A program made the position numbers and the translations under genes. This document shows positions 1 through 64,000 of a stretch of DNA of 64,000 nucleotides, piece after piece. Origin of the DNA: Cytophagaceae bacterium (GTDB taxonomy: Bacteria; Bacteroidota; Bacteroidia; Cytophagales; Spirosomataceae); assembly GCA_005791165.1 (NCBI GenBank), contig SXXW01000030.1, positions 62,001 through 126,000 on the forward strand, given 5' to 3'. The number at the start of each line of letters is the position of its first letter. Positions within the stretch are counted from its first letter, which is position 1. A model generated the notes under the pieces. It was not told the DNA's origin, did no database searches, and saw only the letters and a program-made list of their open reading frames with translations.

Positions 1-34
1 ACAAATAGATTATTTTTAGCGAATTTTTTAATGT

Positions 35-57
35 TAATCTATTATTTTTGTAGATTA
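35..57 (+). promoter_or_regulatory. Inverted repeat enclosing a -7-like box before metZ
   Basis: TAATCTA and TAGATTA form a perfect 7-base inverted repeat around a 9-base spacer. The spacer holds TATTTTTG (43-50), which fits the Bacteroidota -7 consensus TAnnTTTG. No TTTG is seen at the expected -33 distance. A promoter overlapped by an operator would look like this, but the region is so AT-rich that chance is possible. Confidence 0.3.
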
Positions 58-70
58 TTAATTGAAATTT

Positions 71-1234
71 ATGAAAAAACAGACTCAGTCGATCCGAATC
101 CAGGTACCTAAGTCCCATAACCGTGAACATTCTGTGCCTCTTTATTTGACGTCAAGTTTTACGTTTGAAGATTCAGAGCAGAGTAAAGCCGTTTTTGCGG
201 ATGAAATAGAGGGAAACATTTATTCTCGATTCATGAATCCCAATGTGGATGAATTTGTTTCTAAAATGTGTGTGTTGGAAAATGCTGAGGATGGAATTGC
301 GTTCTCAACGGGAATGGCTGCCATATTTGCATCAATGGCTGGTTTGTTGAAATCTGGAGATCATATTATCGCTTCCAAAGCTTTATTTGGCTCAGCGATT
401 CAAATATTAACCAAAATCACTGCGAAGTGGGGCATAGAATGCACTTTTGTTTCTGGGAGTGATTTAGATGCCTGGAAAAATGCGATTAAACCTAACACAA
501 AATTCATGTTTTGTGAGAGTCCCTCAAATCCAGGGTTAGAGCTTATCGACATACAAGCGCTGAGTGATTTGAAAGCAGGAAAGGATATTGTTTTGGCGGT
601 CGACAATTGTTTCGCAACGCCTATTTTACAAACTCCAATCGATATGGGAGCTGATTTAGTCATTCATTCGGCAACTAAATTCATCGACGGACAAGGGCGA
701 GTGTTAGGCGGGATTATTTGTGGAAAAAAAGAATTGATTCAAGAAATACGGTTTTTTGCTCGACACACGGGTCCCTCTTTGTCGCCATTTAATGCTTGGA
801 TTTTATCAAAAAGCTTAGAATTGCTTGAGTTAAGGATGCAAAAGCATTCTGAAAATGCAATGGCATTGGCCTTAGCTTTAGATGGTCACAAAGCGCTTAA
901 TGCAGTTAATTATCCTTTTCTACCTGCACATCCTCAATATGAGTTGGCCAAAAAGCAAATGAAATATGGTGGCGGTATTATTACCATTGATATAAAAGGT
1001 GGATTTGAAAAGGTAAATGCCTTTTCGAAACAGTTGAAGTTTATCACTATTTCGTCCAATTTAGGAGATTCTCGTACAATTATGACGCATCCAGGCTCCA
1101 CGACCCATTCGAAATTGTCCGTTGAAGACAAGGCTGAAGTGGGCATCACGGATGGAATGGTTCGTATATCAGTGGGCTTAGAGCATATTGATGATTTAAT
1201 TCAGGATATCACGCAAGCTCTAAATAAACTATAA
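71..1234 (+). CDS. metZ: O-succinylhomoserine sulfhydrylase-like PLP enzyme
   Basis: Cys/Met-metabolism PLP-dependent transferase of 387 residues, close to the family's usual 380-400. It probably converts an activated homoserine and sulfide to homocysteine in the cytoplasm. The internal aldimine lysine lies in SATKFIDGQGR (about residue 203), preceded by the cofactor-binding aspartate in VDNCFATP (about 178) and the YSRFMNPN substrate-site motif near the N-terminus. I chose the ATG at 71; the in-frame TTG at 62 adds only three residues. The stop codon overlaps the nuoH start by one base (TAATG), so translation is probably coupled. metH and metF lie elsewhere in the window and would use the homocysteine. 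Cystathionine gamma-synthase or methionine gamma-lyase activity cannot be excluded from sequence alone. Confidence 0.85.
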   Translation: MKKQTQSIRIQVPKSHNREHSVPLYLTSSFTFEDSEQSKAVFADEIEGNIYSRFMNPNVDEFVSKMCVLENAEDGIAFSTGMAAIFASMAGLLKSGDHIIASKALFGSAIQILTKITAKWGIECTFVSGSDLDAWKNAIKPNTKFMFCESPSNPGLELIDIQALSDLKAGKDIVLAVDNCFATPILQTPIDMGADLVIHSATKFIDGQGRVLGGIICGKKELIQEIRFFARHTGPSLSPFNAWILSKSLELLELRMQKHSENAMALALALDGHKALNAVNYPFLPAHPQYELAKKQMKYGGGIITIDIKGGFEKVNAFSKQLKFITISSNLGDSRTIMTHPGSTTHSKLSVEDKAEVGITDGMVRISVGLEHIDDLIQDITQALNKL

Positions 1235-2322
1235 TGTTCATCGCTCTCATTATTTGCCTTGCTTTAATCACCCTTAATGTGGTGGTCGGCGTATATGTGG
1301 AGCGTAAATTATCAGCATTTATGCAGGACCGTTTGGGTCCGATGGAAGTTGGGAAATGGGGTCTATTGCAAGTTTTTGCCGACTTACTAAAGCTTTTACA
1401 AAAGGAGGATATCGTTCCTTTTGCTGCCCAAAGAAAACTTTTTCTCGCGGCACCCTGGATTATTTTTTTGTCTATTTTTGGCGCTTTTTCAGTTATTCCC
1501 TTAAGCTCAGGAATTTGGCTTCAAGGTAGCCAGACAGAAATGGGTTTAATGCTCCTGATGGGAATTATATCATTGGATACCCTTGGAATATTGCTGGCAG
1601 GCTGGACATCCAATAATAAATATTCGCTTTTGGGTGCGATACGTTCGGCGGCCCAACTCGTTTCTTATGAAATTCCGTTAGGTTTATCGATTTTGTCGGT
1701 GGTTATTTTATCTTCTAGTTTGAATTTGCAGGTGATTGCGGGCCAACAAGGTATTTTTGCAGAAGGGGAACAATATTTATTTGGTATTAAATATACAGGA
1801 ATTGAAGTGGGAAGTATAGGAGGGATTTTGACGTGGAATGTGGTCCGAATGCCTTTTATGTTTTTGCTATTCATCGTATTTTTTATTGCCAGTTTAGCAG
1901 AAGCTAATCGGGCACCTTTTGATATTCCAGAAGCTGAGTCGGAATTAGTCGGCGGTTTTCATACCGAATATTCAGGGATGCGCTGGGCATTATTGTTTTT
2001 GTCTGAATATGGTATTATGCTCTTAGTCAGTATATTAGGTGTGATACTATTTTGGGGTGCTTGGTATTCGCCCTTTCCTAATATGGGTCGTTTTGCATTA
2101 GCGGATTGGACTAATGGAACTCCTGGAACGGTTGTCGGCACTGCCTTAGGTTTTTTCTGGCTCATGTTGAAGTCATATATATTGATCGCTTTACAAATGT
2201 GGATTCGTTGGACGCTTCCTAGGTTACGTGTAGACCAACTTATGTACTTATCTTGGAAAGTTTTGACACCCATTGCCTTATTTTTCGTCGCAATATCCTC
2301 GGTTTGGTCGCTATTAAAGTAA
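1234..2322 (+). CDS. nuoH: NADH-quinone oxidoreductase subunit H
   Basis: Membrane subunit of respiratory complex I that forms much of the quinone chamber. It has 362 residues with about eight hydrophobic helices. The family signature is clear: DRLGPMEVGKWGLLQ near the N-terminus, KLLQKEDIVP after it, and ANRAPFDIPEAESELVGG followed by HTEYSG around residues 225-250, which lines the quinone site. The start overlaps the metZ stop by one base. No other nuo gene is visible on either side; the next gene is a TonB receptor 52 bases on. nuoH therefore sits apart from whatever other complex I genes the genome has. Function is inferred from strong family similarity. Confidence 0.93.
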   Translation: MFIALIICLALITLNVVVGVYVERKLSAFMQDRLGPMEVGKWGLLQVFADLLKLLQKEDIVPFAAQRKLFLAAPWIIFLSIFGAFSVIPLSSGIWLQGSQTEMGLMLLMGIISLDTLGILLAGWTSNNKYSLLGAIRSAAQLVSYEIPLGLSILSVVILSSSLNLQVIAGQQGIFAEGEQYLFGIKYTGIEVGSIGGILTWNVVRMPFMFLLFIVFFIASLAEANRAPFDIPEAESELVGGFHTEYSGMRWALLFLSEYGIMLLVSILGVILFWGAWYSPFPNMGRFALADWTNGTPGTVVGTALGFFWLMLKSYILIALQMWIRWTLPRLRVDQLMYLSWKVLTPIALFFVAISSVWSLLK

Positions 2323-2374
2323 ATTCTATCGTGGAATTTTCGTATTTTTAACTTTATCTACTTCTTGATTTTTT

Positions 2375-4780
2375 ATGAATAAACTCTTACTAAGAGTACT
2401 TCCCATCTTTTTATTAATTGCCGGAAGCCAATTTTCAATCGCACAAACCACTACATTGCCCTCTGTTTATGGTCGTGTCTTAGACGCTCAAACTGGCGAG
2501 CCTTTACGTGGTGCTGATATTTCTGTTGATTTTAAAAAATCGGGTGTTTCTACTGACTCTGCAGGTCGCTATCGAATATATCTTCCTTTTGGAGAATATG
2601 TATTGAAAGTTGGCCATGTGGGCTATAATCCGTATCGTACTAAATTTTATCTGAAAGCTGATTTTGAATTAAATGTTCAATTGAACGACGTAACAAAGCA
2701 ATTGGAAGAAGTTATTGTTTCTAGCGCATCGACCAAGCGCGATATTCAGACCCCTTCTTTAGGTGTGACCGTGTTAAGTTTAAAAGGAATTAAAAAATTG
2801 CCTACCATGATGGGTGAGGTGGACGTTATTCGAAGCTTACAAACTTTGCCTGGTGTTTCTTCGGTGGGTGAGGGGGCTAATGGTCTTAATATTCGAGGAA
2901 GTAATGTGGATCAAAATCTAATTTACATTGACGATACGCCCATTTTTAATCCAACACACATGTTTGGGTTATTTTCCGTTTTTGCTTCTGATGCGATTCG
3001 AGATTTAGAATTGTATAAAGGAGGTATTCCTACCAGATTTGGTGGCCGTTCGGCTTCTGTTTTAGATATCAAGATGATTGAGCCCAATACGGATAAATTC
3101 AAAATGCAAGGGGGTATCGGATTAGTCTCTAACCGACTACTTGCTGAAATACCCGTTATTAAGGAGAAGTTATCTGTTATGGTAGCCGGTCGTTTGTCTA
3201 TAAATGATTTTATGTTTAAGTGGTTTGCACCTGATTATTTGAAAAACATTCGGGCTAATTTCTCTGATGTGGCGACCAAAGTTTTTTATAGACCCAATAC
3301 AAAAAATACCATTTCCTTTTCAAGTTATTTAAGTCAAGATTATTACCGGGTTGATTCATTGTTCAGTATTGAAAATGTGATCGCAAAACGTACCTCGTTT
3401 GATTATGGTCATACTAATTTTGCTATTCACTGGAATCATTATTTTTCTGAGAAGTTGAATTTTATGTTAAGTGCAGCAAGCACCGTGTATAAGACGAAGA
3501 CTTATGCCCCTGATACGGTTAATACGATTGATTTAAATAGTTTCATCAAATACAAAAATTTATCTGCTAGTTTTGATTTTCAGCCGAATGCTAAACATAA
3601 GATGAATTTTGGTGCAACGATTACACGATATGATATAGATCCTGGTTCTTTAAATATTGGTGTTGTTTCCCGAGTGGCGACCGTTAAAATTCAGGATGAG
3701 CAATCGATGGAAGCTGCGATTTTTGCGGATGATGAGTTTAAGATGAACGAGACCTTTACCATTCAATATGGTTTACGGTATTCGCAATACTGGCGAATTG
3801 GTGCGGGAACATTTAATGAATATATGCCTAATCGGATGCCTTCATTAAATTCCATTATTAGTAAAAAGACGTATGCGGATGGTGAGGTTATGTCTTCATA
3901 TGGTGGATTTGAGCCACGTTTAACCATGAAATATTCAATCGGTGAAAACACAACCATGAAATTTGGGTATAATCGAATGCAGCAGTTTTTCCAATTACTT
4001 TCGAATAACACAACTCCATTACCTACTTCTCGTTGGAAAACAGCGGATCAGTTTATTAAGCCCCAACAAAGTGATTTTCTTTCTTTGGGTTTATTTAAAA
4101 CCTATAATGAAAATGTCTATGAAGCATCTTTAGAGACCTATTATAGGGATGTCCGCAATACCCTTGATTTTATTTCGGGAGCTAATTTGCAATTAAATCC
4201 CAACATTGAAACTCAGTTGGTGACCGGAAAAAGCAAAGCTTATGGAGTTGAATTAATGGTTCAAAAGAAAAAAGGCGAAGTAAGTGGTTGGGTTTCCTAC
4301 ACCTACGCACGTGCCTTTAGTCAAATGATCGGTGATTTTCCTGAGGTTCAGTCAATTAACGGAGGAGACTGGTTTGCGACCAATTATGATAAGCCTCATA
4401 CCTTTAATATGATGCTGAATGTTCAGCCAACTACGCACCATAGTTTTTCATTTACTTTTGCCTACAACACGGGCAGACCCTTTTCTTCACCTTCCGGAAT
4501 GTATGAAATCGGGGCTAAAAAATATCCGGTATTCCAAGAGAGGAATAATGACCGCATTCGAGATTACCACCGCTTAGATTTTTCTTGGACCGTTAATAAT
4601 CCATCGATGAAAAGTCAACGCTGGGAAGGTAGTTGGGTTTTCACAGTCTACAACCTTTATGGCAGAGAGAATCCATATTCAGTGTTTTTCAAATCCTCCA
4701 AAACAGGCCTTAGAGCATATGAGCTTAGCGTGTTTGCCTCTCCTTTTATTTCTCTTACGTACAATTTTAAATTTTTATAG
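2375..4780 (+). CDS. TonB-dependent outer-membrane receptor with CarboxypepD_reg-like domain
   Basis: An 801-residue protein with a Sec signal peptide (ending near SIAQ, residues 1-24). A carboxypeptidase-regulatory-like beta-sandwich follows (about 28-110, start SVYGRVLDAQTGEPLRGA), then a plug domain (about 120-235, with TLPGVSSVGEGANGLNIRGS and YIDDTPIFNP) and a beta-barrel to the C-terminus ending in TYNFKFL with a terminal aromatic region. Such receptors import a ligand across the outer membrane using TonB energy. A DUF4249 lipoprotein starts two bases after the stop. This receptor/DUF4249 pairing is common in Bacteroidota and differs from SusC/SusD. The ligand cannot be read from the sequence. 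Confidence 0.9.
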   Translation: MNKLLLRVLPIFLLIAGSQFSIAQTTTLPSVYGRVLDAQTGEPLRGADISVDFKKSGVSTDSAGRYRIYLPFGEYVLKVGHVGYNPYRTKFYLKADFELNVQLNDVTKQLEEVIVSSASTKRDIQTPSLGVTVLSLKGIKKLPTMMGEVDVIRSLQTLPGVSSVGEGANGLNIRGSNVDQNLIYIDDTPIFNPTHMFGLFSVFASDAIRDLELYKGGIPTRFGGRSASVLDIKMIEPNTDKFKMQGGIGLVSNRLLAEIPVIKEKLSVMVAGRLSINDFMFKWFAPDYLKNIRANFSDVATKVFYRPNTKNTISFSSYLSQDYYRVDSLFSIENVIAKRTSFDYGHTNFAIHWNHYFSEKLNFMLSAASTVYKTKTYAPDTVNTIDLNSFIKYKNLSASFDFQPNAKHKMNFGATITRYDIDPGSLNIGVVSRVATVKIQDEQSMEAAIFADDEFKMNETFTIQYGLRYSQYWRIGAGTFNEYMPNRMPSLNSIISKKTYADGEVMSSYGGFEPRLTMKYSIGENTTMKFGYNRMQQFFQLLSNNTTPLPTSRWKTADQFIKPQQSDFLSLGLFKTYNENVYEASLETYYRDVRNTLDFISGANLQLNPNIETQLVTGKSKAYGVELMVQKKKGEVSGWVSYTYARAFSQMIGDFPEVQSINGGDWFATNYDKPHTFNMMLNVQPTTHHSFSFTFAYNTGRPFSSPSGMYEIGAKKYPVFQERNNDRIRDYHRLDFSWTVNNPSMKSQRWEGSWVFTVYNLYGRENPYSVFFKSSKTGLRAYELSVFASPFISLTYNFKFL

Positions 4781-4782
4781 AG

Positions 4783-5931
4783 ATGCCTACTCATTTATTT
4801 AGATATATACTTTTTTCTACCATCATTGGCATGATTTCTTGGGCTTGTATCAACCCCATTATGGATTTCAAGCAAATTGATTCCACTTCGTACATGACTA
4901 TTGAAGCCGACATTTCTGATGATGCGGCTTTAAATAAAATTCGAATTACAAGTTCAGCGAATCGAATTATTTCTCAAAACCCTTTGGCAGTATCTAAAGC
5001 TGAGGTCTATATATTGGATCAAACTGGGGCAAAAACTATTTTCAAGGAAGGAACTGCCCTAGGCACCTATTTACCACCTGTAGGTTTTGTGGGTAAAGTA
5101 GGTTCCACCTATCGATTATTTGTTAAAACACTTACTGGCAAGCAGTATGAAAGTGTTGAGGAAAAAATGATTCCAGCTCCTGAAATTGAAAACATTGTTA
5201 CTCAGTTTGAGGTGCGTGATCAATACGCTAAGGTAGATCCTCGGCGAAATGGTTTTTCAGTTTATGTTGACTTTAAAGATAGTCCCCAGGAAGGAGATTT
5301 TTATATGTGGAATTGGAGGCATTTTGAAAAGATTTCAATCTGTGAAACCTGTGAGGGCGGGGCTAAATGGAATTTCAAATCCAATGTATGTGTTGCTCCT
5401 GCGATGCCTACGGAAGAGATTTTAAATTATATGTGTAATGGGAATTGCTGGGATATAACGAACAACGCAGATTTAAATGTATTTTCGGATGTGCTGACCA
5501 ACGGACAGAAAATTACGGGACGCCAAGTAGCTCGAGTGCCTTTTGATGGGTATTCGCCTTATTATTTACGTTTAGAGCAGCGTTCAATCACTAAAAATGC
5601 ATTCAATTTTTACCAATCCTTAATTGCTCAGGTACAATCTAGCGGATCTTTATTTGATGTGCCTGCAGAAACTCGATTTAGTATGAATATTAAGCCCATT
5701 ACAGATCCTAAGGAAAGAGTTTTGGGGATTTTCAACGTATTTTCCGTTCGTAAAAAGATTTACTTTATCGATCGATTAAAAAGTGTGCCTAAGGAAGAGT
5801 TTGCTTTAATCACGTTTTTGACGGGTGAAATTTATACGTGTCCTCCGGGTTCTGTGAATTGCCAAGACCGCGTTCCTTGCGTAGAATCAGCTTATCGAAC
5901 AAAAATTACTCCAGAAGGATGGATTTTATAA
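4783..5931 (+). CDS. DUF4249-family lipoprotein, partner of the upstream TonB receptor
   Basis: A 382-residue protein. The N-terminal hydrophobic segment ends in a lipobox-like SWAC (Cys22), so it is probably a surface or periplasmic lipoprotein. The middle has an immunoglobulin-like feel (VSKAEVYILDQTG, TYRLFVKTLTGKQYES). Several cysteines (CETCEGG, CVAP, YMCNGNCW) and a C-terminal CPPGSVNCQDRVPC cluster suggest disulfides. This arrangement matches DUF4249 proteins found with TonB receptors in Bacteroidota. The gene follows the receptor by two bases, so the two are co-transcribed. The molecular role is unknown; an accessory role in ligand capture is an inference from pairing alone. Confidence 0.8.
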   Translation: MPTHLFRYILFSTIIGMISWACINPIMDFKQIDSTSYMTIEADISDDAALNKIRITSSANRIISQNPLAVSKAEVYILDQTGAKTIFKEGTALGTYLPPVGFVGKVGSTYRLFVKTLTGKQYESVEEKMIPAPEIENIVTQFEVRDQYAKVDPRRNGFSVYVDFKDSPQEGDFYMWNWRHFEKISICETCEGGAKWNFKSNVCVAPAMPTEEILNYMCNGNCWDITNNADLNVFSDVLTNGQKITGRQVARVPFDGYSPYYLRLEQRSITKNAFNFYQSLIAQVQSSGSLFDVPAETRFSMNIKPITDPKERVLGIFNVFSVRKKIYFIDRLKSVPKEEFALITFLTGEIYTCPPGSVNCQDRVPCVESAYRTKITPEGWIL

Positions 5932-5966
5932 TTTTTGAATGATCTTTGTGCTTTTAAATTTTTCCT

Positions 5967-6977
5967 ATGGTAGGTGTATTAATCGTTAATTTAGGGACTC
6001 CAGATGATCCAGGAACTCCTTCGGTACGTAAGTATTTACGTGAATTTTTGATGGATGGTCGAGTAATCGACATTCCATACTTGATCCGTTATATTTTAGT
6101 TAAGGGAATTATTGCTCCATTTCGAGCGCCTAAATCAGCCAAAATTTATAAGGAATTATGGGAAGAACGTGGTTCGCCTTTGAAATTTTATGGGGAAGAT
6201 GTGGCGCGCGACCTACAAGTAAAACTTGGTGATTCCTATTATGTGCGCTTAGCCATGCGATATCAGAGTCCTGATTTAGCTACTGCTATGGCGGATATGG
6301 AAGCCAAAAATTTAAAGAAATTAATTGTCATTCCATTTTTTCCGCAATATGCTTCGGCTTCTACAGGTTCTGTATTTGAACGAGTGATGCAATTGATGTC
6401 CAAATGGCAAGTGATGCCCTCCCTTTCTATCGCAAGTTATTTTTATGATCATCCCGCATTCTCAAGTTATTTTGCGGCTAAAGCTGCGAATTACCAAAAG
6501 GATGTCGACTTTGATTATTATTTATTCTCGTACCATGGAATTCCTGAACGACATGTGCGCAAGGGTGATTTAACTAAAACGACTTGTGTTTTTGGCACTT
6601 GTTGCGATTCAATCACCGATAAAAATCATGGTTGCTATCGGGCACAATGCCATGAAACTACCCGTTTGATCGCCGGTAAAATGGGATTAAAGCCAGGGAC
6701 TTACAGTACTTCGTTTCAAAGTAGATTAGGTCGAGATCCTTGGCTTAAGCCTTATACTGACGAAGTGATTCCTAAATTAGTGGCTGACGGACATAAAAAA
6801 GTATTGGCTTTTTCTCCTGCTTTTGTGGCCGACTGCCTTGAAACAACGATTGAAGTAGGTGAGGAGTATAAAGAAATATTTGAAGAGGCGGGTGGCGAAC
6901 ACTGGCAATTAGTTGAAAGTTTAAACAATTCACCGGAGTGGGTAGGTATTTTGGAGGACTTAGTTAAAAAATCATAA
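5967..6977 (+). CDS. hemH: Ferrochelatase
   Basis: Inserts ferrous iron into a porphyrin at the end of haem synthesis. It has 336 residues, with LIVNLGTPDDP at the N-terminus and the EERGSPL and PFFPQYASASTGS motifs. The catalytic histidine lies in SYHGIPERH (His190), and DCLETTIEVGEEY (about 289-301) holds the conserved acidic residue. Cysteines 207, 212, 213, 223 and 228 cluster just after the catalytic His. This is where some bacterial ferrochelatases carry extra cysteines, and whether they bind a cluster here is unknown. The product may be protoporphyrin haem or coprohaem depending on the organism's pathway. The DMT permease begins one base after the stop. Confidence 0.95.
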   Translation: MVGVLIVNLGTPDDPGTPSVRKYLREFLMDGRVIDIPYLIRYILVKGIIAPFRAPKSAKIYKELWEERGSPLKFYGEDVARDLQVKLGDSYYVRLAMRYQSPDLATAMADMEAKNLKKLIVIPFFPQYASASTGSVFERVMQLMSKWQVMPSLSIASYFYDHPAFSSYFAAKAANYQKDVDFDYYLFSYHGIPERHVRKGDLTKTTCVFGTCCDSITDKNHGCYRAQCHETTRLIAGKMGLKPGTYSTSFQSRLGRDPWLKPYTDEVIPKLVADGHKKVLAFSPAFVADCLETTIEVGEEYKEIFEEAGGEHWQLVESLNNSPEWVGILEDLVKKS

Positions 6978-6978
6978 G

Positions 6979-7848
6979 ATGCTTTATTTAGTACTCTCAG
7001 TCGTTTTTTCGGTTCTATTACTGGTGAATTTCAGGGCGCATGCTCGATTCCAAGTGGATACTCGAATTGCCATTTTGTTGAATTATCCGGTTTGTTTTTT
7101 AACGGCCTATTTTCATCAGCCTTCTGCTATTCCATTTCATTGGCCTTCCACAGGAGATACGTTTTTATTAATGGCCATGGGTGTGGGATTTGTTATTACT
7201 TTTTTATTGTCTGGTTTTTCTACCCAAAAAAATGGAATGGCCCCTACTTCGTTGGCCAACAACATTTCGCTCGTCATTCCTGTATTAATTAATCTATTTA
7301 TTTTAAAGACAGGTGGTGAAATTAATTGGTCAATTTCCTTAGGATTGGTTTTGTCCTTTGCAGCCATTTATTTTTGTAGTCCTCAATTGACTTCAGCGGA
7401 TGGCGTGAAACCTGTTGTTTCATTATTGCTCGCTGTTTTTGTGGCTTATGGTTTGACAAATACTCTTTTTAGTTACCTCAATAGCTCATTGACTTATTTT
7501 GTCGGTGGTACTTTACCTTTTATCATGATGTTGCTGATTGGGTCCATGATCAGTTCAGCCATTGTGCTTATTTGGAAATCGGTTAATAGCACATTAGCCT
7601 GGAACCGTAATTCTGTAATAGCGGCCATTCCATTAGGTTTGCCCAACTTCTTTTCCTTTTATTTTCTTTTGAAAGCCTTAGATGCCTATCAAAACAATGC
7701 CGCTGTGGTATTGACGATGTATAATTTAAGTGTCATTCTATTGAGCGCCATTACTGCCTATGTATTTTTCAAGGAGCGCTTGACGAACCGGCAATGGATT
7801 GGTTTGGCGATTGGTTGTGTGGGGATAGCCTTGTTGAATGGTTTGTAG
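6979..7848 (+). CDS. DMT-superfamily (EamA-like) permease
   Basis: A 289-residue integral membrane protein with about ten hydrophobic helices in two repeats, as in EamA/DMT metabolite exporters. The C-terminal half ends with the typical FFKERLTNRQWIGLAIGCVGIALL. The substrate is not predictable. It follows hemH by one base and is probably in the same transcript. Its TAG stop codon (7846-7848) is the first three bases of a palindromic repeat shared with the convergent yicC gene, so the last codon context was set by the repeat. Confidence 0.8.
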   Translation: MLYLVLSVVFSVLLLVNFRAHARFQVDTRIAILLNYPVCFLTAYFHQPSAIPFHWPSTGDTFLLMAMGVGFVITFLLSGFSTQKNGMAPTSLANNISLVIPVLINLFILKTGGEINWSISLGLVLSFAAIYFCSPQLTSADGVKPVVSLLLAVFVAYGLTNTLFSYLNSSLTYFVGGTLPFIMMLLIGSMISSAIVLIWKSVNSTLAWNRNSVIAAIPLGLPNFFSFYFLLKALDAYQNNAAVVLTMYNLSVILLSAITAYVFFKERLTNRQWIGLAIGCVGIALLNGL

Positions 7849-7871
7849 AGACGCGATACCTCGCGTCTCTA
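7846..7871. repeat. Palindromic repeat (copy A) supplying both convergent stop codons
   Basis: Perfect inverted repeat: arm TAGAGACGCGA (7846-7856), loop TACC, arm TCGCGTCTCTA (7861-7871). The first TAG ends the + strand permease gene and the last CTA, read as TAG on the - strand, ends yicC. The hairpin probably also serves as a two-way transcription terminator or RNA 3' stabiliser. Related copies occur at 51714-51734, 51757-51790 and 51807-51832. Confidence 0.85.
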
Positions 7872-8759
7872 AAGCACATTCGCCGTCTGCTCCTTAATCT
7901 TCTCCAACTCATCCTTCATGTTCACCACTAAGCGTTGGATTTGAGAATCATTGGCCTTGGAACCGATGGTGTTAATTTCACGACCAATCTCCTGCGCCAT
8001 GAAGTTTAATTTCTTGCCATTTCCCTCCGCCAAGATGTCAATAAAATACTCTAAATGCGTGCTTAAACGTACTTTTTCTTCTGAAATATCAAATTTTTCG
8101 ATGTAATAAACTACTTCCTGTTCAAAGCGATTTTTGTCGAAATCTTCGTTTAGTCCGAGCTCAAGCAGCGACTTTTTCATGCGCTCACGAATGCCAGGCA
8201 TGCGAATTAAATCCTGTTCTAATACTTGTTGCAAACCCGATGAGATTGATGCAATATATTCCCTGAATTTATCTTCGACTATCTTTCCCTCACGCGCACG
8301 GAACTCTTTACATTCGGCAACCGCCTCTTGGATCGCCTCATAAATGACTTGCCACAGCGCCTCAATCTCCTCCTCATTTTCCTCCTTTGCCTCTTGGGAA
8401 ATGCTTGTTGGCACATTTAATGCCTGCAAATACAAGGCCCCTTCATCCAAATTTGAAACACCTAAATCCTTAGCCACTCGCTTCAACTCCGCATAATACA
8501 AAGCAATCTGTCCTTGCGGTAAAATACTTGCCTCAACACCCTCATGATTCTTTTGAATCTGAACACTTAATTCAATCTTGCCTCGTTCTAATTGCTGTGT
8601 TAAGAAATTGCGAATTTCAATTTCACGAGCTGAAATGGATTTTGGAAGTCGGCAAAAAATATCTGTAAACTTAGAATTCAAGGTCTTTACTTCCACCCGA
8701 ATTTGTAATTCTTGCGCCTCTTTTTGGGATTTCCCAAAACCTGTCATTGAATAAATCAT
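7869..8759 (-). CDS. YicC/YloC-family endoribonuclease-like protein
   Basis: A 296-residue protein, full length for the family. The N-terminal YicC-like domain begins [11 protein letters not shown] and contains [17 protein letters not shown]; the C-terminal DUF1732 region contains [21 protein letters not shown]. coli YicC is reported to be an endoribonuclease; the role here is by family only. It is the last gene of a short - strand operon and overlaps the yfhO-like gene by four bases (ATGA). Its stop codon lies inside palindromic repeat copy A. Confidence 0.88.
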
Positions 8760-11191
8760 ATCTTATTTTTAAATGCTAAGCCCAAACCCAAGGCTATAAA
8801 TAGTAATAATGCAATGGATGCGGCTGCATCTATTTTATTGCCCAACTCTACGGAATAGGGCTTAAATGTAAACTCAATCGTATGTTTTCCTGCTGGAACA
8901 ATTAATCCACGTAACACATAATCAGCTCTTACATGATCCACTTCTTTCCCATCGATGTACGCTTTCCAATCTTTATTGCCCCGGTAATAAATCTCTGAAA
9001 ACACCGCTAAGGATGGTTTGCTCACATTAGAGGAATAGCTTAGGTGATTGGGTTTGTAGTCTTTCAAATAGATAACTCCCACCGACATGGAGTCAGGTGC
9101 GAAATTTTGTAAAATACTCTTATCCTGTACTTCTAAAATCGCTGTATTTTTAGGATCAAATTTCTCGATATCAGTTAAGGCATCGTCTGCAGAATTTGCC
9201 CACTGGATATTTTTTACAAACCAAGCGTTGCCCAAGGCATTTGGATTTACTTGGGCGATCGGGCTGCCTAATGAATCTGCGCCAATAATGTATTTGGTGT
9301 TTAACATGTTTAAAACACTCATTTGGGCTGGACTACCAGCAAAATATTTCTCGATCAACTCTTGATACCGACGAAGCTTAGCCCCATGATATCCTCCTAA
9401 CGATTGATGATAATACGAAGTGGTCGCATCATTCATGAATGAAACGGTTGAGTTCAATACTCTGAATTGAGTTTTATCGGCTAAAATTTGTTGGTCTGCA
9501 GAACTCGGTTGAACTTGTTCTTCCAACGTACTTTTGGAAACAAACGCATCATTCCCAAAATAACGTTTGGCGACTGGTGTTAGGTCAAAAATACTTAAAA
9601 GTACAAGGCCAATTAACCAGATCGATTTCTTTACCTTTTTACTCGTAGCTAACCACAAAATCCCAGTACCTATAGCAATCACAAAAAAGCTCCTTAGCGC
9701 ATCCGATCTAAATAAAACGATCCGGTCTAACCGAATGCTATTCCAAATCGCTGCATTGATATTGGCATCCTGCAAGATTCCTACTCCGTCCTGAGCACCC
9801 TTAAAATCAAAAAATAAATCGGGCAACAAGGCGAAAAACAAACAAATTCCACCACTTAAACCAAATGAATAAAGCAGTGGTTTTTTGATCTCACTGAAAC
9901 TAGGTTTCTCCTTAATGAATCTTTGTAACCCTAAAATCCCTAATGCCACTAAACCTAATTGGACAAATGAAAGCACCATGGTGATGGCTCTAAATTTATT
10001 GAATAAGGGAAAATAGTCAAAGAGAACGCCATTAAAGAAAAAGTTTTTACCCCATGAAAAAGTGATGAATAGGAGTGTGACCCCAATCAGCCACCATTTT
10101 TCAGCTGTCTTCAGATAGAATGCTGCAAACAAAAACAAGAAGATAACCAAAGCTCCTGCATAGGCTGGACCTGCCGTATAACTCTGCTCGCCCCAGTAAG
10201 TCGGTCCCTTTTCAACAAATCCAAGAACTTGATCTTCAGGTAGACCGGCGTCAACCATCGTTTTGTAGGTAGCAGATTTTGCGCCTCCTAAATTTCCTTG
10301 AGAGGCTCCACCCTTGAAATTTGGAATTAATAAAGTACCTGTTTCGGAAATTCCATATGACCAGTCAAAAGCATAGTTTTTATCCAACCCACTTCCTCTT
10401 TCTTTATTTACTTTCAGTTCCGATGCGCCCCTTGTCGTTTCTTTGCTATAATCGTAATTGTTCCAAAGACGCATGGAATGTGTTCCTACGGCTAAAATTA
10501 AACCGATGGTCAATAATATTCCTTTGCCAAACCAGTCGGCCAAGGCCTTATCTTGAATCGCTTTGGAAAACGTATACAGTTTATAAGCCCCAATAATGAA
10601 AAACAAATAATACGTAATTTGTATATGATTTGCATAGAGTTCTAGTGCCATCCCGATGGAGAAAATCGCAGCTCCCAGCCATTTATTTCGCTCCCAGCAA
10701 ATTTTAATTCCTGCTAAAACGACAGGAGCATAAGCTAATGCCAATACTTTTGAGGTATGTCCCGCGGGAATAATGACCATGTTATACGTCGCAAAAGCAT
10801 ACAAAACAGCTCCCGCAAAACCCAAAATAGGAGAGGCCCCCATCGCCCACAAAAACAGGTACATGCCTATTAATTGGAGGATTAGTAAGTTGACCGGATT
10901 AGGAAATAAATTGGTTAAAAAACTACCCGTATGACTCGAAATACTATACGGATAGCTTCCTGAAATTTGAAAAGTAGGCATTCCGCCAAACATGGAATTT
11001 GTCCACCAGGCATCTTCACCACTTATTTTTTTAAATTGAACGCTCTCTTGGGCCGCCGCTTGAGCCTGTTGGATATCATGCTGAATCAATACTTTTCCTT
11101 GAAGTACCGGTCCACAATATATGAATGCCAACAAGACAAAACCTAAAATAACCAGTCCGTGAGGGATAAAAGAGCGTAGGTCAATTTTCAT
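8756..11191 (-). CDS. YfhO-family membrane protein
   Basis: An 811-residue protein with a dozen or more predicted membrane helices over about residues 10-560, then a soluble C-terminal domain and a final helix. The long extracytoplasmic loop with [18 protein letters not shown] is typical of the Bacteroidota YfhO group, as is the C-terminal stretch [20 protein letters not shown]. The fold resembles GT-C glycosyltransferases that use lipid-linked sugars. In Firmicutes, YfhO proteins glycosylate teichoic acids, but these polymers are not expected here, so the acceptor is unknown. The gene overlaps yicC by four bases and is preceded by the FKBP gene at a five-base gap. Confidence 0.82.
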
Positions 11192-11196
11192 ATGAA

Positions 11197-11625
11197 TTAT
11201 TGAATGCTAACAAGTTCAAGATCAAATGTTAAATCTTTTCCAGCCAATGGGTGATTTGCATCTAAAGTAACATGCGTTTCAGTTAAATCAGTAATTACTA
11301 CTTCAACCACCTGTCCACCATCTTGATGCATATTTAAAGACGCTCCTAAAGCTAATTCGATATGAGATGGAATTTGAGAGCGTTCTATGCTCACTGTATT
11401 TTCTGGAGAATGCTCTCCATAGGCCTCAGCCGCAGGAATGACGATTGTTTTTTTATCGCCGATGCTCATGCCCGTCACTCCATCGTCGAAGCCTTTGATG
11501 ACCATACCAGAACCAATTTGAAATTCTAATGGAGTTCTTCCTTCTGAGGAATCAAAAATGGAACCGTCGGTGTGTTTACCCGTGTAATGTACGGCGACCG
11601 TATCGCCAGCTTTTGCAATAGACAT
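11197..11625 (-). CDS. SlyD-like FKBP peptidyl-prolyl isomerase
   Basis: A 142-residue FKBP-type isomerase and chaperone, probably cytoplasmic since no signal peptide is seen. [18 protein letters not shown] and [17 protein letters not shown] are the FKBP active-site segments. The insertion between them and [18 protein letters not shown] is the 'insert in flap' arrangement of SlyD. The metal-binding histidine-rich tail of E. coli SlyD is absent, as is common outside enterobacteria. It probably leads a transcript with the YfhO and YicC genes. Confidence 0.9.
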
Positions 11626-11678
11626 AATAAATCGTTAAAAATTAAATAAAGACAAAGGTCAATATTTTTAGCGATTTA

Positions 11679-13502
11679 TTAGATAATTTGAAGGGCATAT
11701 TTTTGTTGCAATTGCTTAAGTTCATCCTCGGCAAATTGCAATGATTTTAAAAATTGCTGCTTAGCTGAATCTGCCAACAAATCTTTTAACGAATGGTAAT
11801 ACTCAATGCCTTCATTTAAATTGGACATGAAGGTGTTGAAATATTTTTTTCGCTTGTCCATTTGTTCCAAACTTATTTCTTCTGTCAACATTTCTTTAAA
11901 ATAATCCATGTAGAGGTTTAATTCGGCAATGAACATATGTGGTCTACTCGATTTTGTCAATGAATTAATGCGGCCATAAATATGATCGATCATGGTTTTT
12001 AAGGACACAATTTGAGAGAAATTAGCAATGTTAGGACCTGGACACATGGTGACCGCCGTTAATTTTTTCAAGAAAATTTCCTTGTAATTAATCGCAGCCG
12101 AATTGCTTAAGCCTACGCATAGACATTCCTTGTCTAAAATTTCCTGTTTTTGAGTTACCTTTTGATTTTCAGTTAATTCACTTTGTTCGATGTAGGCCAA
12201 CTTCAATTTCTGGTATTTTTTGGAAGCCGTACAAATAGGTTCTTCGGTGAATTCTGTATTGAATGCCAAATGTTTTTCCGTGCATGGGCTTCCAGGATTC
12301 TTTACAGCGATTCGATTCATTCGCTCACGGTAGGCAGAAGTGCCCTTGAGGTAATTAAACCGAACTCCCAAAGGAGAACTTTTACTTAAAATCACATCCT
12401 CTTGTTGAGCTTTACACAATAAATCCATGGTTTCTGGGTCCACGGTCGTCGCTTCAGGAACTAATAAAAATGGCGTTCCCCATCCCGTACTGTCCATATG
12501 ATAATGCTGATGTAAGAAATAATCTTCTTCATATGTGCCTATCCCACCTTGAACGGATAATTTGATCGGATTGATTTTTAGAGGCTTTGGTTTTTCTAAT
12601 CGAGTCAGCGTGTCGGTGAATTGGATGTAAATCGCGTCCACTAACTCCTGTTTTTTAGCCTTAAACTCTTCCAAAATTGGCCCCAGTAAATATCCTTCAG
12701 TGGCGAAAGCATGTCCCCCACAATTCAAACCGGATTCAATTCTAAATTCATGTACCCAAATTCCTTTTTTGGCTAAATATTTACCTTGAATCAAAGCAGA
12801 CCTATAATCGTTGACCTTAACAATGATTTTTTTGATTGAATTTCCTTGTGCGTCCAAAGAGAAATCCTCACAATGCTCTAAATAATTGAATAGTCTGGGA
12901 TTCATCCCCGCTGAAAAAACAATGCTGGATTGAAATAAATTACTTTGCGCATAACCCCTTAATGCGGCGATGGCGTCTGAGTTTTCATCTAAAATTTCAC
13001 CCTTTTGATTGGGGTTACTTTTGTCCAATTTCGTCATGATGTTGACATCAATGCTACCTGGGACGATTTGAGTTCTTAAATAATCCTGTAATTTGATTTT
13101 TTCACACAGATTTTTAGCCGAATTCATTTCTAGATAAGCTGATTTTAGCAAGCTGCTAGACGGAAGCATTTCAAAATACCGATCAATTTCATTTCCCTGA
13201 CCAAAGCTTTCTTGTTTGATGACACCGATCTGATTGTTAACGATTTGATTGACTAAATTCAAATAATCACAAATTCGTTTAGCCCGATAATCATCTTCGT
13301 TCTTAGAAATGGGTTGGAATGGTATCCCAAGACTTTGATAATAATGCTTGCGCATTAATTCAATTAGGTGGTCTTCGGCAATTGAAATGACCGATGAAAT
13401 CCCGAAACGAGCGACCTTAATGGGGGTATCTACCGTAAATGACAATCCCATCACTGGGATATGAAAAGTGTGTGCTGGTGATTGTATGGTGGAGTGAGTC
13501 AT
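11679..13502 (-). CDS. 607-residue protein of unknown function with flavin TIM-barrel-like motifs
   Basis: I do not recognise a characterised family. Two segments resemble the nitronate monooxygenase/IMPDH-like TIM barrels. LNCGGHAFATEG (259-270) recalls the AGGHRG flavin or substrate motif. LSVQGGIGT (315-323) recalls the phosphate-binding GGIGT turn. The N-terminus (HIPVMGLSFTVDTPIKVARF) also fits a barrel's first strand. Beyond the barrel lie cysteines 407, 424, 460 and 462 (SPCTEK, PICTAS, KECLC) and Cys487 in MCPGPN, a spacing that could bind metal or an Fe-S cluster. The C-terminal 100 residues look helical. No signal peptide or membrane segment is evident. It is a single-gene unit with its own terminator-like hairpin and -7 box upstream. 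Function assignment is inference only. Confidence 0.7.
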   Translation of the reverse strand: MTHSTIQSPAHTFHIPVMGLSFTVDTPIKVARFGISSVISIAEDHLIELMRKHYYQSLGIPFQPISKNEDDYRAKRICDYLNLVNQIVNNQIGVIKQESFGQGNEIDRYFEMLPSSSLLKSAYLEMNSAKNLCEKIKLQDYLRTQIVPGSIDVNIMTKLDKSNPNQKGEILDENSDAIAALRGYAQSNLFQSSIVFSAGMNPRLFNYLEHCEDFSLDAQGNSIKKIIVKVNDYRSALIQGKYLAKKGIWVHEFRIESGLNCGGHAFATEGYLLGPILEEFKAKKQELVDAIYIQFTDTLTRLEKPKPLKINPIKLSVQGGIGTYEEDYFLHQHYHMDSTGWGTPFLLVPEATTVDPETMDLLCKAQQEDVILSKSSPLGVRFNYLKGTSAYRERMNRIAVKNPGSPCTEKHLAFNTEFTEEPICTASKKYQKLKLAYIEQSELTENQKVTQKQEILDKECLCVGLSNSAAINYKEIFLKKLTAVTMCPGPNIANFSQIVSLKTMIDHIYGRINSLTKSSRPHMFIAELNLYMDYFKEMLTEEISLEQMDKRKKYFNTFMSNLNEGIEYYHSLKDLLADSAKQQFLKSLQFAEDELKQLQQKYALQII

Positions 13503-13521
13503 GTTGCTGCTTTAGTCACAG

Positions 13522-13529
13522 CAAAATTA
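13522..13529 (-). promoter_or_regulatory. Candidate -7 box for the 607-residue protein gene
   Basis: On the - strand the sequence is TAATTTTG, an exact TAnnTTTG match about 20 bases before the start codon. The nearest TTTTTG upstream is 25 bases away, longer than the usual 19-21, so the -33 element is weak. Confidence 0.4.
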
Positions 13530-13543
13530 CGGCTAAGTCAAAA

Positions 13544-13570
13544 ACTAAAACTGACAAAAATCAGTTTAGT
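13544..13570 (-). terminator. Terminator-like hairpin after the mutS2/TPR transcript
   Basis: Read on the - strand, ACTAAACTGA pairs with TCAGTTTTAGT (one bulged base) around a TTTTTG loop and is followed by a short T run. It lies seven bases after the second TPR stop codon and before the promoter of the next gene, as expected for an intrinsic terminator. Confidence 0.5.
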
Positions 13571-13576
13571 CACTTC

Positions 13577-14086
13577 TTACTCGGCATTTGGAATAATTTC
13601 TTTTCGGCAATACACATTTATAAATCGGATCGATAGCGTGTCACCTAGGTTAACGGCTGTTTGGAAATCTTGGCAGGCCTCAGACAAATAACCTGTATTT
13701 AATAATTTGATTCCTCGATTATAATAAGCCTCAGGGTAATAGGGGTAAATTAAAATGGTTTTAGAATAATCTTCAATTGCCCCTTTTTCATTTCAAAATT
13801 TAGATTTGAAATATCCCCGATAAAAATAATAACTCGCTTCGTTGGGATTAAGCTTAATAGCTCTCGTTAAATCATTAATAGCCCCAGTATAATGTCCATA
13901 GAAACCTCTGCTTAAGGCTCGAGAAAAAAGTATTTCTGGGTTATAGGGGTCTTTTTGGTGTGCGATACTAAAGTCTTCATTAGCACCTTTATAGTCTTCT
14001 GATTGAAGTTTAGCTATACCCGAACTATACTCCAACATACAGCTGGAACAGAAAAAGAGTAAACTAATGATTAACAAACGTCCCAT
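13577..14086 (-). pseudogene. TPR lipoprotein gene interrupted by an in-frame TGA
   Basis: The frame starts at 14086 with a lipoprotein signal (FFCSSC, Cys16), runs 97 codons through TPR repeats (SEDYKGANEDFSIAHQ, FYGHYTGAINDLTRAIKL, YYFYRGYFKSKF) and meets TGA at 13793-13795. The same frame then continues for 71 codons with NEKGAIEDYSKTI, PYYPEAYYNRGIKLLN and EACQDFQTAVNLGD to TAA at 13577. That is one intact TPR protein of 169 codons broken only by this TGA. In sister repeats the position is usually glycine (compare LGDQKQAMDDY), so a GGA to TGA change explains it. It could be a true pseudogene, a sequencing error or a functional short form. It begins directly after the mutS2 stop with no spacer. 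Confidence 0.82.
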
Positions 14087-16531
14087 TTATTTAAACGTTA
14101 CAATGGTTACTCCCGCACCTCCTCGATCTGCATGCTCATCATCAAAAGACCTAATTTGATTATAGCGCTTGAGTTGCTCTCGAACCAAATTACGCAAAAT
14201 TCCATCCCCCTTACCATGAAGTATTTTAATTTCATTGGAACCTAACAATAAAGCATCGTTCATGTATCGATCTAAAATCACAAATACTTCTTCTCCTCTT
14301 TTTCCACGTACATCTAATGTGATGGAAAACTGTGCCATGCGATCATTAAAATCAATACCTTGTAGCGCAGAGATTTTTTGCTTTTCCTGCTTGGGGGCAT
14401 GTACTTTTTGCAATCGATTCACTTTGATCGTACTACTAATTCCACCTAATGCCACCACCGCATCTTTTCCTTTAAATGCCATGATTTGTCCGATAGCGGA
14501 TTCTCCTTGGCCTTGATCTAAAGCAACCCAATCCCCAATAACCATGGGTCCTTTGAGATTTTTAGGATTCGGTTTTTCGATTGGAATGGGGGTTTTTGAC
14601 GGGATTTCATGTAATTCTTTTTTGACAAATGCGTCTAATTTTCCTCTGATTTCTTTGGTTTCTTCCTTTTGAGCCGACTTCTCTTTTATCTCTCGAATGG
14701 TTTGTTCAATACGGCTGTTGGCTTCCTGAATGATTTTTTTCGCCTCTGCTTTTGCTTGATTAATGAGCCTTTTTTGCTCGTCATCTAAATGATTTTTTAA
14801 GCTGGTGTATTGTTGTTTGATGGCTTCTGCTTGTTCGCTTTCTATGGTTAATCGAATATTTTTTGATTCCCAAATTTGCTTTTCGGTTTCCGTTTCCATC
14901 AACATCTTATCAAAATCCACCTGCTTAGTGCCTAGTTTTTTTCGCGCATTTTCAATGATTTTAGCAGGTAAACCGATTTTTTGAGCAATCTCAAAAGCAA
15001 AAGAACTGCCCGGTTTCCCCATATCTAAAATAAACTGAGGTTCTAAATGTTCGGTATCGTACCGCATCGCAGCATTAAATAATCCGGCTTGTCGGTCTGC
15101 TAAACTCTTTAAATTTCCAAAATGTGTATTGATTGCTCCATAGCAACCTTTTTCTGCCAATTTCTCTAAGATAGATTCCGCAATGGCACCCCCTAAGGAA
15201 GGTTCTGTCCCCGTCCCAAATTCATCCACCAAGATCATCGTTTTAGGATTTACATGCCCTAAAAAATAATTCATATTGCTTAAGTGTGAGCTATAGGTAC
15301 TCAATTCATTTTCAATATTTTGATCATCCCCCATATCTAAAAAGATTTGATCAAAAAATCCCATGGTGGAACCCTCAGCCATGGGCACTAAACAACCTGT
15401 TTGAAATAAATATTGCAATAGCCCTAAGGTTCCCAAAGTGACCGATTTTCCTCCTGCATTAGGCCCAGAGACCACCATAATTCTTTTTCTGTCGTCCAAC
15501 GTGATCGACAAAGGCTTTATTTTTTTACCTATTTTATGTAGGGATTGTTCTAAAATGGGGTGCCTGGCTTCTTTCCAATCTAGGGTAGGGTAGTCTTTTA
15601 TTTTGGGTAAACTAGCGTTTACTTCTGTGGCCCAGATCGACTTGGATCGGATGAAATCAATCAATCCAAGCCATTGGAACCAAGAGCTCAACATAGGAAC
15701 TAATGGTCTTATGCGGTCCGATAAGCGGCTCAGAATTAATATAATCTCTCTGCGTTCTGCAGATTCCAATGATTTGATCTCGTTGTTGGCAATTAAGGCA
15801 TCTGCAGGTTCTAAGAACACTGTTTTACCGGTATCGGATTCGTCTTGAACAAAACCTTTTATTTTCCTCTTATGCTCTGCCGCAAGTGGAATAACCATCC
15901 GGCCATTTCGTAAGGTCAGGGAAAAATCTTTGCTAACCCAACCTTCCTTATAGGCCTGATTGATTAAGCTGTCCAATTTCTTTCTCAGATTTTGTTCTTC
16001 TGCAAAGCGCTTTCTGCGTAAATCTCCTAAAGCGGGGGAGGCGCTTTCCTTGATTTGTCCATTGGCGTCAAAAACGCGATCTAATTCCTGTATAATGGGC
16101 AGTATTTGCCTAAAATCTCCAGACTCTTGACCTTCCCATTTGTCCTTAAAAACTTGGGTTATACGGTGAATTTCTGGGTATTTTTCGGAATCTATTTTGT
16201 AAAAAAAGCGGACACATTGATATAAAATATCGAGGCCCCTTTGCCAATCGCGCCATTCGTCGGCTGTTAAATAATGTCCTTCTAGGCTTAAAGGTCCGAA
16301 CCACTCTCGCAAATCATAATAATCTTGTTGGGGCCACTCACCCCCATGCTCAGCCATCAACTGCTTCATCTCGCTGACTTGTTGGACCCATTGGTTCACC
16401 AAAGCAAAGCGGTTTGAAAATTTCATTTTGTCCGCATATTCAGCACCCATATTGCTGAGGCACAGCGACTTAATGTGATTTTGAATCTGATTAAATCCTA
16501 GCTTTTCACCTATGTTTTCTGGGTAATTCAT
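14087..16531 (-). CDS. mutS2: MutS2 endonuclease / ribosome-rescue ATPase
   Basis: An 814-residue protein. The order is MutS-like core and clamp helices (1-310), an ABC ATPase with Walker A VVSGPNAGGKSVTLG and Walker B MILVDEFGTGTEP, and a long coiled coil (about 510-640, rich in E, K and Q). A KOW-like segment follows (GDWVALDQGQGESAIGQI), then a C-terminal Smr nuclease domain with LDVRGKRGEE and ILHGKGDGILRNLVRE. MutS2 proteins suppress recombination or, in Firmicutes, split collided ribosomes. All key motifs are intact. The start overlaps the dehydrogenase gene by four bases, so these genes form one operon with pdxA upstream. Confidence 0.95.
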   Translation of the reverse strand: MNYPENIGEKLGFNQIQNHIKSLCLSNMGAEYADKMKFSNRFALVNQWVQQVSEMKQLMAEHGGEWPQQDYYDLREWFGPLSLEGHYLTADEWRDWQRGLDILYQCVRFFYKIDSEKYPEIHRITQVFKDKWEGQESGDFRQILPIIQELDRVFDANGQIKESASPALGDLRRKRFAEEQNLRKKLDSLINQAYKEGWVSKDFSLTLRNGRMVIPLAAEHKRKIKGFVQDESDTGKTVFLEPADALIANNEIKSLESAERREIILILSRLSDRIRPLVPMLSSWFQWLGLIDFIRSKSIWATEVNASLPKIKDYPTLDWKEARHPILEQSLHKIGKKIKPLSITLDDRKRIMVVSGPNAGGKSVTLGTLGLLQYLFQTGCLVPMAEGSTMGFFDQIFLDMGDDQNIENELSTYSSHLSNMNYFLGHVNPKTMILVDEFGTGTEPSLGGAIAESILEKLAEKGCYGAINTHFGNLKSLADRQAGLFNAAMRYDTEHLEPQFILDMGKPGSSFAFEIAQKIGLPAKIIENARKKLGTKQVDFDKMLMETETEKQIWESKNIRLTIESEQAEAIKQQYTSLKNHLDDEQKRLINQAKAEAKKIIQEANSRIEQTIREIKEKSAQKEETKEIRGKLDAFVKKELHEIPSKTPIPIEKPNPKNLKGPMVIGDWVALDQGQGESAIGQIMAFKGKDAVVALGGISSTIKVNRLQKVHAPKQEKQKISALQGIDFNDRMAQFSITLDVRGKRGEEVFVILDRYMNDALLLGSNEIKILHGKGDGILRNLVREQLKRYNQIRSFDDEHADRGGAGVTIVTFK

Positions 16532-17457
16532 GGATGGAACAGGGTTCGGATTTTTTCTATTAAAACCGCATTGATTTTAAGGTAACTCTCGGTAGTCCAA
16601 CCAGCCACATGGGGGCTAAAGAGTGTATTGGGATATGATTTCAATTTATCAAAAAGTACTTGTTCTTCTTTGGACCAAGATTTAATTTTTTCATTAGGCA
16701 AGACATCTAAGGCTAATCCTGAAATAATGCCTTCTTGCAAACCCCAAAGGACATTTTCTAAAGGTGTTATTGGACCTCTCGAGCTATTCACTAATACAAT
16801 GGGCTTTTTAAAGGACCTTAAAAAATCTTGGTTCACTAATCCGTTGGTCTCATCTGTCAATGGAACATGCAACGAAACGATGTCGGCATGTTGAAAAATA
16901 TCAGCTAAATCGGCCCCAAAAGGGGAGGGTGCCGGTGCGTATTTATCATATGCTAAAATCTTTACACCAAAACCAAGTAACCTTTGGCAAAGCGCTTGGC
17001 CCATATTTCCAAAACCAATAATGCCGATGGTTTTTCCATGTATTTCCCAACCTCTATTTGCTTCCCTGTTCCAAATACCATTTCTAACTTCTGTATCAGC
17101 CGTATTCAATCGATGCGCGATGGTGAGCAATTGGCCCATGACATGTTCTGCCACCGCATCTTTATTTCCTTCGTTGGCAGAAAAAACGCGAATATTTTTT
17201 TCTTGGCAGGCGGCTAAATCAATCAGATCTAAACCCGCACCCGCTCTTGCGATAAAGGTTAAATGACTGGCAGATTCAATAAAATCAGCATCTATGATAA
17301 ATTTACTACGTAGAATCAAACCGCTGTATTGGCTGATGATCGACATGGTTTCCTGCTTGGATAAAGTCAGAAACTCATCTACGTGAAAGCCTAAGGATTG
17401 TAAGCCCTCAGCCATGGAGGAATGAACCTCGTCGATGATGAGTACTTTTTTGACCAT
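16528..17457 (-). CDS. D-2-hydroxyacid dehydrogenase (SerA/PdxB-like)
   Basis: A 309-residue NAD-dependent D-2-hydroxyacid dehydrogenase. The Rossmann loop is GIIGFGNMGQAL (about 144-155). The catalytic arginine lies in VNSSRGP, the glutamate in the LDVLPNEK region and the histidine in SPHVAGWT. There is no C-terminal ACT domain, so it is a short form if it is 3-phosphoglycerate dehydrogenase. It sits one base after pdxA and overlaps mutS2 by four bases. Because PdxB, a 4-phosphoerythronate dehydrogenase of the same superfamily, works upstream of PdxA in vitamin B6 synthesis, that role is a reasonable alternative. The substrate is not settled by sequence. Confidence 0.82.
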   Translation of the reverse strand: MVKKVLIIDEVHSSMAEGLQSLGFHVDEFLTLSKQETMSIISQYSGLILRSKFIIDADFIESASHLTFIARAGAGLDLIDLAACQEKNIRVFSANEGNKDAVAEHVMGQLLTIAHRLNTADTEVRNGIWNREANRGWEIHGKTIGIIGFGNMGQALCQRLLGFGVKILAYDKYAPAPSPFGADLADIFQHADIVSLHVPLTDETNGLVNQDFLRSFKKPIVLVNSSRGPITPLENVLWGLQEGIISGLALDVLPNEKIKSWSKEEQVLFDKLKSYPNTLFSPHVAGWTTESYLKINAVLIEKIRTLFHP

Positions 17458-17458
17458 A

Positions 17459-18466
17459 TTATGCTTGCATTCGATTTTTAACCAATTCTATTGCGAGGAA
17501 AAAGGCATGCAAAAATGAATTAGGATCCGCTTCATTTTTACCGGCAATATCATACGCGGTTCCATGGTCTGGAGAAGTACGGATGATCGGTAAGCCCGCA
17601 GTAAAATTAACGCCTGTTTCAAATGCAATATATTTGAAGGGAATTAATCCTTGGTCATGGTACATGGCCAAAACACCATCAAATTCCTTGAACTGCGCTT
17701 TCCCGAAGAACCCGTCGGCCGGGTAGGGTCCAAAAACCAATTGGGCTTTCGTCCTAAACTCTTCCACCACTGGCTGAATAATATCTAATTCCTCTTGGCC
17801 CAAAAGCCCGGAATCACCGGCATGAGGATTTAATCCTAAAACAGCTAATTTGGGTTTTTCAATGGAGAAATCTTCCTTTAAACTCAGAAGGAATAAATCG
17901 ATTTTTTCCTTGATTAATTCTTTTGTAAGAGTTTTTGCTACCTCTTGAAGGGGTAAATGTCCCGTAACAACTCCCATGCGAATATCTTCGGAAACTAACA
18001 TCATTAAAGATGATTTTGCTTCAAATCGGTCCGTCAAATATTCCGTATGTCCAGGGAAGTTAAATTCTTCGGATTGTATGTTATGTTTGTTGATAGGTGC
18101 CGTAACCAAAGCAGATAAAAGTCCTTTATCTAAATCTTTAGCAGATCTGTCTAAGCAGGCGAAAGCAGCTTTTCCAGCTTCTGGAGTTTCTTTTCCTGGC
18201 TCTACACGGGTGTTCGCATCATCCCAACTATTGATCAAATAAATCTGATCTGGTGAGATGTTCGCTAGGTCGCTAATCGTTTTAAATTGGAAGTCCCTAG
18301 CTTCCATGGCATTTTTATAGTAAATAAGTATTTTTTGAGAACCATAGATGATGGGCACGCACCATTGTAAAATTTGCGGATTTGATAAAGCTTTTATGAT
18401 TACTTCCGGGCCAATGCCATTATAATCTCCTAACGTTATACCGATCAATGGTTTTGTTGCGCTCAT
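17459..18466 (-). CDS. pdxA: 4-hydroxythreonine-4-phosphate dehydrogenase
   Basis: PdxA oxidises 4-phosphohydroxy-L-threonine in the deoxyxylulose phosphate-dependent pyridoxal phosphate pathway. It has 335 residues, the usual length. Motifs include GITLGDYNGIGPEV at the N-terminus, FPGHTEYL and LNPHAGDSG with metal-binding histidines, and MYHDQGLIPFKY and TSPDHGTAYDIAG near the C-terminus. It heads a - strand operon of pdxA, the 2-hydroxyacid dehydrogenase gene, mutS2 and the broken TPR gene. It diverges from the pyruvate carboxylase gene across a 221-base AT-rich gap. Confidence 0.95.
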   Translation of the reverse strand: MSATKPLIGITLGDYNGIGPEVIIKALSNPQILQWCVPIIYGSQKILIYYKNAMEARDFQFKTISDLANISPDQIYLINSWDDANTRVEPGKETPEAGKAAFACLDRSAKDLDKGLLSALVTAPINKHNIQSEEFNFPGHTEYLTDRFEAKSSLMMLVSEDIRMGVVTGHLPLQEVAKTLTKELIKEKIDLFLLSLKEDFSIEKPKLAVLGLNPHAGDSGLLGQEELDIIQPVVEEFRTKAQLVFGPYPADGFFGKAQFKEFDGVLAMYHDQGLIPFKYIAFETGVNFTAGLPIIRTSPDHGTAYDIAGKNEADPNSFLHAFFLAIELVKNRMQA

Positions 18467-18687
18467 TAAAAATTCATTTTTTTTCGATCCGCAAGTTAAG
18501 AAATTTCATGTGAAGGCTTACAATATTTTTATCAGGCCCATAAATTACGAAGCTCAGAATTTTATTTTTTAGTAACGAACCAAATAATTATTGTAAAATT
18601 TTAAGGTATTCAAAATAAAATAGGCTCTTAACTATAAATTTCCCAATATAATTGCCATTTTTGTTACACTGCACGAAATATATTGAT
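18467..18687. promoter_or_regulatory. AT-rich divergent intergenic region pdxA/pyc
   Basis: A gap of 221 bases between two divergent genes must hold both promoters. I see no exact TAnnTTTG box with a well-placed -33 element on either strand, and no clear RNA fold. An in-frame TTG at 18652 would extend pyruvate carboxylase by 12 residues, but those residues are not family-like. Confidence 0.35.
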
Positions 18688-21600
18688 ATGCCAAAATCAT
18701 ACGTAAATAAAATCTCTAGTCTTCTTATTGCTAATCGGGGTGAAATTGCGATTCGAATTATGCGAGCGGCTTCTGAATTAGGAATTCGGACTGTTGCCGT
18801 ATATACTTTTGAAGATCGCTATTCTCTGCACCGTTACAAGGCAGATGAGGCCTACCAAATTGGAAAAGAAAATGAGCCGCTTAAGCCCTATCTGGATATT
18901 GAGGGGTTGATTTCTTTATGTAAATCCAAGAAAATAGATGCCATTCATCCCGGATATGGTTTTCTTTCTGAGAACGTAAAGCTTGCTTTGAGGTGTAGAG
19001 AAGAAGGAATCGTATTTGTCGGACCTTCACCGGAAGCGATGAATGCACTTGGAGATAAAGTTGCGGCAAAGGTAGCTGCTCATAAGGCCAATGTACCTAT
19101 GATTCAGGACTCCAAGGGAGATTTAAGCGTATATGATTTAGCCTTATCGGAAGCTAGGCGAATTACTTTTCCTGTCATGGTTAAGGCTGCTGCAGGTGGG
19201 GGAGGTCGTGGAATGCGTGTGGTTCGGAAAGAGGAAGATTTGGAAAAAGCATACCAAGAAGCGAGAAATGAAGCTAAAAATGCATTTGGTAATGAAACAA
19301 TCTTTATTGAAAAATTCATTGACGAGCCTAAGCACATAGAGGTGCAGTTACTGGGGGACCAACATGGAAACCTTGTCCATTTGTATGAGCGAGATTGTTC
19401 CGTGCAAAGAAGATTCCAGAAGGTGGTTGAGATAGCCCCTTCCTTTGGTTTAAAAGAAGAAACAAAGCAAAAACTATATGCATATGCGTTAGCGATCGGA
19501 AAGGCTGTTAATTATTACAATGCAGGAACGGTTGAGTTTTTGGTTGATAAAGATGAAAATATTTATTTCATCGAGGTTAATCCTCGCATTCAAGTTGAGC
19601 ACACGATCACCGAAGAGGTAACCGGAATCGATATCGTTCGGACTCAGATTTTAATTGCCCAAAATTATAAGTTGTCTGATTCAGGGATTTACATTTTAAG
19701 TCAAGCCGATATTCCTTTGCGCGGTTTCGCGATCCAATGTCGGATTACCACAGAAGATCCTTCGAATGGCTTTAAGCCCGACTTTGGCACCATTATTGCC
19801 TATCGAAATGCCGCTGGTTTTGGAATCAGATTAGATGAGGGGTCCTCTTATCCAGGGGTGAAAATTTCACCTTATTTTGATTCGATGTTGGTGAAAGTAA
19901 GCGCCAAAGGCAGAACATTACGTGGTGCTTCTGAACGCTTAAATAGAGCTCTAACGGAATTTAGGATTCGAGGGGTAAAAACGAATATTCCTTTTTTACG
20001 CAATGTGATCACCCATCCGATTTTTCAAGATGGTCAGTGTACGGTCCAATTTATTGACACACATCCTGAATTATTTAAATTTAAACCTACTCGGGATCGT
20101 TCCACGAAGGCGCTTCGTTATTTAGGAGAGGTGATTGTGAATGGGAACCCAGATGTAAAAGTTAAGCCCACGGCTCCTTTTAGATTAGCCACGATTCCGT
20201 TTGTGGACCCTGCGAAGGAATTTCCAGCTGGTAATAAGCAGTTGTTGGACAAATTAGGTCCAGAGAAATTTGCCAAACATATTCGAGATTCCAAGCAAGT
20301 ATATTTTACGGATACGACTTTTAGGGACGGGCATCAGTCTTTATTAGCTACCCGAGTAAGAACGCAGGATATGTTAGCTGTGGCGAATGGGTTTGCGAAG
20401 TCGTTTCCCTCTTTGTTTTCGATGGAGGTTTGGGGAGGTGCGACTTTTGATGTGGCCATGCGCTTTTTACAAGAGTCTCCTTGGAAGCGTTTGCAAGAAT
20501 TTAGGGAGGCAATGCCTAACATGTTGCTCCAAATGTTATTTAGGGGTTCTAATGCGGTGGGTTATTCAGCTTATCCTGATAATTTGATAGAGAAGTTTGT
20601 TGAGAAATCTTCGGAAGCTGGAGTTGACGTCTTCCGCATATTTGATTCATTGAATTGGATTGAGGCGATGAAAGTGTCTATCAAAGCGGTTCGAGAAAGA
20701 ACACCTGGAATTGCGGAAGCAGCCATTTGCTATACCGGCGATTTATATACGAATCCCAAATACAATTTGCAATATTATTTAGACATGGCACGCCAGTTGG
20801 AAGACGCCGGTGCGCACATGCTAGCTATCAAAGATATGGCGGGTCTGTTAAGGCCATTTCAGGCGGCAACGTTGGTGACTGAATTAAAAAAGACGGTCGA
20901 TATTCCGATTCATTTACATACACATGATACGGCTTCCGTTCAGTCTGCTACTTATTTGAAGGCGATTGAGGCGGGAGTTGATATTGTCGACGGGGCTTTA
21001 GGTGCGATGTCAGGTTTAACTTCTCAGCCTAATTTAAATTCTCTTGTAGCGATGTTACAAGGTCAAAAGAATGAAAGCCATTTGGATTTAGATTTATTAA
21101 ATGAGTATTCCAATTATTGGGAGGCCGTGCGCGCGATGTATGCTCCGTTTGAATCTGAATTAAAGGCAGGTACGGCTGAGGTTTACACCAATGAAATTCC
21201 GGGAGGGCAGTATACGAATCTTCGGGGGCAGGCAATAGCCTTGGGTGTGGGTGATAAATTCGAATTATTGAAAGATAATTACTCGGAAGCAAATAAGCTT
21301 TTTGGTGATCTAGTTAAGGTTACACCTTCATCAAAGGTTGTAGGTGATATGGCCATTTTTATGACGGCGAACTCACTGACTGCTGAGGATGTTTATGCGA
21401 AGGGAAGCACATTGTCCTTTCCAGAATCCGTGAAGGATTTTTTCAAAGGCGGATTAGGCCAACCGTATCAAGGGTTTCCCAAGCAATTACAAGAGATCAT
21501 TTTAAAAGGTGAAGTGGCTTTAGAGGGTCGCCCAAATGATCATTTAGCGCCTATTGATTTCGATCAAGATTTTAAAGAATTTCAGGCTAAATTCCCAGAC

Positions 21601-22548
21601 ATTGAGGATGGTTTCTTCGACTATCTATCTTATAAAATGTATCCAAAGGTTTTTGAAGATTATTATAAGAACCATGCACTATATGGTGAGTTGTCGGCAT
21701 TGCCCACGCCAGCGTTTTTCTATGGTTTAAAGCAGGATGAGGAAATCATGATTACGATAGAGCCAGGCAAGACGATCATTGTCAAGTTCCTGTATATGTC
21801 GGATCCTGATGAGTCGGGCTTGCGGAATGTAACATTTGAATTGAATGGGCAAGCCAGGAGAATTAAGATTTTAGACCGGAACATAAAGATTGAGAAAGCT
21901 CAACATGCGAAGGCGAAGGAGAAGGGGGATATTGGTGCTCCATTGCAAGGCCGATTGAGTCGTATATTAGTGAAGTCTGGGGATGAGGTTAAGAAAAATG
22001 CTCCTTTGTATATTATAGAGGCCATGAAAATGGAATCAATTGTTTCTGCTCCTTTTGAAGGACTGGTTGGCAATGTAGTTTTGAATGAAGGTACTGTCGT
22101 TGAGCAGGATGATTTAGTTTTAACTATTGAGGAGGCGAAATTACCCGAGCCAGATGTGGAGGAATATTTATTTGTCTATGGAACTTTAAGAAGGGATTGT
22201 GGCAACGACCTTCATCGATTGATCGCTCGAAACTCAGACTATGTGGGAATGGCGACATTCCAAGGTCAAATGTATCACGTAGCTGATTATCCAGGTATTG
22301 TGAGTTCTGAGAATGCTGCAGACCAAGTAGTTGGCGAACTGTATTTATTATCCAAAACGATCAAATTACTAAATGTATTAGATGAGTACGAGGAATTTGA
22401 TTCCGAAGATTTAACAGCTAGTTTATTTGTTCGAGAAAAGGTAGATGTAAATTTGAAAGGAAAAGTAATCAATTCCTTTGCTTATTTATACAACCGTCCA
22501 GTAGGTTCGCTGAAACGGATTGCATCGGGTGATTTTTTAAAGGGATAA
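18688..22548 (+). CDS. pyc: Pyruvate carboxylase fused to a gamma-glutamylcyclotransferase-like domain
   Basis: A 1286-residue protein from the ATG at 18688. Residues 1-455 form the biotin carboxylase domain (LLIANRGEIAIRIMRAA, AAAGGGGRGMR, FIEVNPRIQVEHT). About 535-1000 is the carboxyltransferase domain (TTFRDGHQSLLATR, HTHDTASVQ), followed by an allosteric/linker region. The biotinyl domain has EAMKMES with the acceptor Lys1114. Normal pyruvate carboxylases end near residue 1150. Here an unbroken frame continues through a short linker into about 125 residues resembling GGCT/AIG2-like folds: FVYGTLRRD (1162-1170), ADYPGIVSS, VVGELYLL, LDEYEEFD with the likely catalytic Glu, and SFAYLYNR. The first part makes oxaloacetate from pyruvate; the tail's role is unknown. 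The next gene starts three bases after the stop. Confidence 0.93.
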   Translation: MPKSYVNKISSLLIANRGEIAIRIMRAASELGIRTVAVYTFEDRYSLHRYKADEAYQIGKENEPLKPYLDIEGLISLCKSKKIDAIHPGYGFLSENVKLALRCREEGIVFVGPSPEAMNALGDKVAAKVAAHKANVPMIQDSKGDLSVYDLALSEARRITFPVMVKAAAGGGGRGMRVVRKEEDLEKAYQEARNEAKNAFGNETIFIEKFIDEPKHIEVQLLGDQHGNLVHLYERDCSVQRRFQKVVEIAPSFGLKEETKQKLYAYALAIGKAVNYYNAGTVEFLVDKDENIYFIEVNPRIQVEHTITEEVTGIDIVRTQILIAQNYKLSDSGIYILSQADIPLRGFAIQCRITTEDPSNGFKPDFGTIIAYRNAAGFGIRLDEGSSYPGVKISPYFDSMLVKVSAKGRTLRGASERLNRALTEFRIRGVKTNIPFLRNVITHPIFQDGQCTVQFIDTHPELFKFKPTRDRSTKALRYLGEVIVNGNPDVKVKPTAPFRLATIPFVDPAKEFPAGNKQLLDKLGPEKFAKHIRDSKQVYFTDTTFRDGHQSLLATRVRTQDMLAVANGFAKSFPSLFSMEVWGGATFDVAMRFLQESPWKRLQEFREAMPNMLLQMLFRGSNAVGYSAYPDNLIEKFVEKSSEAGVDVFRIFDSLNWIEAMKVSIKAVRERTPGIAEAAICYTGDLYTNPKYNLQYYLDMARQLEDAGAHMLAIKDMAGLLRPFQAATLVTELKKTVDIPIHLHTHDTASVQSATYLKAIEAGVDIVDGALGAMSGLTSQPNLNSLVAMLQGQKNESHLDLDLLNEYSNYWEAVRAMYAPFESELKAGTAEVYTNEIPGGQYTNLRGQAIALGVGDKFELLKDNYSEANKLFGDLVKVTPSSKVVGDMAIFMTANSLTAEDVYAKGSTLSFPESVKDFFKGGLGQPYQGFPKQLQEIILKGEVALEGRPNDHLAPIDFDQDFKEFQAKFPDIEDGFFDYLSYKMYPKVFEDYYKNHALYGELSALPTPAFFYGLKQDEEIMITIEPGKTIIVKFLYMSDPDESGLRNVTFELNGQARRIKILDRNIKIEKAQHAKAKEKGDIGAPLQGRLSRILVKSGDEVKKNAPLYIIEAMKMESIVSAPFEGLVGNVVLNEGTVVEQDDLVLTIEEAKLPEPDVEEYLFVYGTLRRDCGNDLHRLIARNSDYVGMATFQGQMYHVADYPGIVSSENAADQVVGELYLLSKTIKLLNVLDEYEEFDSEDLTASLFVREKVDVNLKGKVINSFAYLYNRPVGSLKRIASGDFLKG

Positions 22549-22551
22549 ACG

Positions 22552-23298
22552 ATGAAAAATTTTATTATAATTGCCTTTTGTTTGATTTCTCTATCAGCGT
22601 TAGCTCAAGAAAATCTTAAAAAAGCGCATGCTCATAATGATTATGAACATGCTAAACCGTTTTTTGAAGCGTATAAATTAGGCTTTGGTTCCATTGAAGC
22701 AGATGTCTATGCGATTAATGGCGAGCTTTTGGTCAGTCATAATTTGGCGGATGTAAAAGCGGATCGGACGTTGAAATCCCTTTATATTGATCCCATTGTA
22801 GCAGTTTTAAAAGCGAAGAAGCAAGGCAATTTTCATCAATTTTTAATTGATTTTAAAACGAATGCTGACTCAACTTTGCCCTTATTGATTAAATTTTTAG
22901 CTCCTCATCAAGAGTTATTTATTAAATCTGGGTTACGCATTGTTATTTCTGGTAATCGTCCTCCGATCAAGGACTACATTAATTTCCCAACTTGGATCAC
23001 GTTTGATGGCCGGTCAAATGAAACTTATCCTGCTGGACTAAAGAATTATGTTGTGTTGGAGAGCGAATCGGTCTATAAATTTGGCATGTGGAGTGGGCAA
23101 TCACCCATGCCTGCGGGGATGAAAGAGAAACTTAAAGTGTATGTGGAATCTGTTCATGGAGCGGGTAGAAAATTGCGCCTATGGGGAACGCCAAATACTT
23201 TAATGGCTTATCAGGCTTTGTGGGAATTGGGAGTGGATTACATTGGAACTGATAATTTGTCGGAACTTGCCGACTTTTTGAAATTAGCCGCAAAGTAA
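22552..23298 (+). CDS. Secreted GDPD/PI-PLC-like phosphodiesterase family protein
   Basis: A 248-residue protein with a clear signal peptide (FCLISLSALAQ, cleavage near residue 19), so periplasmic or secreted. AHAHNDYEHAKPF, GFGSIEADVYAINGELLVSHN and LIDFKT follow the TIM-barrel pattern of glycerophosphodiester phosphodiesterases: His, Glu-x-Asp and His in the metal site. The late motifs LRLWGTPNT and LGVDYIGTDN are also typical of that fold. Bacteroidota members are often labelled phosphatidylinositol-specific phospholipase C-like. The real substrate is unknown. It follows pyc by three bases and may be co-transcribed with it. Confidence 0.78.
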   Translation: MKNFIIIAFCLISLSALAQENLKKAHAHNDYEHAKPFFEAYKLGFGSIEADVYAINGELLVSHNLADVKADRTLKSLYIDPIVAVLKAKKQGNFHQFLIDFKTNADSTLPLLIKFLAPHQELFIKSGLRIVISGNRPPIKDYINFPTWITFDGRSNETYPAGLKNYVVLESESVYKFGMWSGQSPMPAGMKEKLKVYVESVHGAGRKLRLWGTPNTLMAYQALWELGVDYIGTDNLSELADFLKLAAK

Positions 23299-23339
23299 AT
23301 AGCTTTGCTTTTTGCCTTTTATACATAACACCTATTTTA

Positions 23340-24236
23340 ATGACTACTCGACGATCCTTTATTCAACAATCTTCTTTGTTGGCCTTCTCAACTTTAATTC
23401 CATTTTCTGCCAATAAATCCTATCAAATGGGTTATTCAGCCATTACTTGGTCTGGAAACGACGAGCAGGCCATCACGGATATTGCCTCTTTAGGGTTTAA
23501 GGGAATTCAATTGCGGGCTAATTCATTTTCAGTGTTCAAAGATGATCCTTCTGTTTTGAAGGCAAAATTGGCCGCCGCCAAATTGAAGTTGGTGATGTTT
23601 TCAAGTGGAAATGTTGAAATCGATCCGACGAAGGAAATGGCGACGATCGAACAGCATGTCAACCATGCAAAATTTGTCAAGGCTTTAGGCGGGACATCGA
23701 TTCAGCTGACCAATAGCCTTCGGAAAAAAGGAGTTTTGCCTACCGAGGCGGAATTAGTTCGCTTAGCGCAGGTAATGAATGAAATTGGCAAGCGCACGAA
23801 GGAAATTGGCATTCAGACTACGTATCATAATCACATGAATCAGTTTGGGGAGACACCAGAGGAGGTTGAAACGTTAGTCAAAAATATGAACCCAGCTTAT
23901 GCGAAATTACTTTTAGATGTAGCGCATTATTTCCAAGGAGGAGGCAATCCAGCGGAGGCAGTTTTGAAGTATAAAAATGTTATTCATGCTTTTCATATCA
24001 AAGATGTGGAGGCTCCCGTGAAAGGTCAAGAGTCAAATCCTAAATCATATAAGTTCGTAGAGTTAGGCCAAGGAAAGGTAGATTTAGTTGCCGTTTTCAA
24101 GAACATCGATCAGATTAAATTCAAAGGTTGGGCCATTGTGGAATTGGATTCAGTTCCAGATAAAGCTAGAACACCATTGCAATGTGGTGAAATCAGCAAG
24201 CGTTATTTGAGTGATAAAATTGGCTATCAATTTTAG
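23340..24236 (+). CDS. Tat-exported sugar phosphate isomerase/epimerase-like protein
   Basis: A 298-residue xylose isomerase-like TIM barrel. The N-terminus TTRRSFIQQSSLLAFS is a twin-arginine signal, so export after folding is likely. Metal-site residues of the family are visible in TYHNHMNQF, LLLDVAHYF, HAFHIKD and WAIVELDS. Such exported proteins are abundant in Bacteroidota and are thought to act on sugars or inositol-like compounds. The substrate is unknown. The gene lies 41 bases after the GDPD-like gene and 21 bases before an MFS pump. Confidence 0.82.
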   Translation: MTTRRSFIQQSSLLAFSTLIPFSANKSYQMGYSAITWSGNDEQAITDIASLGFKGIQLRANSFSVFKDDPSVLKAKLAAAKLKLVMFSSGNVEIDPTKEMATIEQHVNHAKFVKALGGTSIQLTNSLRKKGVLPTEAELVRLAQVMNEIGKRTKEIGIQTTYHNHMNQFGETPEEVETLVKNMNPAYAKLLLDVAHYFQGGGNPAEAVLKYKNVIHAFHIKDVEAPVKGQESNPKSYKFVELGQGKVDLVAVFKNIDQIKFKGWAIVELDSVPDKARTPLQCGEISKRYLSDKIGYQF

Positions 24237-24257
24237 TAAATTCTTAAATTAGAATAG

Positions 24258-25475
24258 ATGGCTTCTAAGCGTAATCCCGCGATAGGTTTTATATTTATTA
24301 CATTAGTGATTGATGTGTTGGGCATCGGACTAATTATACCCATTTTACCTACATTAATTCGTGGGTTTACGGGGGGTGATTTAAGTACAGCATCTCAATA
24401 TTCTGGTTGGTTAATGGCTTCTTATGCCATTATGCAGTTTTTTTTCTCTCCTGTTTTAGGTGGATTATCGGATCAGTTTGGTCGTCGTCCTGTCATTTTA
24501 GCGTCGCTTTTTGGCTTTTCGATTGATTATTTAGTTTTGGCGAATGCGCCTAATATCACGTGGTTATTCATTGGCCGATTACTGGCAGGAATTACTGGGG
24601 CCAGTTTTACAACTGCTCAGGCGTACATAGCAGATATTTCAAAAGCGGAGGATCGAGCTAAGAATTTTGGAATGGTGGGTGCTGCTTTCGGAATAGGATT
24701 TATAATTGGTCCGGCAGTAGGCGGATTTTTAGGAAGTTATGGGGTCAGGGTTCCTTTTTATGCATCGGCAGTTTTAACATTATTGAATGGATTATATGGC
24801 TATTTTGTATTGCCAGAATCTTTGTCTAAAGCTAATCGGAGGCCTTTTGATTGGCGACGTGCTAATCCATTAGGTTCCTTGAAAAACATCTCAAAATATC
24901 CATTAATTGCTGGTTTAGTCGGAGGATTCTTTTGTTTGCAGTTGGCAGGCCAAGCGCATCCCAGCACTTGGTCGTATTTTACGATGAAGGTTTTTGGTTG
25001 GAGTCCCAAGGAAGTCGGCTATTCATTAGCGTTTGTTGGTTTAATTGTGGCCATCGTTCAAGGTGGACTGAATCGTTTAATCATTCCCAAAATTGGCGAA
25101 ATTAAAGCTATTTCGTATGGCTTGATTTTATATGCCATTGGATTTTTTCTTTTTTCCTATGCCTCAGAAACATGGATGATGTACGTATTTATGGTGCCAT
25201 TTGGGTTGGGTGGGATCGCAGGTCCAGCCTTACAAAGTTTGATCACACAGCAGGTAGGTCCAGATGAGCAAGGTGAGTTGCAAGGGGGTCTAACAAGTCT
25301 TCAATCCGTCACTACCATTTTGGGGCCTTTATTGGCATCCAATTTGTTCGCACATTTTACGTCGACGAGTGCCAGTATTTATTTTCCTGGGGCCGCTTTT
25401 TTTATGGCAGGAGTTCTTGTGGTGGTGGGATGGTTTGTGGTGATGCGTTCTGTTCCTTCTTCCAGATCGGTATAA
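24258..25475 (+). CDS. MFS transporter, Tet/TCR family
   Basis: A 405-residue protein with twelve predicted membrane helices. MFS motif A is GGLSDQFGRRPVILAS and motif C is GAAFGIGFIIGPAVGG. The start FIFITLVIDVLGIGLIIPILP is typical of TetA-type drug/proton antiporters. Family membership suggests efflux of a small molecule, but chromosomal Tet-like pumps in Bacteroidota are common and often not tetracycline-specific. No TetR-type regulator is adjacent and base composition matches its neighbours, so a recently acquired resistance gene is unlikely. Confidence 0.86.
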   Translation: MASKRNPAIGFIFITLVIDVLGIGLIIPILPTLIRGFTGGDLSTASQYSGWLMASYAIMQFFFSPVLGGLSDQFGRRPVILASLFGFSIDYLVLANAPNITWLFIGRLLAGITGASFTTAQAYIADISKAEDRAKNFGMVGAAFGIGFIIGPAVGGFLGSYGVRVPFYASAVLTLLNGLYGYFVLPESLSKANRRPFDWRRANPLGSLKNISKYPLIAGLVGGFFCLQLAGQAHPSTWSYFTMKVFGWSPKEVGYSLAFVGLIVAIVQGGLNRLIIPKIGEIKAISYGLILYAIGFFLFSYASETWMMYVFMVPFGLGGIAGPALQSLITQQVGPDEQGELQGGLTSLQSVTTILGPLLASNLFAHFTSTSASIYFPGAAFFMAGVLVVVGWFVVMRSVPSSRSV

Positions 25476-25488
25476 TTGTTTAATCGGT

Positions 25489-25496
25489 TATCTTTG
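25489..25496 (+). promoter_or_regulatory. Candidate -7 box before the LolA-like gene
   Basis: TATCTTTG matches TAnnTTTG exactly and lies about 70 bases before the start codon. No matching -33 TTTG is seen at 19-21 bases, so support is partial. Confidence 0.35.
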
Positions 25497-25567
25497 AAGA
25501 TGAACGGAAATAAAATTAAAATAAAAAAAATTACCTTTAGAAACTCAAACCCTTAAAAATTTAAATC

Positions 25568-26305
25568 ATGAAATTAATCAAAGGAAGTATCGCTTTAGCG
25601 GTTTTGTTTTTGACTAGTACTGGCATTTATGCACAAACTACAGATGAAATTATCGCGAAGCATCAAGCAGCTATGGGCAGTCCTGAAAAATGGGCTTCTG
25701 TAAAATCCATGGTGATGAAAAGTAAGTTTAATGTTCAAGGAATGGACATTGAAAGTAAGTCATCAGTGGTCGTAGGTAAATCATTTAGACAGGAAGTCGA
25801 AGTAATGGGCAATAAAATCATTACTGTTATAGATGGTGAAGGTGGATGGATGAATCGCCCTGCTATGATGGGAGGGACAGGTGAGCCGGAAGATTTACCT
25901 CGCGAGCAGGTTAAAGCTGGTGTTTCTCAAAAGAACATTGGGTCATCATTATTGATTGCCAAAAATGAGGGAGCCAAAATAGAATTGGTCAGCAAAGAAA
26001 AATTAGATGGAGCTGAAGTTTATTTATTAAAAATTACGAAAAAATCTGGCGATGAATCTCAAGTATTTGTTTCAGCGGCTACAGGATTTATTGTGAAGGC
26101 AATAAATAAAATGAATGTTCAAGGCCAGCAAGTTGAAGCAGAAGTAATGTACTCAAACTATAAATCCATTGACGGATTGTTTTTCCCATTTACGGTTGAA
26201 ACACCAAGCCCTATGGGTGGAGGAAATATGGTCGTAGAAACTTCATCGATCGATTTGAATCCTGTATTAGACGCTTCTTTGTTTGCTAAACCAGCTAAGA
26301 AATAA
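25568..26305 (+). CDS. LolA-like periplasmic lipoprotein-carrier fold protein
   Basis: A 245-residue protein with a signal peptide (VLFLTSTGIYAQ, cleavage near residue 22). The mature part starts TTDEIIAKHQAAMGSPEKW and alternates beta strands such as SKFNVQGMDIES, GKSFRQEVEVMG and YLLKITKKSGDE, ending SIDLNPVLDASLFAKP. This is the pattern of outer-membrane lipoprotein-sorting (LolA/LppX-like) proteins, which bind hydrophobic ligands in a half-barrel. The Bacteroidota paralogues are mostly uncharacterised. It stands alone, with a likely promoter upstream and a strong terminator downstream. Confidence 0.7.
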   Translation: MKLIKGSIALAVLFLTSTGIYAQTTDEIIAKHQAAMGSPEKWASVKSMVMKSKFNVQGMDIESKSSVVVGKSFRQEVEVMGNKIITVIDGEGGWMNRPAMMGGTGEPEDLPREQVKAGVSQKNIGSSLLIAKNEGAKIELVSKEKLDGAEVYLLKITKKSGDESQVFVSAATGFIVKAINKMNVQGQQVEAEVMYSNYKSIDGLFFPFTVETPSPMGGGNMVVETSSIDLNPVLDASLFAKPAKK

Positions 26306-26331
26306 AGCTAAATTCTGTTCTCGAAAATGTT

Positions 26332-26370
26332 AAAAATACTCAAAAAACATCGTGTTTTTTGAGTATTTTT
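26332..26370. terminator. Strong bidirectional terminator between convergent genes
   Basis: A perfect 18-base stem (26332-26349 with 26353-26370; core ATACTCAAAAAACA) closes a TCG loop. The arms begin and end in A and T runs, so it can end transcription from both the LolA-like gene (+) and the isomerase-like gene (-). The stop codon of the latter begins at the very next base. Confidence 0.88.
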
Positions 26371-27291
26371 TTAGGGTAAAAATTGGTTTAAATGATTTCT
26401 AGCAGACCTAATGGCCTTTACGATATCCTCATCTGAACCTTCATAGGCCTTATCTTCCACTTCGATCACGATGGGACCTCGATATCTCACATCATTTAAG
26501 GCGCTGATAAATGAACCCCAATTAATATCTCCTAATCCTGGGATTTTAGGGGAATGATATTCTAAAGGATTGGCTAAAATCCCTACTCGGTTTAGTTTGT
26601 CGTGATATACTTTTACATCCTTCAAGTGGATATGATGCAATTTTTCCTTGTAGGCATAAATAGGATATAGGTAATCCATCATTTGCCAAACCATGTGAGA
26701 TGGGTCATAATTTAGCCCAAAATTGCTTGAAGGAATGATGCTAAACAATTGGTCCCATATTTTAGGCGTGGTAGCTAAGTTTTTTCCGCCTGGCCATTCG
26801 TCATCAGAAAAAAACATAGGGCAATTTTCTATACCAATTTTTATATGAAGGCTGTCGGCAAGGTCAATAATTTCAGGCCAAACCTCTTTAAATTTTGAAA
26901 TGTTGTAATCGATATTTTTAGTGAAATCGCGACCTATAAAAGTATTGACATTTCCGATGCCTAAAACGGATGCCGCTTTTATTATTTTTTTAATGTGGTT
27001 TCTATAGAATATAGCTTGCTTTTCATCAGGGTCCAACGGGTTAGGATAGTAGCCCAAAGCTGAAATTTTAACGGGATGATTGGCTAATTTCTCTTTGAGA
27101 GCCAACAATTCATCATGACTTAGCGTGTCTACCGATATATGAGAAACGCCAGCATATCTTCTAGTGTCGGCATTTTCACTTGGCCAGCACATTACTTCTA
27201 CACAAGCAAAATTTTCTTTTTGGGCAAATGCTAATACCTCATCTAAATTTTTATTGGGTAAAATAGCTGAAACAAAGCCAAGGTCTAACAT
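26371..27291 (-). CDS. Sugar phosphate isomerase/epimerase (IolE-like TIM barrel)
   Basis: A 306-residue xylose isomerase-like barrel without a signal peptide, therefore cytoplasmic. Likely metal ligands lie in KIGIENCPMFF (Glu), LNYDPSHMVWQ (Asp, His), LHHIHLKDVKVY (His) and IVIEVEDKAYEG (Glu). This resembles inosose dehydratase/IolE relatives, but the exact substrate cannot be given. It differs strongly from the Tat-exported relative at 23340-24236. It is the last gene after the TMEM220-like gene, with one base between them. Confidence 0.8.
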   Translation of the reverse strand: MLDLGFVSAILPNKNLDEVLAFAQKENFACVEVMCWPSENADTRRYAGVSHISVDTLSHDELLALKEKLANHPVKISALGYYPNPLDPDEKQAIFYRNHIKKIIKAASVLGIGNVNTFIGRDFTKNIDYNISKFKEVWPEIIDLADSLHIKIGIENCPMFFSDDEWPGGKNLATTPKIWDQLFSIIPSSNFGLNYDPSHMVWQMMDYLYPIYAYKEKLHHIHLKDVKVYHDKLNRVGILANPLEYHSPKIPGLGDINWGSFISALNDVRYRGPIVIEVEDKAYEGSDEDIVKAIRSARNHLNQFLP

Positions 27292-27292
27292 C

Positions 27293-27649
27293 TTATTTTT
27301 TTAGTTTTAATGCATAATGAATAACAAAAGAAAAAGAAGCAATCCAAAGACCTACTGCCTCTCGAGCTAATTCTTGGTTTATCGTTTTCATGCTTAGTCC
27401 ATCTGTTAAAAATCCTTCCCATGCAGTCATTTCTGACCATATTTGTAAACCGGCGGTGGCAGATAAGACAAATAATACGATCAGTAGTTCTGAATTTGTT
27501 TTGTTTCGAAAAGCTTGAATGGATGCATAGGTGGCCACAGCATAGATGGGTACCCACAAGATGGGATCTGGGTCATTTAATTGCCAGTAAGCAAACAAGG
27601 CAAAAACGATTGCAAATAGTGCGCCAAGAAATTTTTGTAGTTTTTCCAT
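27293..27649 (-). CDS. TMEM220-like small membrane protein
   Basis: A 118-residue protein with about four hydrophobic helices. The segment AYWQLNDPDPILWVPIYAV (20-38) is the hallmark of the transmembrane family 220, conserved from bacteria to animals. Its function is unknown. It is flanked at 1-6 bases by the isomerase-like gene and a TPR lipoprotein gene on the same strand. Confidence 0.78.
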   Translation of the reverse strand: MEKLQKFLGALFAIVFALFAYWQLNDPDPILWVPIYAVATYASIQAFRNKTNSELLIVLFVLSATAGLQIWSEMTAWEGFLTDGLSMKTINQELAREAVGLWIASFSFVIHYALKLKK

Positions 27650-27654
27650 AATAA

Positions 27655-28368
27655 TTATTTACACAGGTTTTTTAATGCATCTTTTGCACCAGGATAATTT
27701 AATTTACTTGCTTGATTAAACGCTAAGCAAGATTTTTCAAAGTTGTTTTTTTTGTAATAGCTAAGCCCCAAAGCGTAATAGGACTTTCCATATTCCGAAT
27801 TTAATGAAATTGTTTGTTCAAAATCTAATATAGCTGAATCTAATTTGTCTTCTTGAAAATATAGGTTTCCTCGATTGTAAAAGGCATTTATTTCTTTCGG
27901 GTTTAATGCTATACAGGTTTTAAAGTCTTGTTTTGAACGGTCGAGTTGATGTAATGCAGCTCGAATGATTCCTCTTTGTAAATAACCAGCACTTGAATCT
28001 GGGGCAATTTTAACAGCCTTTTCGATCGGATTTACTGCATCGTTCCAAGCATTTTTTTCCATAAATGCGGCGGCTAAGTTTAATTGGCCCAGGTAATTGG
28101 ATGGTTTTAATTCAACCGATTTTTGATAATCAAGAATGGCTTCTTCTGTTTTTTTTTCTTGAAAATTGATTACTCCGCGTAAATTATAGGCTTCTGAATA
28201 ACCTGGATTTTTTTCAAGTGCTTTTTCAATGGCTTCTCTGGCCGTAATTAATTCACCTTTTTTCATTCTGGCTTTTGCTTCCTCGTACCATGATTCTGCC
28301 GAACTGGAACATCCTAGATACAGGATATTAGAAATGATAATTAAAATTATATACTTGGCTAAGCGCAT
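27655..28368 (-). CDS. TPR-repeat lipoprotein
   Basis: A 237-residue protein. The signal ends in the lipobox YLGC (Cys20), so it is lipid-anchored. About six tetratricopeptide repeats follow, for example ITAREAIEKALEKNPGYSEA, EEAILDYQKSVELKPSN and DSAILDFEQTISLNSEYG, ending YPGAKDALKNLC. TPR proteins are protein-interaction scaffolds; no partner is indicated. It diverges from the SRP RNA gene and heads the short operon with the TMEM220-like and isomerase-like genes. Confidence 0.85.
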   Translation of the reverse strand: MRLAKYIILIIISNILYLGCSSSAESWYEEAKARMKKGELITAREAIEKALEKNPGYSEAYNLRGVINFQEKKTEEAILDYQKSVELKPSNYLGQLNLAAAFMEKNAWNDAVNPIEKAVKIAPDSSAGYLQRGIIRAALHQLDRSKQDFKTCIALNPKEINAFYNRGNLYFQEDKLDSAILDFEQTISLNSEYGKSYYALGLSYYKKNNFEKSCLAFNQASKLNYPGAKDALKNLCK

Positions 28369-28420
28369 AAGAAATCCTTTTTATAAAGGTATTAATGAGA
28401 ATGCAAATTATCCATTATTA

Positions 28421-28452
28421 TTTTGAAAAAAGCAGGTTTTGTGCCATATTTG
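28421..28452 (+). promoter_or_regulatory. Promoter of the SRP RNA gene
   Basis: TTTTG (28421-28425) is followed after 21 bases by TATTTG (28447-28452), close to the Bacteroidota -33/-7 pair TTTG and TAnnTTTG. It ends five bases before the first paired base of the RNA, so the start point would fit the RNA's 5' end. Confidence 0.5.
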
Positions 28453-28456
28453 CAAC

Positions 28457-28541
28457 GGCAAATTACCAGCTCCCGCTGAATCCCCCAGATTTTGATCAAA
28501 GCAAGGGTAGGTTGGTTGAGCGGTGAATTTGCCATTTTTTT
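28457..28541 (+). ncRNA. ffs: Small signal recognition particle RNA (4.5S-like)
   Basis: GGCAAATT (28457-28464) pairs perfectly with AATTTGCC (28526-28533). Inside it, ACC pairs with GGT and GCTC with GAGC. CTGAATCCCCCAG on the 5' side and AGCAAGGGTAGG on the 3' side carry the conserved internal-loop sequence of small bacterial SRP RNAs in this phylum. The apex reads AGATTTTGATCAAAGCA, where most bacteria have AGG-UCC-GGAA-GGA-AGCA: same length but no GNRA-type tetraloop. An eight-T run right after the closing stem acts as terminator. The RNA binds Ffh to target membrane proteins. Identification rests on sequence memory and the fold, not on a covariance search. Confidence 0.78.
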
Positions 28542-28563
28542 TGTCTATTTTAACTCAAACTAT

Positions 28564-29223
28564 ATGAAGTTTTTTATTGACACTGCTAATTTAAATGATA
28601 TTAGAGAGGCTCAGGACCTTGGAGTATTGGATGGTGTAACAACGAATCCATCATTGATGGCTAAAGAGGGGATCAGCGGAAAAGATAATGTTTTAAGGCA
28701 CTACAAGGCTATTTGTGATATTGTAGATGGTGATGTATCAGCTGAAGTTATTGCTACTGACTTTGAGGGTATGGTTCGAGAAGGTGAGGAGTTAGCCGAT
28801 TTAGATGATAAAATTGTCGTTAAGATTCCGATGATTAAAGAAGGAATTAAGGCTTTAAAATACTTTTCAGAGCGAGGAATTAAAACCAATTGTACCTTAG
28901 TTTTCTCCGCGGGCCAAGCGCTATTAGCGGCAAAGGCGGGCGCTACCTATGTGTCTCCATTTGTTGGCCGTTTAGATGATATTTCTTTTGACGGGATTGA
29001 ATTGATTGAGCAAATTCGATTGATTTATGATAATTACGATTTTGATACTCAGATTTTAGCAGCTTCTGTGCGCCATTCAATGCACATTATTAAATGTGCG
29101 GAAGCGGGTTCAGATGTAATGACAGGTCCTCTTTCAGCTATTTTAGCTTTATTGAAACATCCATTGACCGATAGCGGTTTAGCTACTTTTTTAGCTGATC
29201 ATGCAAAATCGGCTAATAAATAA
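28564..29223 (+). CDS. fsa: Fructose-6-phosphate aldolase / short transaldolase
   Basis: A 219-residue class I aldolase, the normal length for FSA/TalC-type transaldolases. [37 protein letters not shown] (Schiff-base lysine), [29 protein letters not shown] and ILAASVR are family signatures. It works in the non-oxidative pentose phosphate pathway or splits fructose 6-phosphate. I chose the ATG at 28564 because a longer in-frame start at 28492 would lie inside the SRP RNA. The ftsE-like gene follows by seven bases. Confidence 0.93.
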
Positions 29224-29230
29224 ATTTCAT

Positions 29231-29902
29231 ATGTCCATTTTATCCTTTAAAAATGTTCATGTTTCGCAAGATGGGGTTCCCACTTTGCAGGACGTTTCCC
29301 TGGAATTAAACCAAGGAGATTTTGTTTATTTGATAGGGAAGTCGGGTAGCGGGAAAAGTACTTTTTTCAAATCGATATTTGCTGAATTACCGATAGATTC
29401 TGGTCAGGCCTCTGTCGCTGGTTATTCATTAAACGATATTAAATCAAAAGAAATCCCATTTCTTCGTAGAAAATTAGGGTTTGTGTTTCAAGATTTCCAA
29501 TTGTTGACCGATCGCAATGTGGAAATGAATTTATCCTTTGTTTTAGAAGCCACAGGGCATCATGATCATGCGGAAAATGCGGCTCGTATTGAGACTGTTT
29601 TGAGCCAAGTGGGTATGTCAAGTGCCTTGCACAAAAGAGTTCATAAATTGTCGGGTGGAGAACAGCAACGCATTTGTATTGCTAGAGCAATTTTGAATAA
29701 CCCTGTTTTGTTGTTGGCCGATGAGCCGACAGGCCATTTAGATCCTGAAGTTTCCTTAGAAATCATGTCTTTATTTCAGGAATTGAATAAAAAAGGAACC
29801 ACTATTTTGATGGCAAGCCATGATTATAATACCATGCGCAAAGTTCCAGGTCAATTTCTTCAGTGCGAGGGAGGTAAAATTTCTCCCATCGACTCAATCT
29901 AA
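29231..29902 (+). CDS. ftsE: FtsE-like ABC transporter ATPase
   Basis: A 223-residue ATP-binding subunit. Walker A is GKSGSGKST, the Q-loop is VFQDFQLL, the signature LSGGEQQR, Walker B LLLADEPTG and the switch His is in MASHDY. Length and the FVFQDFQLLTDRNVEMN context fit FtsE, which with FtsX controls cell-wall hydrolases during division. No ftsX is adjacent; the next gene is convergent porX. LolD-type and MacB-type ATPases are close relatives, so the symbol is given with some caution. The ATG at 29231 is preferred to a TTG 30 bases upstream inside fsa. Confidence 0.82.
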   Translation: MSILSFKNVHVSQDGVPTLQDVSLELNQGDFVYLIGKSGSGKSTFFKSIFAELPIDSGQASVAGYSLNDIKSKEIPFLRRKLGFVFQDFQLLTDRNVEMNLSFVLEATGHHDHAENAARIETVLSQVGMSSALHKRVHKLSGGEQQRICIARAILNNPVLLLADEPTGHLDPEVSLEIMSLFQELNKKGTTILMASHDYNTMRKVPGQFLQCEGGKISPIDSI

Positions 29903-29903
29903 T

Positions 29904-31469
29904 TTATTTCCCGGTTAAATACACAACTGGAATAATACATTCCTCTAGTGAAATCCCTCCATGTTGGAAGGTGTTTTTGTAGTGATTAACAAAATGATTG
30001 TAGTTGTTAGGATAAGCAAACATACAATCTTCTTTTGCAAAAACATACGTGGTCGACATATTAGGCTTTGGTAGAAATAATTGCTCTGGCTTCCTTGAAA
30101 CCATCATTTTACTATTGCTGTCCCAGTTTAAATTTTTCCCTTGTTTGTACCTTAAATTGGTATTGGTATTACGATCCCCTACAATTTTAATTGGATTTTG
30201 AACCCGGATCATTCCATGGTCAGTGGTGATAATGACACGTCCTTTTTTGGCGGAAATCTTTTTTAATAGATCAAATAGGGGTGAATGCTGGAACCAACTA
30301 GCAGTTAAAGAGCGGTAAGCAGATTCATCAGGTGCTAATTCCTTAATCATTGCCATATCGGTCCTTGCATGTGAAAGCATGTCTACGAAGTTGTAAACAA
30401 TCACATTTAGATCGTTAGTCAACAGTTTGTTGAAATTATCTACTAGTTGTTTGCCCTGATATTGATGAATAATTTTGTGATAGGATGATTTAGCGTCTAT
30501 TTTTAATCGCTTTAATTGTTGTTGGAGATAGAATTCCTCATATTGATTGTATCCTTCATCATCATCTGAATCCCCTAAATCATGCACCCATTTGTCTGGA
30601 AAGTTTTTATGAATTTCCGCGGGCATCATCCCTGCAAAAATTGAATTTCTAGCAAACGCAGTGGTGGTAGGTAAAATGGAGTAATAGGTATTTTCTCTTT
30701 CAACTTGGAAATAATCTTGTATAAATACCTCCAAAATTTTCCATTGGTCATACCTAAGATTGTCAACTAAAATAAAAAACAATGGACTTTTATCATTGAT
30801 TAAAGGAAATGCATATTTTCTCATCATCAAGTGAGAAAGTATGGGAGTATCTGAATCTGGCTTTTGAAGCCAATTTTCGTAATTTTTCTCGACAAACTTG
30901 CTAAAATGAGCATTGGCTTCTGACTTCTGACTGTTTAAAACCTCAGCCATGGATTTGTTTTCCGTATTGTCTATTTCTAATTCCCAATAGGATAGCTTTT
31001 TATAAATCTCGGACCACTCCTCCGCATTGAGTTTATCTTGGTATTGCATGGAAAGTGCTCGAAATTCTTGTTGGTAACTCAAATTTGTCTTCTCTTCCTG
31101 CAACCTTTTTTTGTCAAAAATTCGCTTCACTGAAAGAAGTAATTGGTTGGGATTAAGGGGCTTAATTAAGTAATCGGCAATTTTTGATCCAATGGCATCC
31201 TCCATAAGTTCTTCCTCTTCAGATTTAGTAATCATGATGACAGGAAGATTAGGTCTAATTTGTTTAATGGCAATTAAAACTTCGAGGCCAGACATTCCTG
31301 GCATATTTTCATCTAAGAATAAAACATCAAATTTTTGTTTGATAACAAGCTCCAGGGCATCAGCTCCCGAATTCATGGTACTTACTTGGTAGCCCTTATT
31401 TTCAAGAAAAATAACATATGGCTTTAATAAATCTATTTCATCATCTGCCCACAGTATGGAGTATATCAT
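29904..31469 (-). CDS. porX: PorX-type response regulator with PglZ domain
   Basis: A 521-residue protein. Residues 1-120 are a receiver domain: acidic pocket WADDE (Asp9-Asp10), phospho-acceptor Asp53 in VLFLDENMPG, Thr80 and Lys102 in YLIKPLNP. A helical linker follows, then a PglZ/alkaline-phosphatase-like domain (about 205-521) with FFILVDNLRYDQW, PTTTAFARNSIFAGMMP, YNFVDMLSHARTDM and TTDHGMIRVQ. PorX regulates genes of the type IX secretion system in Bacteroidota, and its PglZ domain is reported to have phosphodiesterase activity. The cognate PorY kinase is not in this window. One base separates its stop from the stop of the convergent ftsE-like gene. Confidence 0.92.
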   Translation of the reverse strand: MIYSILWADDEIDLLKPYVIFLENKGYQVSTMNSGADALELVIKQKFDVLFLDENMPGMSGLEVLIAIKQIRPNLPVIMITKSEEEELMEDAIGSKIADYLIKPLNPNQLLLSVKRIFDKKRLQEEKTNLSYQQEFRALSMQYQDKLNAEEWSEIYKKLSYWELEIDNTENKSMAEVLNSQKSEANAHFSKFVEKNYENWLQKPDSDTPILSHLMMRKYAFPLINDKSPLFFILVDNLRYDQWKILEVFIQDYFQVERENTYYSILPTTTAFARNSIFAGMMPAEIHKNFPDKWVHDLGDSDDDEGYNQYEEFYLQQQLKRLKIDAKSSYHKIIHQYQGKQLVDNFNKLLTNDLNVIVYNFVDMLSHARTDMAMIKELAPDESAYRSLTASWFQHSPLFDLLKKISAKKGRVIITTDHGMIRVQNPIKIVGDRNTNTNLRYKQGKNLNWDSNSKMMVSRKPEQLFLPKPNMSTTYVFAKEDCMFAYPNNYNHFVNHYKNTFQHGGISLEECIIPVVYLTGK

Positions 31470-31599
31470 ATATTCGTTTTTTTCTTTAACTTAATTCAGG
31501 CCTTTTTATTGTAAATGACTTAAATTAAATTTTGTTAAGGTGCATGGGATTATTTACTATTTAAATTTAGCTAATTTTAGGCAGTGAATCACGCAATGT

Positions 31600-31884
31600 A
31601 TGTCAAATAAATCTCCAGTTCAGTTTACCGATTCTGCTTTATTAAATTTGTTGCCATTGGTTAAGGAGAACAAAATGCCTGAGCCATTTGTTCGAGTTGG
31701 AATGAGAGGAGGGGCCTGCGGTGGGACATTCGTTTTGGGATTTGACTCAAAAACGGATCACGACGAGGCCTATTTAATAGACGAAATTCCGGTACTGATC
31801 GATAAGCGGGAGTTGCTTTTTGTCTTAGGAACGGTCATTAGTTTTGAGCCGCAGGCCATTGGCTTTTATTTACACAAACCATAA
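31600..31884 (+). CDS. HesB/IscA-like protein lacking the C-terminal cysteines
   Basis: A 94-residue protein with the A-type Fe-S carrier fold: an FTDSALLNLL helix, then PFVRVGMRGGACGGTFVLGFD matching the IscA core around the first conserved cysteine (Cys40). DEIPVLIDKRELLFVLGTVISFEP matches the following strands. IscA proteins normally end in CxC (SCGCG). This one stops at YLHKP after about 94 residues and has only Cys40. It may use other ligands, dimerise around Cys40, or have a non-Fe-S role. It lies 11 bases upstream of the Ppx/GppA gene. Confidence 0.8.
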   Translation: MSNKSPVQFTDSALLNLLPLVKENKMPEPFVRVGMRGGACGGTFVLGFDSKTDHDEAYLIDEIPVLIDKRELLFVLGTVISFEPQAIGFYLHKP

Positions 31885-31895
31885 ATACATTTAAT

Positions 31896-32789
31896 ATGAA
31901 GTTTGCTGCGATTGACATAGGTTCTAATGCTGCCCGTTTACAAATTTCAAGTGTATTGGAAGATGAAGGTGTAATCAGTTTTAAGCGCGTGGAGTATGTC
32001 AGGTTTGCGTTACGATTGGGCCATGATGTGTTTATCGACGGGGCTATTTCCCCTGAATCTGAAGTGCGAATTTTCAAATTATTGCAGGCGTACAAACTAT
32101 TAATGGAATTGCATGAAGTGCAAGATTATGCCATTTGTGCCACTTCTGCGATGCGTGAAGCTGTTAATGCGGCTGAAATAATCACAAGGATCAATAAGAT
32201 TTTAGAGATGAAAATCAATGTAATTGATGGAGCACGAGAGGCCGAATTGATTAATGATGTAGTTGTACAATCGTTGCATCCTCAGAAAAATTACTTGCAT
32301 ATTGACGTAGGCGGCGGCTCTACCGAGTTAAATATCTACCGCAACCGAGAAAAATTGGCTTCTAAATCATTTAAAATTGGTTCTGTTCGTCTCTTGGAAG
32401 GCAAGGAAAAAGAATCTGATTGGGAAAAAATGAAGCAGTGGATTTCCTTACAAATCGTATCCATGAATGGTCCCATTTATGCCGTAGGGACGGGAGGTAA
32501 TATCAGTAAATTGTACAATATGTCAAGTGAGGTGAATGAATTGAAGACTATGACGATGGACGAACTTAAAAAAATAGCCGCTTATGTAAGTTCCTTTACA
32601 TTTGAGGAACGCGTGCATAAATTAAGGCTTAATACTGACCGCGCTGATGTCATAGTTCCGGCTTCGTCTATTTATTTGGCAGCCATGGAGTGTGCAGGTT
32701 GTCCTAGTATTTTTGTGCCGGATTTAGGATTGAAAGATGGAATTCTTCAAATGCTGTATGATCGCTATAAAGCTAGAAAAAAGACCTAA
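31896..32789 (+). CDS. Ppx/GppA-family exopolyphosphatase or pppGpp phosphatase
   Basis: A 297-residue actin/ASKHA-fold phosphatase. The phosphate loops are AAIDIGSNAARLQI near the N-terminus and HIDVGGGSTELNIY (about residues 130-145). Catalytic Glu lies in the ICATSAMREAVNA region, and GTGGNISKL forms the third loop. It lacks the C-terminal HD domain of long E. coli Ppx, as in the short form. It hydrolyses polyphosphate and/or pppGpp. No ppk gene is adjacent here. Its stop abuts that of the convergent DUF3078 gene with no spacer (TAATTA). Confidence 0.87.
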   Translation: MKFAAIDIGSNAARLQISSVLEDEGVISFKRVEYVRFALRLGHDVFIDGAISPESEVRIFKLLQAYKLLMELHEVQDYAICATSAMREAVNAAEIITRINKILEMKINVIDGAREAELINDVVVQSLHPQKNYLHIDVGGGSTELNIYRNREKLASKSFKIGSVRLLEGKEKESDWEKMKQWISLQIVSMNGPIYAVGTGGNISKLYNMSSEVNELKTMTMDELKKIAAYVSSFTFEERVHKLRLNTDRADVIVPASSIYLAAMECAGCPSIFVPDLGLKDGILQMLYDRYKARKKT

Positions 32790-33680
32790 TTATTTATTGA
32801 TACGATAGGCTAAACCCATGGAGAGAACTTGGGAGAATTGCCAATTGGGATCTTGGTCGTAATCTCTAAACAAAACGGCCTGCAAATTTGTGCTAAGGTA
32901 TTTGTTTACTTTCATGGTAAAATTAGCGTCAAGACGATGCACCATGCCATTGGATACTCCAAATCTAAAATAATCAATCAAGGTTGAGTACCTTAATTTC
33001 ATATTGACATTTTCGAATATTTCTCTCTCCACATTGAATAATAATTGGAACACAAATTGATTTCGAATATTGTCACCGGGTCTTTCTAGACCGAATAATC
33101 CTGCTCTAGAAATACGTTCATCAAAAACAAAGGTTTGCCTTAGACTACCTATACCAAATCGTGTATAAAACGTTTTTTGAGGATGATATTCTAATCCTAA
33201 TGAAGTGGTTAAATAGGCAGGGGCAAAAATACTAGAGACTAATGAATCCACAGGAATACCCTTTTTATTTTTTTTTCCAAATTCAAATCCTTGAAAAAAT
33301 TGTGTTTGGAAGTTGGTAGACCCATAAAAATCCCAATCAGGACTAATTCGATAACCGGCCTTGAATTCGTAAAAAATACGATCCACACTTTTTCTTAAAC
33401 TTTGGGTTTTGTTTTGAAGAAATCCTACTTGCATACTCAGATCACTAATTAAGCGCCAAGAAGAATTATTGATGGTGGCATTGTGATTTAAATACCAACC
33501 AGTCGCAAAAGTATTTGAACCTCCACCTTTCCAGTTATTACTAAAACTAGCCTGATTTAAATCGATCCCTGTGGAAAAATTTTGTTTCCAGTAAACTTTT
33601 AAGGAATCTTTTTGAATGGAATTTTCGGCCAACAATGGAAAGCTGAAAATTAAAATCAAATAAATAAACCAAAGTTTCAT
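32790..33680 (-). CDS. DUF3078-family outer-membrane beta-barrel protein
   Basis: A 296-residue protein with a signal peptide (KLWFIYLILIFSFPLLAE). The mature part begins with WKQNFSTGIDLNQASFSNNWKGGG, the hallmark of DUF3078 in Bacteroidota. Alternating amphipathic strands and a C-terminal QVLSMGLAYRI suggest an outer-membrane barrel. Function is unknown. I chose the start at 33680 because it places the signal peptide at the N-terminus; an ATG at 33695 adds five residues. The final codons meet the Ppx/GppA gene tail-to-tail. Confidence 0.82.
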   Translation of the reverse strand: MKLWFIYLILIFSFPLLAENSIQKDSLKVYWKQNFSTGIDLNQASFSNNWKGGGSNTFATGWYLNHNATINNSSWRLISDLSMQVGFLQNKTQSLRKSVDRIFYEFKAGYRISPDWDFYGSTNFQTQFFQGFEFGKKNKKGIPVDSLVSSIFAPAYLTTSLGLEYHPQKTFYTRFGIGSLRQTFVFDERISRAGLFGLERPGDNIRNQFVFQLLFNVEREIFENVNMKLRYSTLIDYFRFGVSNGMVHRLDANFTMKVNKYLSTNLQAVLFRDYDQDPNWQFSQVLSMGLAYRINK

Positions 33681-33717
33681 GCCGTAAAGGTACATAAATC
33701 ATTTATTTAACGAACTA

Positions 33718-34665
33718 TCAAATTTTAGCTTTGTCAATCCAAATTTCAACTAAACTAGTAAATTCCTCATTCGGACTTAATACTTGTAATCCATCTCCTG
33801 TGTTGAAGGCATCTGTATTTCCGGTCATGGGCTCAATGGCGACACAATTTTCGGAATGTGGCGCAAAAACCACTAAATATGGAAATTCAACTGAGTTTTG
33901 CTTGAGAAAGAGGCTAATTTTTGACTCTTGATCGCTTAGTTCGGTCAAGTGTTCTGTTTGGCTTTCTAATTTAAAAACGTTGTCTAATGTCGTTTCTGAA
34001 AATCGAACAGGCATTGGAATGGAAACGCTTTCCTCTGCCATGGGAATCATCTGTGGATCCGAAATGTACTTTAATGTGGGGCTGAAATTAATTTCTAAAT
34101 GACTTATATCTGCGTTCGCGATTTTGAAATAGGGATGCCAGCCGCAGGCAAATGGCATATTGGTTTGCCCTGTATTTTGGCATTTGAAATTCACGGCAAA
34201 GGTTCCTTTTGAGCTTAACTTATAAGTAAGAGTGAAAATAAATGGAAACGGGTAGCCGGGGAAATCGCCTGTGTAGTTGTGAATAAAAGAAACTTCTGCC
34301 GAATCATGATTGCATTTCTCTTCAGAAATTTCAAATTTTTTCCTTGCTAAAAAACCATGAATGGCATTTCCGAGGTTGGATTCGTTGATGGGCAATTGGT
34401 AATTTCGGCCTTCAAATGAATAATTGCCATTTCGAACTCGATTAACCCAGGGTGCTAATAAGGCACTGGGGTACAAGTCGTTTTCGCCAATGGTTTTCTC
34501 TCCCGGAAGATGAATGAGTTGAACCAGCTTGTTTTCGCAAATCAATTCCAGTTCCACTAAAGCTGCCCCTATTTCAGGCAATATGACTACTTTTTCACCC
34601 GTTTTCGGATTTTGTAGAGTCACTTTTTTTTCACTAGAAGGCTCTGAATGTACAATTATTTCCAT
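33718..34665 (-). CDS. Aldose 1-epimerase-family mutarotase
   Basis: A 315-residue galactose-mutarotase-like beta-sandwich. LLAPWVNRVRNGNYSFEG and NAIHGFLARKKF hold the substrate-binding Arg and first His. ACGWHPYFKI holds the catalytic His, and VAIEPMTGNTDAFNTGDGL the catalytic Glu region. It probably interconverts sugar anomers or acts on sugar phosphates in the cytoplasm. It overlaps the TIGR02757 gene by ten bases and ends a five-gene - strand operon. Confidence 0.87.
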   Translation of the reverse strand: MEIIVHSEPSSEKKVTLQNPKTGEKVVILPEIGAALVELELICENKLVQLIHLPGEKTIGENDLYPSALLAPWVNRVRNGNYSFEGRNYQLPINESNLGNAIHGFLARKKFEISEEKCNHDSAEVSFIHNYTGDFPGYPFPFIFTLTYKLSSKGTFAVNFKCQNTGQTNMPFACGWHPYFKIANADISHLEINFSPTLKYISDPQMIPMAEESVSIPMPVRFSETTLDNVFKLESQTEHLTELSDQESKISLFLKQNSVEFPYLVVFAPHSENCVAIEPMTGNTDAFNTGDGLQVLSPNEEFTSLVEIWIDKAKI

Positions 34666-35435
34666 ATCGTTTTTTCTTCAATGCCCATGCCATACAATGC
34701 AAAATCAAATTTCACAGGATCCATAGGGTCGATTTTTTTTAATTCTTCAGTAAGTTCTACCGCCTTTTTCCAGTTGGGCAAGCCGGGAACAATTAAACCT
34801 AATTTCTCTGCAGTTCTTTGAGAATGAACGTCTAAAGGACAAATTAATTGTTGGGGTTTTATTTTTTTCCAAAGGCCAAAATCCACACCCATCTGATCCT
34901 CTCTAACCATCCACCTTAAAAACATGCATATTCGTTTACATGCTGAGTTTTTATTTGGAGTGGAAACATGTTTTTTGGTCCTCTCTGGAGCCCAAGGATC
35001 ATCAAAAAAATGCGTATAAAAATCATTAATTGCCTTCGTTGTATTCAATTCATATAAGATATTATCCGGTACAAAGGCTGTTTCTAAACTTGGATGGCTT
35101 GTGTAGTGCCTGTTAAAAAATCGTATAAAATATAAGGCATCCGTACTTTGGAAGGTTCGATGTTTAAAGGATTCAAATCTTTTTAAATCGGTCTCTTGAT
35201 GATTCAGAATGAAATCGTGAGGCGTTCCATCCATGAGATCAATTAATTTTTTGGCATTATTGAGGATGGTGGTTCGCTGTCCCCAAGATAGCATCGCCAC
35301 CCAAAATCCCATAATTTCCCGGTCTTGTAATTTGGTAAATAAGTGGGGAATTTGAATCGGGTCGTGTTCAATGAACCTAGGATAATTGAAAAATGCGTAT
35401 TTCTTCTCAAGAAGTTCTACGATTTCTTCCTTCAT
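34656..35435 (-). CDS. TIGR02757/DUF2400-family protein
   Basis: A 259-residue protein with the features of TIGR02757 (DUF2400): an N-terminal IEHDPIQIPHLF, GFWVAMLSWGQRTTILNNAKKLI, NKNSACKRICMFLRWMVR, and PQQLICPLDVHSQRTAEKLGLI. The last two resemble the base-excision glycosylase-type helical fold, but no activity is known to me. It is widespread in Bacteroidota and some other phyla. Translation is probably coupled: it starts four bases after the small membrane-protein gene and overlaps the aldose epimerase gene by ten. Confidence 0.85.
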   Translation of the reverse strand: MKEEIVELLEKKYAFFNYPRFIEHDPIQIPHLFTKLQDREIMGFWVAMLSWGQRTTILNNAKKLIDLMDGTPHDFILNHQETDLKRFESFKHRTFQSTDALYFIRFFNRHYTSHPSLETAFVPDNILYELNTTKAINDFYTHFFDDPWAPERTKKHVSTPNKNSACKRICMFLRWMVREDQMGVDFGLWKKIKPQQLICPLDVHSQRTAEKLGLIVPGLPNWKKAVELTEELKKIDPMDPVKFDFALYGMGIEEKTIWK

Positions 35436-35439
35436 GGGC

Positions 35440-35604
35440 TTATTTTATTTTGCTAAAAAATGCGATTAGTTTGGAAGGAAATGAAAATATCCAAACCAAC
35501 AAGGTTACTGCGGCTGAGAATAGTGCGATAAATGGATAGGATAAGATGAAGAAAATTTCAAAAACTACATTTCCTACCGTGACCGGTCTTTTGCGTTTAG
35601 GCAT
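35440..35604 (-). CDS. 54-residue membrane protein
   Basis: A short frame with a basic N-terminus (MPKRKRPVT) and one or two hydrophobic segments (VVFEIFFILSYPFIALFSA, TLLVWIFSFP), ending FFSKIK. It fills the gap between the LysM and TIGR02757 genes: its start is one base after the LysM stop and its end four bases before the next start, which supports it being real. I know of no named family. Positive-inside charge suggests the N-terminus is cytoplasmic. Confidence 0.68.
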   Translation of the reverse strand: MPKRKRPVTVGNVVFEIFFILSYPFIALFSAAVTLLVWIFSFPSKLIAFFSKIK

Positions 35605-35605
35605 T

Positions 35606-36457
35606 TTATTGAATTAAATAGCTGATCTCGGCTCTAATTCTTTTGTCGACTGCATTAAGTCGCTCAAATGCCTTAGGAGAAAGTTTAATGATTAATTTTC
35701 CATCTGAGTTGGGCAATCTGCCGATCACCTTAACCCATATACTTTGGTTGTTCGCTAAATTTTTGACCAAAACCAAGGTGCCTATAGGGGCTGATTTGTG
35801 TAAGGCTAAATACTTACCAGAATTGTCAGGAACCTCGATTAATTCTGCAATTCCTGTTTCAATGGTCTTTTTCAAGCCATCTGATTCTTTACTATCCGAT
35901 TTTAATTCTTCTATCCCTTTATCGTTTTTACTGCCCAATAAAGTTGATTTGTCAATGACTAAATTTTTGGGCGCCTCGACTAATAACCGTTGGCCTTCTT
36001 TCAAAATATCTGAAGTTAAATTATTCCATTTTCGGATATCGGCCATCGTTACTTTATGCAAATTTGCAATGGTTAATAGACTTTGTTTCGCAGAAACGAT
36101 GTGAATGTCAGATTCAATGGGTTTAACTTCTTCTTGTTTTTTTACCACCACTTTCTCCAAAGGTTTAGCAGGAGCAATTAAAGCATTTGTAGCTTCGTCT
36201 AAGTAGTGAATGGGGATGAAAATGATTTCCCCAGCATTGATTGGGATATTGACTTCAGGATTAATTTGTTTGAATTCAGTTAATGAGATATTAAAATGCT
36301 TTAAAATCGAGTAAAGGGGTTGCTTAATTTCCACTTTGTACACGATGTAGGTTTTATTGTTTTCTTTTTTAAGTCCTAAGGAATCAATCGGGCTTCCAAA
36401 AGCGCTCGTGAATCCCACACTCAACAAAACGAATAAAAGTAGCTTTTTAGAATTCAT
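35606..36457 (-). CDS. LysM protein with RlpA-like double-psi barrel
   Basis: A 283-residue protein with a signal peptide (LLLFVLLSVGFTSAFG). The first LysM repeat is about 33-80 (YIVYKVEIKQPLYSILKHF, INAGEIIFIP). The second is about 118-165 (IHIVSAKQSLLTIANLHKV, LKEGQRLLVEAP). After a charged linker the C-terminal 80 residues (KYLALHKSAPIGTLVLVKN, IWVKVIGRLPNSDG, KLSPKAFERLNAVDKR) look like a double-psi beta-barrel as in RlpA. It likely binds peptidoglycan in the periplasm. Whether the barrel is an active lytic transglycosylase is doubtful, since I see no clear catalytic Asp/Glu pair. It overlaps the upstream DUF4905-like gene by 11 bases. Confidence 0.85.
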   Translation of the reverse strand: MNSKKLLLFVLLSVGFTSAFGSPIDSLGLKKENNKTYIVYKVEIKQPLYSILKHFNISLTEFKQINPEVNIPINAGEIIFIPIHYLDEATNALIAPAKPLEKVVVKKQEEVKPIESDIHIVSAKQSLLTIANLHKVTMADIRKWNNLTSDILKEGQRLLVEAPKNLVIDKSTLLGSKNDKGIEELKSDSKESDGLKKTIETGIAELIEVPDNSGKYLALHKSAPIGTLVLVKNLANNQSIWVKVIGRLPNSDGKLIIKLSPKAFERLNAVDKRIRAEISYLIQ

Positions 36458-37205
36458 AAAATATTAGTTGATGCTTGTCTTTAATATAAATCAACGTGCG
36501 ATTGAATATTTGAAACGTATTAAAACCAATGGTTTCCCCCTCCGCAATTATTTCGGTATGCTCCGTTTCAAATCCTTTATCGCACACTCTAAGGATGTTT
36601 TTTAAGCCACCTTCGTAAAGATAATAAGAAAATATTATCTTATCATCTCCGTCCCAACAATCCATGGCTTTGACTATATTTTCGTCAAAATTTTGTTTAA
36701 AAAATAACTTAAAATCTGAAAATCCCGGTTGGTTTTCCTCAAAATGAGCTGGGTTTTCAAAAAGAAACCGGTTGCTTCCTTCATCAGTTGGGTCTTCAGG
36801 GACTTCAAAATGGCCTGTCTGCAAATTAATCCAAAAGAGCGATTTTTCTTGAACCACTTGAATATGTGAATGAGTAAATTTTACCCAATGCGTGATGGCA
36901 ACCTCATAAATTAAATTTCCAGTGGCTAAATCATAGGCTTCTAATGCTTCAATGCCTGGATTTATTCCTGATTTTAAGCGAAGAAATAAGCCGATGTTTC
37001 CCACGCCTTTTAGCCATGTTTTAATTTGAGGGGAAGATTCAAATGAACAAATATCATTTGATATTCGCTTTGAAATATCAAAACTAACCCAATTTGTTTT
37101 TGTGGGCGATCTAAGTTCAATCCAAAGTTTAGGAACCTCATTTGTCCCGAAATATCCGATACTCCAAATCGTTGATTCAAATAAATGTTTGGATATTTTT
37201 TCCAA
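36447..37205 (-). CDS. DUF4905-like protein of unknown function
   Basis: A 252-residue protein with no signal peptide. It reads as repeating beta strands with Trp and acidic turns (ESTIWSIGYFGTNEVPKLWIE, IEALEAYDLATGNLIYEVAI, EKSLFWINLQTGHFEVPE), suggesting a small beta-propeller-like fold. It resembles the DUF4905 family of Bacteroidota; I am moderately sure of that name. It is the first gene of the - strand operon that continues with the LysM, small membrane, TIGR02757 and epimerase genes. Confidence 0.6.
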   Translation of the reverse strand: MEKISKHLFESTIWSIGYFGTNEVPKLWIELRSPTKTNWVSFDISKRISNDICSFESSPQIKTWLKGVGNIGLFLRLKSGINPGIEALEAYDLATGNLIYEVAITHWVKFTHSHIQVVQEKSLFWINLQTGHFEVPEDPTDEGSNRFLFENPAHFEENQPGFSDFKLFFKQNFDENIVKAMDCWDGDDKIIFSYYLYEGGLKNILRVCDKGFETEHTEIIAEGETIGFNTFQIFNRTLIYIKDKHQLIFYEF

Positions 37206-37274
37206 AAGCGAGAGCGATTTTAATCTAAATTATGTGCAAATTTGTTAAATTTCATTGAATAAAATCAATTTATT

Positions 37275-38027
37275 ATGATCCAAGGTAAAAAAGTTGTTGC
37301 CGTAATTCCAGCACGTTATGCGTCAACTCGCTACCCTGGTAAGCCATTGGTGGATCTAGGTGGAAAAACGATGATTCAAAGAACTTATGAGCAGGTAGCT
37401 ACGGTGAAGGGTTGGGATCAGATTATAATAGCCACCGATGATGAACGTATTTTTAAGGTGGCTCAGTCATTTGGTGCTTCTGTTATGATGACTTCATCGT
37501 CCCATGTTTCTGGTACGGATCGATGTGCTGAGGTGTTAGCAAATTTAGGGGATGACATTGATTATATTGTGAATATTCAAGGGGATGAGCCCTATATTGA
37601 ACCTCAGCAGCTCATTGAAATCACGAATGCGATGGATTCAAATGCCCCCATACTGACCTTGGTTAAACAAATTACCACGATTGATACCTTGTTTAACCCG
37701 AATTGTCCTAAGGTAGTCTTGGACAATAAAAACCAAGCTTTGTATTTTTCTAGACATGCCATACCCTACATGCGCGGTCTACCCCAGGAAGATTGGTTGA
37801 CGCATCATCGATATTTCAAACACATAGGTTTATACGCTTATCGGTCGGATATTTTATTGTCCATTAGTAAATTACCTGCCTCAGATCTTGAAACATCAGA
37901 AGCCTTGGAGCAGTTGAGATGGCTACAAAATGGTTTTCCTATTCAAGCGGTAGAAACACAATTTGAAACGATCGGCATCGATAGTCCGGAAGACCTCGAA
38001 AAAATCAGAAAATTAGGTTTCCTTTAA
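37275..38027 (+). CDS. kdsB: 3-deoxy-manno-octulosonate cytidylyltransferase
   Basis: A 250-residue enzyme that activates Kdo as CMP-Kdo for lipopolysaccharide inner-core synthesis. VVAVIPARYASTRYPGKPL is the nucleotide-binding N-terminus. SSSHVSGTDRCAEV, NIQGDEPYIEPQQL (metal Asp) and YFKHIGLYAYRSD are conserved. Length matches the family. It shows that the cell has a lipopolysaccharide-type outer membrane. It stands alone, 71 bases before the first metH frame codon region. Confidence 0.95.
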   Translation: MIQGKKVVAVIPARYASTRYPGKPLVDLGGKTMIQRTYEQVATVKGWDQIIIATDDERIFKVAQSFGASVMMTSSSHVSGTDRCAEVLANLGDDIDYIVNIQGDEPYIEPQQLIEITNAMDSNAPILTLVKQITTIDTLFNPNCPKVVLDNKNQALYFSRHAIPYMRGLPQEDWLTHHRYFKHIGLYAYRSDILLSISKLPASDLETSEALEQLRWLQNGFPIQAVETQFETIGIDSPEDLEKIRKLGFL

Positions 38028-38125
38028 AACAAAATTGATGGGTGGTCAGTTGAAATGATGTATCTTTACCAGATTTTTAACCTTTTTATTTAGTCGCTTT
38101 GATTCGTTCAAAGATTCAATTGTCT

Positions 38126-41100
38126 ATGCTTAAAACAGATATACGAGAACTTTTACTAGATAGGATTTTAGTCCTAGATGGTGCCATGGGTTCTTTAATT
38201 CAACAATATAATCTGACTGACGCTGATTATCGCGGCGAACGGTTTAAGGATTTTCCTCACGAACTTAAGGGCAATAATGATTTGCTTTCGATCACTCGTC
38301 CCGATGTGATCAAAGAAATTCATGCCAAATATTTTGAGGCGGGTGCTGATATCGCGGAGACCAATACGTTCTCGGGTACCTCTATTGCGATGGCCGATTA
38401 TCACTTGGAGGATTTGGTATATGAATTGAACTTTGAGTCTGCTAAAATTGCCAGAGAGGTTGCTGATGAATTTACGAAAAAAAATCCCAGTAAGCCTAGG
38501 TTTGTTGCTGGTTCGATAGGACCTACCAATCGTACTTTGTCCTTGTCACCGGATGTCAATGATCCTGGTTTTCGTGCCGTCACCTTTGATGAATTGGTGA
38601 TTGCATACCAAGAGCAAGTTCGCGGCTTAGTGGACGGAGGCGCCGATTTATTATTAGTCGAAACTGTTTTTGATACTTTAAACGCAAAGGCGGCTCTTTT
38701 TGCCATAGACCAATTTTTTACTCAGAATCCCAATCATACCTATTTACCTGTCATGGTTTCGGGAACCATTACAGATGCCTCCGGGCGTACACTTTCAGGG
38801 CAAACAACAGAGGCATTTTTGACTTCGATTTCTCACATGCCGCTTTTGTCTGTCGGATTAAACTGTGCCTTAGGTGCGGATTTAATGCGTCCTTATGTGA
38901 AAACATTGAATGATAAGTCGCCGTTTTTTGTATCCGCTCATCCGAATGCAGGTTTACCCAATGAAATGGGGGAATATGATGAATCGCCTGAGCAAATGGC
39001 TGAAGTGATTGAGGATTTTCTCCAACATGGTTTTGTGAATATCATAGGAGGTTGTTGCGGTACGACACCGGCACATATCAAGGCGATTGCAACGATCGCT
39101 TCCAAATATAAGCCACATCAGATTCCTGTAGTTGGCCATAACCAAATGCTTTCGGGTTTAGAACCGCTTGAAATTACGCCATTGACCAATTTTGTTAATA
39201 TAGGTGAGCGGTGTAATGTGACAGGTTCAAAGAAATTTGCCCGATTAATTCGCGAGGAAAAATTTGAAGAAGCGATTGCCGTAGCTCGAGAACAATGCGA
39301 TAGCGGGGCTCAAATTTTGGATGTCAACTTAGATGAAGGGATGATTGATGGAGTGAAAATGATGCCACAATATTTGAATTTATTGATGTCTGAGCCTGAT
39401 ATAGCTCGATTGCCGATCATGATTGATTCGTCAAAATGGGAAGTGATCGAAGCCGGTTTAAAATGTGTTCAGGGGAAATCGATCGTTAATTCGATCTCAT
39501 TAAAAGAAGGGGAGGAGAAGTTTATTGAATCTGCCCACAAGGTGAAAATGTATGGCGCATCTGTTGTCGTGATGGCATTTGATGAGCTAGGCCAAGCAGA
39601 TTCTTATGAAAGACGGATTGAAATATGCCAACGAGCCTACGATATTTTAACGAAGGTGGTTGGGTTTCCAGCTCAAGATATCATTTTTGATCCGAATATA
39701 TTAACGGTTGCCACAGGAATGGATGAGCATAATAATTATGCGAATGATTTTATAAAAGCAACGAAGTGGATTAAGGCAAACTTGCCTTTTGCTAAGGTTT
39801 CAGGTGGTGTTTCAAACATATCATTTTCATTTAGAGGGAATGAATTAGTTCGAGAAGCCATGCACACCGTTTTTCTATACCATGCGATTAAGGCGGGTAT
39901 GGACATGGGGATTGTGAATGCGAGCCAGTTAGGGGTTTATGATAGCATTGACAAAACGCTGAGAGATTTATGTGAGGATGTTTTATTGAACCGTAATTCT
40001 GAGGCTACTGAAAAGTTGATCGCCTATGCTGAAACGGTTAAATCAGCTGGAAAGGAGCAAGTAATCGATGATGCATGGCGTCATCAGGATGTCAATAAAA
40101 GATTGGAACATGCTTTGATTAAGGGATTGACTGAATTTATTGACGAAGATGTCGAGGAAGCAAGAAAATTAGTAAATAAGCCAATTGAGGTGATTGAAGG
40201 GCCTTTGATGGATGGCATGAATGTGGTGGGTGATTTGTTTGGAGAAGGAAAAATGTTTTTACCCCAAGTGGTAAAATCCGCTCGGGTGATGAAAAAGGCC
40301 GTTGCATATTTATTACCTTATATAGAAGCTGAAAAACAGGTTGGTGAAAGTTCATCGGCAGGTAAAATTTTGTTGGCAACAGTAAAGGGGGATGTACATG
40401 ACATTGGAAAAAATATTGTGGGTGTCGTTTTGGCTTGTAATAATTATGAGGTGATTGACTTAGGTGTCATGATTTCGTGCGATAAAATTTTAGCTGCGGC
40501 CAAAGAACATCAAGTGGATATTATTGGGCTTTCTGGCTTAATAACTCCATCTCTGGATGAAATGGTTTATGTTGCAAAGGAAATGGAACGTTTAGGATTT
40601 ACGGTTCCTTTATTGATCGGTGGAGCTACAACTTCAAGGATTCATACAGCTGTGAAAATTGATCCTCATTACTCAGGACCCGTTATACATGTGTTGGATG
40701 CTTCTAGATCGGTACCTGTGGCCGGCCGTTTATTGCAAAGTGAATTGACTCAAAATCAGATTTTTACTGAGATCAAACAAGAATATGAGGAGCTTAGGAT
40801 TTCCCATGCAGCTCGTCAAAAAGATAAAAATTATTTAAGTATTTCTCAGGCTCGTGAAAAATCTTCGGGTATCGATTGGACTGGTTTCAAATCATGCCAA
40901 CCGTCTTTCCTTGGGGTTAAATATTTCCAAGATTATTCATTGGCCGAAATAGCAAAATACATTGATTGGACACCATTCTTCTCTACATGGCAATTGTCTG
41001 GAAAATATCCACGGATATTTGAAAATGAAACCGTGGGTGAAGAAGCACGTAAGTTGTTTAATGATGCCCAAGTCTTATTAGCTGAAATCATCGATCAAAA

Positions 41101-41884
41101 ATTATTGACTGCCAAAGCAGCTTTAGGATTTTTCCCAGCCAATTCCTTTGGTGATGACATTATTTTACATGAATTTTCGGAGAAAGTTAGCGAGGTTCCT
41201 TGTGAAAAACATGGCGTTCATCGCCAGGTCGATTATACGATTATGCCCAAAGATATATCGTCTGATTCATCTTCATGGTTGCATAATTTACGCCAGCAGG
41301 GGCAAAAGGCGAGTAATTTGCCTAATCGTTGCCTAAGTGATTTTGTGGCACCTATTACGGAAAAAACGACAGATTACATTGGTGCATTTGCGGTCACTAC
41401 CGGTATTGGCATTGAGGCTTTGTTAGAGAAGTACGAAAAACAACACGATGACTACAATTCGATTATGGTGAAGGCTTTGGCAGATCGTTTGGCTGAAGCA
41501 TTTGCTGAGTTGATGCATGAGCGTGTTCGTAAAGAATATTGGGGATATGCCCATGATGAAATTTTAAGTAATGAAGATTTGATTTCGGAGAAATATCAAG
41601 GAATTAGGCCAGCACCGGGTTATCCCGCTTGTCCTGATCACACGGAGAAAAAACGGCTTTTTGAATTGCTTGACGCAGAAAATCAGATTGGCATCAAACT
41701 GACCGAGAGTTATGCGATGTATCCAGCTTCAGCAGTTTCTGGATTTTATTTTTCACATCCAGAAAGTACCTATTTTGCCTTAGGTAAAATTGCCAAAGAT
41801 CAGGTGATTGATTATACTGAAAGGAAAAAAATGCCTTTGGAAGAAATTGAAAGATGGCTGAGTCCAGTATTAAATTACGATTAG
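38126..41884 (+). CDS. metH: Cobalamin-dependent methionine synthase
   Basis: A full-length MetH of 1252 residues from the ATG at 38126; a TTG 27 bases earlier is less likely. In order: the homocysteine domain ([10 protein letters not shown], zinc ligands in GLNCALG and [10 protein letters not shown]), the pterin domain ([26 protein letters not shown]), the cobalamin cap, the B12 domain with cofactor His in [11 protein letters not shown], and the SAM-dependent reactivation domain ([22 protein letters not shown]). It methylates homocysteine with methyltetrahydrofolate. metF follows by four bases, supplying the substrate. No B12 or SAM riboswitch fold is apparent in the roughly 100-base leader; TATCTTTA at 38061-38068 is a near match to the -7 consensus. 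Confidence 0.97.
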
Positions 41885-41888
41885 GAAT

Positions 41889-42842
41889 ATGACTAAGATT
41901 ACACAATATTTAGAAGAAGCCAAAGGAAAAACCTTGTTTTCCATTGAGATAATTCCTCCTATGAAGGGGCAACATTTGGGTGAATTGATGTCGCACATTG
42001 AGCCTTTAATGGAATTTAAGCCACCTTTTATAGAGGTTACTTATCATAGAGAGGAATATATTCAGAAAATTGTCAATGGTGTTTCTACTCGAATACCTAT
42101 TCGTAAACGTCCAGGAACATTAGGTATTTGTGCCTCAATTATGCAAAAATTCCAAGTAGATGCCGTTCCTCATGTGATTTGTGGGGGATTTACTCAGGAA
42201 GAAACTGAAGATTTTTTGATTGACTTGCATTATTTAGGCATTGAAAATGTATTGATTTTGCGAGGTGATCAGGAGAAAGGGGAAACACATTTTATTCCCA
42301 AGCAGGGGGGTCACGCATATGCAAATGAGTTAGTAGGTCAAGTCAAAGCGATGAACCAAGGAATCTTGTTGCATGAAGAAACGGAATCACTTCCGACCGA
42401 TTTTTGTATCGGGGTTGCCGCTTATCCAGAAAAACATTTTGAAGCTGTTTCATTGGAAGAAGATATGCGTTATTTAAAGCAAAAAGTGGATGCAGGCGCT
42501 GATTATATTGTGACGCAAATGTTTTTTAATAATGAAAAGTATTTTGATTTTGTGCGCAAATGCCGTGAAATAGGAATTTTGGTTCCGATCATTCCTGGGA
42601 TTAAGCCCTTGGCTACTTTGAAACAACTGGAAATATTGCCGGAAATTTTTCATTTAGAAATCCCTGAAGCGTTGGCCTCAGAGGTTAAAAAATGTGATAG
42701 TAATGCGGCTATTAAGCAAATAGGTATTGAATGGGCGATCCAACAAGGCAAGGAATTAATCCAAGCGAATGTCCCTGCTTTGCATTTTTATACGATGAGT
42801 AAGTCGGATAGTGTACGTGCTATTGCATCGGTATTGTTTTAG
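41889..42842 (+). CDS. metF: 5,10-methylenetetrahydrofolate reductase
   Basis: A 317-residue FAD-dependent TIM barrel. FSIEIIPPMKG holds the catalytic Glu region (SFEFFPPK in E. coli), ENVLILRGDQEKGE is the flavin Asp loop, CIGVAAYPEKH the conserved mid-barrel segment and DYIVTQMFFNNEKYFDF the folate site. It reduces methylene-THF to methyl-THF for MetH directly upstream (four-base gap), so one transcript covers both steps of methionine regeneration. The last four bases overlap the stop of the convergent HNH gene. Confidence 0.95.
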   Translation: MTKITQYLEEAKGKTLFSIEIIPPMKGQHLGELMSHIEPLMEFKPPFIEVTYHREEYIQKIVNGVSTRIPIRKRPGTLGICASIMQKFQVDAVPHVICGGFTQEETEDFLIDLHYLGIENVLILRGDQEKGETHFIPKQGGHAYANELVGQVKAMNQGILLHEETESLPTDFCIGVAAYPEKHFEAVSLEEDMRYLKQKVDAGADYIVTQMFFNNEKYFDFVRKCREIGILVPIIPGIKPLATLKQLEILPEIFHLEIPEALASEVKKCDSNAAIKQIGIEWAIQQGKELIQANVPALHFYTMSKSDSVRAIASVLF

Positions 42843-43417
42843 ACCTCGTCTGCTAGTTTTACTTGCTTCCAATTTTCTCCAGAACGAATTCTGTTCAATT
42901 GAGTATGCGTGATTCCAAACTGCTTTGCGATCATCTTAAGTCTGCTTTTATCTGACTTGAGCATTTGTTTAATTAGCATCACTTTGCCTTCGGTCAATTT
43001 ATAGTTTTTTGTCCTCAGTGGGATGAGCCGATTGACGACCGATGGGTTGTTTTTATTGTGCTCGGTGACTTTACTTCGATCCGCCCATTGTAGATTATCT
43101 GCTCTGTTATTCTGCTTATTAAAATCAAGATGTATCACAAATGTATCTTTTGGATTATTTTGTGGACAAAAATGCTTGGCCACTAACTTATGTAAATAGT
43201 GGTTGACCGATTTATTTTGAAATCGCACATTGAGCGATTGATATCCCTGAATGAGAGAGCCTTGAATTAAAACGCCTTCTTGAGTATTTTGAAAGCTTTT
43301 AATGCGGCCATAGTTTGAAATCTCATAATGGATTTGATTGTCGAATTCAGGAAAGTCGATTCTTTCCCATTTTTCGTTCCAATAGTTAACTATGGGAAAT
43401 GGTTCCGTTTTTTTCAT
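42839..43417 (-). CDS. Free-standing NUMOD4/HNH endonuclease-like protein
   Basis: A 192-residue protein. NYWNEKWERIDFPEF and YEISNYGRIKSF are the NUMOD4 DNA-binding module. HKLVAKHFCPQNNPKD, VIHLDFNKQNNRADNLQW is an HNH_3 nuclease-like motif, with His in place but Ile before the second His where Asn is usual (VNHID). The C-terminal 50 residues contain a helix-turn-helix-like SRLKMIAKQFGITHTQLNRI. The layout is that of phage and intron homing endonucleases, yet no intron, intein or phage gene surrounds it. It is more likely a resident chromosomal nuclease or DNA-binding protein. Its stop overlaps metF's. Confidence 0.78.
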   Translation of the reverse strand: MKKTEPFPIVNYWNEKWERIDFPEFDNQIHYEISNYGRIKSFQNTQEGVLIQGSLIQGYQSLNVRFQNKSVNHYLHKLVAKHFCPQNNPKDTFVIHLDFNKQNNRADNLQWADRSKVTEHNKNNPSVVNRLIPLRTKNYKLTEGKVMLIKQMLKSDKSRLKMIAKQFGITHTQLNRIRSGENWKQVKLADEV

Positions 43418-43526
43418 TGTCTAGTTTGGCGAATTGTTTTTGAATGTGTTAATTTCTAACTCATTCATCATTATATGGGCTAATAACGGAATTTAATAAT
43501 TAATATTGCGATTATTTATTGAGAAT

Positions 43527-43883
43527 ATGAGAGTCTTGATTTTTGGGGCGTCTACAAACCCAAATCGTTATGCTTATAAAGCATTGGAGTTATTAGTAGT
43601 AAAAGGGCATGAGGTCTTTTTGAAAGGAAATAAAGCGGGTGTAGCTTTAGGTTTGACCATACAGGTGGGAACAAATGATTTTGATCATATTCATACCGTT
43701 TCGCTTTATGTAGGGCCGCAAAATCAACAGGAATTATTGGAAGATTTATCTAAAATAAAACCAGAACGCATTATTTTTAATCCAGGTACGGAGAACCCGA
43801 GTTTATACGCAGAAATAGAAAAATTGGGTATTCAAGTAGAAGAAGCCTGTACACTTGTTCTTTTACACACAAACCAATTTTAA
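43527..43883 (+). CDS. CoA-binding-domain protein
   Basis: A 118-residue Rossmann-like CoA-binding protein. RVLIFGASTNPNRYAYKALELL is the nucleotide loop, LGLTIQVGTNDFDHIHTVSLYVGP the second strand-turn, and ERIIFNPGTENPSLYAEIEKLG with EEACTLVLL the C-terminus, as in YccU-type proteins. It has no catalytic domain, and its role is unknown. I chose the ATG at 43527, since a TTG at 43506 adds seven non-family residues. Its stop abuts the convergent purS stop (TAATTA). Confidence 0.85.
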   Translation: MRVLIFGASTNPNRYAYKALELLVVKGHEVFLKGNKAGVALGLTIQVGTNDFDHIHTVSLYVGPQNQQELLEDLSKIKPERIIFNPGTENPSLYAEIEKLGIQVEEACTLVLLHTNQF

Positions 43884-44135
43884 TTACAACACTTGAAGAG
43901 TAAATTCGAATTCCTCCATAATTAAGTTGGCCAATAATTTATTGCAAGCATTAGTTACAATTTCATTCGCTTCTGATTCATTATTAGCATCTAAAGTTAA
44001 TGTGATGTGCTTTCCGATACGGACATCAGCGACTTGATGAATGCCTAGATTTTGCAAACCGATACGAACGGCTTTTCCTTGAGGATCTAGAATTTCTTTT
44101 TGAGGCATTACATTAATTTCAGCTAAAAATTTCAT
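43884..44135 (-). CDS. purS: Phosphoribosylformylglycinamidine synthase subunit PurS
   Basis: An 83-residue small subunit of the FGAR amidotransferase. FLAEINVMPQKEILDPQGKA matches the N-terminal strand and helix, and VADVRIGKHITLTLDANNESEANE the second. PurS bridges PurL and PurQ in organisms with the split enzyme. Neither purL nor purQ is in this window, so the subunits are encoded apart. It overlaps pssA by four bases and is last in a run of - strand genes. Confidence 0.92.
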   Translation of the reverse strand: MKFLAEINVMPQKEILDPQGKAVRIGLQNLGIHQVADVRIGKHITLTLDANNESEANEIVTNACNKLLANLIMEEFEFTLQVL

Positions 44136-44854
44136 TTTTTGGAGGGATTGAGGATAAAAATTATTCCAGATAAAAGGATATAGCTAATCACAATGATCGG
44201 GAAAGCTACAAATTTAAGCATAACTAGGGCAGCAATACAATAGAAAAGGAAAATGAATTTTATCTGATTGCTTTTCCAATCCCAAGTTTTAAACTTGAAA
44301 GCCATTAAAGGAAGTTCTGAGACTAATAAATAACTCATTATGACGCTATAAATAAGGATTCCCTTGAAATTTAAAATGTAATTGGTGTACTCAGGTTGGA
44401 AATGAATGATCAAGGGCAATGAGGCTACTAATAAACCATTGGCCGGTGTTGGAACACCTATAAACTGATCTGTTTGTCGGGTATCAACATTGAACTTGGC
44501 GAGTCGGTAGGCCGACATCAACGCTAATGAGAAAACTAAGAATGGTTTATAAAACCCGAATAAGCCAATCGTACATTGATTGCCGCAACTTTGCTCCACT
44601 AAATTCAGTAAGATAAAACTGGGTAAAATTCCAAAGGAAACTACGTCGGCCAATGAATCTAATTCTTTGCCAATATCTGAGTAGGCATGCAATAGCCTGG
44701 CCAAAAAGCCATCAAGAAAGTCGCAGACCAACGAAATGAATATCATGTATGCCGCATATTCCAATTTGGACTGCATGACAAAATATAAACCCAAACAACC
44801 GGCCAATAAATTGCCTAGCGTTAATATATTGGGGATTTCTTTCTTGATGCTCAT
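44132..44854 (-). CDS. pssA: CDP-diacylglycerol-serine O-phosphatidyltransferase
   Basis: A 240-residue membrane enzyme with about seven helices. NILTLGNLLAGCLGLYFV is followed by the CDP-alcohol phosphotransferase motif CDFLDGFLARLL...GKELDSLADVVSFG (about 45-75), with its four aspartates. It makes phosphatidylserine, the precursor of phosphatidylethanolamine. No psd gene is adjacent. It overlaps both the MBL-hydrolase gene upstream and purS downstream by four bases. Confidence 0.92.
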   Translation of the reverse strand: MSIKKEIPNILTLGNLLAGCLGLYFVMQSKLEYAAYMIFISLVCDFLDGFLARLLHAYSDIGKELDSLADVVSFGILPSFILLNLVEQSCGNQCTIGLFGFYKPFLVFSLALMSAYRLAKFNVDTRQTDQFIGVPTPANGLLVASLPLIIHFQPEYTNYILNFKGILIYSVIMSYLLVSELPLMAFKFKTWDWKSNQIKFIFLFYCIAALVMLKFVAFPIIVISYILLSGIIFILNPSKK

Positions 44855-45492
44855 ACTCCTTTGATATATGGATTACTTACTTTTTCTTCCCCGATTGTAG
44901 TGGGGCCGCCATGACCTGGATACACTTTTACGGAATCGGGTAACGTGTATAATTCCGTGCGAATACTCTGCATGAGGTCAGCATGATTACATAGTGGAAA
45001 ATCAGTCCTTCCCACGCTTCTTCTAAATAATACATCGCCATCAATGAGTATGCCATTGTTTTCTTCATAAAATGCCACATGTCCTGGCGCATGCCCAGGG
45101 ACAAAAAGCACCTTTAATTCGATATTGCCAATGGTGATTATTTCATTGTCCGTATACCAGCGATCCACTGATGCCGCTTGATAATGCGGAAATCCGTATA
45201 CAGCAGCTCTGTTTTCTGAATCGCTTAAAATCGGAATTTCTTTAGGATGTAAGCAAAATGGTATTTTATATTCATTCTTTACGAAATCAACTCCTAGCAC
45301 ATGGTCGATATGTGCATGCGTATTTAAAATGAATTTTAGTTGGATCTTATTTTCCGAAACAAATGTTTTTAGTTCTTGTCTTTCTTCAAATGTATAAAAG
45401 CCAGGATCAATGATGGCTCCATTCCCATCTTGATCCCAAATAATGTAGGTGTTCTCTTGAAAAGGATTGAATGAAAAAGATTTTAACTGCAT
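44851..45492 (-). CDS. MBL-fold metallo-hydrolase, glyoxalase II-like
   Basis: A 213-residue metallo-beta-lactamase-fold protein. The metal motif is LNTHAHIDHVLG (HxHxDH), with VPGHAPGHVAFY for the third His, GILIDGDVLF for the bridging Asp, and VYPGHGGPTTIGEE for the last His. It resembles the short YcbL-type hydrolases that may act on S-lactoylglutathione or other thioesters. The ATG at 45492 is preferred over a TTG at 45513. It is cytoplasmic, as no signal peptide is seen, and overlaps pssA by four bases. Confidence 0.87.
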   Translation of the reverse strand: MQLKSFSFNPFQENTYIIWDQDGNGAIIDPGFYTFEERQELKTFVSENKIQLKFILNTHAHIDHVLGVDFVKNEYKIPFCLHPKEIPILSDSENRAAVYGFPHYQAASVDRWYTDNEIITIGNIELKVLFVPGHAPGHVAFYEENNGILIDGDVLFRRSVGRTDFPLCNHADLMQSIRTELYTLPDSVKVYPGHGGPTTIGEEKVSNPYIKGV

Positions 45493-45533
45493 CGGTATTA
45501 GAAATTTCTGCAAATTACTACTTTAATTCAATT

Positions 45534-46232
45534 TTATTGACCTAGCAGGAAGATGCAAGGTCTTTTATGTAAATCGGGCATTTCGCTTTTCCAGGTGTGG
45601 GCCGACTTAGTTTTGATAAATCCTGTGGGGCTTGTTACATCACAGGCAATACAGATTAATAAATTAGCGGGAGAGTTATTGATCAGATCTTCTAGCATTG
45701 CATTATTTCTAAAAGGTGTTTCAATAAACAAGTGGGTAAACCCAGTTTTTTCTACCTCTCTTGCTAAAAGATTTATTTTTTTAGCTTTTAAATCTTTATG
45801 GATGGGTAAATAACCATGAAATGTAAAGTTTTGACCTGAAAATCCAGAGCCCATCAGCGCTAATAAAATGGAGGATGGGCCTACCAAAGGAATTACTTCC
45901 ATATTCATTTCTTGTGCAATGGAAACAGCTAATGCTCCTGGATCTGCAATTCCAGGGCAACCCGCTTCTGATAAAACCCCTACGTATTCCTCTTGTTTGT
46001 GCTTAGAAATAAAAGATGAAATTAGGGAACGGGTACTGTCTTTATCTAAAATTTCAAAAGTTAACTCTTCGATATTAATCCCTAATTTCAGTTCGCTGAT
46101 AAACCTTCTGGCGGTTCTTATATTTTCAACTAAATAATGCTTGCATAAAAGGACATATTTCGAGACGTCTGCGGGCAACACATCCGATGCGGTATTTTCT
46201 GAGATGGGGCAGGGGATGAGGACGAGTTTCAT
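45534..46232 (-). CDS. SAM-dependent methyltransferase, RsmI/tetrapyrrole-methylase superfamily
   Basis: A 232-residue protein with the RsmI-like layout: LVLIPCPISENTASDVLP, VGVLSEAGCPGIADPGALAV (SAM-binding), VIPLVGPSSILLALMGSGFSGQNFTFHGYLP and HLFIETPFRNNAMLEDL. RsmI methylates C1402 of 16S rRNA. The N-terminal start differs from classic RsmI, which begins VATPIGNL, so this may be the second RsmI-like paralogue of Bacteroidota with an undefined target. The ATG at 46232 overlaps the esterase gene by four bases. Confidence 0.82.
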   Translation of the reverse strand: MKLVLIPCPISENTASDVLPADVSKYVLLCKHYLVENIRTARRFISELKLGINIEELTFEILDKDSTRSLISSFISKHKQEEYVGVLSEAGCPGIADPGALAVSIAQEMNMEVIPLVGPSSILLALMGSGFSGQNFTFHGYLPIHKDLKAKKINLLAREVEKTGFTHLFIETPFRNNAMLEDLINNSPANLLICIACDVTSPTGFIKTKSAHTWKSEMPDLHKRPCIFLLGQ

Positions 46233-46990
46233 AGTATGCTGTTTATTACTTCTAAAAATGCCGCGGGTTGATCTGCTTGAACCCAATGACTTGCATGGGG
46301 AATTTCAAACAACTCAAAATTGGGAAATATTTCCGAGATTAATCGTTGGTCCTCCGGTTGGATGTAATGTGATTCAGCGCCTTTAATAAAAATGGCAATG
46401 GTTTCGGAGGGTTGATGAACCCACAATTCTAATCCTACTACATCAATATTTTTAGTAATGACTTGTAGATTTATTTTCCATTCAAAACCATTTTCCCCAG
46501 TTCTATGGAGGTTTTTTAATAGAAATTGGCGCACCCCCTCATTGTCCTCAAATCGCTTCATGTGCTCATTGGCTGCCTGTCTATTCTCCAAATTCGCTAC
46601 ATCTAAAGTATTTAAACCCTCTAAAATTAAACTATGATGCACGGGGTAAAATTTAGGTGCTATGTCCACAACCACTATTTTATGGGCTATGTTGGGGTGA
46701 TTTAGGTCAAATTGCATCACGACTTTTCCCCCCATGGAATGACCGATTAATAATGGTTTCTCGAGTGAATGGTCTTGAATGAATTCTAGCAAATCTTCTG
46801 ACATGACTTGATAGTCAAATTCGTCAGACCAAGGAGAATGCCCATGATTACGTAAATCTAATAGAAAGACTTGGTGGTTTTCGCTTAAGACTTTAGCGAT
46901 GCCTACCCAGTTGTCCGACGTGCCAAAAATCCCATGTAAAATAACAATAGGACTTCCTTTTTCACCTAGTTTTCTAAAAAATAATTTCAT
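46229..46990 (-). CDS. Alpha/beta hydrolase, YbfF-like esterase
   Basis: A 253-residue alpha/beta hydrolase. The oxyanion segment is ILHGIFGTSDNW, the nucleophile elbow LIGHSMGGK (Ser about residue 94), the acid in the VDIAPKFYP region or the later GAESHY segment, and the catalytic His in IPHASHWVQAD. DLRNHGHSP is typical of YbfF-type esterases. The natural substrate is unknown. It overlaps selD upstream and the RsmI-like gene downstream, by four bases each. Confidence 0.88.
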   Translation of the reverse strand: MKLFFRKLGEKGSPIVILHGIFGTSDNWVGIAKVLSENHQVFLLDLRNHGHSPWSDEFDYQVMSEDLLEFIQDHSLEKPLLIGHSMGGKVVMQFDLNHPNIAHKIVVVDIAPKFYPVHHSLILEGLNTLDVANLENRQAANEHMKRFEDNEGVRQFLLKNLHRTGENGFEWKINLQVITKNIDVVGLELWVHQPSETIAIFIKGAESHYIQPEDQRLISEIFPNFELFEIPHASHWVQADQPAAFLEVINSIL

Positions 46991-48033
46991 AGAATGTATA
47001 TCGCTTTTTCCCTTTTTTCAGTGGTTCTTCCAATGGGCTTTAGATTGAATCCTTCGTCCTTTAGAAATTTCTCAAAAACTTCCTGGGATTTTTCCTCTAT
47101 GGCAATTAATAAGCCCCCCGAGGTTTGTGGGTCGGCGCCAATGAGCCTTTGGGTTTCTGTAATTCCTTCTTGGATTCGGTGTCCATAACTGGCCCAATTT
47201 CGTTCTGTTCCACCAGGGAAACATTTTTGATCTAAGTAGGTATCTAAATTGTCCAGTGTGGGTATTTTATTGAAAAATAGCTCAGAACTAACCTGTGAGC
47301 CATCCGACATTTCTACTAAGTGTCCAAATAAACCAAACCCCGTCACATCTGTTAACGAATGGACATAGGGGAGAGGGCCCAATTTTTCACCTAATAAATT
47401 AAGTGTACTCATTTGTTTGACAGCCTTGGCTAAATCAGTTGGGCTGACGATGCCTCTTTTTTGACCGGTCGATAAAATCCCAACACCTAAAGGCTTAGTT
47501 AAATAAAGTAGGCAATTTTGGGTAGCTTGATCATTTTGTTTTAAATGTTCTTTTTTAACCTTTCCTGTGACAGCTAAACCAAAAATCGGCTCGGGGGAGT
47601 CGATGGAATGGCCTCCTGCTAAAGGAATTCCTGCTTCGGCGCAAGCGGACCTCCCACCTTCAAGAACTTGGGCTGCAATTTCAGGGGCTAGCTTGTCGAT
47701 GGGCCAGCCTAGTATGGCGATGGCCATGAGTGGAGTTCCCCCCATCGCATAAATATCAGAAATGGCATTTGTTGCTGCTATTTTACCAAAATCAAAGGGG
47801 TCATCCACAATGGGCATGAAAAAATCGGTCGTCGAGATGACCGCTTCCCCATTTTGCCAATCGAATACGGCGGCATCGTCTCTACTTTCGTTGCCAACTA
47901 ACAATAGAGGGTGATTCTTTTTAGGTGTATCCGTTGTAAGGATTTTGTCTAAAATTTGTGGAGATATTTTACAACCACAGCCAGCTCCGTGTGAAAATGA
48001 AGTTAATTTGATGGGTTCTTTGTTTGTTTGCAT
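46987..48033 (-). CDS. selD: Selenophosphate synthase
   Basis: A 348-residue SelD, full length. The active-site loop HGAGCGCKIS has Cys19 in the position that is Sec or Cys in other species, and Lys22. DDAAVFDW and STTDFFMPIVDDPFDFGKIAATNA bind ATP and metal. TDVTGFGLFGHLVEM and GADPQTSGGLLIA are conserved. It makes selenophosphate for selenocysteine or 2-selenouridine tRNA. No selA, selB, selC or mnmH is visible in this window, so the use is not known. It heads a six-gene - strand run. Confidence 0.95.
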   Translation of the reverse strand: MQTNKEPIKLTSFSHGAGCGCKISPQILDKILTTDTPKKNHPLLLVGNESRDDAAVFDWQNGEAVISTTDFFMPIVDDPFDFGKIAATNAISDIYAMGGTPLMAIAILGWPIDKLAPEIAAQVLEGGRSACAEAGIPLAGGHSIDSPEPIFGLAVTGKVKKEHLKQNDQATQNCLLYLTKPLGVGILSTGQKRGIVSPTDLAKAVKQMSTLNLLGEKLGPLPYVHSLTDVTGFGLFGHLVEMSDGSQVSSELFFNKIPTLDNLDTYLDQKCFPGGTERNWASYGHRIQEGITETQRLIGADPQTSGGLLIAIEEKSQEVFEKFLKDEGFNLKPIGRTTEKREKAIYIL

Positions 48034-48287
48034 ATGTAAATTTCTAGGGTAAAAATATTCTTTAAATAATTAAAAATTAAGGTTTTGTTAAATTTTCGAA
48101 TTGGATTGCACTTTAAAGTGTTCTTATTATTATAAAATTATAATTTTTTGTCATTTTTATCCTAAAAGTCAATTACTTAGGTTGATTATCAGTAAAACTC
48201 TTCTTGCAAATAATTGGAGTATTTGATTTTTTAAGTTTATTTTGTGTAAAGTTTCTTTCAATAAACTTATATCTAAATTTCAATTTT
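48034..48287 (+). promoter_or_regulatory. Long AT-rich leader of the Oar-like receptor gene
   Basis: 254 bases between the divergent selD and the receptor start. I see A/T tracts and a TATTTG (about 48219-48224) but no exact TAnnTTTG with a -33 partner, and no convincing riboswitch. The receptor's biased codon use suggests a strong promoter lies here. Confidence 0.3.
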
Positions 48288-51200
48288 ATGCAGAAAAGAT
48301 TTATGACTAATTCTGTGTTGTTGGGAGCGTTTTTTGCGCTTTTAATGATGCTACCTGTGAGTGGTTTATTTGCTCAAGGTTCTACAACTGCTGCTCTAGC
48401 AGGTACTGTAGTGGATGAAAAAGGGCAAGGTTTACCTGGTGCATCGGTAATTGCCGTTCATGAGCCTACGGGTTCTCGTTATGGTGGTTCCACAAGAGCG
48501 GATGGTCGCTACAACATTGTTAACATGCGTGTGGGTGGTCCTTATAAAGTTACTGTGTCATTTGTGGGTTATAAAAATGCAGTTCAATCTGGAATTGTTT
48601 TGACATTAGCTCAAGAATTACGCCAAAACTTCAAATTGGAAGTAAATCAATCTCAACTGGAAGAAGTTAAAGTGGTTGCTTCTCGCAGTTCAATCATCAA
48701 TTCAGGTCGTACAGGTGCGGCAACAACTGTAGGTAACAATCAAATTACAACTTTACCTACTTTGAATCGTTCATTAGGTGATTTTGCTCGTTTAGATCCA
48801 CGTGCAAATGGTTTGAACTTTGCAGGTCGTAATGCATTGTATAATAATATTACCGTCGATGGAGCATTTTTCAATAATGCATTTGCCTTATCTTCAACCA
48901 TTGGTGGACAAACAGGCGCCTCTCCAATTTCAGTGGATGCAATTGATCAGTTCCAAGTATTAATTGCTCCTTATGACGTACGTCAAGGTATGGCCACTGG
49001 AGCAAATATCAACGTAGTGACGAAGTCAGGTACAAATAATTGGACAGGTTCAGGTTACTATTTTGGTACAAACGAAGGTTTGGTTGGAAATAAAATTGGT
49101 GATGTTACAAATCAATACGGTAAATTTAACCGTGGTCAAATTGGTGCTCGTATCGGTGGTGCAATCATTAAAGATAAATTATTTGTTTTTGGATCTTTTG
49201 AGCAAGAAACGCAAACGGATCCGGGTTCAAACTTTGTTGCAACACGTACAGGATCGGAGCCGAATAAATCTATTGCGAAAGCGGAAGATTTAGATCGTTT
49301 GAAATCATTCTTGTTGTCGAAATTCAAGTATGATCCAGGTGCTTATGAGAACTACAATAGAGAGAAATTCTCACAAAAAGCTAACATTCGTTTAGATTGG
49401 AATATTTCTGATAAGCATAAATTGAACATTAAGTATAACTACTTACGTTCTTTTGCTGATATTTCTCCTTCGAACTCAGGTTCTTTATCTGGAGGTCGTT
49501 CGCCATCGGTTAACGTGTTACCTTTCCAAGGTTCATTGTATCGTATCAACAATAATTTAGATTCATATATTGCTGAATTAAACTCAACTTTTTCTAGCTC
49601 GGTAGCGAATAACTTGACTGTAGGTTACACAGCGATGCGTGATTACCGGGAGTCACCGGTGAATGATAATCCATTCCCAACGGTTGATATTGGAAATAAT
49701 AACTTAAACCAAATGACTGCATTTGGATATGAGCCATTCTCTGCGAATAACTTGTTGAACTCTGACATTTTCCAAATCTCAGATAACTTAACAATCTACA
49801 AAGGAAAGCATGTGTATACCTTAGGTTTTGCATATGAGGCGAATGCATTTAAAAATGGTTTTGCTCCTAACTACTATGGTGGTTACCAATTTAGATCAAT
49901 TGATGATTTCATTAAGTCAGCAAATGGAGACAAAACAGTTATTCCAGCTTTTTACCGTCAACAATGGTCTAATTATGCGGAATTCCCTTTTGCTGAGATG
50001 AAAGGTAATACCTTGTCTTTCTACGGACAAGATGAGATTACTGCAGCGAAAGGATTGAAATTGACATTTGGATTACGTGCTGATGCAACTTCATTTCCAT
50101 CTTTTGATGAGCCAAAGTATACGAACTCATTTGTTCCTAATTTAACGTTCCGTGATGGAGTGAAGTTAGCTACCAACAAATTCCCTGAGACTACAGTATT
50201 ATGGTCTCCACGTTTCGGATTTAACTGGGATGTAAAGGATGACAAGACGACTCAAGTACGTGGTGGTTTGGGTGTATTCTCAGGTCGTGTTCCTTACGTA
50301 TGGTTATCTAATCAATTGTCTAATAATGGTGTTTTATTTGGATCAGAAAACTTAAGTAATCCAACTAATCGTCCGTTCAATGCGGATGTGAATGCATACC
50401 GTCCAGCTGTATCGTCGACCGTTACACCCACAGCTTACAACCTAGCGGTTACGGATCCAAACTTTAAATTCTCTCAGGTATTCCGTGGAAATTTAGCAGT
50501 AGATAAGCAATTGGGTGATGGCTGGATCGTATCGGTGGAAGGTATCTACACAAAAGATATCAATGCGGTATACTTAGAAAACGTCAACTTGCCTAATTCA
50601 ACGGTTAAAGCAGTAGGAGCTGACAACCGTGTTATATTCTATACGTTAGGTGCAAATGGGCTTCCAAGCACATCAAGAAATTTTCAAATTTACGGTAACG
50701 TAAGAGGAGTTAATGGTCCAGCAAACGGAATTGCTACTACTTCAGCTCCGAATATCTCGGACGCGATTGTAATCAAGAACACAAACTTGGGTTATTCGTA
50801 TGCCTTGACTGCAACTATTTCAAAAGCATTTGAAAATGGTTTATTCGCTTCATTAGCTTACACGAATTCAGATTCACGTTCGGTGAACGATGGTGGATCG
50901 ATTGCACAATCGCAATGGAGAGACCGTGTTGTATCAGGTGATCCAAACGAGAACGTTGCTTCGTACTCTTCTTACATGCAAGCTCACCGTATCAATGCAT
51001 ACGGTTCATACCGTTTAAATTACTTGAATGAGAAAGCAAGTACTACATTTGGCTTTACGTATTCAGTAGCTCCAGCAGGTCGTTTCTCCTATACATATTC
51101 AGGTGATATGAATGGTGACAATCAATTTAATGACTTAATGTATGTTCCTCGTAGCCAATCAGAGATCTTGTTACGTGATTTAGGTACGTATACAGCTGCT

Positions 51201-51608
51201 CAACAGTGGGTAGATTTGGATAAGTATATTACACAAGATTCTTATTTAAATTCACACCGTGGTCATTATGCAGAGCGTAATGGGGCAGAGTTACCTTGGT
51301 CGGCGAATTTCGACTTTAAAATTATCCAAGATTTCTACATCAATGTAGCTGGTAAGAAAAATACCTTACAATTTACATTAGACGTATTTAACTTTGGTAA
51401 CTATGTATCTCCACAGTGGGGCTTAAACCAAACACCATTGCGTGCTGGTTTATTGAACTATGTAACGAACGATGCTGCAACTGGAAGACCAGTTTTCCAA
51501 TTCCCTTATCGTTCTGGAACCACTCCATTGTCTGATACTTTCCAAAGATCATTTGGTCTAGGATCTCGTTGGCAAGCACAATTTGGAGTACGTTATATCT
51601 TTAATTAA
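48288..51608 (+). CDS. Oar-like TonB-dependent receptor, probably highly expressed
   Basis: An 1106-residue outer-membrane protein. Signal peptide 1-30 ends MLPVSGLFAQ. A CarboxypepD_reg domain follows (about 35-120, LAGTVVDEKGQGLPGASVI), then a plug-like region with NNITVDGAFFNNAF and PYDVRQGMATGANINVVTKSG. The long barrel ends WQAQFGVRYIFN, with the terminal aromatic expected of outer-membrane barrels. The order matches Oar-type receptors. Arginine codons are almost all CGT, unlike the mixed use in neighbours, which suggests high expression. The ATG at 48288 is chosen since upstream in-frame residues are not signal-like. No SusD partner is present. A GC-rich terminator follows. Confidence 0.9.
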   Translation: MQKRFMTNSVLLGAFFALLMMLPVSGLFAQGSTTAALAGTVVDEKGQGLPGASVIAVHEPTGSRYGGSTRADGRYNIVNMRVGGPYKVTVSFVGYKNAVQSGIVLTLAQELRQNFKLEVNQSQLEEVKVVASRSSIINSGRTGAATTVGNNQITTLPTLNRSLGDFARLDPRANGLNFAGRNALYNNITVDGAFFNNAFALSSTIGGQTGASPISVDAIDQFQVLIAPYDVRQGMATGANINVVTKSGTNNWTGSGYYFGTNEGLVGNKIGDVTNQYGKFNRGQIGARIGGAIIKDKLFVFGSFEQETQTDPGSNFVATRTGSEPNKSIAKAEDLDRLKSFLLSKFKYDPGAYENYNREKFSQKANIRLDWNISDKHKLNIKYNYLRSFADISPSNSGSLSGGRSPSVNVLPFQGSLYRINNNLDSYIAELNSTFSSSVANNLTVGYTAMRDYRESPVNDNPFPTVDIGNNNLNQMTAFGYEPFSANNLLNSDIFQISDNLTIYKGKHVYTLGFAYEANAFKNGFAPNYYGGYQFRSIDDFIKSANGDKTVIPAFYRQQWSNYAEFPFAEMKGNTLSFYGQDEITAAKGLKLTFGLRADATSFPSFDEPKYTNSFVPNLTFRDGVKLATNKFPETTVLWSPRFGFNWDVKDDKTTQVRGGLGVFSGRVPYVWLSNQLSNNGVLFGSENLSNPTNRPFNADVNAYRPAVSSTVTPTAYNLAVTDPNFKFSQVFRGNLAVDKQLGDGWIVSVEGIYTKDINAVYLENVNLPNSTVKAVGADNRVIFYTLGANGLPSTSRNFQIYGNVRGVNGPANGIATTSAPNISDAIVIKNTNLGYSYALTATISKAFENGLFASLAYTNSDSRSVNDGGSIAQSQWRDRVVSGDPNENVASYSSYMQAHRINAYGSYRLNYLNEKASTTFGFTYSVAPAGRFSYTYSGDMNGDNQFNDLMYVPRSQSEILLRDLGTYTAAQQWVDLDKYITQDSYLNSHRGHYAERNGAELPWSANFDFKIIQDFYINVAGKKNTLQFTLDVFNFGNYVSPQWGLNQTPLRAGLLNYVTNDAATGRPVFQFPYRSGTTPLSDTFQRSFGLGSRWQAQFGVRYIFN

Positions 51609-51627
51609 GATATTTCAATTCCGAAAT

Positions 51628-51657
51628 AAAAAGGCTGCTCGTAAGAGCAGCCTTTTT
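51628..51657 (+). terminator. Intrinsic terminator of the Oar-like gene
   Basis: AAAAAGGCTGCTC pairs perfectly with GAGCAGCCTTTTT around a GTAA loop, with a T run at the end. It lies 20 bases after the stop codon. Confidence 0.93.
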
Positions 51658-51713
51658 TGTTTGTGGTTTTATGGATCGTGCGTCCAATTGTTTTCCTGAT
51701 TATTAATTCCTTT

Positions 51714-51734
51714 GAGACACGATATTTCGCATCG
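51714..51734. repeat. Degenerate copy of the GAGACGCGA palindromic repeat
   Basis: GAGACACGATATTTCGCATCG keeps the left arm with one change (A for G, as in the next copy) but has a damaged right arm. It is probably a decayed member of the family. Confidence 0.5.
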
Positions 51735-51756
51735 ATTTATATCCAGATTATTCTTT

Positions 51757-51790
51757 TTGTAGAGACACGATAATCGCGTCTATTTCCTAC
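51757..51790. repeat. Palindromic repeat copy B1
   Basis: TTGTAGAGACACGA (51757-51770), then TAA, TCGCGTCT, and a closing CCTAC. One arm mismatch compared with copy A (GACACGA for GACGCGA). It lies in opposite orientation to copy B2, 17 bases away. Confidence 0.72.
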
Positions 51791-51806
51791 AAAAAATAAC
51801 TAAAAA

Positions 51807-51832
51807 AGACGCGAGGTATCGCGTCTCTACAA
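51807..51832. repeat. Palindromic repeat copy B2 (inverted relative to copy A)
   Basis: AGACGCGA, loop GGTA, TCGCGTCTCTAC. The loop GGTA is the complement of the TACC loop in copy A, so the element is in reverse orientation. With B1 it can form one hairpin of about 30-base arms. Confidence 0.82.
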
Positions 51833-51843
51833 GGAATAAAAAA

Positions 51844-51865
51844 AAAACCGGGTTTCCCCGGTTTT
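51844..51865 (-). terminator. Intrinsic terminator of the ugd-uxs transcript
   Basis: AAAACCGGG pairs with CCCGGTTTT around a four-base loop. Read on the - strand the hairpin is followed by a run of ten T. It starts two bases after the uxs stop codon. Confidence 0.92.
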
Positions 51866-51866
51866 A

Positions 51867-52838
51867 CTAAAACTCTTTATGATGCGCCATTCGATGTAAA
51901 TCTTCCGGACTTAATGATTTGAAATACTCATAGGTAATTTTTAAACCTTCTGCACGAGATACTTTGGGCTCCCAACCTAAGATGGCTTTAGCCTTTGTAA
52001 TATCGGGTTTACGTTGTTTAGGATCGTCTGTTGGCAATGGCAATGAAATAAGCTTTTGGGAAGTCCCCGTTAATTTGATAATTTCTTCACCAAACTCCTT
52101 TATGGTAATTTCATCTGGATTACCTATGTTCATAGGTTGGGTATAATCACTTAATAAAAGTCGATAAATACCCTCCACCAAATCGTTAACAAAACAAAAG
52201 GCTCTCGTTTGTGATCCATCGCCAAACATGGTTAAATCTTCTCCACGTAATGCTTGGCCTATAAATGCAGGCAGAACACGTCCATCATTTAATCGCATTC
52301 TTGGACCGTAGGTATTAAAGATTCGAACGATTCTTGTTTCTAGTCCATGGTAGGTGTGATAAGCCATGGTCATAGCCTCCTGGAAACGCTTTGCTTCGTC
52401 ATAAACACCACGTGGGCCTACGGGATTAACATTTCCCCAATATTCTTCTGGTTGAGGATGAACGGTTGGGTCTCCGTATACTTCTGAAGTAGAAGCGATT
52501 AATACACGTGCTCCTTTTACTCTAGCTAAACCTAAACAATTGTGAATGCCTAAAGAACCTACCTTTAAGGTTTGAATAGGTATTTTTAAATAATCAATGG
52601 GTGAGGCGGGAGACGCAAAATGCAAGATATAATCTAATGAACCAGGAACATGAATGAATTTAGAGACATCATGGTGGTAAAACTCAAAATTTGGGAGCTT
52701 AAATAAATGTTCAATATTTTTTAAATCCCCAGTAATCAAGTTGTCCATGGCAATCACATGATAGCCTTCTTTGATAAAACGATCACATAAATGTGAACCT
52801 AAAAACCCTGCCCCACCTGTTATTAATATTCTCTTCAT
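51867..52838 (-). CDS. uxs: UDP-glucuronate decarboxylase (UDP-xylose synthase)
   Basis: A 323-residue extended SDR. The NAD loop is [15 protein letters not shown]; the catalytic triad region is [10 protein letters not shown] (Thr117, Glu119) with YDEAK (Tyr146, Lys150). The acidic residue in SEVYG, where epimerases have a small one, and the [19 protein letters not shown] segment are typical of UDP-glucuronate decarboxylase. It makes UDP-xylose from UDP-glucuronate in the cytoplasm. ugd, 99 bases upstream, supplies the substrate. The ATG at 52838 is preferred over an in-frame start 51 bases earlier, because the Rossmann motif then sits at the N-terminus. Confidence 0.92.
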
Positions 52839-52900
52839 ATTGCTTTTAAAACTAATTAATTTTAAGGGCCGGGGTAAACCGGTACCCAACTAATACTTAT

Positions 52901-52936
52901 TACCTTTTACCTAATACCTATTACCCTCTTACCTAA
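52901..52936. repeat. Heptanucleotide tandem repeat TACCTAA-like
   Basis: Five imperfect units with a period of seven: TACCTTT, TACCTAA, TACCTAT, TACCCTC and TTACCTAA, lying between ugd and uxs. A GGGTA/TACCC inverted pair (52872-52887) sits beside it. Too short and irregular for a satellite, but clearly periodic. Confidence 0.7.
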
Positions 52937-52937
52937 T

Positions 52938-54251
52938 TTACTTTACAACTCCTCGGCCAATGGAATAGTAGGTGTATCCTAGTTCTTTCATTTGAGCCAT
53001 TTCATATAAATTTCTACCGTCAAAAATAACCTTATTTTTCAATAAGCTTTCCATGCGTTCAAAATCAGGAGTTCTAAATTGTGGCCATTCGGTCACAATA
53101 AGAAGTGCATCCGCATTCTCAATCGCATCGTAAGGATTCTTTGAGAAGGTTACAGTTTCTCCTAATAATTCTTTGACGTTAGGCATAGCCTCAGGATCAT
53201 ATACATTTATTTTACATCCTAATTCAAGGAGGTGTTCGATGTTATATAAAGCAGGTGCTTCACGAATATCATCCGTATAGGGCTTAAAAGCCAAACCCCA
53301 AATGCCAATCGTTTTCCCAGCTAAATCATTATTGAAGTGATTTTTTATGATCGGAATTAACTTTGTCTTTTGCTTTTCATTGACCTTCATCACACTATCC
53401 AAAATGTGAAATTGGTAATTATTTTCTTCTGAAGTTTTGGCTAATGCTTGCACATCTTTTGGGAAGCATGATCCTCCATATCCGATACCAGCAAATAAAA
53501 ACCGCTTACCAATTCTTGAATCGGTTCCAATTCCTCTGCGAATATCATCGACATTTGCGCCAACTAACTCACACAGGTTAGCAATTTCATTCATAAAGGT
53601 AATCTTGGTAGCCAAAAATGCATTTGCTGCATATTTGGTCATTTCTGCCGAACGTTCGTCCATGAATATTATGGGATTTCCTTGGCGAACTAAAGGGGCA
53701 TATAATCGATTCAAAATTTCTTTTGCCTTATCAGATTCGGTTCCAATAACCACTCGGTCGGGTTTCATGAAATCCTCCACTGCCACACCTTCACGTAAAA
53801 ATTCGGGATTTGAAACTACATCAAATAAATCAGGTGATACATTTTTGGCAATCGCTTGATGTACAAGTTCTGAGGTTCCTACAGGTACTGTACTTTTGTC
53901 GATGATCACAGTGTATTCTGTAATCAGTGGCCCCAAATCTTTAGCTACTTGAAGAATGTATTTTAAATCAGCTGATCCATTTTCACCTGGAGGAGTGGGC
54001 AATGCAAGGAAAATAACTTTTGCTCCTTCTATACCTTTGCTCAATGAGGTGGTAAAATTCAATCTGCCTTCTGCTGTATTTCTATGAAATAAATCTTCAA
54101 GACCGGGCTCGTAAATAGGAACCTCGCCAGCTTTCATCCGATTAATTTTATCTTCATTAATATCTACACATGTTACATGATTACCTGTTTCTGCAAAACA
54201 AGTACCCGTAACCAAACCCACATATCCAGTTCCTACTACAGCTATTTTCAT
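52938..54251 (-). CDS. ugd: UDP-glucose 6-dehydrogenase
   Basis: A 437-residue UDP-glucose/GDP-mannose dehydrogenase. The NAD loop is VVGTGYVGLVTG, followed by DKSTVPVG, NPEFLREG and the catalytic Cys262 in GYGGSCFPKDVQAL. The C-terminal domain has GIWGLAFKPYTDDIREAP. It oxidises UDP-glucose to UDP-glucuronate, which the uxs product turns into UDP-xylose, probably for an exopolysaccharide or glycan. No glycosyltransferase is adjacent. A good promoter lies about 30 bases upstream of the start. Confidence 0.95.
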   Translation of the reverse strand: MKIAVVGTGYVGLVTGTCFAETGNHVTCVDINEDKINRMKAGEVPIYEPGLEDLFHRNTAEGRLNFTTSLSKGIEGAKVIFLALPTPPGENGSADLKYILQVAKDLGPLITEYTVIIDKSTVPVGTSELVHQAIAKNVSPDLFDVVSNPEFLREGVAVEDFMKPDRVVIGTESDKAKEILNRLYAPLVRQGNPIIFMDERSAEMTKYAANAFLATKITFMNEIANLCELVGANVDDIRRGIGTDSRIGKRFLFAGIGYGGSCFPKDVQALAKTSEENNYQFHILDSVMKVNEKQKTKLIPIIKNHFNNDLAGKTIGIWGLAFKPYTDDIREAPALYNIEHLLELGCKINVYDPEAMPNVKELLGETVTFSKNPYDAIENADALLIVTEWPQFRTPDFERMESLLKNKVIFDGRNLYEMAQMKELGYTYYSIGRGVVK

Positions 54252-54284
54252 TTGTTAATCTTAATTTAATTCTAAATTTGGCTA

Positions 54285-54317
54285 CAAAATTAGCTAATAA
54301 TCTTTAAAAATTGCAAA
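54285..54317 (-). promoter_or_regulatory. Promoter of ugd-uxs
   Basis: On the - strand TTTG (54317-54314) is followed after exactly 21 bases by TAATTTTG (54292-54285). Both elements match the Bacteroidota -33/-7 consensus TTTG and TAnnTTTG. The start codon is about 30 bases downstream. This is the clearest promoter in the window. Confidence 0.65.
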
Positions 54318-54331
54318 TATTGATTTAAAGG

Positions 54332-55966
54332 CTAAGGTATTTGCGTTATAACATTGCCGGTACTTCCTGATGGTTCCATAATATGTAGCCAGTTGGCCAA
54401 TGTCACTGAAATATCACTTATGGAAGTTCTTTTTATGATTTCAGCGGGCTTTACTTTCCAACCATAAAACAATAGTGGAACATGTGTATCATATGAATAC
54501 AGGGTGCTATGTGTAGTACCCGTCTGTGATCCCATAAACCATGATGGTTTTAATAAAATCATGAAGTCACCACTTCTCGCTGGATGATATCCATTGATAA
54601 TCAATTGGGCATATTGAGCATTTAAATTTGCGCCCTGAATATCTTTTAAATTAATCAGTTCAGAAAAACCTAGTTGTTTCTGGTAGGATTTCCGAACTAC
54701 TTCAAATAATTTTTTAGTATCTATTCCCATTTTTTCCATCAAACCATGATTGAAATAGAGTTGGCTATTTTCCTCGCCGACCAATAAATCTACATTTCCG
54801 AATGCTTGATTTATGGCTTTTTTCATGTCCTTGATTGATGTATTTCGGTCAAAAACTCCTCCAGGTAATTTTTTGCTATTGGCATATCCGGGAACCTCAG
54901 CTACCGCATGATCTGCTGTTAGAAAAACAAGCACTTGATCTTTTCCATATTGCGCATCCAAATAAGTTAATATCTCTGCGATATCTTTATCTAAACGTAG
55001 ATAAGTATCTTCTAATTCAATGGATTGTGGACCAAAATTATGTCCAACATAATCAGTTGACGAGAAACTGATGGCTAAAAAATCACTAGTGCCACTTTTA
55101 CCTAATTTTTCATTTTCAAGGGCTTTGAGTGCAAAATCTTTAGTGATGCTATTTCCATAAGGCGTAGTTCTAATGACTTCTAATGGATTTCCTCCCTTTA
55201 ATTCGTGTGGAAAACTAGTGGATTTTTCACCTGGTAATTTTCCTTCAAACTTATTTTCATCTTCTGCACTTTGGGTATAAGATTCAATTGGATATAAGGT
55301 GTTCCAACCTTTTTGAACATATTTTAAAGCTCTTTCCTCCGAGTTAAATGATTGAACCCAATTAGGTAATTCATTTAAATAAAAACTGGAGCTGATCCAA
55401 CGGCCTTCTTTTGAATCATACCAATAAGCTGCGTTGGCTGTATGTCCTCCTGGTAATATGGCTCCGCGATCTTTTAATGCTATGGCTATCGTTTTTGATT
55501 TATGATTCTGCGCCATTTTCAATTGATCTGTGATGGTGGTAGTCCAAAGATTTTTAGGTGACATCCATCCCGTTTTTCCTGTGGTTCCCACTGTTTTTAC
55601 TGTGCTATCTTCTGTACAATATACTTTTTTCCCACTGGCCACATCGGTCCAATCGTTACCTACAATTCCGTGTACAGATGGAATTGAACCCGTATATACA
55701 CTCGCATGTCCTGCTGCGGTGACGGTTGGTGCATAATTATAATGATTTTCTTGGCAATTTATTCCCTCTTTCATGAGCCGCTTAAATCCTCCCTCTACAT
55801 ATCGGTCGGCATATTTATAAAGATATTCATACCGCATTTGATCTACGACAATTCCAACGACCAATTTTGGCCTCTTAGGTAATGCGATTGCTTTCTTTTG
55901 AGAATAAGATGTTTGTGAAAAAAATAAAAATGTAGAGGTGAAAATTAAATAGAGAAATTTTTTCAT
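54332..55966 (-). CDS. pafA: PafA-type alkaline phosphatase
   Basis: A 544-residue phosphatase with a signal peptide (residues 1-22). VVGIVVDQMRYEYLYKY holds the metal Asp42, YAPTVTAAGHASVYTG the nucleophile Thr81, FSSTDYVGHNFG and FLTADHAVAEVPG the remaining metal ligands, and GTTHSTLYSYDTHVPLLFYG the last His. This matches the Chryseobacterium PafA layout: a calcium-independent, broadly acting phosphate monoesterase in the periplasm. It is likely involved in phosphate scavenging; no Pho-type box was found. It overlaps the HsdR_N-like gene by four bases. Confidence 0.92.
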   Translation of the reverse strand: MKKFLYLIFTSTFLFFSQTSYSQKKAIALPKRPKLVVGIVVDQMRYEYLYKYADRYVEGGFKRLMKEGINCQENHYNYAPTVTAAGHASVYTGSIPSVHGIVGNDWTDVASGKKVYCTEDSTVKTVGTTGKTGWMSPKNLWTTTITDQLKMAQNHKSKTIAIALKDRGAILPGGHTANAAYWYDSKEGRWISSSFYLNELPNWVQSFNSEERALKYVQKGWNTLYPIESYTQSAEDENKFEGKLPGEKSTSFPHELKGGNPLEVIRTTPYGNSITKDFALKALENEKLGKSGTSDFLAISFSSTDYVGHNFGPQSIELEDTYLRLDKDIAEILTYLDAQYGKDQVLVFLTADHAVAEVPGYANSKKLPGGVFDRNTSIKDMKKAINQAFGNVDLLVGEENSQLYFNHGLMEKMGIDTKKLFEVVRKSYQKQLGFSELINLKDIQGANLNAQYAQLIINGYHPARSGDFMILLKPSWFMGSQTGTTHSTLYSYDTHVPLLFYGWKVKPAEIIKRTSISDISVTLANWLHIMEPSGSTGNVITQIP

Positions 55967-56421
55967 AGGTAAGAGGGAAATTGGTTGATTTTAATTGTTT
56001 GATTTTCTGTTGAATTTATTTCAAAAATATGATTTTCTAAGCCATTCGTTAAGGCTAAAAATTTAGCCATGTTTTTTTGTTGGTACTGACTGATTTGCTG
56101 AAAGCTAACTTCATTTATTTCAATATGCGGAGCTTTACATTCAATAATTATGAGTAATTGTCCTGTTGAATCAAACACCTGAATATCAGTTCTTCGGATT
56201 AATTTATTTACCTTAAACGCTCTTTCTATTTGAATGTTTGTGGCAGGATATCCTAAATGATTGGTTAAAAAATTTAAACAATGTTGCCTTACCCATTCCT
56301 CTGGACTTAGGGCCCTGTATTTCTTGGCTATTGGATCAAAAATAAAAAGTTTCCCTTCCTTTTTTGTTAATTTGTACTCAAATTCAGGGAAAATTAATTT
56401 TAAATTGTTCGAAGAATTCAT
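55963..56421 (-). CDS. HsdR_N-domain PD-(D/E)XK-like protein
   Basis: A 152-residue protein. YRALSPEEWVRQHCLNFLTNHLGYP, then RTDIQVFDSTGQLLIIIECKAP, which contains the Asp and Glu-x-Lys of a PD-(D/E)XK nuclease. QISQYQQKNMAKFLALTNG follows, as in the type I restriction HsdR N-terminal family (HSDR_N_2). No motor, specificity or methylase subunit exists nearby, so it is not a restriction system. Such stand-alone genes are conserved in Bacteroidota with unknown role. I chose the ATG at 56421 over a TTG at 56436. Four-base overlap with pafA suggests co-expression. Confidence 0.8.
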   Translation of the reverse strand: MNSSNNLKLIFPEFEYKLTKKEGKLFIFDPIAKKYRALSPEEWVRQHCLNFLTNHLGYPATNIQIERAFKVNKLIRRTDIQVFDSTGQLLIIIECKAPHIEINEVSFQQISQYQQKNMAKFLALTNGLENHIFEINSTENQTIKINQFPSYL

Positions 56422-56443
56422 AGGTTTTAAAGCCAAATACTAA

Positions 56444-56465
56444 ATTAATCTTTATTTAGATTAAT
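56444..56465. promoter_or_regulatory. Perfect inverted repeat in the divergent gap before AMP nucleosidase
   Basis: ATTAATCT and AGATTAAT form an 8-base inverted repeat with a 6-base spacer, between the divergent HsdR_N-like and AMP nucleosidase genes. It resembles an operator. The core TAATCT/AGATTA also occurs, with different spacing, before metZ at 35-57. Confidence 0.35.
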
Positions 56466-56487
56466 TTCATCACGCAAACATGATTTA

Positions 56488-57261
56488 ATGAAGACAAAAG
56501 AAGAGATTGTTCAAAATTGGTTACCCAGATACACGGGAACTCCCATAGAAAAATTTGGCCAATACATCTTGTTGACCAATTTCAAAAATTATGTGGACAT
56601 GTTTGCTGAAAAATTTTCAGTAGAAATTTTAGGGAACGATCGGCCTATGCAAACGGCTACAGCTAATAACATTACGATCATAAATTTTGGTATGGGTTCA
56701 CCCATGGCAGCTACGGTGATGGATATATTATCAGCTATTTCTCCTCATGCGGTATTGTTTTTGGGTAAATGCGGGGGTTTAAAGAAAAATTTAAATATAG
56801 GTGATTTGATTTTACCCATTGCCGCTGTTAGGGGAGAGGGGACTTCAGATGAATATATGCCAAAGGAAGTACCTGCTTTGCCCTCATTCCGACTGCAAAG
56901 AGCGGTTTCTTCGATGATCAAGAAACATGAAATGGATTATTGGACTGGCTTGGTTTATACGACTAACCGTCGAGTGTGGGAGCATGACGAAGTTTTCAAA
57001 ACATATTTATCTGATATTCGTGCGATGGGAATTGATATGGAGACAGCGACTATTTTTACCGTGGGTTTTGTCAATAAAATACCTCATGGGGCTTTGCTTT
57101 TAGTCTCTGATAATCCTATGACACCTGATGGGGTTAAAACGGAAAAAAGTGATCTTACAGTTACGGTCAATTTTGTCAATAAGCATTTGCAAATTGGCAT
57201 AGATGCTTTAGAAGAATTAGCCAATTCTGGTGAATCTGTCAAACACTTAAGATTTGAATAA
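56488..57261 (+). CDS. amn: AMP nucleosidase
   Basis: A 257-residue enzyme of the short Bacteroidota type; the E. coli enzyme is about 480 residues. TIINFGMGSPMAATVMDILS and LFLGKCGGLKKNLNIGDLILP form the phosphate/ribose site. VYTTNRRVWEHDE and IGIDMETATIFTVGF hold the ribose-binding Met-Glu, and LLLVSDNPMTPDGVK the catalytic Asp. It cleaves AMP to adenine and ribose 5-phosphate. Relatedness to purine nucleoside phosphorylases is expected. It has its own strong terminator. Confidence 0.92.
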   Translation: MKTKEEIVQNWLPRYTGTPIEKFGQYILLTNFKNYVDMFAEKFSVEILGNDRPMQTATANNITIINFGMGSPMAATVMDILSAISPHAVLFLGKCGGLKKNLNIGDLILPIAAVRGEGTSDEYMPKEVPALPSFRLQRAVSSMIKKHEMDYWTGLVYTTNRRVWEHDEVFKTYLSDIRAMGIDMETATIFTVGFVNKIPHGALLLVSDNPMTPDGVKTEKSDLTVTVNFVNKHLQIGIDALEELANSGESVKHLRFE

Positions 57262-57290
57262 AAAAAGCCTTCGTTTTAGAAGGCTTTTTT
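57262..57290 (+). terminator. Intrinsic terminator after AMP nucleosidase
   Basis: AAAAAAGCCTTC pairs with GAAGGCTTTTTT around GTTTTA, ending in a T run, directly after the stop codon. It could also act for the convergent TPR gene that ends at 57314. Confidence 0.92.
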
Positions 57291-57313
57291 TATTCAAATG
57301 AATGATTTTGATA

Positions 57314-58666
57314 TTAATTACAATGATCTCGGATGACCTGATAGGCAGGATTATAACCTAATTCTCCTGATTTACTTAGATCTAAACAACCAGTATTGTC
57401 GCTGAGGGCTAATTTTATAATGCCCCGAACATAATAAGCTTCCGCATATTTAGGATTTAATTTAATCGCATTGCTGCAATCTTGAATTGCATTTCGTTGA
57501 TCGCCTAAGGACGACTTAGCCACACCTCTTAAAAAATACGCCTCTGCATACACAGGATTAAGCGCAATAGCTTTATTGTAATCATCCATGGCTTGTTTTT
57601 GATCGCCAGATTTTGCTTTTGATGAACCTCTATTGAAATATATTTCAGCTCTTTCAGAGGTAAATTCTGCCATTTTGATTTTGTCCTGTACGCCATTTCT
57701 TAGGTCATCTAACAAATTTTTAGACATTTTGCCATCATAAAGTATCTTGGCATTTTCATTGTTTCCCGTTTCTGCTGCTTTGGTATAATCCTCAATGGCT
57801 CCCCTTTGGTCCCCAATTTTTGATTTTGAAAAGCCTCTACCATAATAAGCTTCCACTTTCATTGGGTTTAATTTCAATGACCTGCTGAAATCTTCTAATG
57901 CTCCTTTTTCACCGTTTTCTCCTCTAAAATTTTCCAATTGCGTTTTGCAAAATCCTGAAAAATAATAATCATCTGGATTGTCTGGACTTAGTTTAATGGC
58001 TTCCGCATAATCTTTTAAAGCTGTAGCATATTCTCCTAATTTTAGTTTGGAATAAGCCCGACTCGAATAATAATTCGCACGCTTGGGATTGATCGTGATG
58101 GCTTTATCAAAATCTTCTAAACTTCCTTTAAAGTCTCCCAGTTTTACTTTTGATTCGCCTCTTGAGGCTAAGCCTGGTGCATATTCTGGATTTAATTCCA
58201 ATGATTTGTTGAAATCAGATAAACCGCCTCGGAAGTTTTGAAGTTTCATTTTAGAGATGCCCCGACTAAAATACGCGGTGGCTTCCAATGGATTTAAACG
58301 AATCGCTTCATTGTAATCATTCATGGCCACTTTATGATTATCCTGCATGCTATAACTTTGTCCTCTCGCTATAAAGGCTTCAAAATAGGTAGGTTTTAAT
58401 TCAATAGCTTTGTCAAAATCTAAAATAGCTCCTCGGAAATCTTTTAAATTGTATTTGGCAAATCCGCGATTGTAAAATGAAACCGGATTCGGATTCGCGA
58501 TATTTTTTTCAATCTCAATACTGAAATTCCTTAATGCATCGGCGTAATTACCTGTTTTGTTTTGCGTAATGCCTAATTCAAGATAATTAGGAGTGGCGTC
58601 TTGGGCAATGACAGCAGTGATGAATAGTAAATTCAACAAGAATAGAATGGAAATTCGTTGTAACAT
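57314..58666 (-). CDS. Large TPR-repeat protein
   Basis: A 450-residue protein with a signal peptide (LFLLNLLFITAVIAQ, near residue 21). It has about twelve tetratricopeptide repeats over the rest, for example NLKDFRGAILDFDKAIELKP, LGDFKGSLEDFDKAITINP and SGDQKQAMDDYNKAIALNP. The last repeat ends in ALSDNTGCLDLSKSGELGY. No catalytic domain is present. It is likely a periplasmic or outer-membrane scaffold. Function is unknown. Its repeats show the LGDxxGAIxDY consensus whose glycine position is TGA in the broken TPR gene at 13577-14086. Confidence 0.88.
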   Translation of the reverse strand: MLQRISILFLLNLLFITAVIAQDATPNYLELGITQNKTGNYADALRNFSIEIEKNIANPNPVSFYNRGFAKYNLKDFRGAILDFDKAIELKPTYFEAFIARGQSYSMQDNHKVAMNDYNEAIRLNPLEATAYFSRGISKMKLQNFRGGLSDFNKSLELNPEYAPGLASRGESKVKLGDFKGSLEDFDKAITINPKRANYYSSRAYSKLKLGEYATALKDYAEAIKLSPDNPDDYYFSGFCKTQLENFRGENGEKGALEDFSRSLKLNPMKVEAYYGRGFSKSKIGDQRGAIEDYTKAAETGNNENAKILYDGKMSKNLLDDLRNGVQDKIKMAEFTSERAEIYFNRGSSKAKSGDQKQAMDDYNKAIALNPVYAEAYFLRGVAKSSLGDQRNAIQDCSNAIKLNPKYAEAYYVRGIIKLALSDNTGCLDLSKSGELGYNPAYQVIRDHCN

Positions 58667-58701
58667 GAGTGGATTATTTTTTTGTAAAAATAGTCAATTT
58701 T

Positions 58702-59610
58702 CTAGCTAAGAAAAATTTGACTCACACCAAAAATCACAATCAAAAACAAAGTGCTCAAAGCAGTCTTTTTTAAGTAAGGATCTATTTGTGCTGGTGTCAT
58801 TTTTGAATTCAATTGCTTGATGATTTGAACCAAAGGATACCATCCCGCCATAATGATAATGTTCTGTGATAATTGAATGGGTTTTCCTTGATACATTAAG
58901 TAGATTATAAAGGTACAGACACCTAGTAACATGATTGTTTTTTGGTAGTAGAACCCGTAAATTTTACCTATGCGAACCGGAATGGAATTTTTTCCGGTCT
59001 TTCGGTCATTTTCGACGTCCCTTAAATTATTTAAATTCAATACGGCAACAGATAAAAATCCACAACCAGAGGCTGGAATCAAAATGTAATAATTTAGAAT
59101 TTCAGTTTGTAAATAGTAGGTACCAAAGGTGCCAACCCAACCAAAAAACAGAAATACCGAAAGGTCGCCTAGGCCTATGTAGCCATAAGGTTTTTTGCCA
59201 ACCGTATAAGCGATTGCAGCTAAAATAGCCAGCAGACCCAGCACAATAAAAGCGATAATCGTTTGTGGCTTAGCGTATTGCAAAGCAAAATATAAAAGAC
59301 TTATCCCTGAAATAAATGAAAGGCTTGCCGCGATGATTACCGCATTTTTCATTTCGGAAGGAGAAATTTTTCCGGTTTGAACAGCTCTCAAGGCTACTTT
59401 CCTATTTTTATTGTCTACTCCGTTTTTCGAATCTCCTAAATCATTCGCAAAATTTGAAAGGATTTGGAGAAATAAAGTGGTTATAATAGCAAGGGATGCC
59501 GTTAAAAAAGAAAATTTTCCGGCCGCATAGGCCAGAAAATTTCCTAATAAAATACTCGCTATCGCTAATGGTAAGGTACGAGGTCTCGCAGCCTCAATCC
59601 ATCGATTCAT
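58702..59610 (-). CDS. menA: 1,4-dihydroxy-2-naphthoate polyprenyltransferase
   Basis: A 302-residue UbiA-type prenyltransferase with about nine helices. The first Asp-rich motif is NFANDLGDSKNGVDNKNR (aspartates about 55-65), and the second is NLRDVENDRKTGKNSIPVRIG. It attaches the isoprenoid tail to DHNA in menaquinone synthesis, consistent with a menaquinone-based respiratory chain that also uses complex I (nuoH). It lies five bases after the glutathione peroxidase-like gene in an argS-gpx-menA run. Confidence 0.93.
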   Translation of the reverse strand: MNRWIEAARPRTLPLAIASILLGNFLAYAAGKFSFLTASLAIITTLFLQILSNFANDLGDSKNGVDNKNRKVALRAVQTGKISPSEMKNAVIIAASLSFISGISLLYFALQYAKPQTIIAFIVLGLLAILAAIAYTVGKKPYGYIGLGDLSVFLFFGWVGTFGTYYLQTEILNYYILIPASGCGFLSVAVLNLNNLRDVENDRKTGKNSIPVRIGKIYGFYYQKTIMLLGVCTFIIYLMYQGKPIQLSQNIIIMAGWYPLVQIIKQLNSKMTPAQIDPYLKKTALSTLFLIVIFGVSQIFLS

Positions 59611-59615
59611 CTGAT

Positions 59616-60242
59616 TTATTTATTCAATGCTGCAACGAATTCAGGACTTGTGGGCTTAATTCCAGATGCAAAGAAATTAACTAATTCTCCTTTTTCATTG
59701 ATCACATACTTGCAGAAGTTCCAACTTGGTTCCTTTTCGTTCCAACCATTTTGGTTTTTATCTGAAAGCCATTTGTAAAGCTCACATTTTTCGCCGCCTT
59801 TGACAACCACTTTTTCCATCATTTGGAAAGAGACGCCATAATTTTTTTGACAGAAACTAGCTATTTCAGAATTCGTTCCTGGCTCTTGTCCCCCAAATTC
59901 ATTGGCCGGGAAACCCAAGACTACAACGTCTTTATTTGCCTGATGGAATTTCTCCCAATCTGCATATTGTGGAGTGTAACCACATTTAGATGCTGTATTT
60001 AAAATAACAATCTTCTTTCCTTTGAATTGAGAAAAGTCAATTTCTTTTCCGTCGATGGTCTTCATTTTAAATTGATGAAAGTTCTTTTCAGCGGTTGTTT
60101 CCATTTGGTTTGGACGAGTTAAAACTGTGTTTTGAGTGAATGGCAATGCTAATGCCGTTAAAATAGATCCAATTTTCATAAAGCTTGCTAACATGATGGT
60201 CAAAATTAAAAAGGTTAAAAAAATGATACTCTTACGTTTCAT
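59616..60242 (-). CDS. Glutathione peroxidase-like thiol peroxidase
   Basis: A 208-residue protein with an N-terminal membrane segment (IIFLTFLILTIMLASFM) that is probably a signal or anchor, so the enzyme works in the periplasm. The active-site motif is LNTASKCGYTPQYADWEK with a true Cys codon. GFPANEFGGQEPGTN (Gln) and PSWNFCKYVI (Trp, Asn) complete the tetrad. Most bacterial GPx-like enzymes use thioredoxin rather than glutathione. It shares one base with argS (TAATG) and lies five bases from menA. Confidence 0.92.
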   Translation of the reverse strand: MKRKSIIFLTFLILTIMLASFMKIGSILTALALPFTQNTVLTRPNQMETTAEKNFHQFKMKTIDGKEIDFSQFKGKKIVILNTASKCGYTPQYADWEKFHQANKDVVVLGFPANEFGGQEPGTNSEIASFCQKNYGVSFQMMEKVVVKGGEKCELYKWLSDKNQNGWNEKEPSWNFCKYVINEKGELVNFFASGIKPTSPEFVAALNK

Positions 60243-62026
60243 TACATTTTATTGGGTGAAACTATTCCTAATAACGAAAAAGCATGCTGAATTGTTTTAC
60301 CCGTAATGTCTGCCAAAGTTAATCGAATGTTTCGTTTATTTTCATCCTCCTCTTTCAAAATACTTAATTCATTATAAAGTTTATTGAATTGCTTCGCTAC
60401 ATCATAGGCATACATCGCGATTAATGATGGGGAAAACGTTTCTGCAGCAGACTCAATGATGCTTTTGTATTGGCCCAAAATATAGATTAAATCTATTTCA
60501 GTCACGGTTAATTCAGCGCCTATTGTATGTCCAGCCAAGAGGTCAATGCCTGATTCCTTTGCTTTCCTAGTGATGGAGCAAATTCTAGCATGTGTATATT
60601 GAATAAATGGACCCGTATTTCCTTGAAAATCAATGGATTCTACCGGGTTAAACATCATCCGTTTCTTTGGGTCAACTTTCAATAAAAAGTATTTTAGAGC
60701 CCCCATGCCAAGTTGTTGGTATAATTCGTTCGACGCATCTTCCGTAAAACCATCCGTTTTTCCTAGCTCCATGGTTCGTTCTTTGGCCGTTTGCACCATT
60801 TCAGCCATTAAATCATCCGCGTCTACCACAGTACCTTCACGTGATTTCATTTTTCCACTCGGTAGGTCAACCATCCCGTAGGATAAGTGAAAATTACCAT
60901 GGGAATAGGGCTTATTTAATTTTTTCAGAATATGGAACAACACTTCAAAATGATAATCTTGTTCATTTCCTACCACATAGATGGATTTTTTTGCCCCAAA
61001 ATCCTCGAATTTCAATTGGGCCGTCCCCATATCTTGCGTGATATATACGGAGGTTCCATCTTTTCTTAAGACCAATTTCTCATCCAATCCCTCTTCCTCT
61101 AAATTGATCCAAACAGATTGATCATCTTTTTGATAAAAAACTCCCTCTTTTAATCCTTCGTCGACCAATTTCTTACCTAATAAATAGGTATTCGACTCCC
61201 TGTAAATTTTATCAAAATGAACGCCCATCTGCGCATAACTTTTCTCAAAACCTGCAAAAACCCAAGTATTCATGGTTTTCCAAAGGGCCATGACTTCTTG
61301 GTCACCATTTTCCCAAGCTAACAACATGTCTTGCGCTTTTAGGAGTATGGGTGCTTCTTTTTTAGCCTTTTCAGGATCTAAACCTTGCTTAATTAAAACG
61401 TCAATTTCAGATTTGTAGAGTTGGTCAAAGGCCACATAATATTTCCCAACCAAATGATCCCCCTTTAATCCACTACTTTCAGGAGTTTCTCCCTGGCCCA
61501 TGAGTTGGTACGCCAGCATAGATTTACATATATGTATCCCTCGGTCGTTTACCAAATTTGTTTTGATGACATCATAACCAGCTGCTTCTAAAATTTGGGC
61601 AACAGAAAATCCAAGAAAGTTATTCCTTAAATGGCCTAAATGCAGAGGTTTATTTGTGTTGGGTGATGAATATTCAATTAATACCTTTTCCCCTTTTTTA
61701 TCTAATGAGAATTTTTGAGAACCTTCAATAATTTTATTTAACGCATTTATCCAAACTTCATCCGTAAAACTAAAATTTAAAAATCCCTGAACAACTTGGA
61801 ATTTTTTGACGCCAGTATAGTTTTCTAAAACGAATTGGCCTAGTTTCTCTGCAATGGCCGCAGGTGCTAAACCTGCTTGCTTAGTAAAAGGGAAAACAAC
61901 AAAGGTGTAGCTTCCTTCAAATTCCTTTTTGGTTTCTTGTAAAACCAAGTCGTTTGCCTGAATTTCAAATAATGAGGATAAGCCATTTTTTAAGGCTTCA
62001 ATTAATTGCTTTTGTACTAATAACAT
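60242..62026 (-). CDS. argS: Arginine-tRNA ligase
   Basis: A 594-residue class I synthetase. The HIGH-type motif is SPNTNKPLHLGHLRNN, YGMVDLPSGKMKSREGTVV is the KMSKS-like loop (in this family often MKSR), and the C-terminal anticodon domain includes FIQYTHARICSITRK. It charges tRNA-Arg. I chose the ATG at 62026, where the family-typical N-terminus begins; a 20-residue in-frame extension upstream is not family-like. Expression is from a -7 box about 40 bases before the start, and gpx overlaps the end. Confidence 0.96.
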   Translation of the reverse strand: MLLVQKQLIEALKNGLSSLFEIQANDLVLQETKKEFEGSYTFVVFPFTKQAGLAPAAIAEKLGQFVLENYTGVKKFQVVQGFLNFSFTDEVWINALNKIIEGSQKFSLDKKGEKVLIEYSSPNTNKPLHLGHLRNNFLGFSVAQILEAAGYDVIKTNLVNDRGIHICKSMLAYQLMGQGETPESSGLKGDHLVGKYYVAFDQLYKSEIDVLIKQGLDPEKAKKEAPILLKAQDMLLAWENGDQEVMALWKTMNTWVFAGFEKSYAQMGVHFDKIYRESNTYLLGKKLVDEGLKEGVFYQKDDQSVWINLEEEGLDEKLVLRKDGTSVYITQDMGTAQLKFEDFGAKKSIYVVGNEQDYHFEVLFHILKKLNKPYSHGNFHLSYGMVDLPSGKMKSREGTVVDADDLMAEMVQTAKERTMELGKTDGFTEDASNELYQQLGMGALKYFLLKVDPKKRMMFNPVESIDFQGNTGPFIQYTHARICSITRKAKESGIDLLAGHTIGAELTVTEIDLIYILGQYKSIIESAAETFSPSLIAMYAYDVAKQFNKLYNELSILKEEDENKRNIRLTLADITGKTIQHAFSLLGIVSPNKM

Positions 62027-62063
62027 ATTAAAATAATTGGTTTTAATGATCCCCAATAAGCAA

Positions 62064-62071
62064 CAAAGGTA
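62064..62071 (-). promoter_or_regulatory. Candidate -7 box for argS
   Basis: TACCTTTG on the - strand matches TAnnTTTG exactly and lies 38 bases before the argS ATG. No well-spaced TTTG is seen upstream; the nearest is 12 bases away. Confidence 0.45.
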
Positions 62072-62124
62072 GCCAATTTGGATCAAATATTGCGATTTGA
62101 CTTAATAAATGAGGAATTAAATCT

Positions 62125-62132
62125 TACCTTTG
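62125..62132 (+). promoter_or_regulatory. Candidate -7 box for tsaC
   Basis: TACCTTTG again, eight bases before the tsaC ATG at 62141, with TTTG (62096-62099) 25 bases upstream. If used, the leader is almost absent. It mirrors the argS box across the divergent gap. Confidence 0.42.
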
Positions 62133-62140
62133 TGTCCATT

Positions 62141-62707
62141 ATGTTGAATCTATATGCTGATGCGATTGCCTCTTTAAAGTCTGGAGGCGTGATATTATAT
62201 CCAAGTGACACCATTTGGGGTTTGGGCTGTGATGCCCGTATGGATGCATCTATTGAAAAACTTTTTGATATTAAAAATAGACCTGAAAATAAAGGTTTGA
62301 TTTTGTTGATTTCGAAAATTGAACAGTTAAGTGAATATGTGGAGCAGGTCCCGGAAATCGCTTGGGATTTAGCCGAGTTTGCGGAAGATCCATTGACCAT
62401 TATATATCCTAAAGGTAAAAATGTCAGTAAGTATATGTTGGGCCCCGATGGCAGCATCGCAATCCGATTATTGAAAGATGAATTTTGCAAGGGTTTGGTC
62501 TATCGCTATCAGAGAGGAATTGTTTCCACCTCTGCTAATATTTCAGGAGCTCCATCGCCGACTGATTTTGCCAGTATTTCAGAATCGATCAAATCGCAGG
62601 TAGATTATATTTTACAACCGGAAAAATTGGATAAAAAAGGAGGGTTGAAATCTTCCAAAATAATTAAATTAGGTTTAGGTGGTGAATATACGATGATAAG
62701 ATCTTAA
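62141..62707 (+). CDS. tsaC: L-threonylcarbamoyladenylate synthase
   Basis: A 188-residue YrdC/Sua5-domain enzyme. GVILYPSDTIWGLGCDARM (substrate loop), KNRPENKGLILLIS, PLTIIYPKGKNV, IAIRLLKDEF and RGIVSTSANISGAPSP are conserved. It makes the threonylcarbamoyl-AMP used for t6A37 of tRNAs. The Sua5 extension is missing, so it is the short form. I preferred the ATG at 62141 to a 21-residue upstream extension. Its stop overlaps the cca start by one base. Confidence 0.94.
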   Translation: MLNLYADAIASLKSGGVILYPSDTIWGLGCDARMDASIEKLFDIKNRPENKGLILLISKIEQLSEYVEQVPEIAWDLAEFAEDPLTIIYPKGKNVSKYMLGPDGSIAIRLLKDEFCKGLVYRYQRGIVSTSANISGAPSPTDFASISESIKSQVDYILQPEKLDKKGGLKSSKIIKLGLGGEYTMIRS

Positions 62708-64000
62708 TGAAATCCGGCATAGAAATTATTGAAAATCCAATTTTCAAGATTATTGGGGAAGCCTCAGATTTCTTGGGTTTGGAAACCTATGTGGTCGGTG
62801 GTTTTGTCCGAGATAGCTTATTGGGCCGTGAATGTAAAGACATTGACATCGTTTGTTTGGGTTCTGGAATAGGATTAGCCGAGGAGGTAGCGAAGCGATT
62901 TAATTTATCGGAACAATCGGTTTCTATTTTCAAGAATTTTGGTACGGCCATGTTGAAAGTGGACGATTGGGATTTGGAATTTGTGGGGGCGAGGAAGGAG
63001 TCATACCAGCGGGATTCTCGGAAGCCTTTGGTTTTAGAGGGGAGTTTAGAGGATGATCAAAATAGACGAGATTTCACGATTAATGCATTGGCGGTTTCGA
63101 TCAATAAAGACACTTGGGGTACCTTATTGGATCCATTTGAAGGAATTGATGATTTACAAGCTAAGATAATTAGGACTCCTTTAGAACCTGGAATTACTTT
63201 TTCGGATGATCCATTGCGCATGATGCGTGCGGTTCGTTTTGCGACGCAGTTGGGCTTTGATATTTTCCCAGAAACCTTTGAAGCATTAACTACGGAGAAA
63301 GACCGATTGTCGATTATTTCGATGGAACGTATTTCGGAGGAATTGAATAAAATCATACTTTCAGATCGGCCTTCGTATGGATTTTTATTGTTAGATGCAT
63401 GTCAAATTTTACCCATTATATTCCCAGAATTCATGCATTTGAAGGGTGTGGATACGGAAGAAGGGAAGGGGCATAAGGATAATTTTTATCATACGTTACA
63501 GGTGTTGGATAATATATCTAAAAATACGAACGACCTTTGGTGGCGTTGGGCGGCTATTTTGCATGATATTGCAAAGCCTCAAACCAAAAAATTTGTCCAG
63601 AAAAAAGGATGGACTTTTCATGGCCATGAGGAAATGGGAGCGAGGCAGGTTCCCACTATTTTTAAAAGGTTCAAATTACCTTTAAATGAAAAAATGAAAT
63701 TGGTTCAGAAATTGGTCCGTTTACATCTCCGTCCCATCGCTTTATCTAAAGAAGAAATTACAGACTCAGCTTTGAGGAGATTGCTGTTTGAGGCGGGGGA
63801 CGAATTAGAAGCTTTGATGACCTTGTGTAGAGCCGACATTACCTCTAAAAATGGGGAAAAGGTTAAAAAATATTTATGGAATTTTGATATAGTAGAAGAA
63901 AAATTACGGGAGGTAGAGGCGAGTGATTCATTGCGAAGTTTTCAGCCCGTTTTTTCAGGCGAAGTAATTATGGACGTGTTTGATATGGGTCCTGGGAAGG
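62707..64000 (+). CDS. cca: CCA tRNA nucleotidyltransferase / poly(A) polymerase family (cut by the window end)
   Basis: The frame opens at ATG 62707 (TAATG overlap with tsaC) and runs without a stop to the window end, at least 431 residues. YVVGGFVRDSLLGRECKDIDIV is the nucleotidyltransferase motif with the GG and DxD. RRDFTINALAVSI and DDPLRMMRAVRFATQLGF are the following family motifs, and AAILHDIAKPQTK belongs to a C-terminal HD domain. It completes the 3' CCA of tRNAs. The final residues lie beyond the window. It shares its operon with tsaC, both acting on tRNA. Confidence 0.95.
   Translation, partial: MKSGIEIIENPIFKIIGEASDFLGLETYVVGGFVRDSLLGRECKDIDIVCLGSGIGLAEEVAKRFNLSEQSVSIFKNFGTAMLKVDDWDLEFVGARKESYQRDSRKPLVLEGSLEDDQNRRDFTINALAVSINKDTWGTLLDPFEGIDDLQAKIIRTPLEPGITFSDDPLRMMRAVRFATQLGFDIFPETFEALTTEKDRLSIISMERISEELNKIILSDRPSYGFLLLDACQILPIIFPEFMHLKGVDTEEGKGHKDNFYHTLQVLDNISKNTNDLWWRWAAILHDIAKPQTKKFVQKKGWTFHGHEEMGARQVPTIFKRFKLPLNEKMKLVQKLVRLHLRPIALSKEEITDSALRRLLFEAGDELEALMTLCRADITSKNGEKVKKYLWNFDIVEEKLREVEASDSLRSFQPVFSGEVIMDVFDMGPGK

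Follow-up and report, generated by a model that had tools for sequence, protein, structure and literature searches.

Pyruvate carboxylase (PC), which supplies carbon to the citric acid cycle, has several domains and has been studied intensively. The best solved match to the protein described here is the single-chain bacterial PC 3bg5, in which biotin carboxylase (BC), carboxyltransferase (CT), PYC_OADA and biotinyl domains follow one another in the same order. Residues 6-1150 of our protein align with residues 24-1171 of the 1173 in 3bg5, whose chain ends with the matched part, whereas the protein encoded in the window (the whole 64,000-nucleotide stretch of Cytophagaceae bacterium DNA that we analysed) continues for 136 further residues.

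For this C-terminal tail the closest described systems lie elsewhere. The tail shares the fold of human and mouse GGACT (A2LD1; 3jub and 1vkb; TM 0.63-0.69 by query), with 20-21% identity in the structural alignment. Seven of the nine A2LD1 catalytic-site residues can be aligned to it and six are kept (Tyr7, Gly8, Thr9 and Leu10 of the YGTL loop, Glu82, and Tyr115, which corresponds to Y1266). In contrast, Tyr88 is replaced by Phe, Ile50 and Tyr143 are without an alignable counterpart, and the tail, unlike these enzymes, is fused to PC. The UPF0131 proteins YtfP (Escherichia coli, 1xhs) and YkqA (Bacillus subtilis, 2qik) are its two best sequence matches among solved proteins and its first and fourth fold matches; both are separate proteins, and YtfP has no Glu at the aligned catalytic position, where the tail has one. 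In urea amidolyase, too, a biotin-dependent carboxylase is joined to a second enzyme. Part of that enzyme, presumably the C domain of allophanate hydrolase, matches the tail fold, but urea amidolyase differs in the carboxylase, the order and the chemistry. It provides one precedent at the level of fold: the allophanate hydrolase structure 4ist matches the tail, and in yeast allophanate hydrolase is fused to a biotin-dependent urea carboxylase (PMC3199775, PMC5770610).

The frame encodes 1286 amino acids plus a stop, without an internal stop (Table 1). In its product, a linker of 11 residues joins a complete PC to a PF06094 GGACT domain, and the Pfam families along the chain are, in order, Biotin_carb_N, CPSase_L_D2, Biotin_carb_C, HMGL-like, PYC_OADA, Biotin_lipoyl and PF06094. 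BC, CT, PYC_OADA and biotinyl domains share a single chain, and residues 7-1148 score above the equivalog cut-off and are classified by NCBIfam as pyruvate carboxylase (NF009554, 1687 bits against a cut-off of 965; TIGR01235, 1629 bits for the PC part against 1114). The biotin-bearing lysine is present in AMKM, as is the CT motif AIKDMAG, which we take to contain the active-site lysine. The PC part is probably a normally active tetramer.

Table 1. Features of the fused gene (positions in the window; residues of the encoded protein)
Feature	Residues	Coordinates	Strand	Basis or remark
Fused gene, PC + GGACT domain	1-1286	18688..22548	+	single ORF, 1286 aa
Biotin carboxylase domain	9-458	18712..20061	+	Biotin_carb_N, CPSase_L_D2, Biotin_carb_C
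Carboxyltransferase domain	536-831 (bounds approximate)	20293..21180	+	TFRDGHQ at 544, AIKDMAG at 713
PYC_OADA conserved carboxylase domain	832-1033	21181..21786	+	Pfam
Biotinyl carrier domain	1082-1148	21931..22131	+	Pfam
Biotin-bearing lysine	K1114	22027..22029	+	motif, EAMKM at 1111
Linker	1149-1159	22132..22164	+	ends LPEPDVEE (1152-1159)
GGACT (gamma-glutamylcyclotransferase/AIG2-like) domain	1160-1286	22165..22545	+	
YGTL motif	1164-1167	22177..22188	+	GGACT active-site Tyr7-Gly8-Thr9-Leu10
Glutamate	E1235	22390..22392	+	aligned with catalytic Glu82 of human GGACT
Phenylalanine	F1247	22426..22428	+	aligned with active-site Tyr88 of GGACT

Comparison with related loci confirmed that PC and GGACT are fused in one frame. 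All 36 related loci of the fused kind (L005-L040, among 44 loci) read through in frame, including those of named isolates of Aquirufa and Sandaracinomonas; 30 have a complete frame of 1288-1341 codons from stop to stop, and the frames of the other six run off the contig at its 5' side. Fifteen relatives without the fusion have a complete PC, and in these a stop lies near residue 1148. An assembly error or a missed stop is refuted as the source of the apparent fusion by these in-frame loci, named isolates included, and is further opposed by the single clade that the fused sequences form in both the PC and the tail tree, so that its probability is negligible. Inside the clade the same loci exclude a frameshift or two genes separated by a stop, the case that the first-pass annotation had set against its own proposal.

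The fusion was found in 51 genomes from eight genera, one of which may reflect a misbinned contig, all within the family of the window (Spirosomataceae); none was found outside the family in the phylum sample, nor among the matches listed in the order sample. Since the 14 fused rows form one clade in the PC tree (support 100/100) and again in the tail tree (100/99), the trees indicate that the fusion has a single old origin. The tail tree singles out no standalone protein as the closest to the tail, and the GGACT gene lost from these members of the family may therefore not be the tail's source. No account of a PC-GGACT fusion was found in the literature searched, consistent with the earlier statement that no link between PC and the cyclotransferase had been described.

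PF06094 matches residues 1161-1284 with 72.6 bits (gathering cut-off 22.8; E 5e-20) over positions 1-119 of the 120 in the profile. Modelled with AlphaFold (pLDDT 86), the tail matches the folds of YkqA, YtfP and GGACT from mouse and human, and of the 13 fold matches at probability 1.00, six have GGACT, AIG2-like or UPF0131 as their title or name. Profile and model thus bear out the initial reading of a GGCT/AIG2-like fold fused to PC; as modelled, the tail folds as a GGACT domain and retains the catalytic Glu. The position of E1235, which lies in the LDEYE motif (at 1231), is Glu in 12/12 fused and 30/30 standalone sequences, and that of F1247 is Phe in 12/12 fused and Tyr in 28/30 standalone sequences. 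Because Tyr88 is replaced in all 12 fused sequences compared, the substrate or the rate of the tail may have changed relative to standalone GGACT. The tail is probably an active enzyme, and as far as the active-site residues go, the earlier suggestion that it might cleave gamma-glutamyl peptides is a plausible one.

We then compared the tail with separate GGACT genes. In all 51 fused genomes, many of them incomplete drafts, the search (E <= 0.01) found no intact GGACT besides the fused tail, one genome (G052) having an additional decayed, partial copy; as a control, the same search recovered the separate copy in 7/7 unfused genomes. Among the 41 family genomes examined, 27 unfused genomes have a separate GGACT gene, and none was found in G159, whose PC is cut by the contig end, or in G035, which is 63% complete. 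The 27 include 12/12 of the relatives that yielded no PC. Note that counting separate genes alone makes GGACT seem missing from the fused genomes.

Because no other intact GGACT was found in 51/51 fused genomes and unfused relatives have a separate gene, the tail most likely performs, as a part of the PC chain, what the standalone protein did before. We therefore favour, with a probability of about 0.62, the explanation that a GGACT gene was joined once to PC and that the tail keeps its standalone job while tethered to the carrier domain. A GGACT-family gene, of a kind that is usually single-copy across the family, would have been joined to the 3' end of the PC gene before the Aquirufa/Sandaracinomonas clade and its relatives diverged, and the separate copy would then have gone from the fused clade. 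The tail, most likely replacing the standalone function, would probably make 5-oxoproline from a gamma-glutamyl-amine or gamma-glutamyl-peptide, and the short fixed linker would tether it to PC at the biotin carrier domain. An origin by read-through of adjoining genes is without support, since wherever an unfused genome has a complete PC (15 genomes), its separate GGACT gene lies either on another contig (10 genomes; contigs do not give the true distance) or 0.7-3.5 Mb from PC (the remaining five).

The linker is conserved beyond the needs of a passive tether: in 12 fused sequences it has no gapped column and 7/11 columns are invariant, with a mean identity of 0.85 against 0.58 for the tail. 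Between the biotin lysine and the tail the distance is 46 residues, in good agreement with the 50 or so first estimated, and the proposed nearness of the tail to the swinging arm thus holds along the sequence; an 823-residue joint model of tail and PC (pLDDT 47, pTM 0.35) is too low in confidence to place the tail on PC. The fixed-length linker immediately after the carrier domain could also be expected if the tail were a sensor or regulator of PC that alters carrier movement on binding 5-oxoproline or a gamma-glutamyl compound, perhaps with slow turnover of this ligand. The fusion-specific Tyr-to-Phe difference in the active site points the same way, and carrier-domain movement is a point at which acetyl-CoA controls PC (PMC5895798). 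We nevertheless consider a regulatory tail unlikely: the catalytic Glu is invariant, and the separate gene in relatives without a PC found, together with the absence of an intact separate copy where fused, argues for the old job. The first-pass annotation's ligand-binding domain controlling carboxylation is likewise without direct support, as the fused domain takes the place of separate proteins that are encoded in 12/12 relatives without a PC found. Co-adaptation of PC and tail was rejected, as only six PC columns show fusion-specific fixed differences, of which just one is among the 67 of the carrier domain, which also speaks against a regulator.

The tail is under purifying selection, with dN/dS of 0.038-0.100 versus 0.010-0.019 for PC in the seven window-versus-relative comparisons with unsaturated PC dS. 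Among distant fused genera, tail pN is 0.28-0.33 in 8/9 rows (the ninth has a dN of 0.35) against 0.12-0.14 for PC. This faster variation in the tail would suit a neutral fusion of two independent activities that yields only shared expression or stability, as would the position of separate GGACT genes away from PC and without a PC-related recurrent neighbour (their neighbours form several small recurrent clusters, none PC-like as judged from sequences alone). A metabolic link is also missing from the genomes tested: PF03746, which we take to be PxpA, part of a 5-oxoprolinase, was found in 3/10 fused and 2/6 unfused genomes, and the gamma-glutamyltranspeptidase family PF01019 in 9/10 and 6/6. 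This distribution shows no link that would make 5-oxoproline disposal the reason for the fusion, and the scarcity of PF03746 among the fused genomes counts against the explanation that we favour. Mere hitch-hiking is somewhat less probable still than a regulatory tail, given the ungapped linker in 12 fused sequences and the lack of a split form in 51 fused genomes, with the caveat that a split would count as unfused.

A more far-reaching possibility, which we regard as speculative and improbable, is that the tail, as a working cyclotransferase or a gamma-glutamyl sensor, is coupled mechanically to the swinging carrier by the conserved, stiff linker, uniting PC activity and the breakdown of gamma-glutamyl amines or peptides in one machine. 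If true, such coupling would be a form of anaplerotic control; we know of no other pyruvate carboxylase in which control of carboxylation is tied to gamma-glutamyl breakdown.

Chemistry at the biotin itself was considered as well. The tail might handle carboxyl or carbamate chemistry beside biotin, much as one domain of allophanate hydrolase carries out a later step next to urea carboxylase in urea amidolyase; its model has a Foldseek match to Kluyveromyces allophanate hydrolase 4ist (E 5.9e-4, TM 0.60 by query), and the yeast fusion cited above would be the parallel. We hold this to be very improbable: in sequence the tail matches PF06094 GGACT only, with GGACT motifs and no match to an allophanate hydrolase family in Pfam, and PC requires no additional carboxyl-handling step. 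General chemistry speaks against a biotinidase-like action on biotinyl-lysine, as GGACT-type cyclisation requires the alpha-amino group of the gamma-glutamyl donor.

Across this clade, a domain behind the biotin carrier takes the place of a small protein that nearly all other family members keep separate. With its dose and place tied to PC, the fusion offers a handle on the role of the GGACT family in bacteria, and on whether cargo at the C-terminus of the PC carrier domain is tolerated or put to use.

Finally, three genomes of the phylum sample each contained another long GGACT frame (441, 441 and 451 codons) as a candidate fusion, the one at locus L155 among them. Of these three, the frame at locus L156 is overlapped by another long frame, which suggests that it arose by chance.

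The fusion of pyruvate carboxylase (PC) to a C-terminal GGACT domain is real, fixed and of single origin, and it takes the place of the separate GGACT gene. The fused frame translates into 1286 residues without a stop. A complete PC (NF009554 of the NCBIfam equivalogs, 1687 bits vs a cut-off of 965) is followed by a Pfam match to PF06094 (E 5.2e-20), which bears out the GGCT/AIG2-like tail proposed by the first-pass annotation; the biotin lysine, placed there about 50 residues before the tail, lies 46 residues from its start. In the host genome (84% complete) the fused protein is the sole full-length PC match; further matches are a 448-codon frame similar to the biotin carboxylase part (48%) and a 953-codon frame with two weak matches.

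Coordinates of the fused gene, its protein parts and its neighbours in the window
Feature	Position	Strand	Remarks
pdxA (PF04166)	17459-18466	opposite to fused gene	upstream of fused gene
Fused PC-GGACT gene	18688-22548	+	
PC	residues 7-1148		
Biotin lysine	K1114		
Linker LPEPDVEE	residues 1152-1159		
GGACT tail (PF06094)	residues 1161-1284		
GDPD_2-like gene	22552-23298		starts 3 bases past the PC stop; Pfam match below cut-off

The same annotation had named a frameshift or missed stop at the junction as a result that would refute the fusion. We scanned 84,980 genomes, one per species, with a probe spanning the end of the carrier (biotinyl) domain, the linker and the tail, and recovered 44 loci. 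Of these, 36 carry the fusion and eight are separate frames of 134-155 codons (seven Rheinheimera and one gammaproteobacterial MAG). All 36 fused-kind loci run in frame from EAMKM into the tail, with no frameshift or stop at the junction; 30 frames are complete and six run off their contig on the 5' side. Isolates are among them (Aquirufa antheringensis, nivalisilvae, ecclesiirivi, aurantiipilula, beregesia and rosea; Sandaracinomonas limnophila), and a frameshift or assembly artefact is thereby ruled out. Because the probe consists of the window's own peptides, the scan is limited to close relatives, and fused genera with tails about 50-57% identical were not among its matches. A GDPD_2-like homologue follows the fused gene in 36/36 of these loci and in two further fused loci (L079, L133), and was not found in eight other fused-genus loci checked. 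A pdxA homologue occurs in 30/36 and in 6/10 other fused loci checked; some loci do not extend far enough to reveal it.

In a family sample of 200 genomes, an HMM search matched PF06094 in 193, exactly once in 181. Among the matches listed, at least 43 lie inside frames of 501-1341 codons: those of 33/33 matching window-genus genomes and 10 from other genera, a count that is not independent of the 36 scan loci since the two sets overlap, as matching frame lengths indicate. The 34th window-genus genome, G159, has no PF06094 match, and a contig end truncates its PC. Eight more fused genomes (G028, G052, G065, G088, G097, G105, G113 and G077, the last with PC in pieces) bring the total to 51, in genera g1, g2, g6, g10, g11, g28, g30 and g36. 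The sole PC and GGACT found in the g28 genome lie on one 4176-bp contig (L086; G028 C204); as this 4.2-kb contig is almost identical to g36, it may have been misbinned, and with it the g28 fusion. In an order sample, PC matched at E <= 1e-200 in 181/390 genomes and, among the matches listed, the tail was present in at least 12, all of the window's family. In a phylum sample the tail probe matched 54/395 genomes, with a PC-length frame only at the window's own match; beyond the phylum, coverage is that of the close-relative species scan.

With the tail removed, 31 PC cores (one pair identical) gave a maximum-likelihood tree in which the 14 fused rows form one clade with 100/100 support, adjoined with weak support (84/81) by an unfused g33 and g20 pair. 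The 14 tails likewise group together in a tree of 62 GGACT domains (100/99), with no standalone sequence resolved as their nearest relative. The simple reading of these trees is one fusion event followed by inheritance.

We then compared PC and GGACT occurrence across 41 genomes. The 12 fused ones have one PF06094 match each, the fused one, and in 27 a frame of 129-201 codons encodes a separate GGACT; among these 27 are 12/12 genomes without a PC match (some incomplete). No GGACT was found in two, G159 and G035 (63% complete, unfused PC in pieces). Of the 15 unfused genomes with a complete PC, 10 have the two genes on separate contigs, and in the other 5 a distance of 0.7-3.5 Mb lies between them. 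The genome HMM search with PF06094 gives false negatives: it was blank for G047, G048, G049 and G133, yet each of these gave a separate GGACT frame when the fused protein was used as a BLAST query, and in G123 neither search found one. BLAST at 1e-12, in turn, caught no more than 20 of the 27 copies. Given these misses, we searched all 51 fused genomes again with the tail at E <= 0.01, with seven unfused genomes missed by the earlier BLAST as control; the separate copy was recovered in 7/7. The tail frame was seen again in 51/51 fused genomes, and this search found no intact GGACT besides the fused domain in any of them, many being drafts of <90% completeness. Besides its fused gene, G052 has a partial tail copy (L087; C1:101556-101798) ~0.6 kb downstream, matching over 81 residues in an 85-codon frame; it is apparently a local duplication, now decayed. 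Such a presence/absence pattern would be expected if the gene had been relocated or replaced, and it argues against the recent recruitment of a regulator dedicated to PC.

In the alignment of the A3 profile with human GGACT (3jub), the Glu of the human DDFE is residue 82; the E82Q mutant structure (3jud) is among the fold matches. An excerpt of PMC2954230 gives the mouse GGACT site as Tyr7, Gly8, Thr9, Leu10, Ile50, Glu82, Tyr88, Tyr115 and Tyr143. Counterparts in the tail are Y1164, G1165, T1166, L1167, E1235 and Y1266, whereas Tyr88 corresponds to F1247 and Ile50 and Tyr143 have no aligned partner. None of the Tyr, Gly, Leu, Glu and Tyr115 positions varies across 12 fused and 30 standalone sequences, and the Thr is kept in 12/12 and 29/30; position 1247 is Phe in 12/12 fused vs 2/30 standalone sequences, the other 28 having Tyr. 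In E. coli YtfP (1xhs), by contrast, the Glu is absent at the aligned catalytic position in one alignment, and YtfP may therefore be no cyclotransferase despite its family name. The predicted model of the tail alone (pLDDT 86, pTM 0.82, 43 sequences) retrieved 13 Foldseek entries at probability 1.00: YkqA, PH0828, mouse GGACT, YtfP, human GGACT (three entries), c4763 (two chains), two Arabidopsis proteins, Kluyveromyces allophanate hydrolase and a Paulinella transit-peptide part. With a pLDDT of 47, the model of carboxyltransferase, carrier and tail together was too poor to read contacts from.

Purifying selection acts on both parts, less tightly on the tail: dN/dS was 0.010-0.019 for PC and 0.038-0.100 for the tail in the seven relatives whose PC synonymous distance is unsaturated, all of them measured against the window and hence not independently. 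Among the 12 fused sequences the linker has zero gapped columns and 7/11 invariant ones, and its mean identity to the window is 0.85 (carrier domain, 0.88; tail, 0.58); the linker conservation hints that junction geometry matters. Fusion-specific fixed PC columns number only six, one of them in the carrier domain, and give no sign of wide co-adaptation between PC and tail.

PC uses ATP, bicarbonate and biotin to convert pyruvate to oxaloacetate, and the PC half most likely does so as usual. The tail would most likely be a GGACT-type enzyme carrying on its former standalone job. The occurrence of PF03746 and PF01019 does not track the fusion. Since the carrier domain is flexible and acetyl-CoA acts on its movement, according to an excerpt of PMC5895798, cargo on this domain could matter for PC control.

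A full-text search of open-licence literature, Aquirufa and Cytophagales included, found no paper linking PC to a cyclotransferase or AIG2, in agreement with the earlier remark that no link was described. The architecture may already stand, without comment, in automatic domain databases. It is a domain-fused version of an otherwise well-known enzyme; an excerpt of PMC3199775 describes carboxylase domains fused to one another and, in yeast, urea carboxylase fused to allophanate hydrolase.
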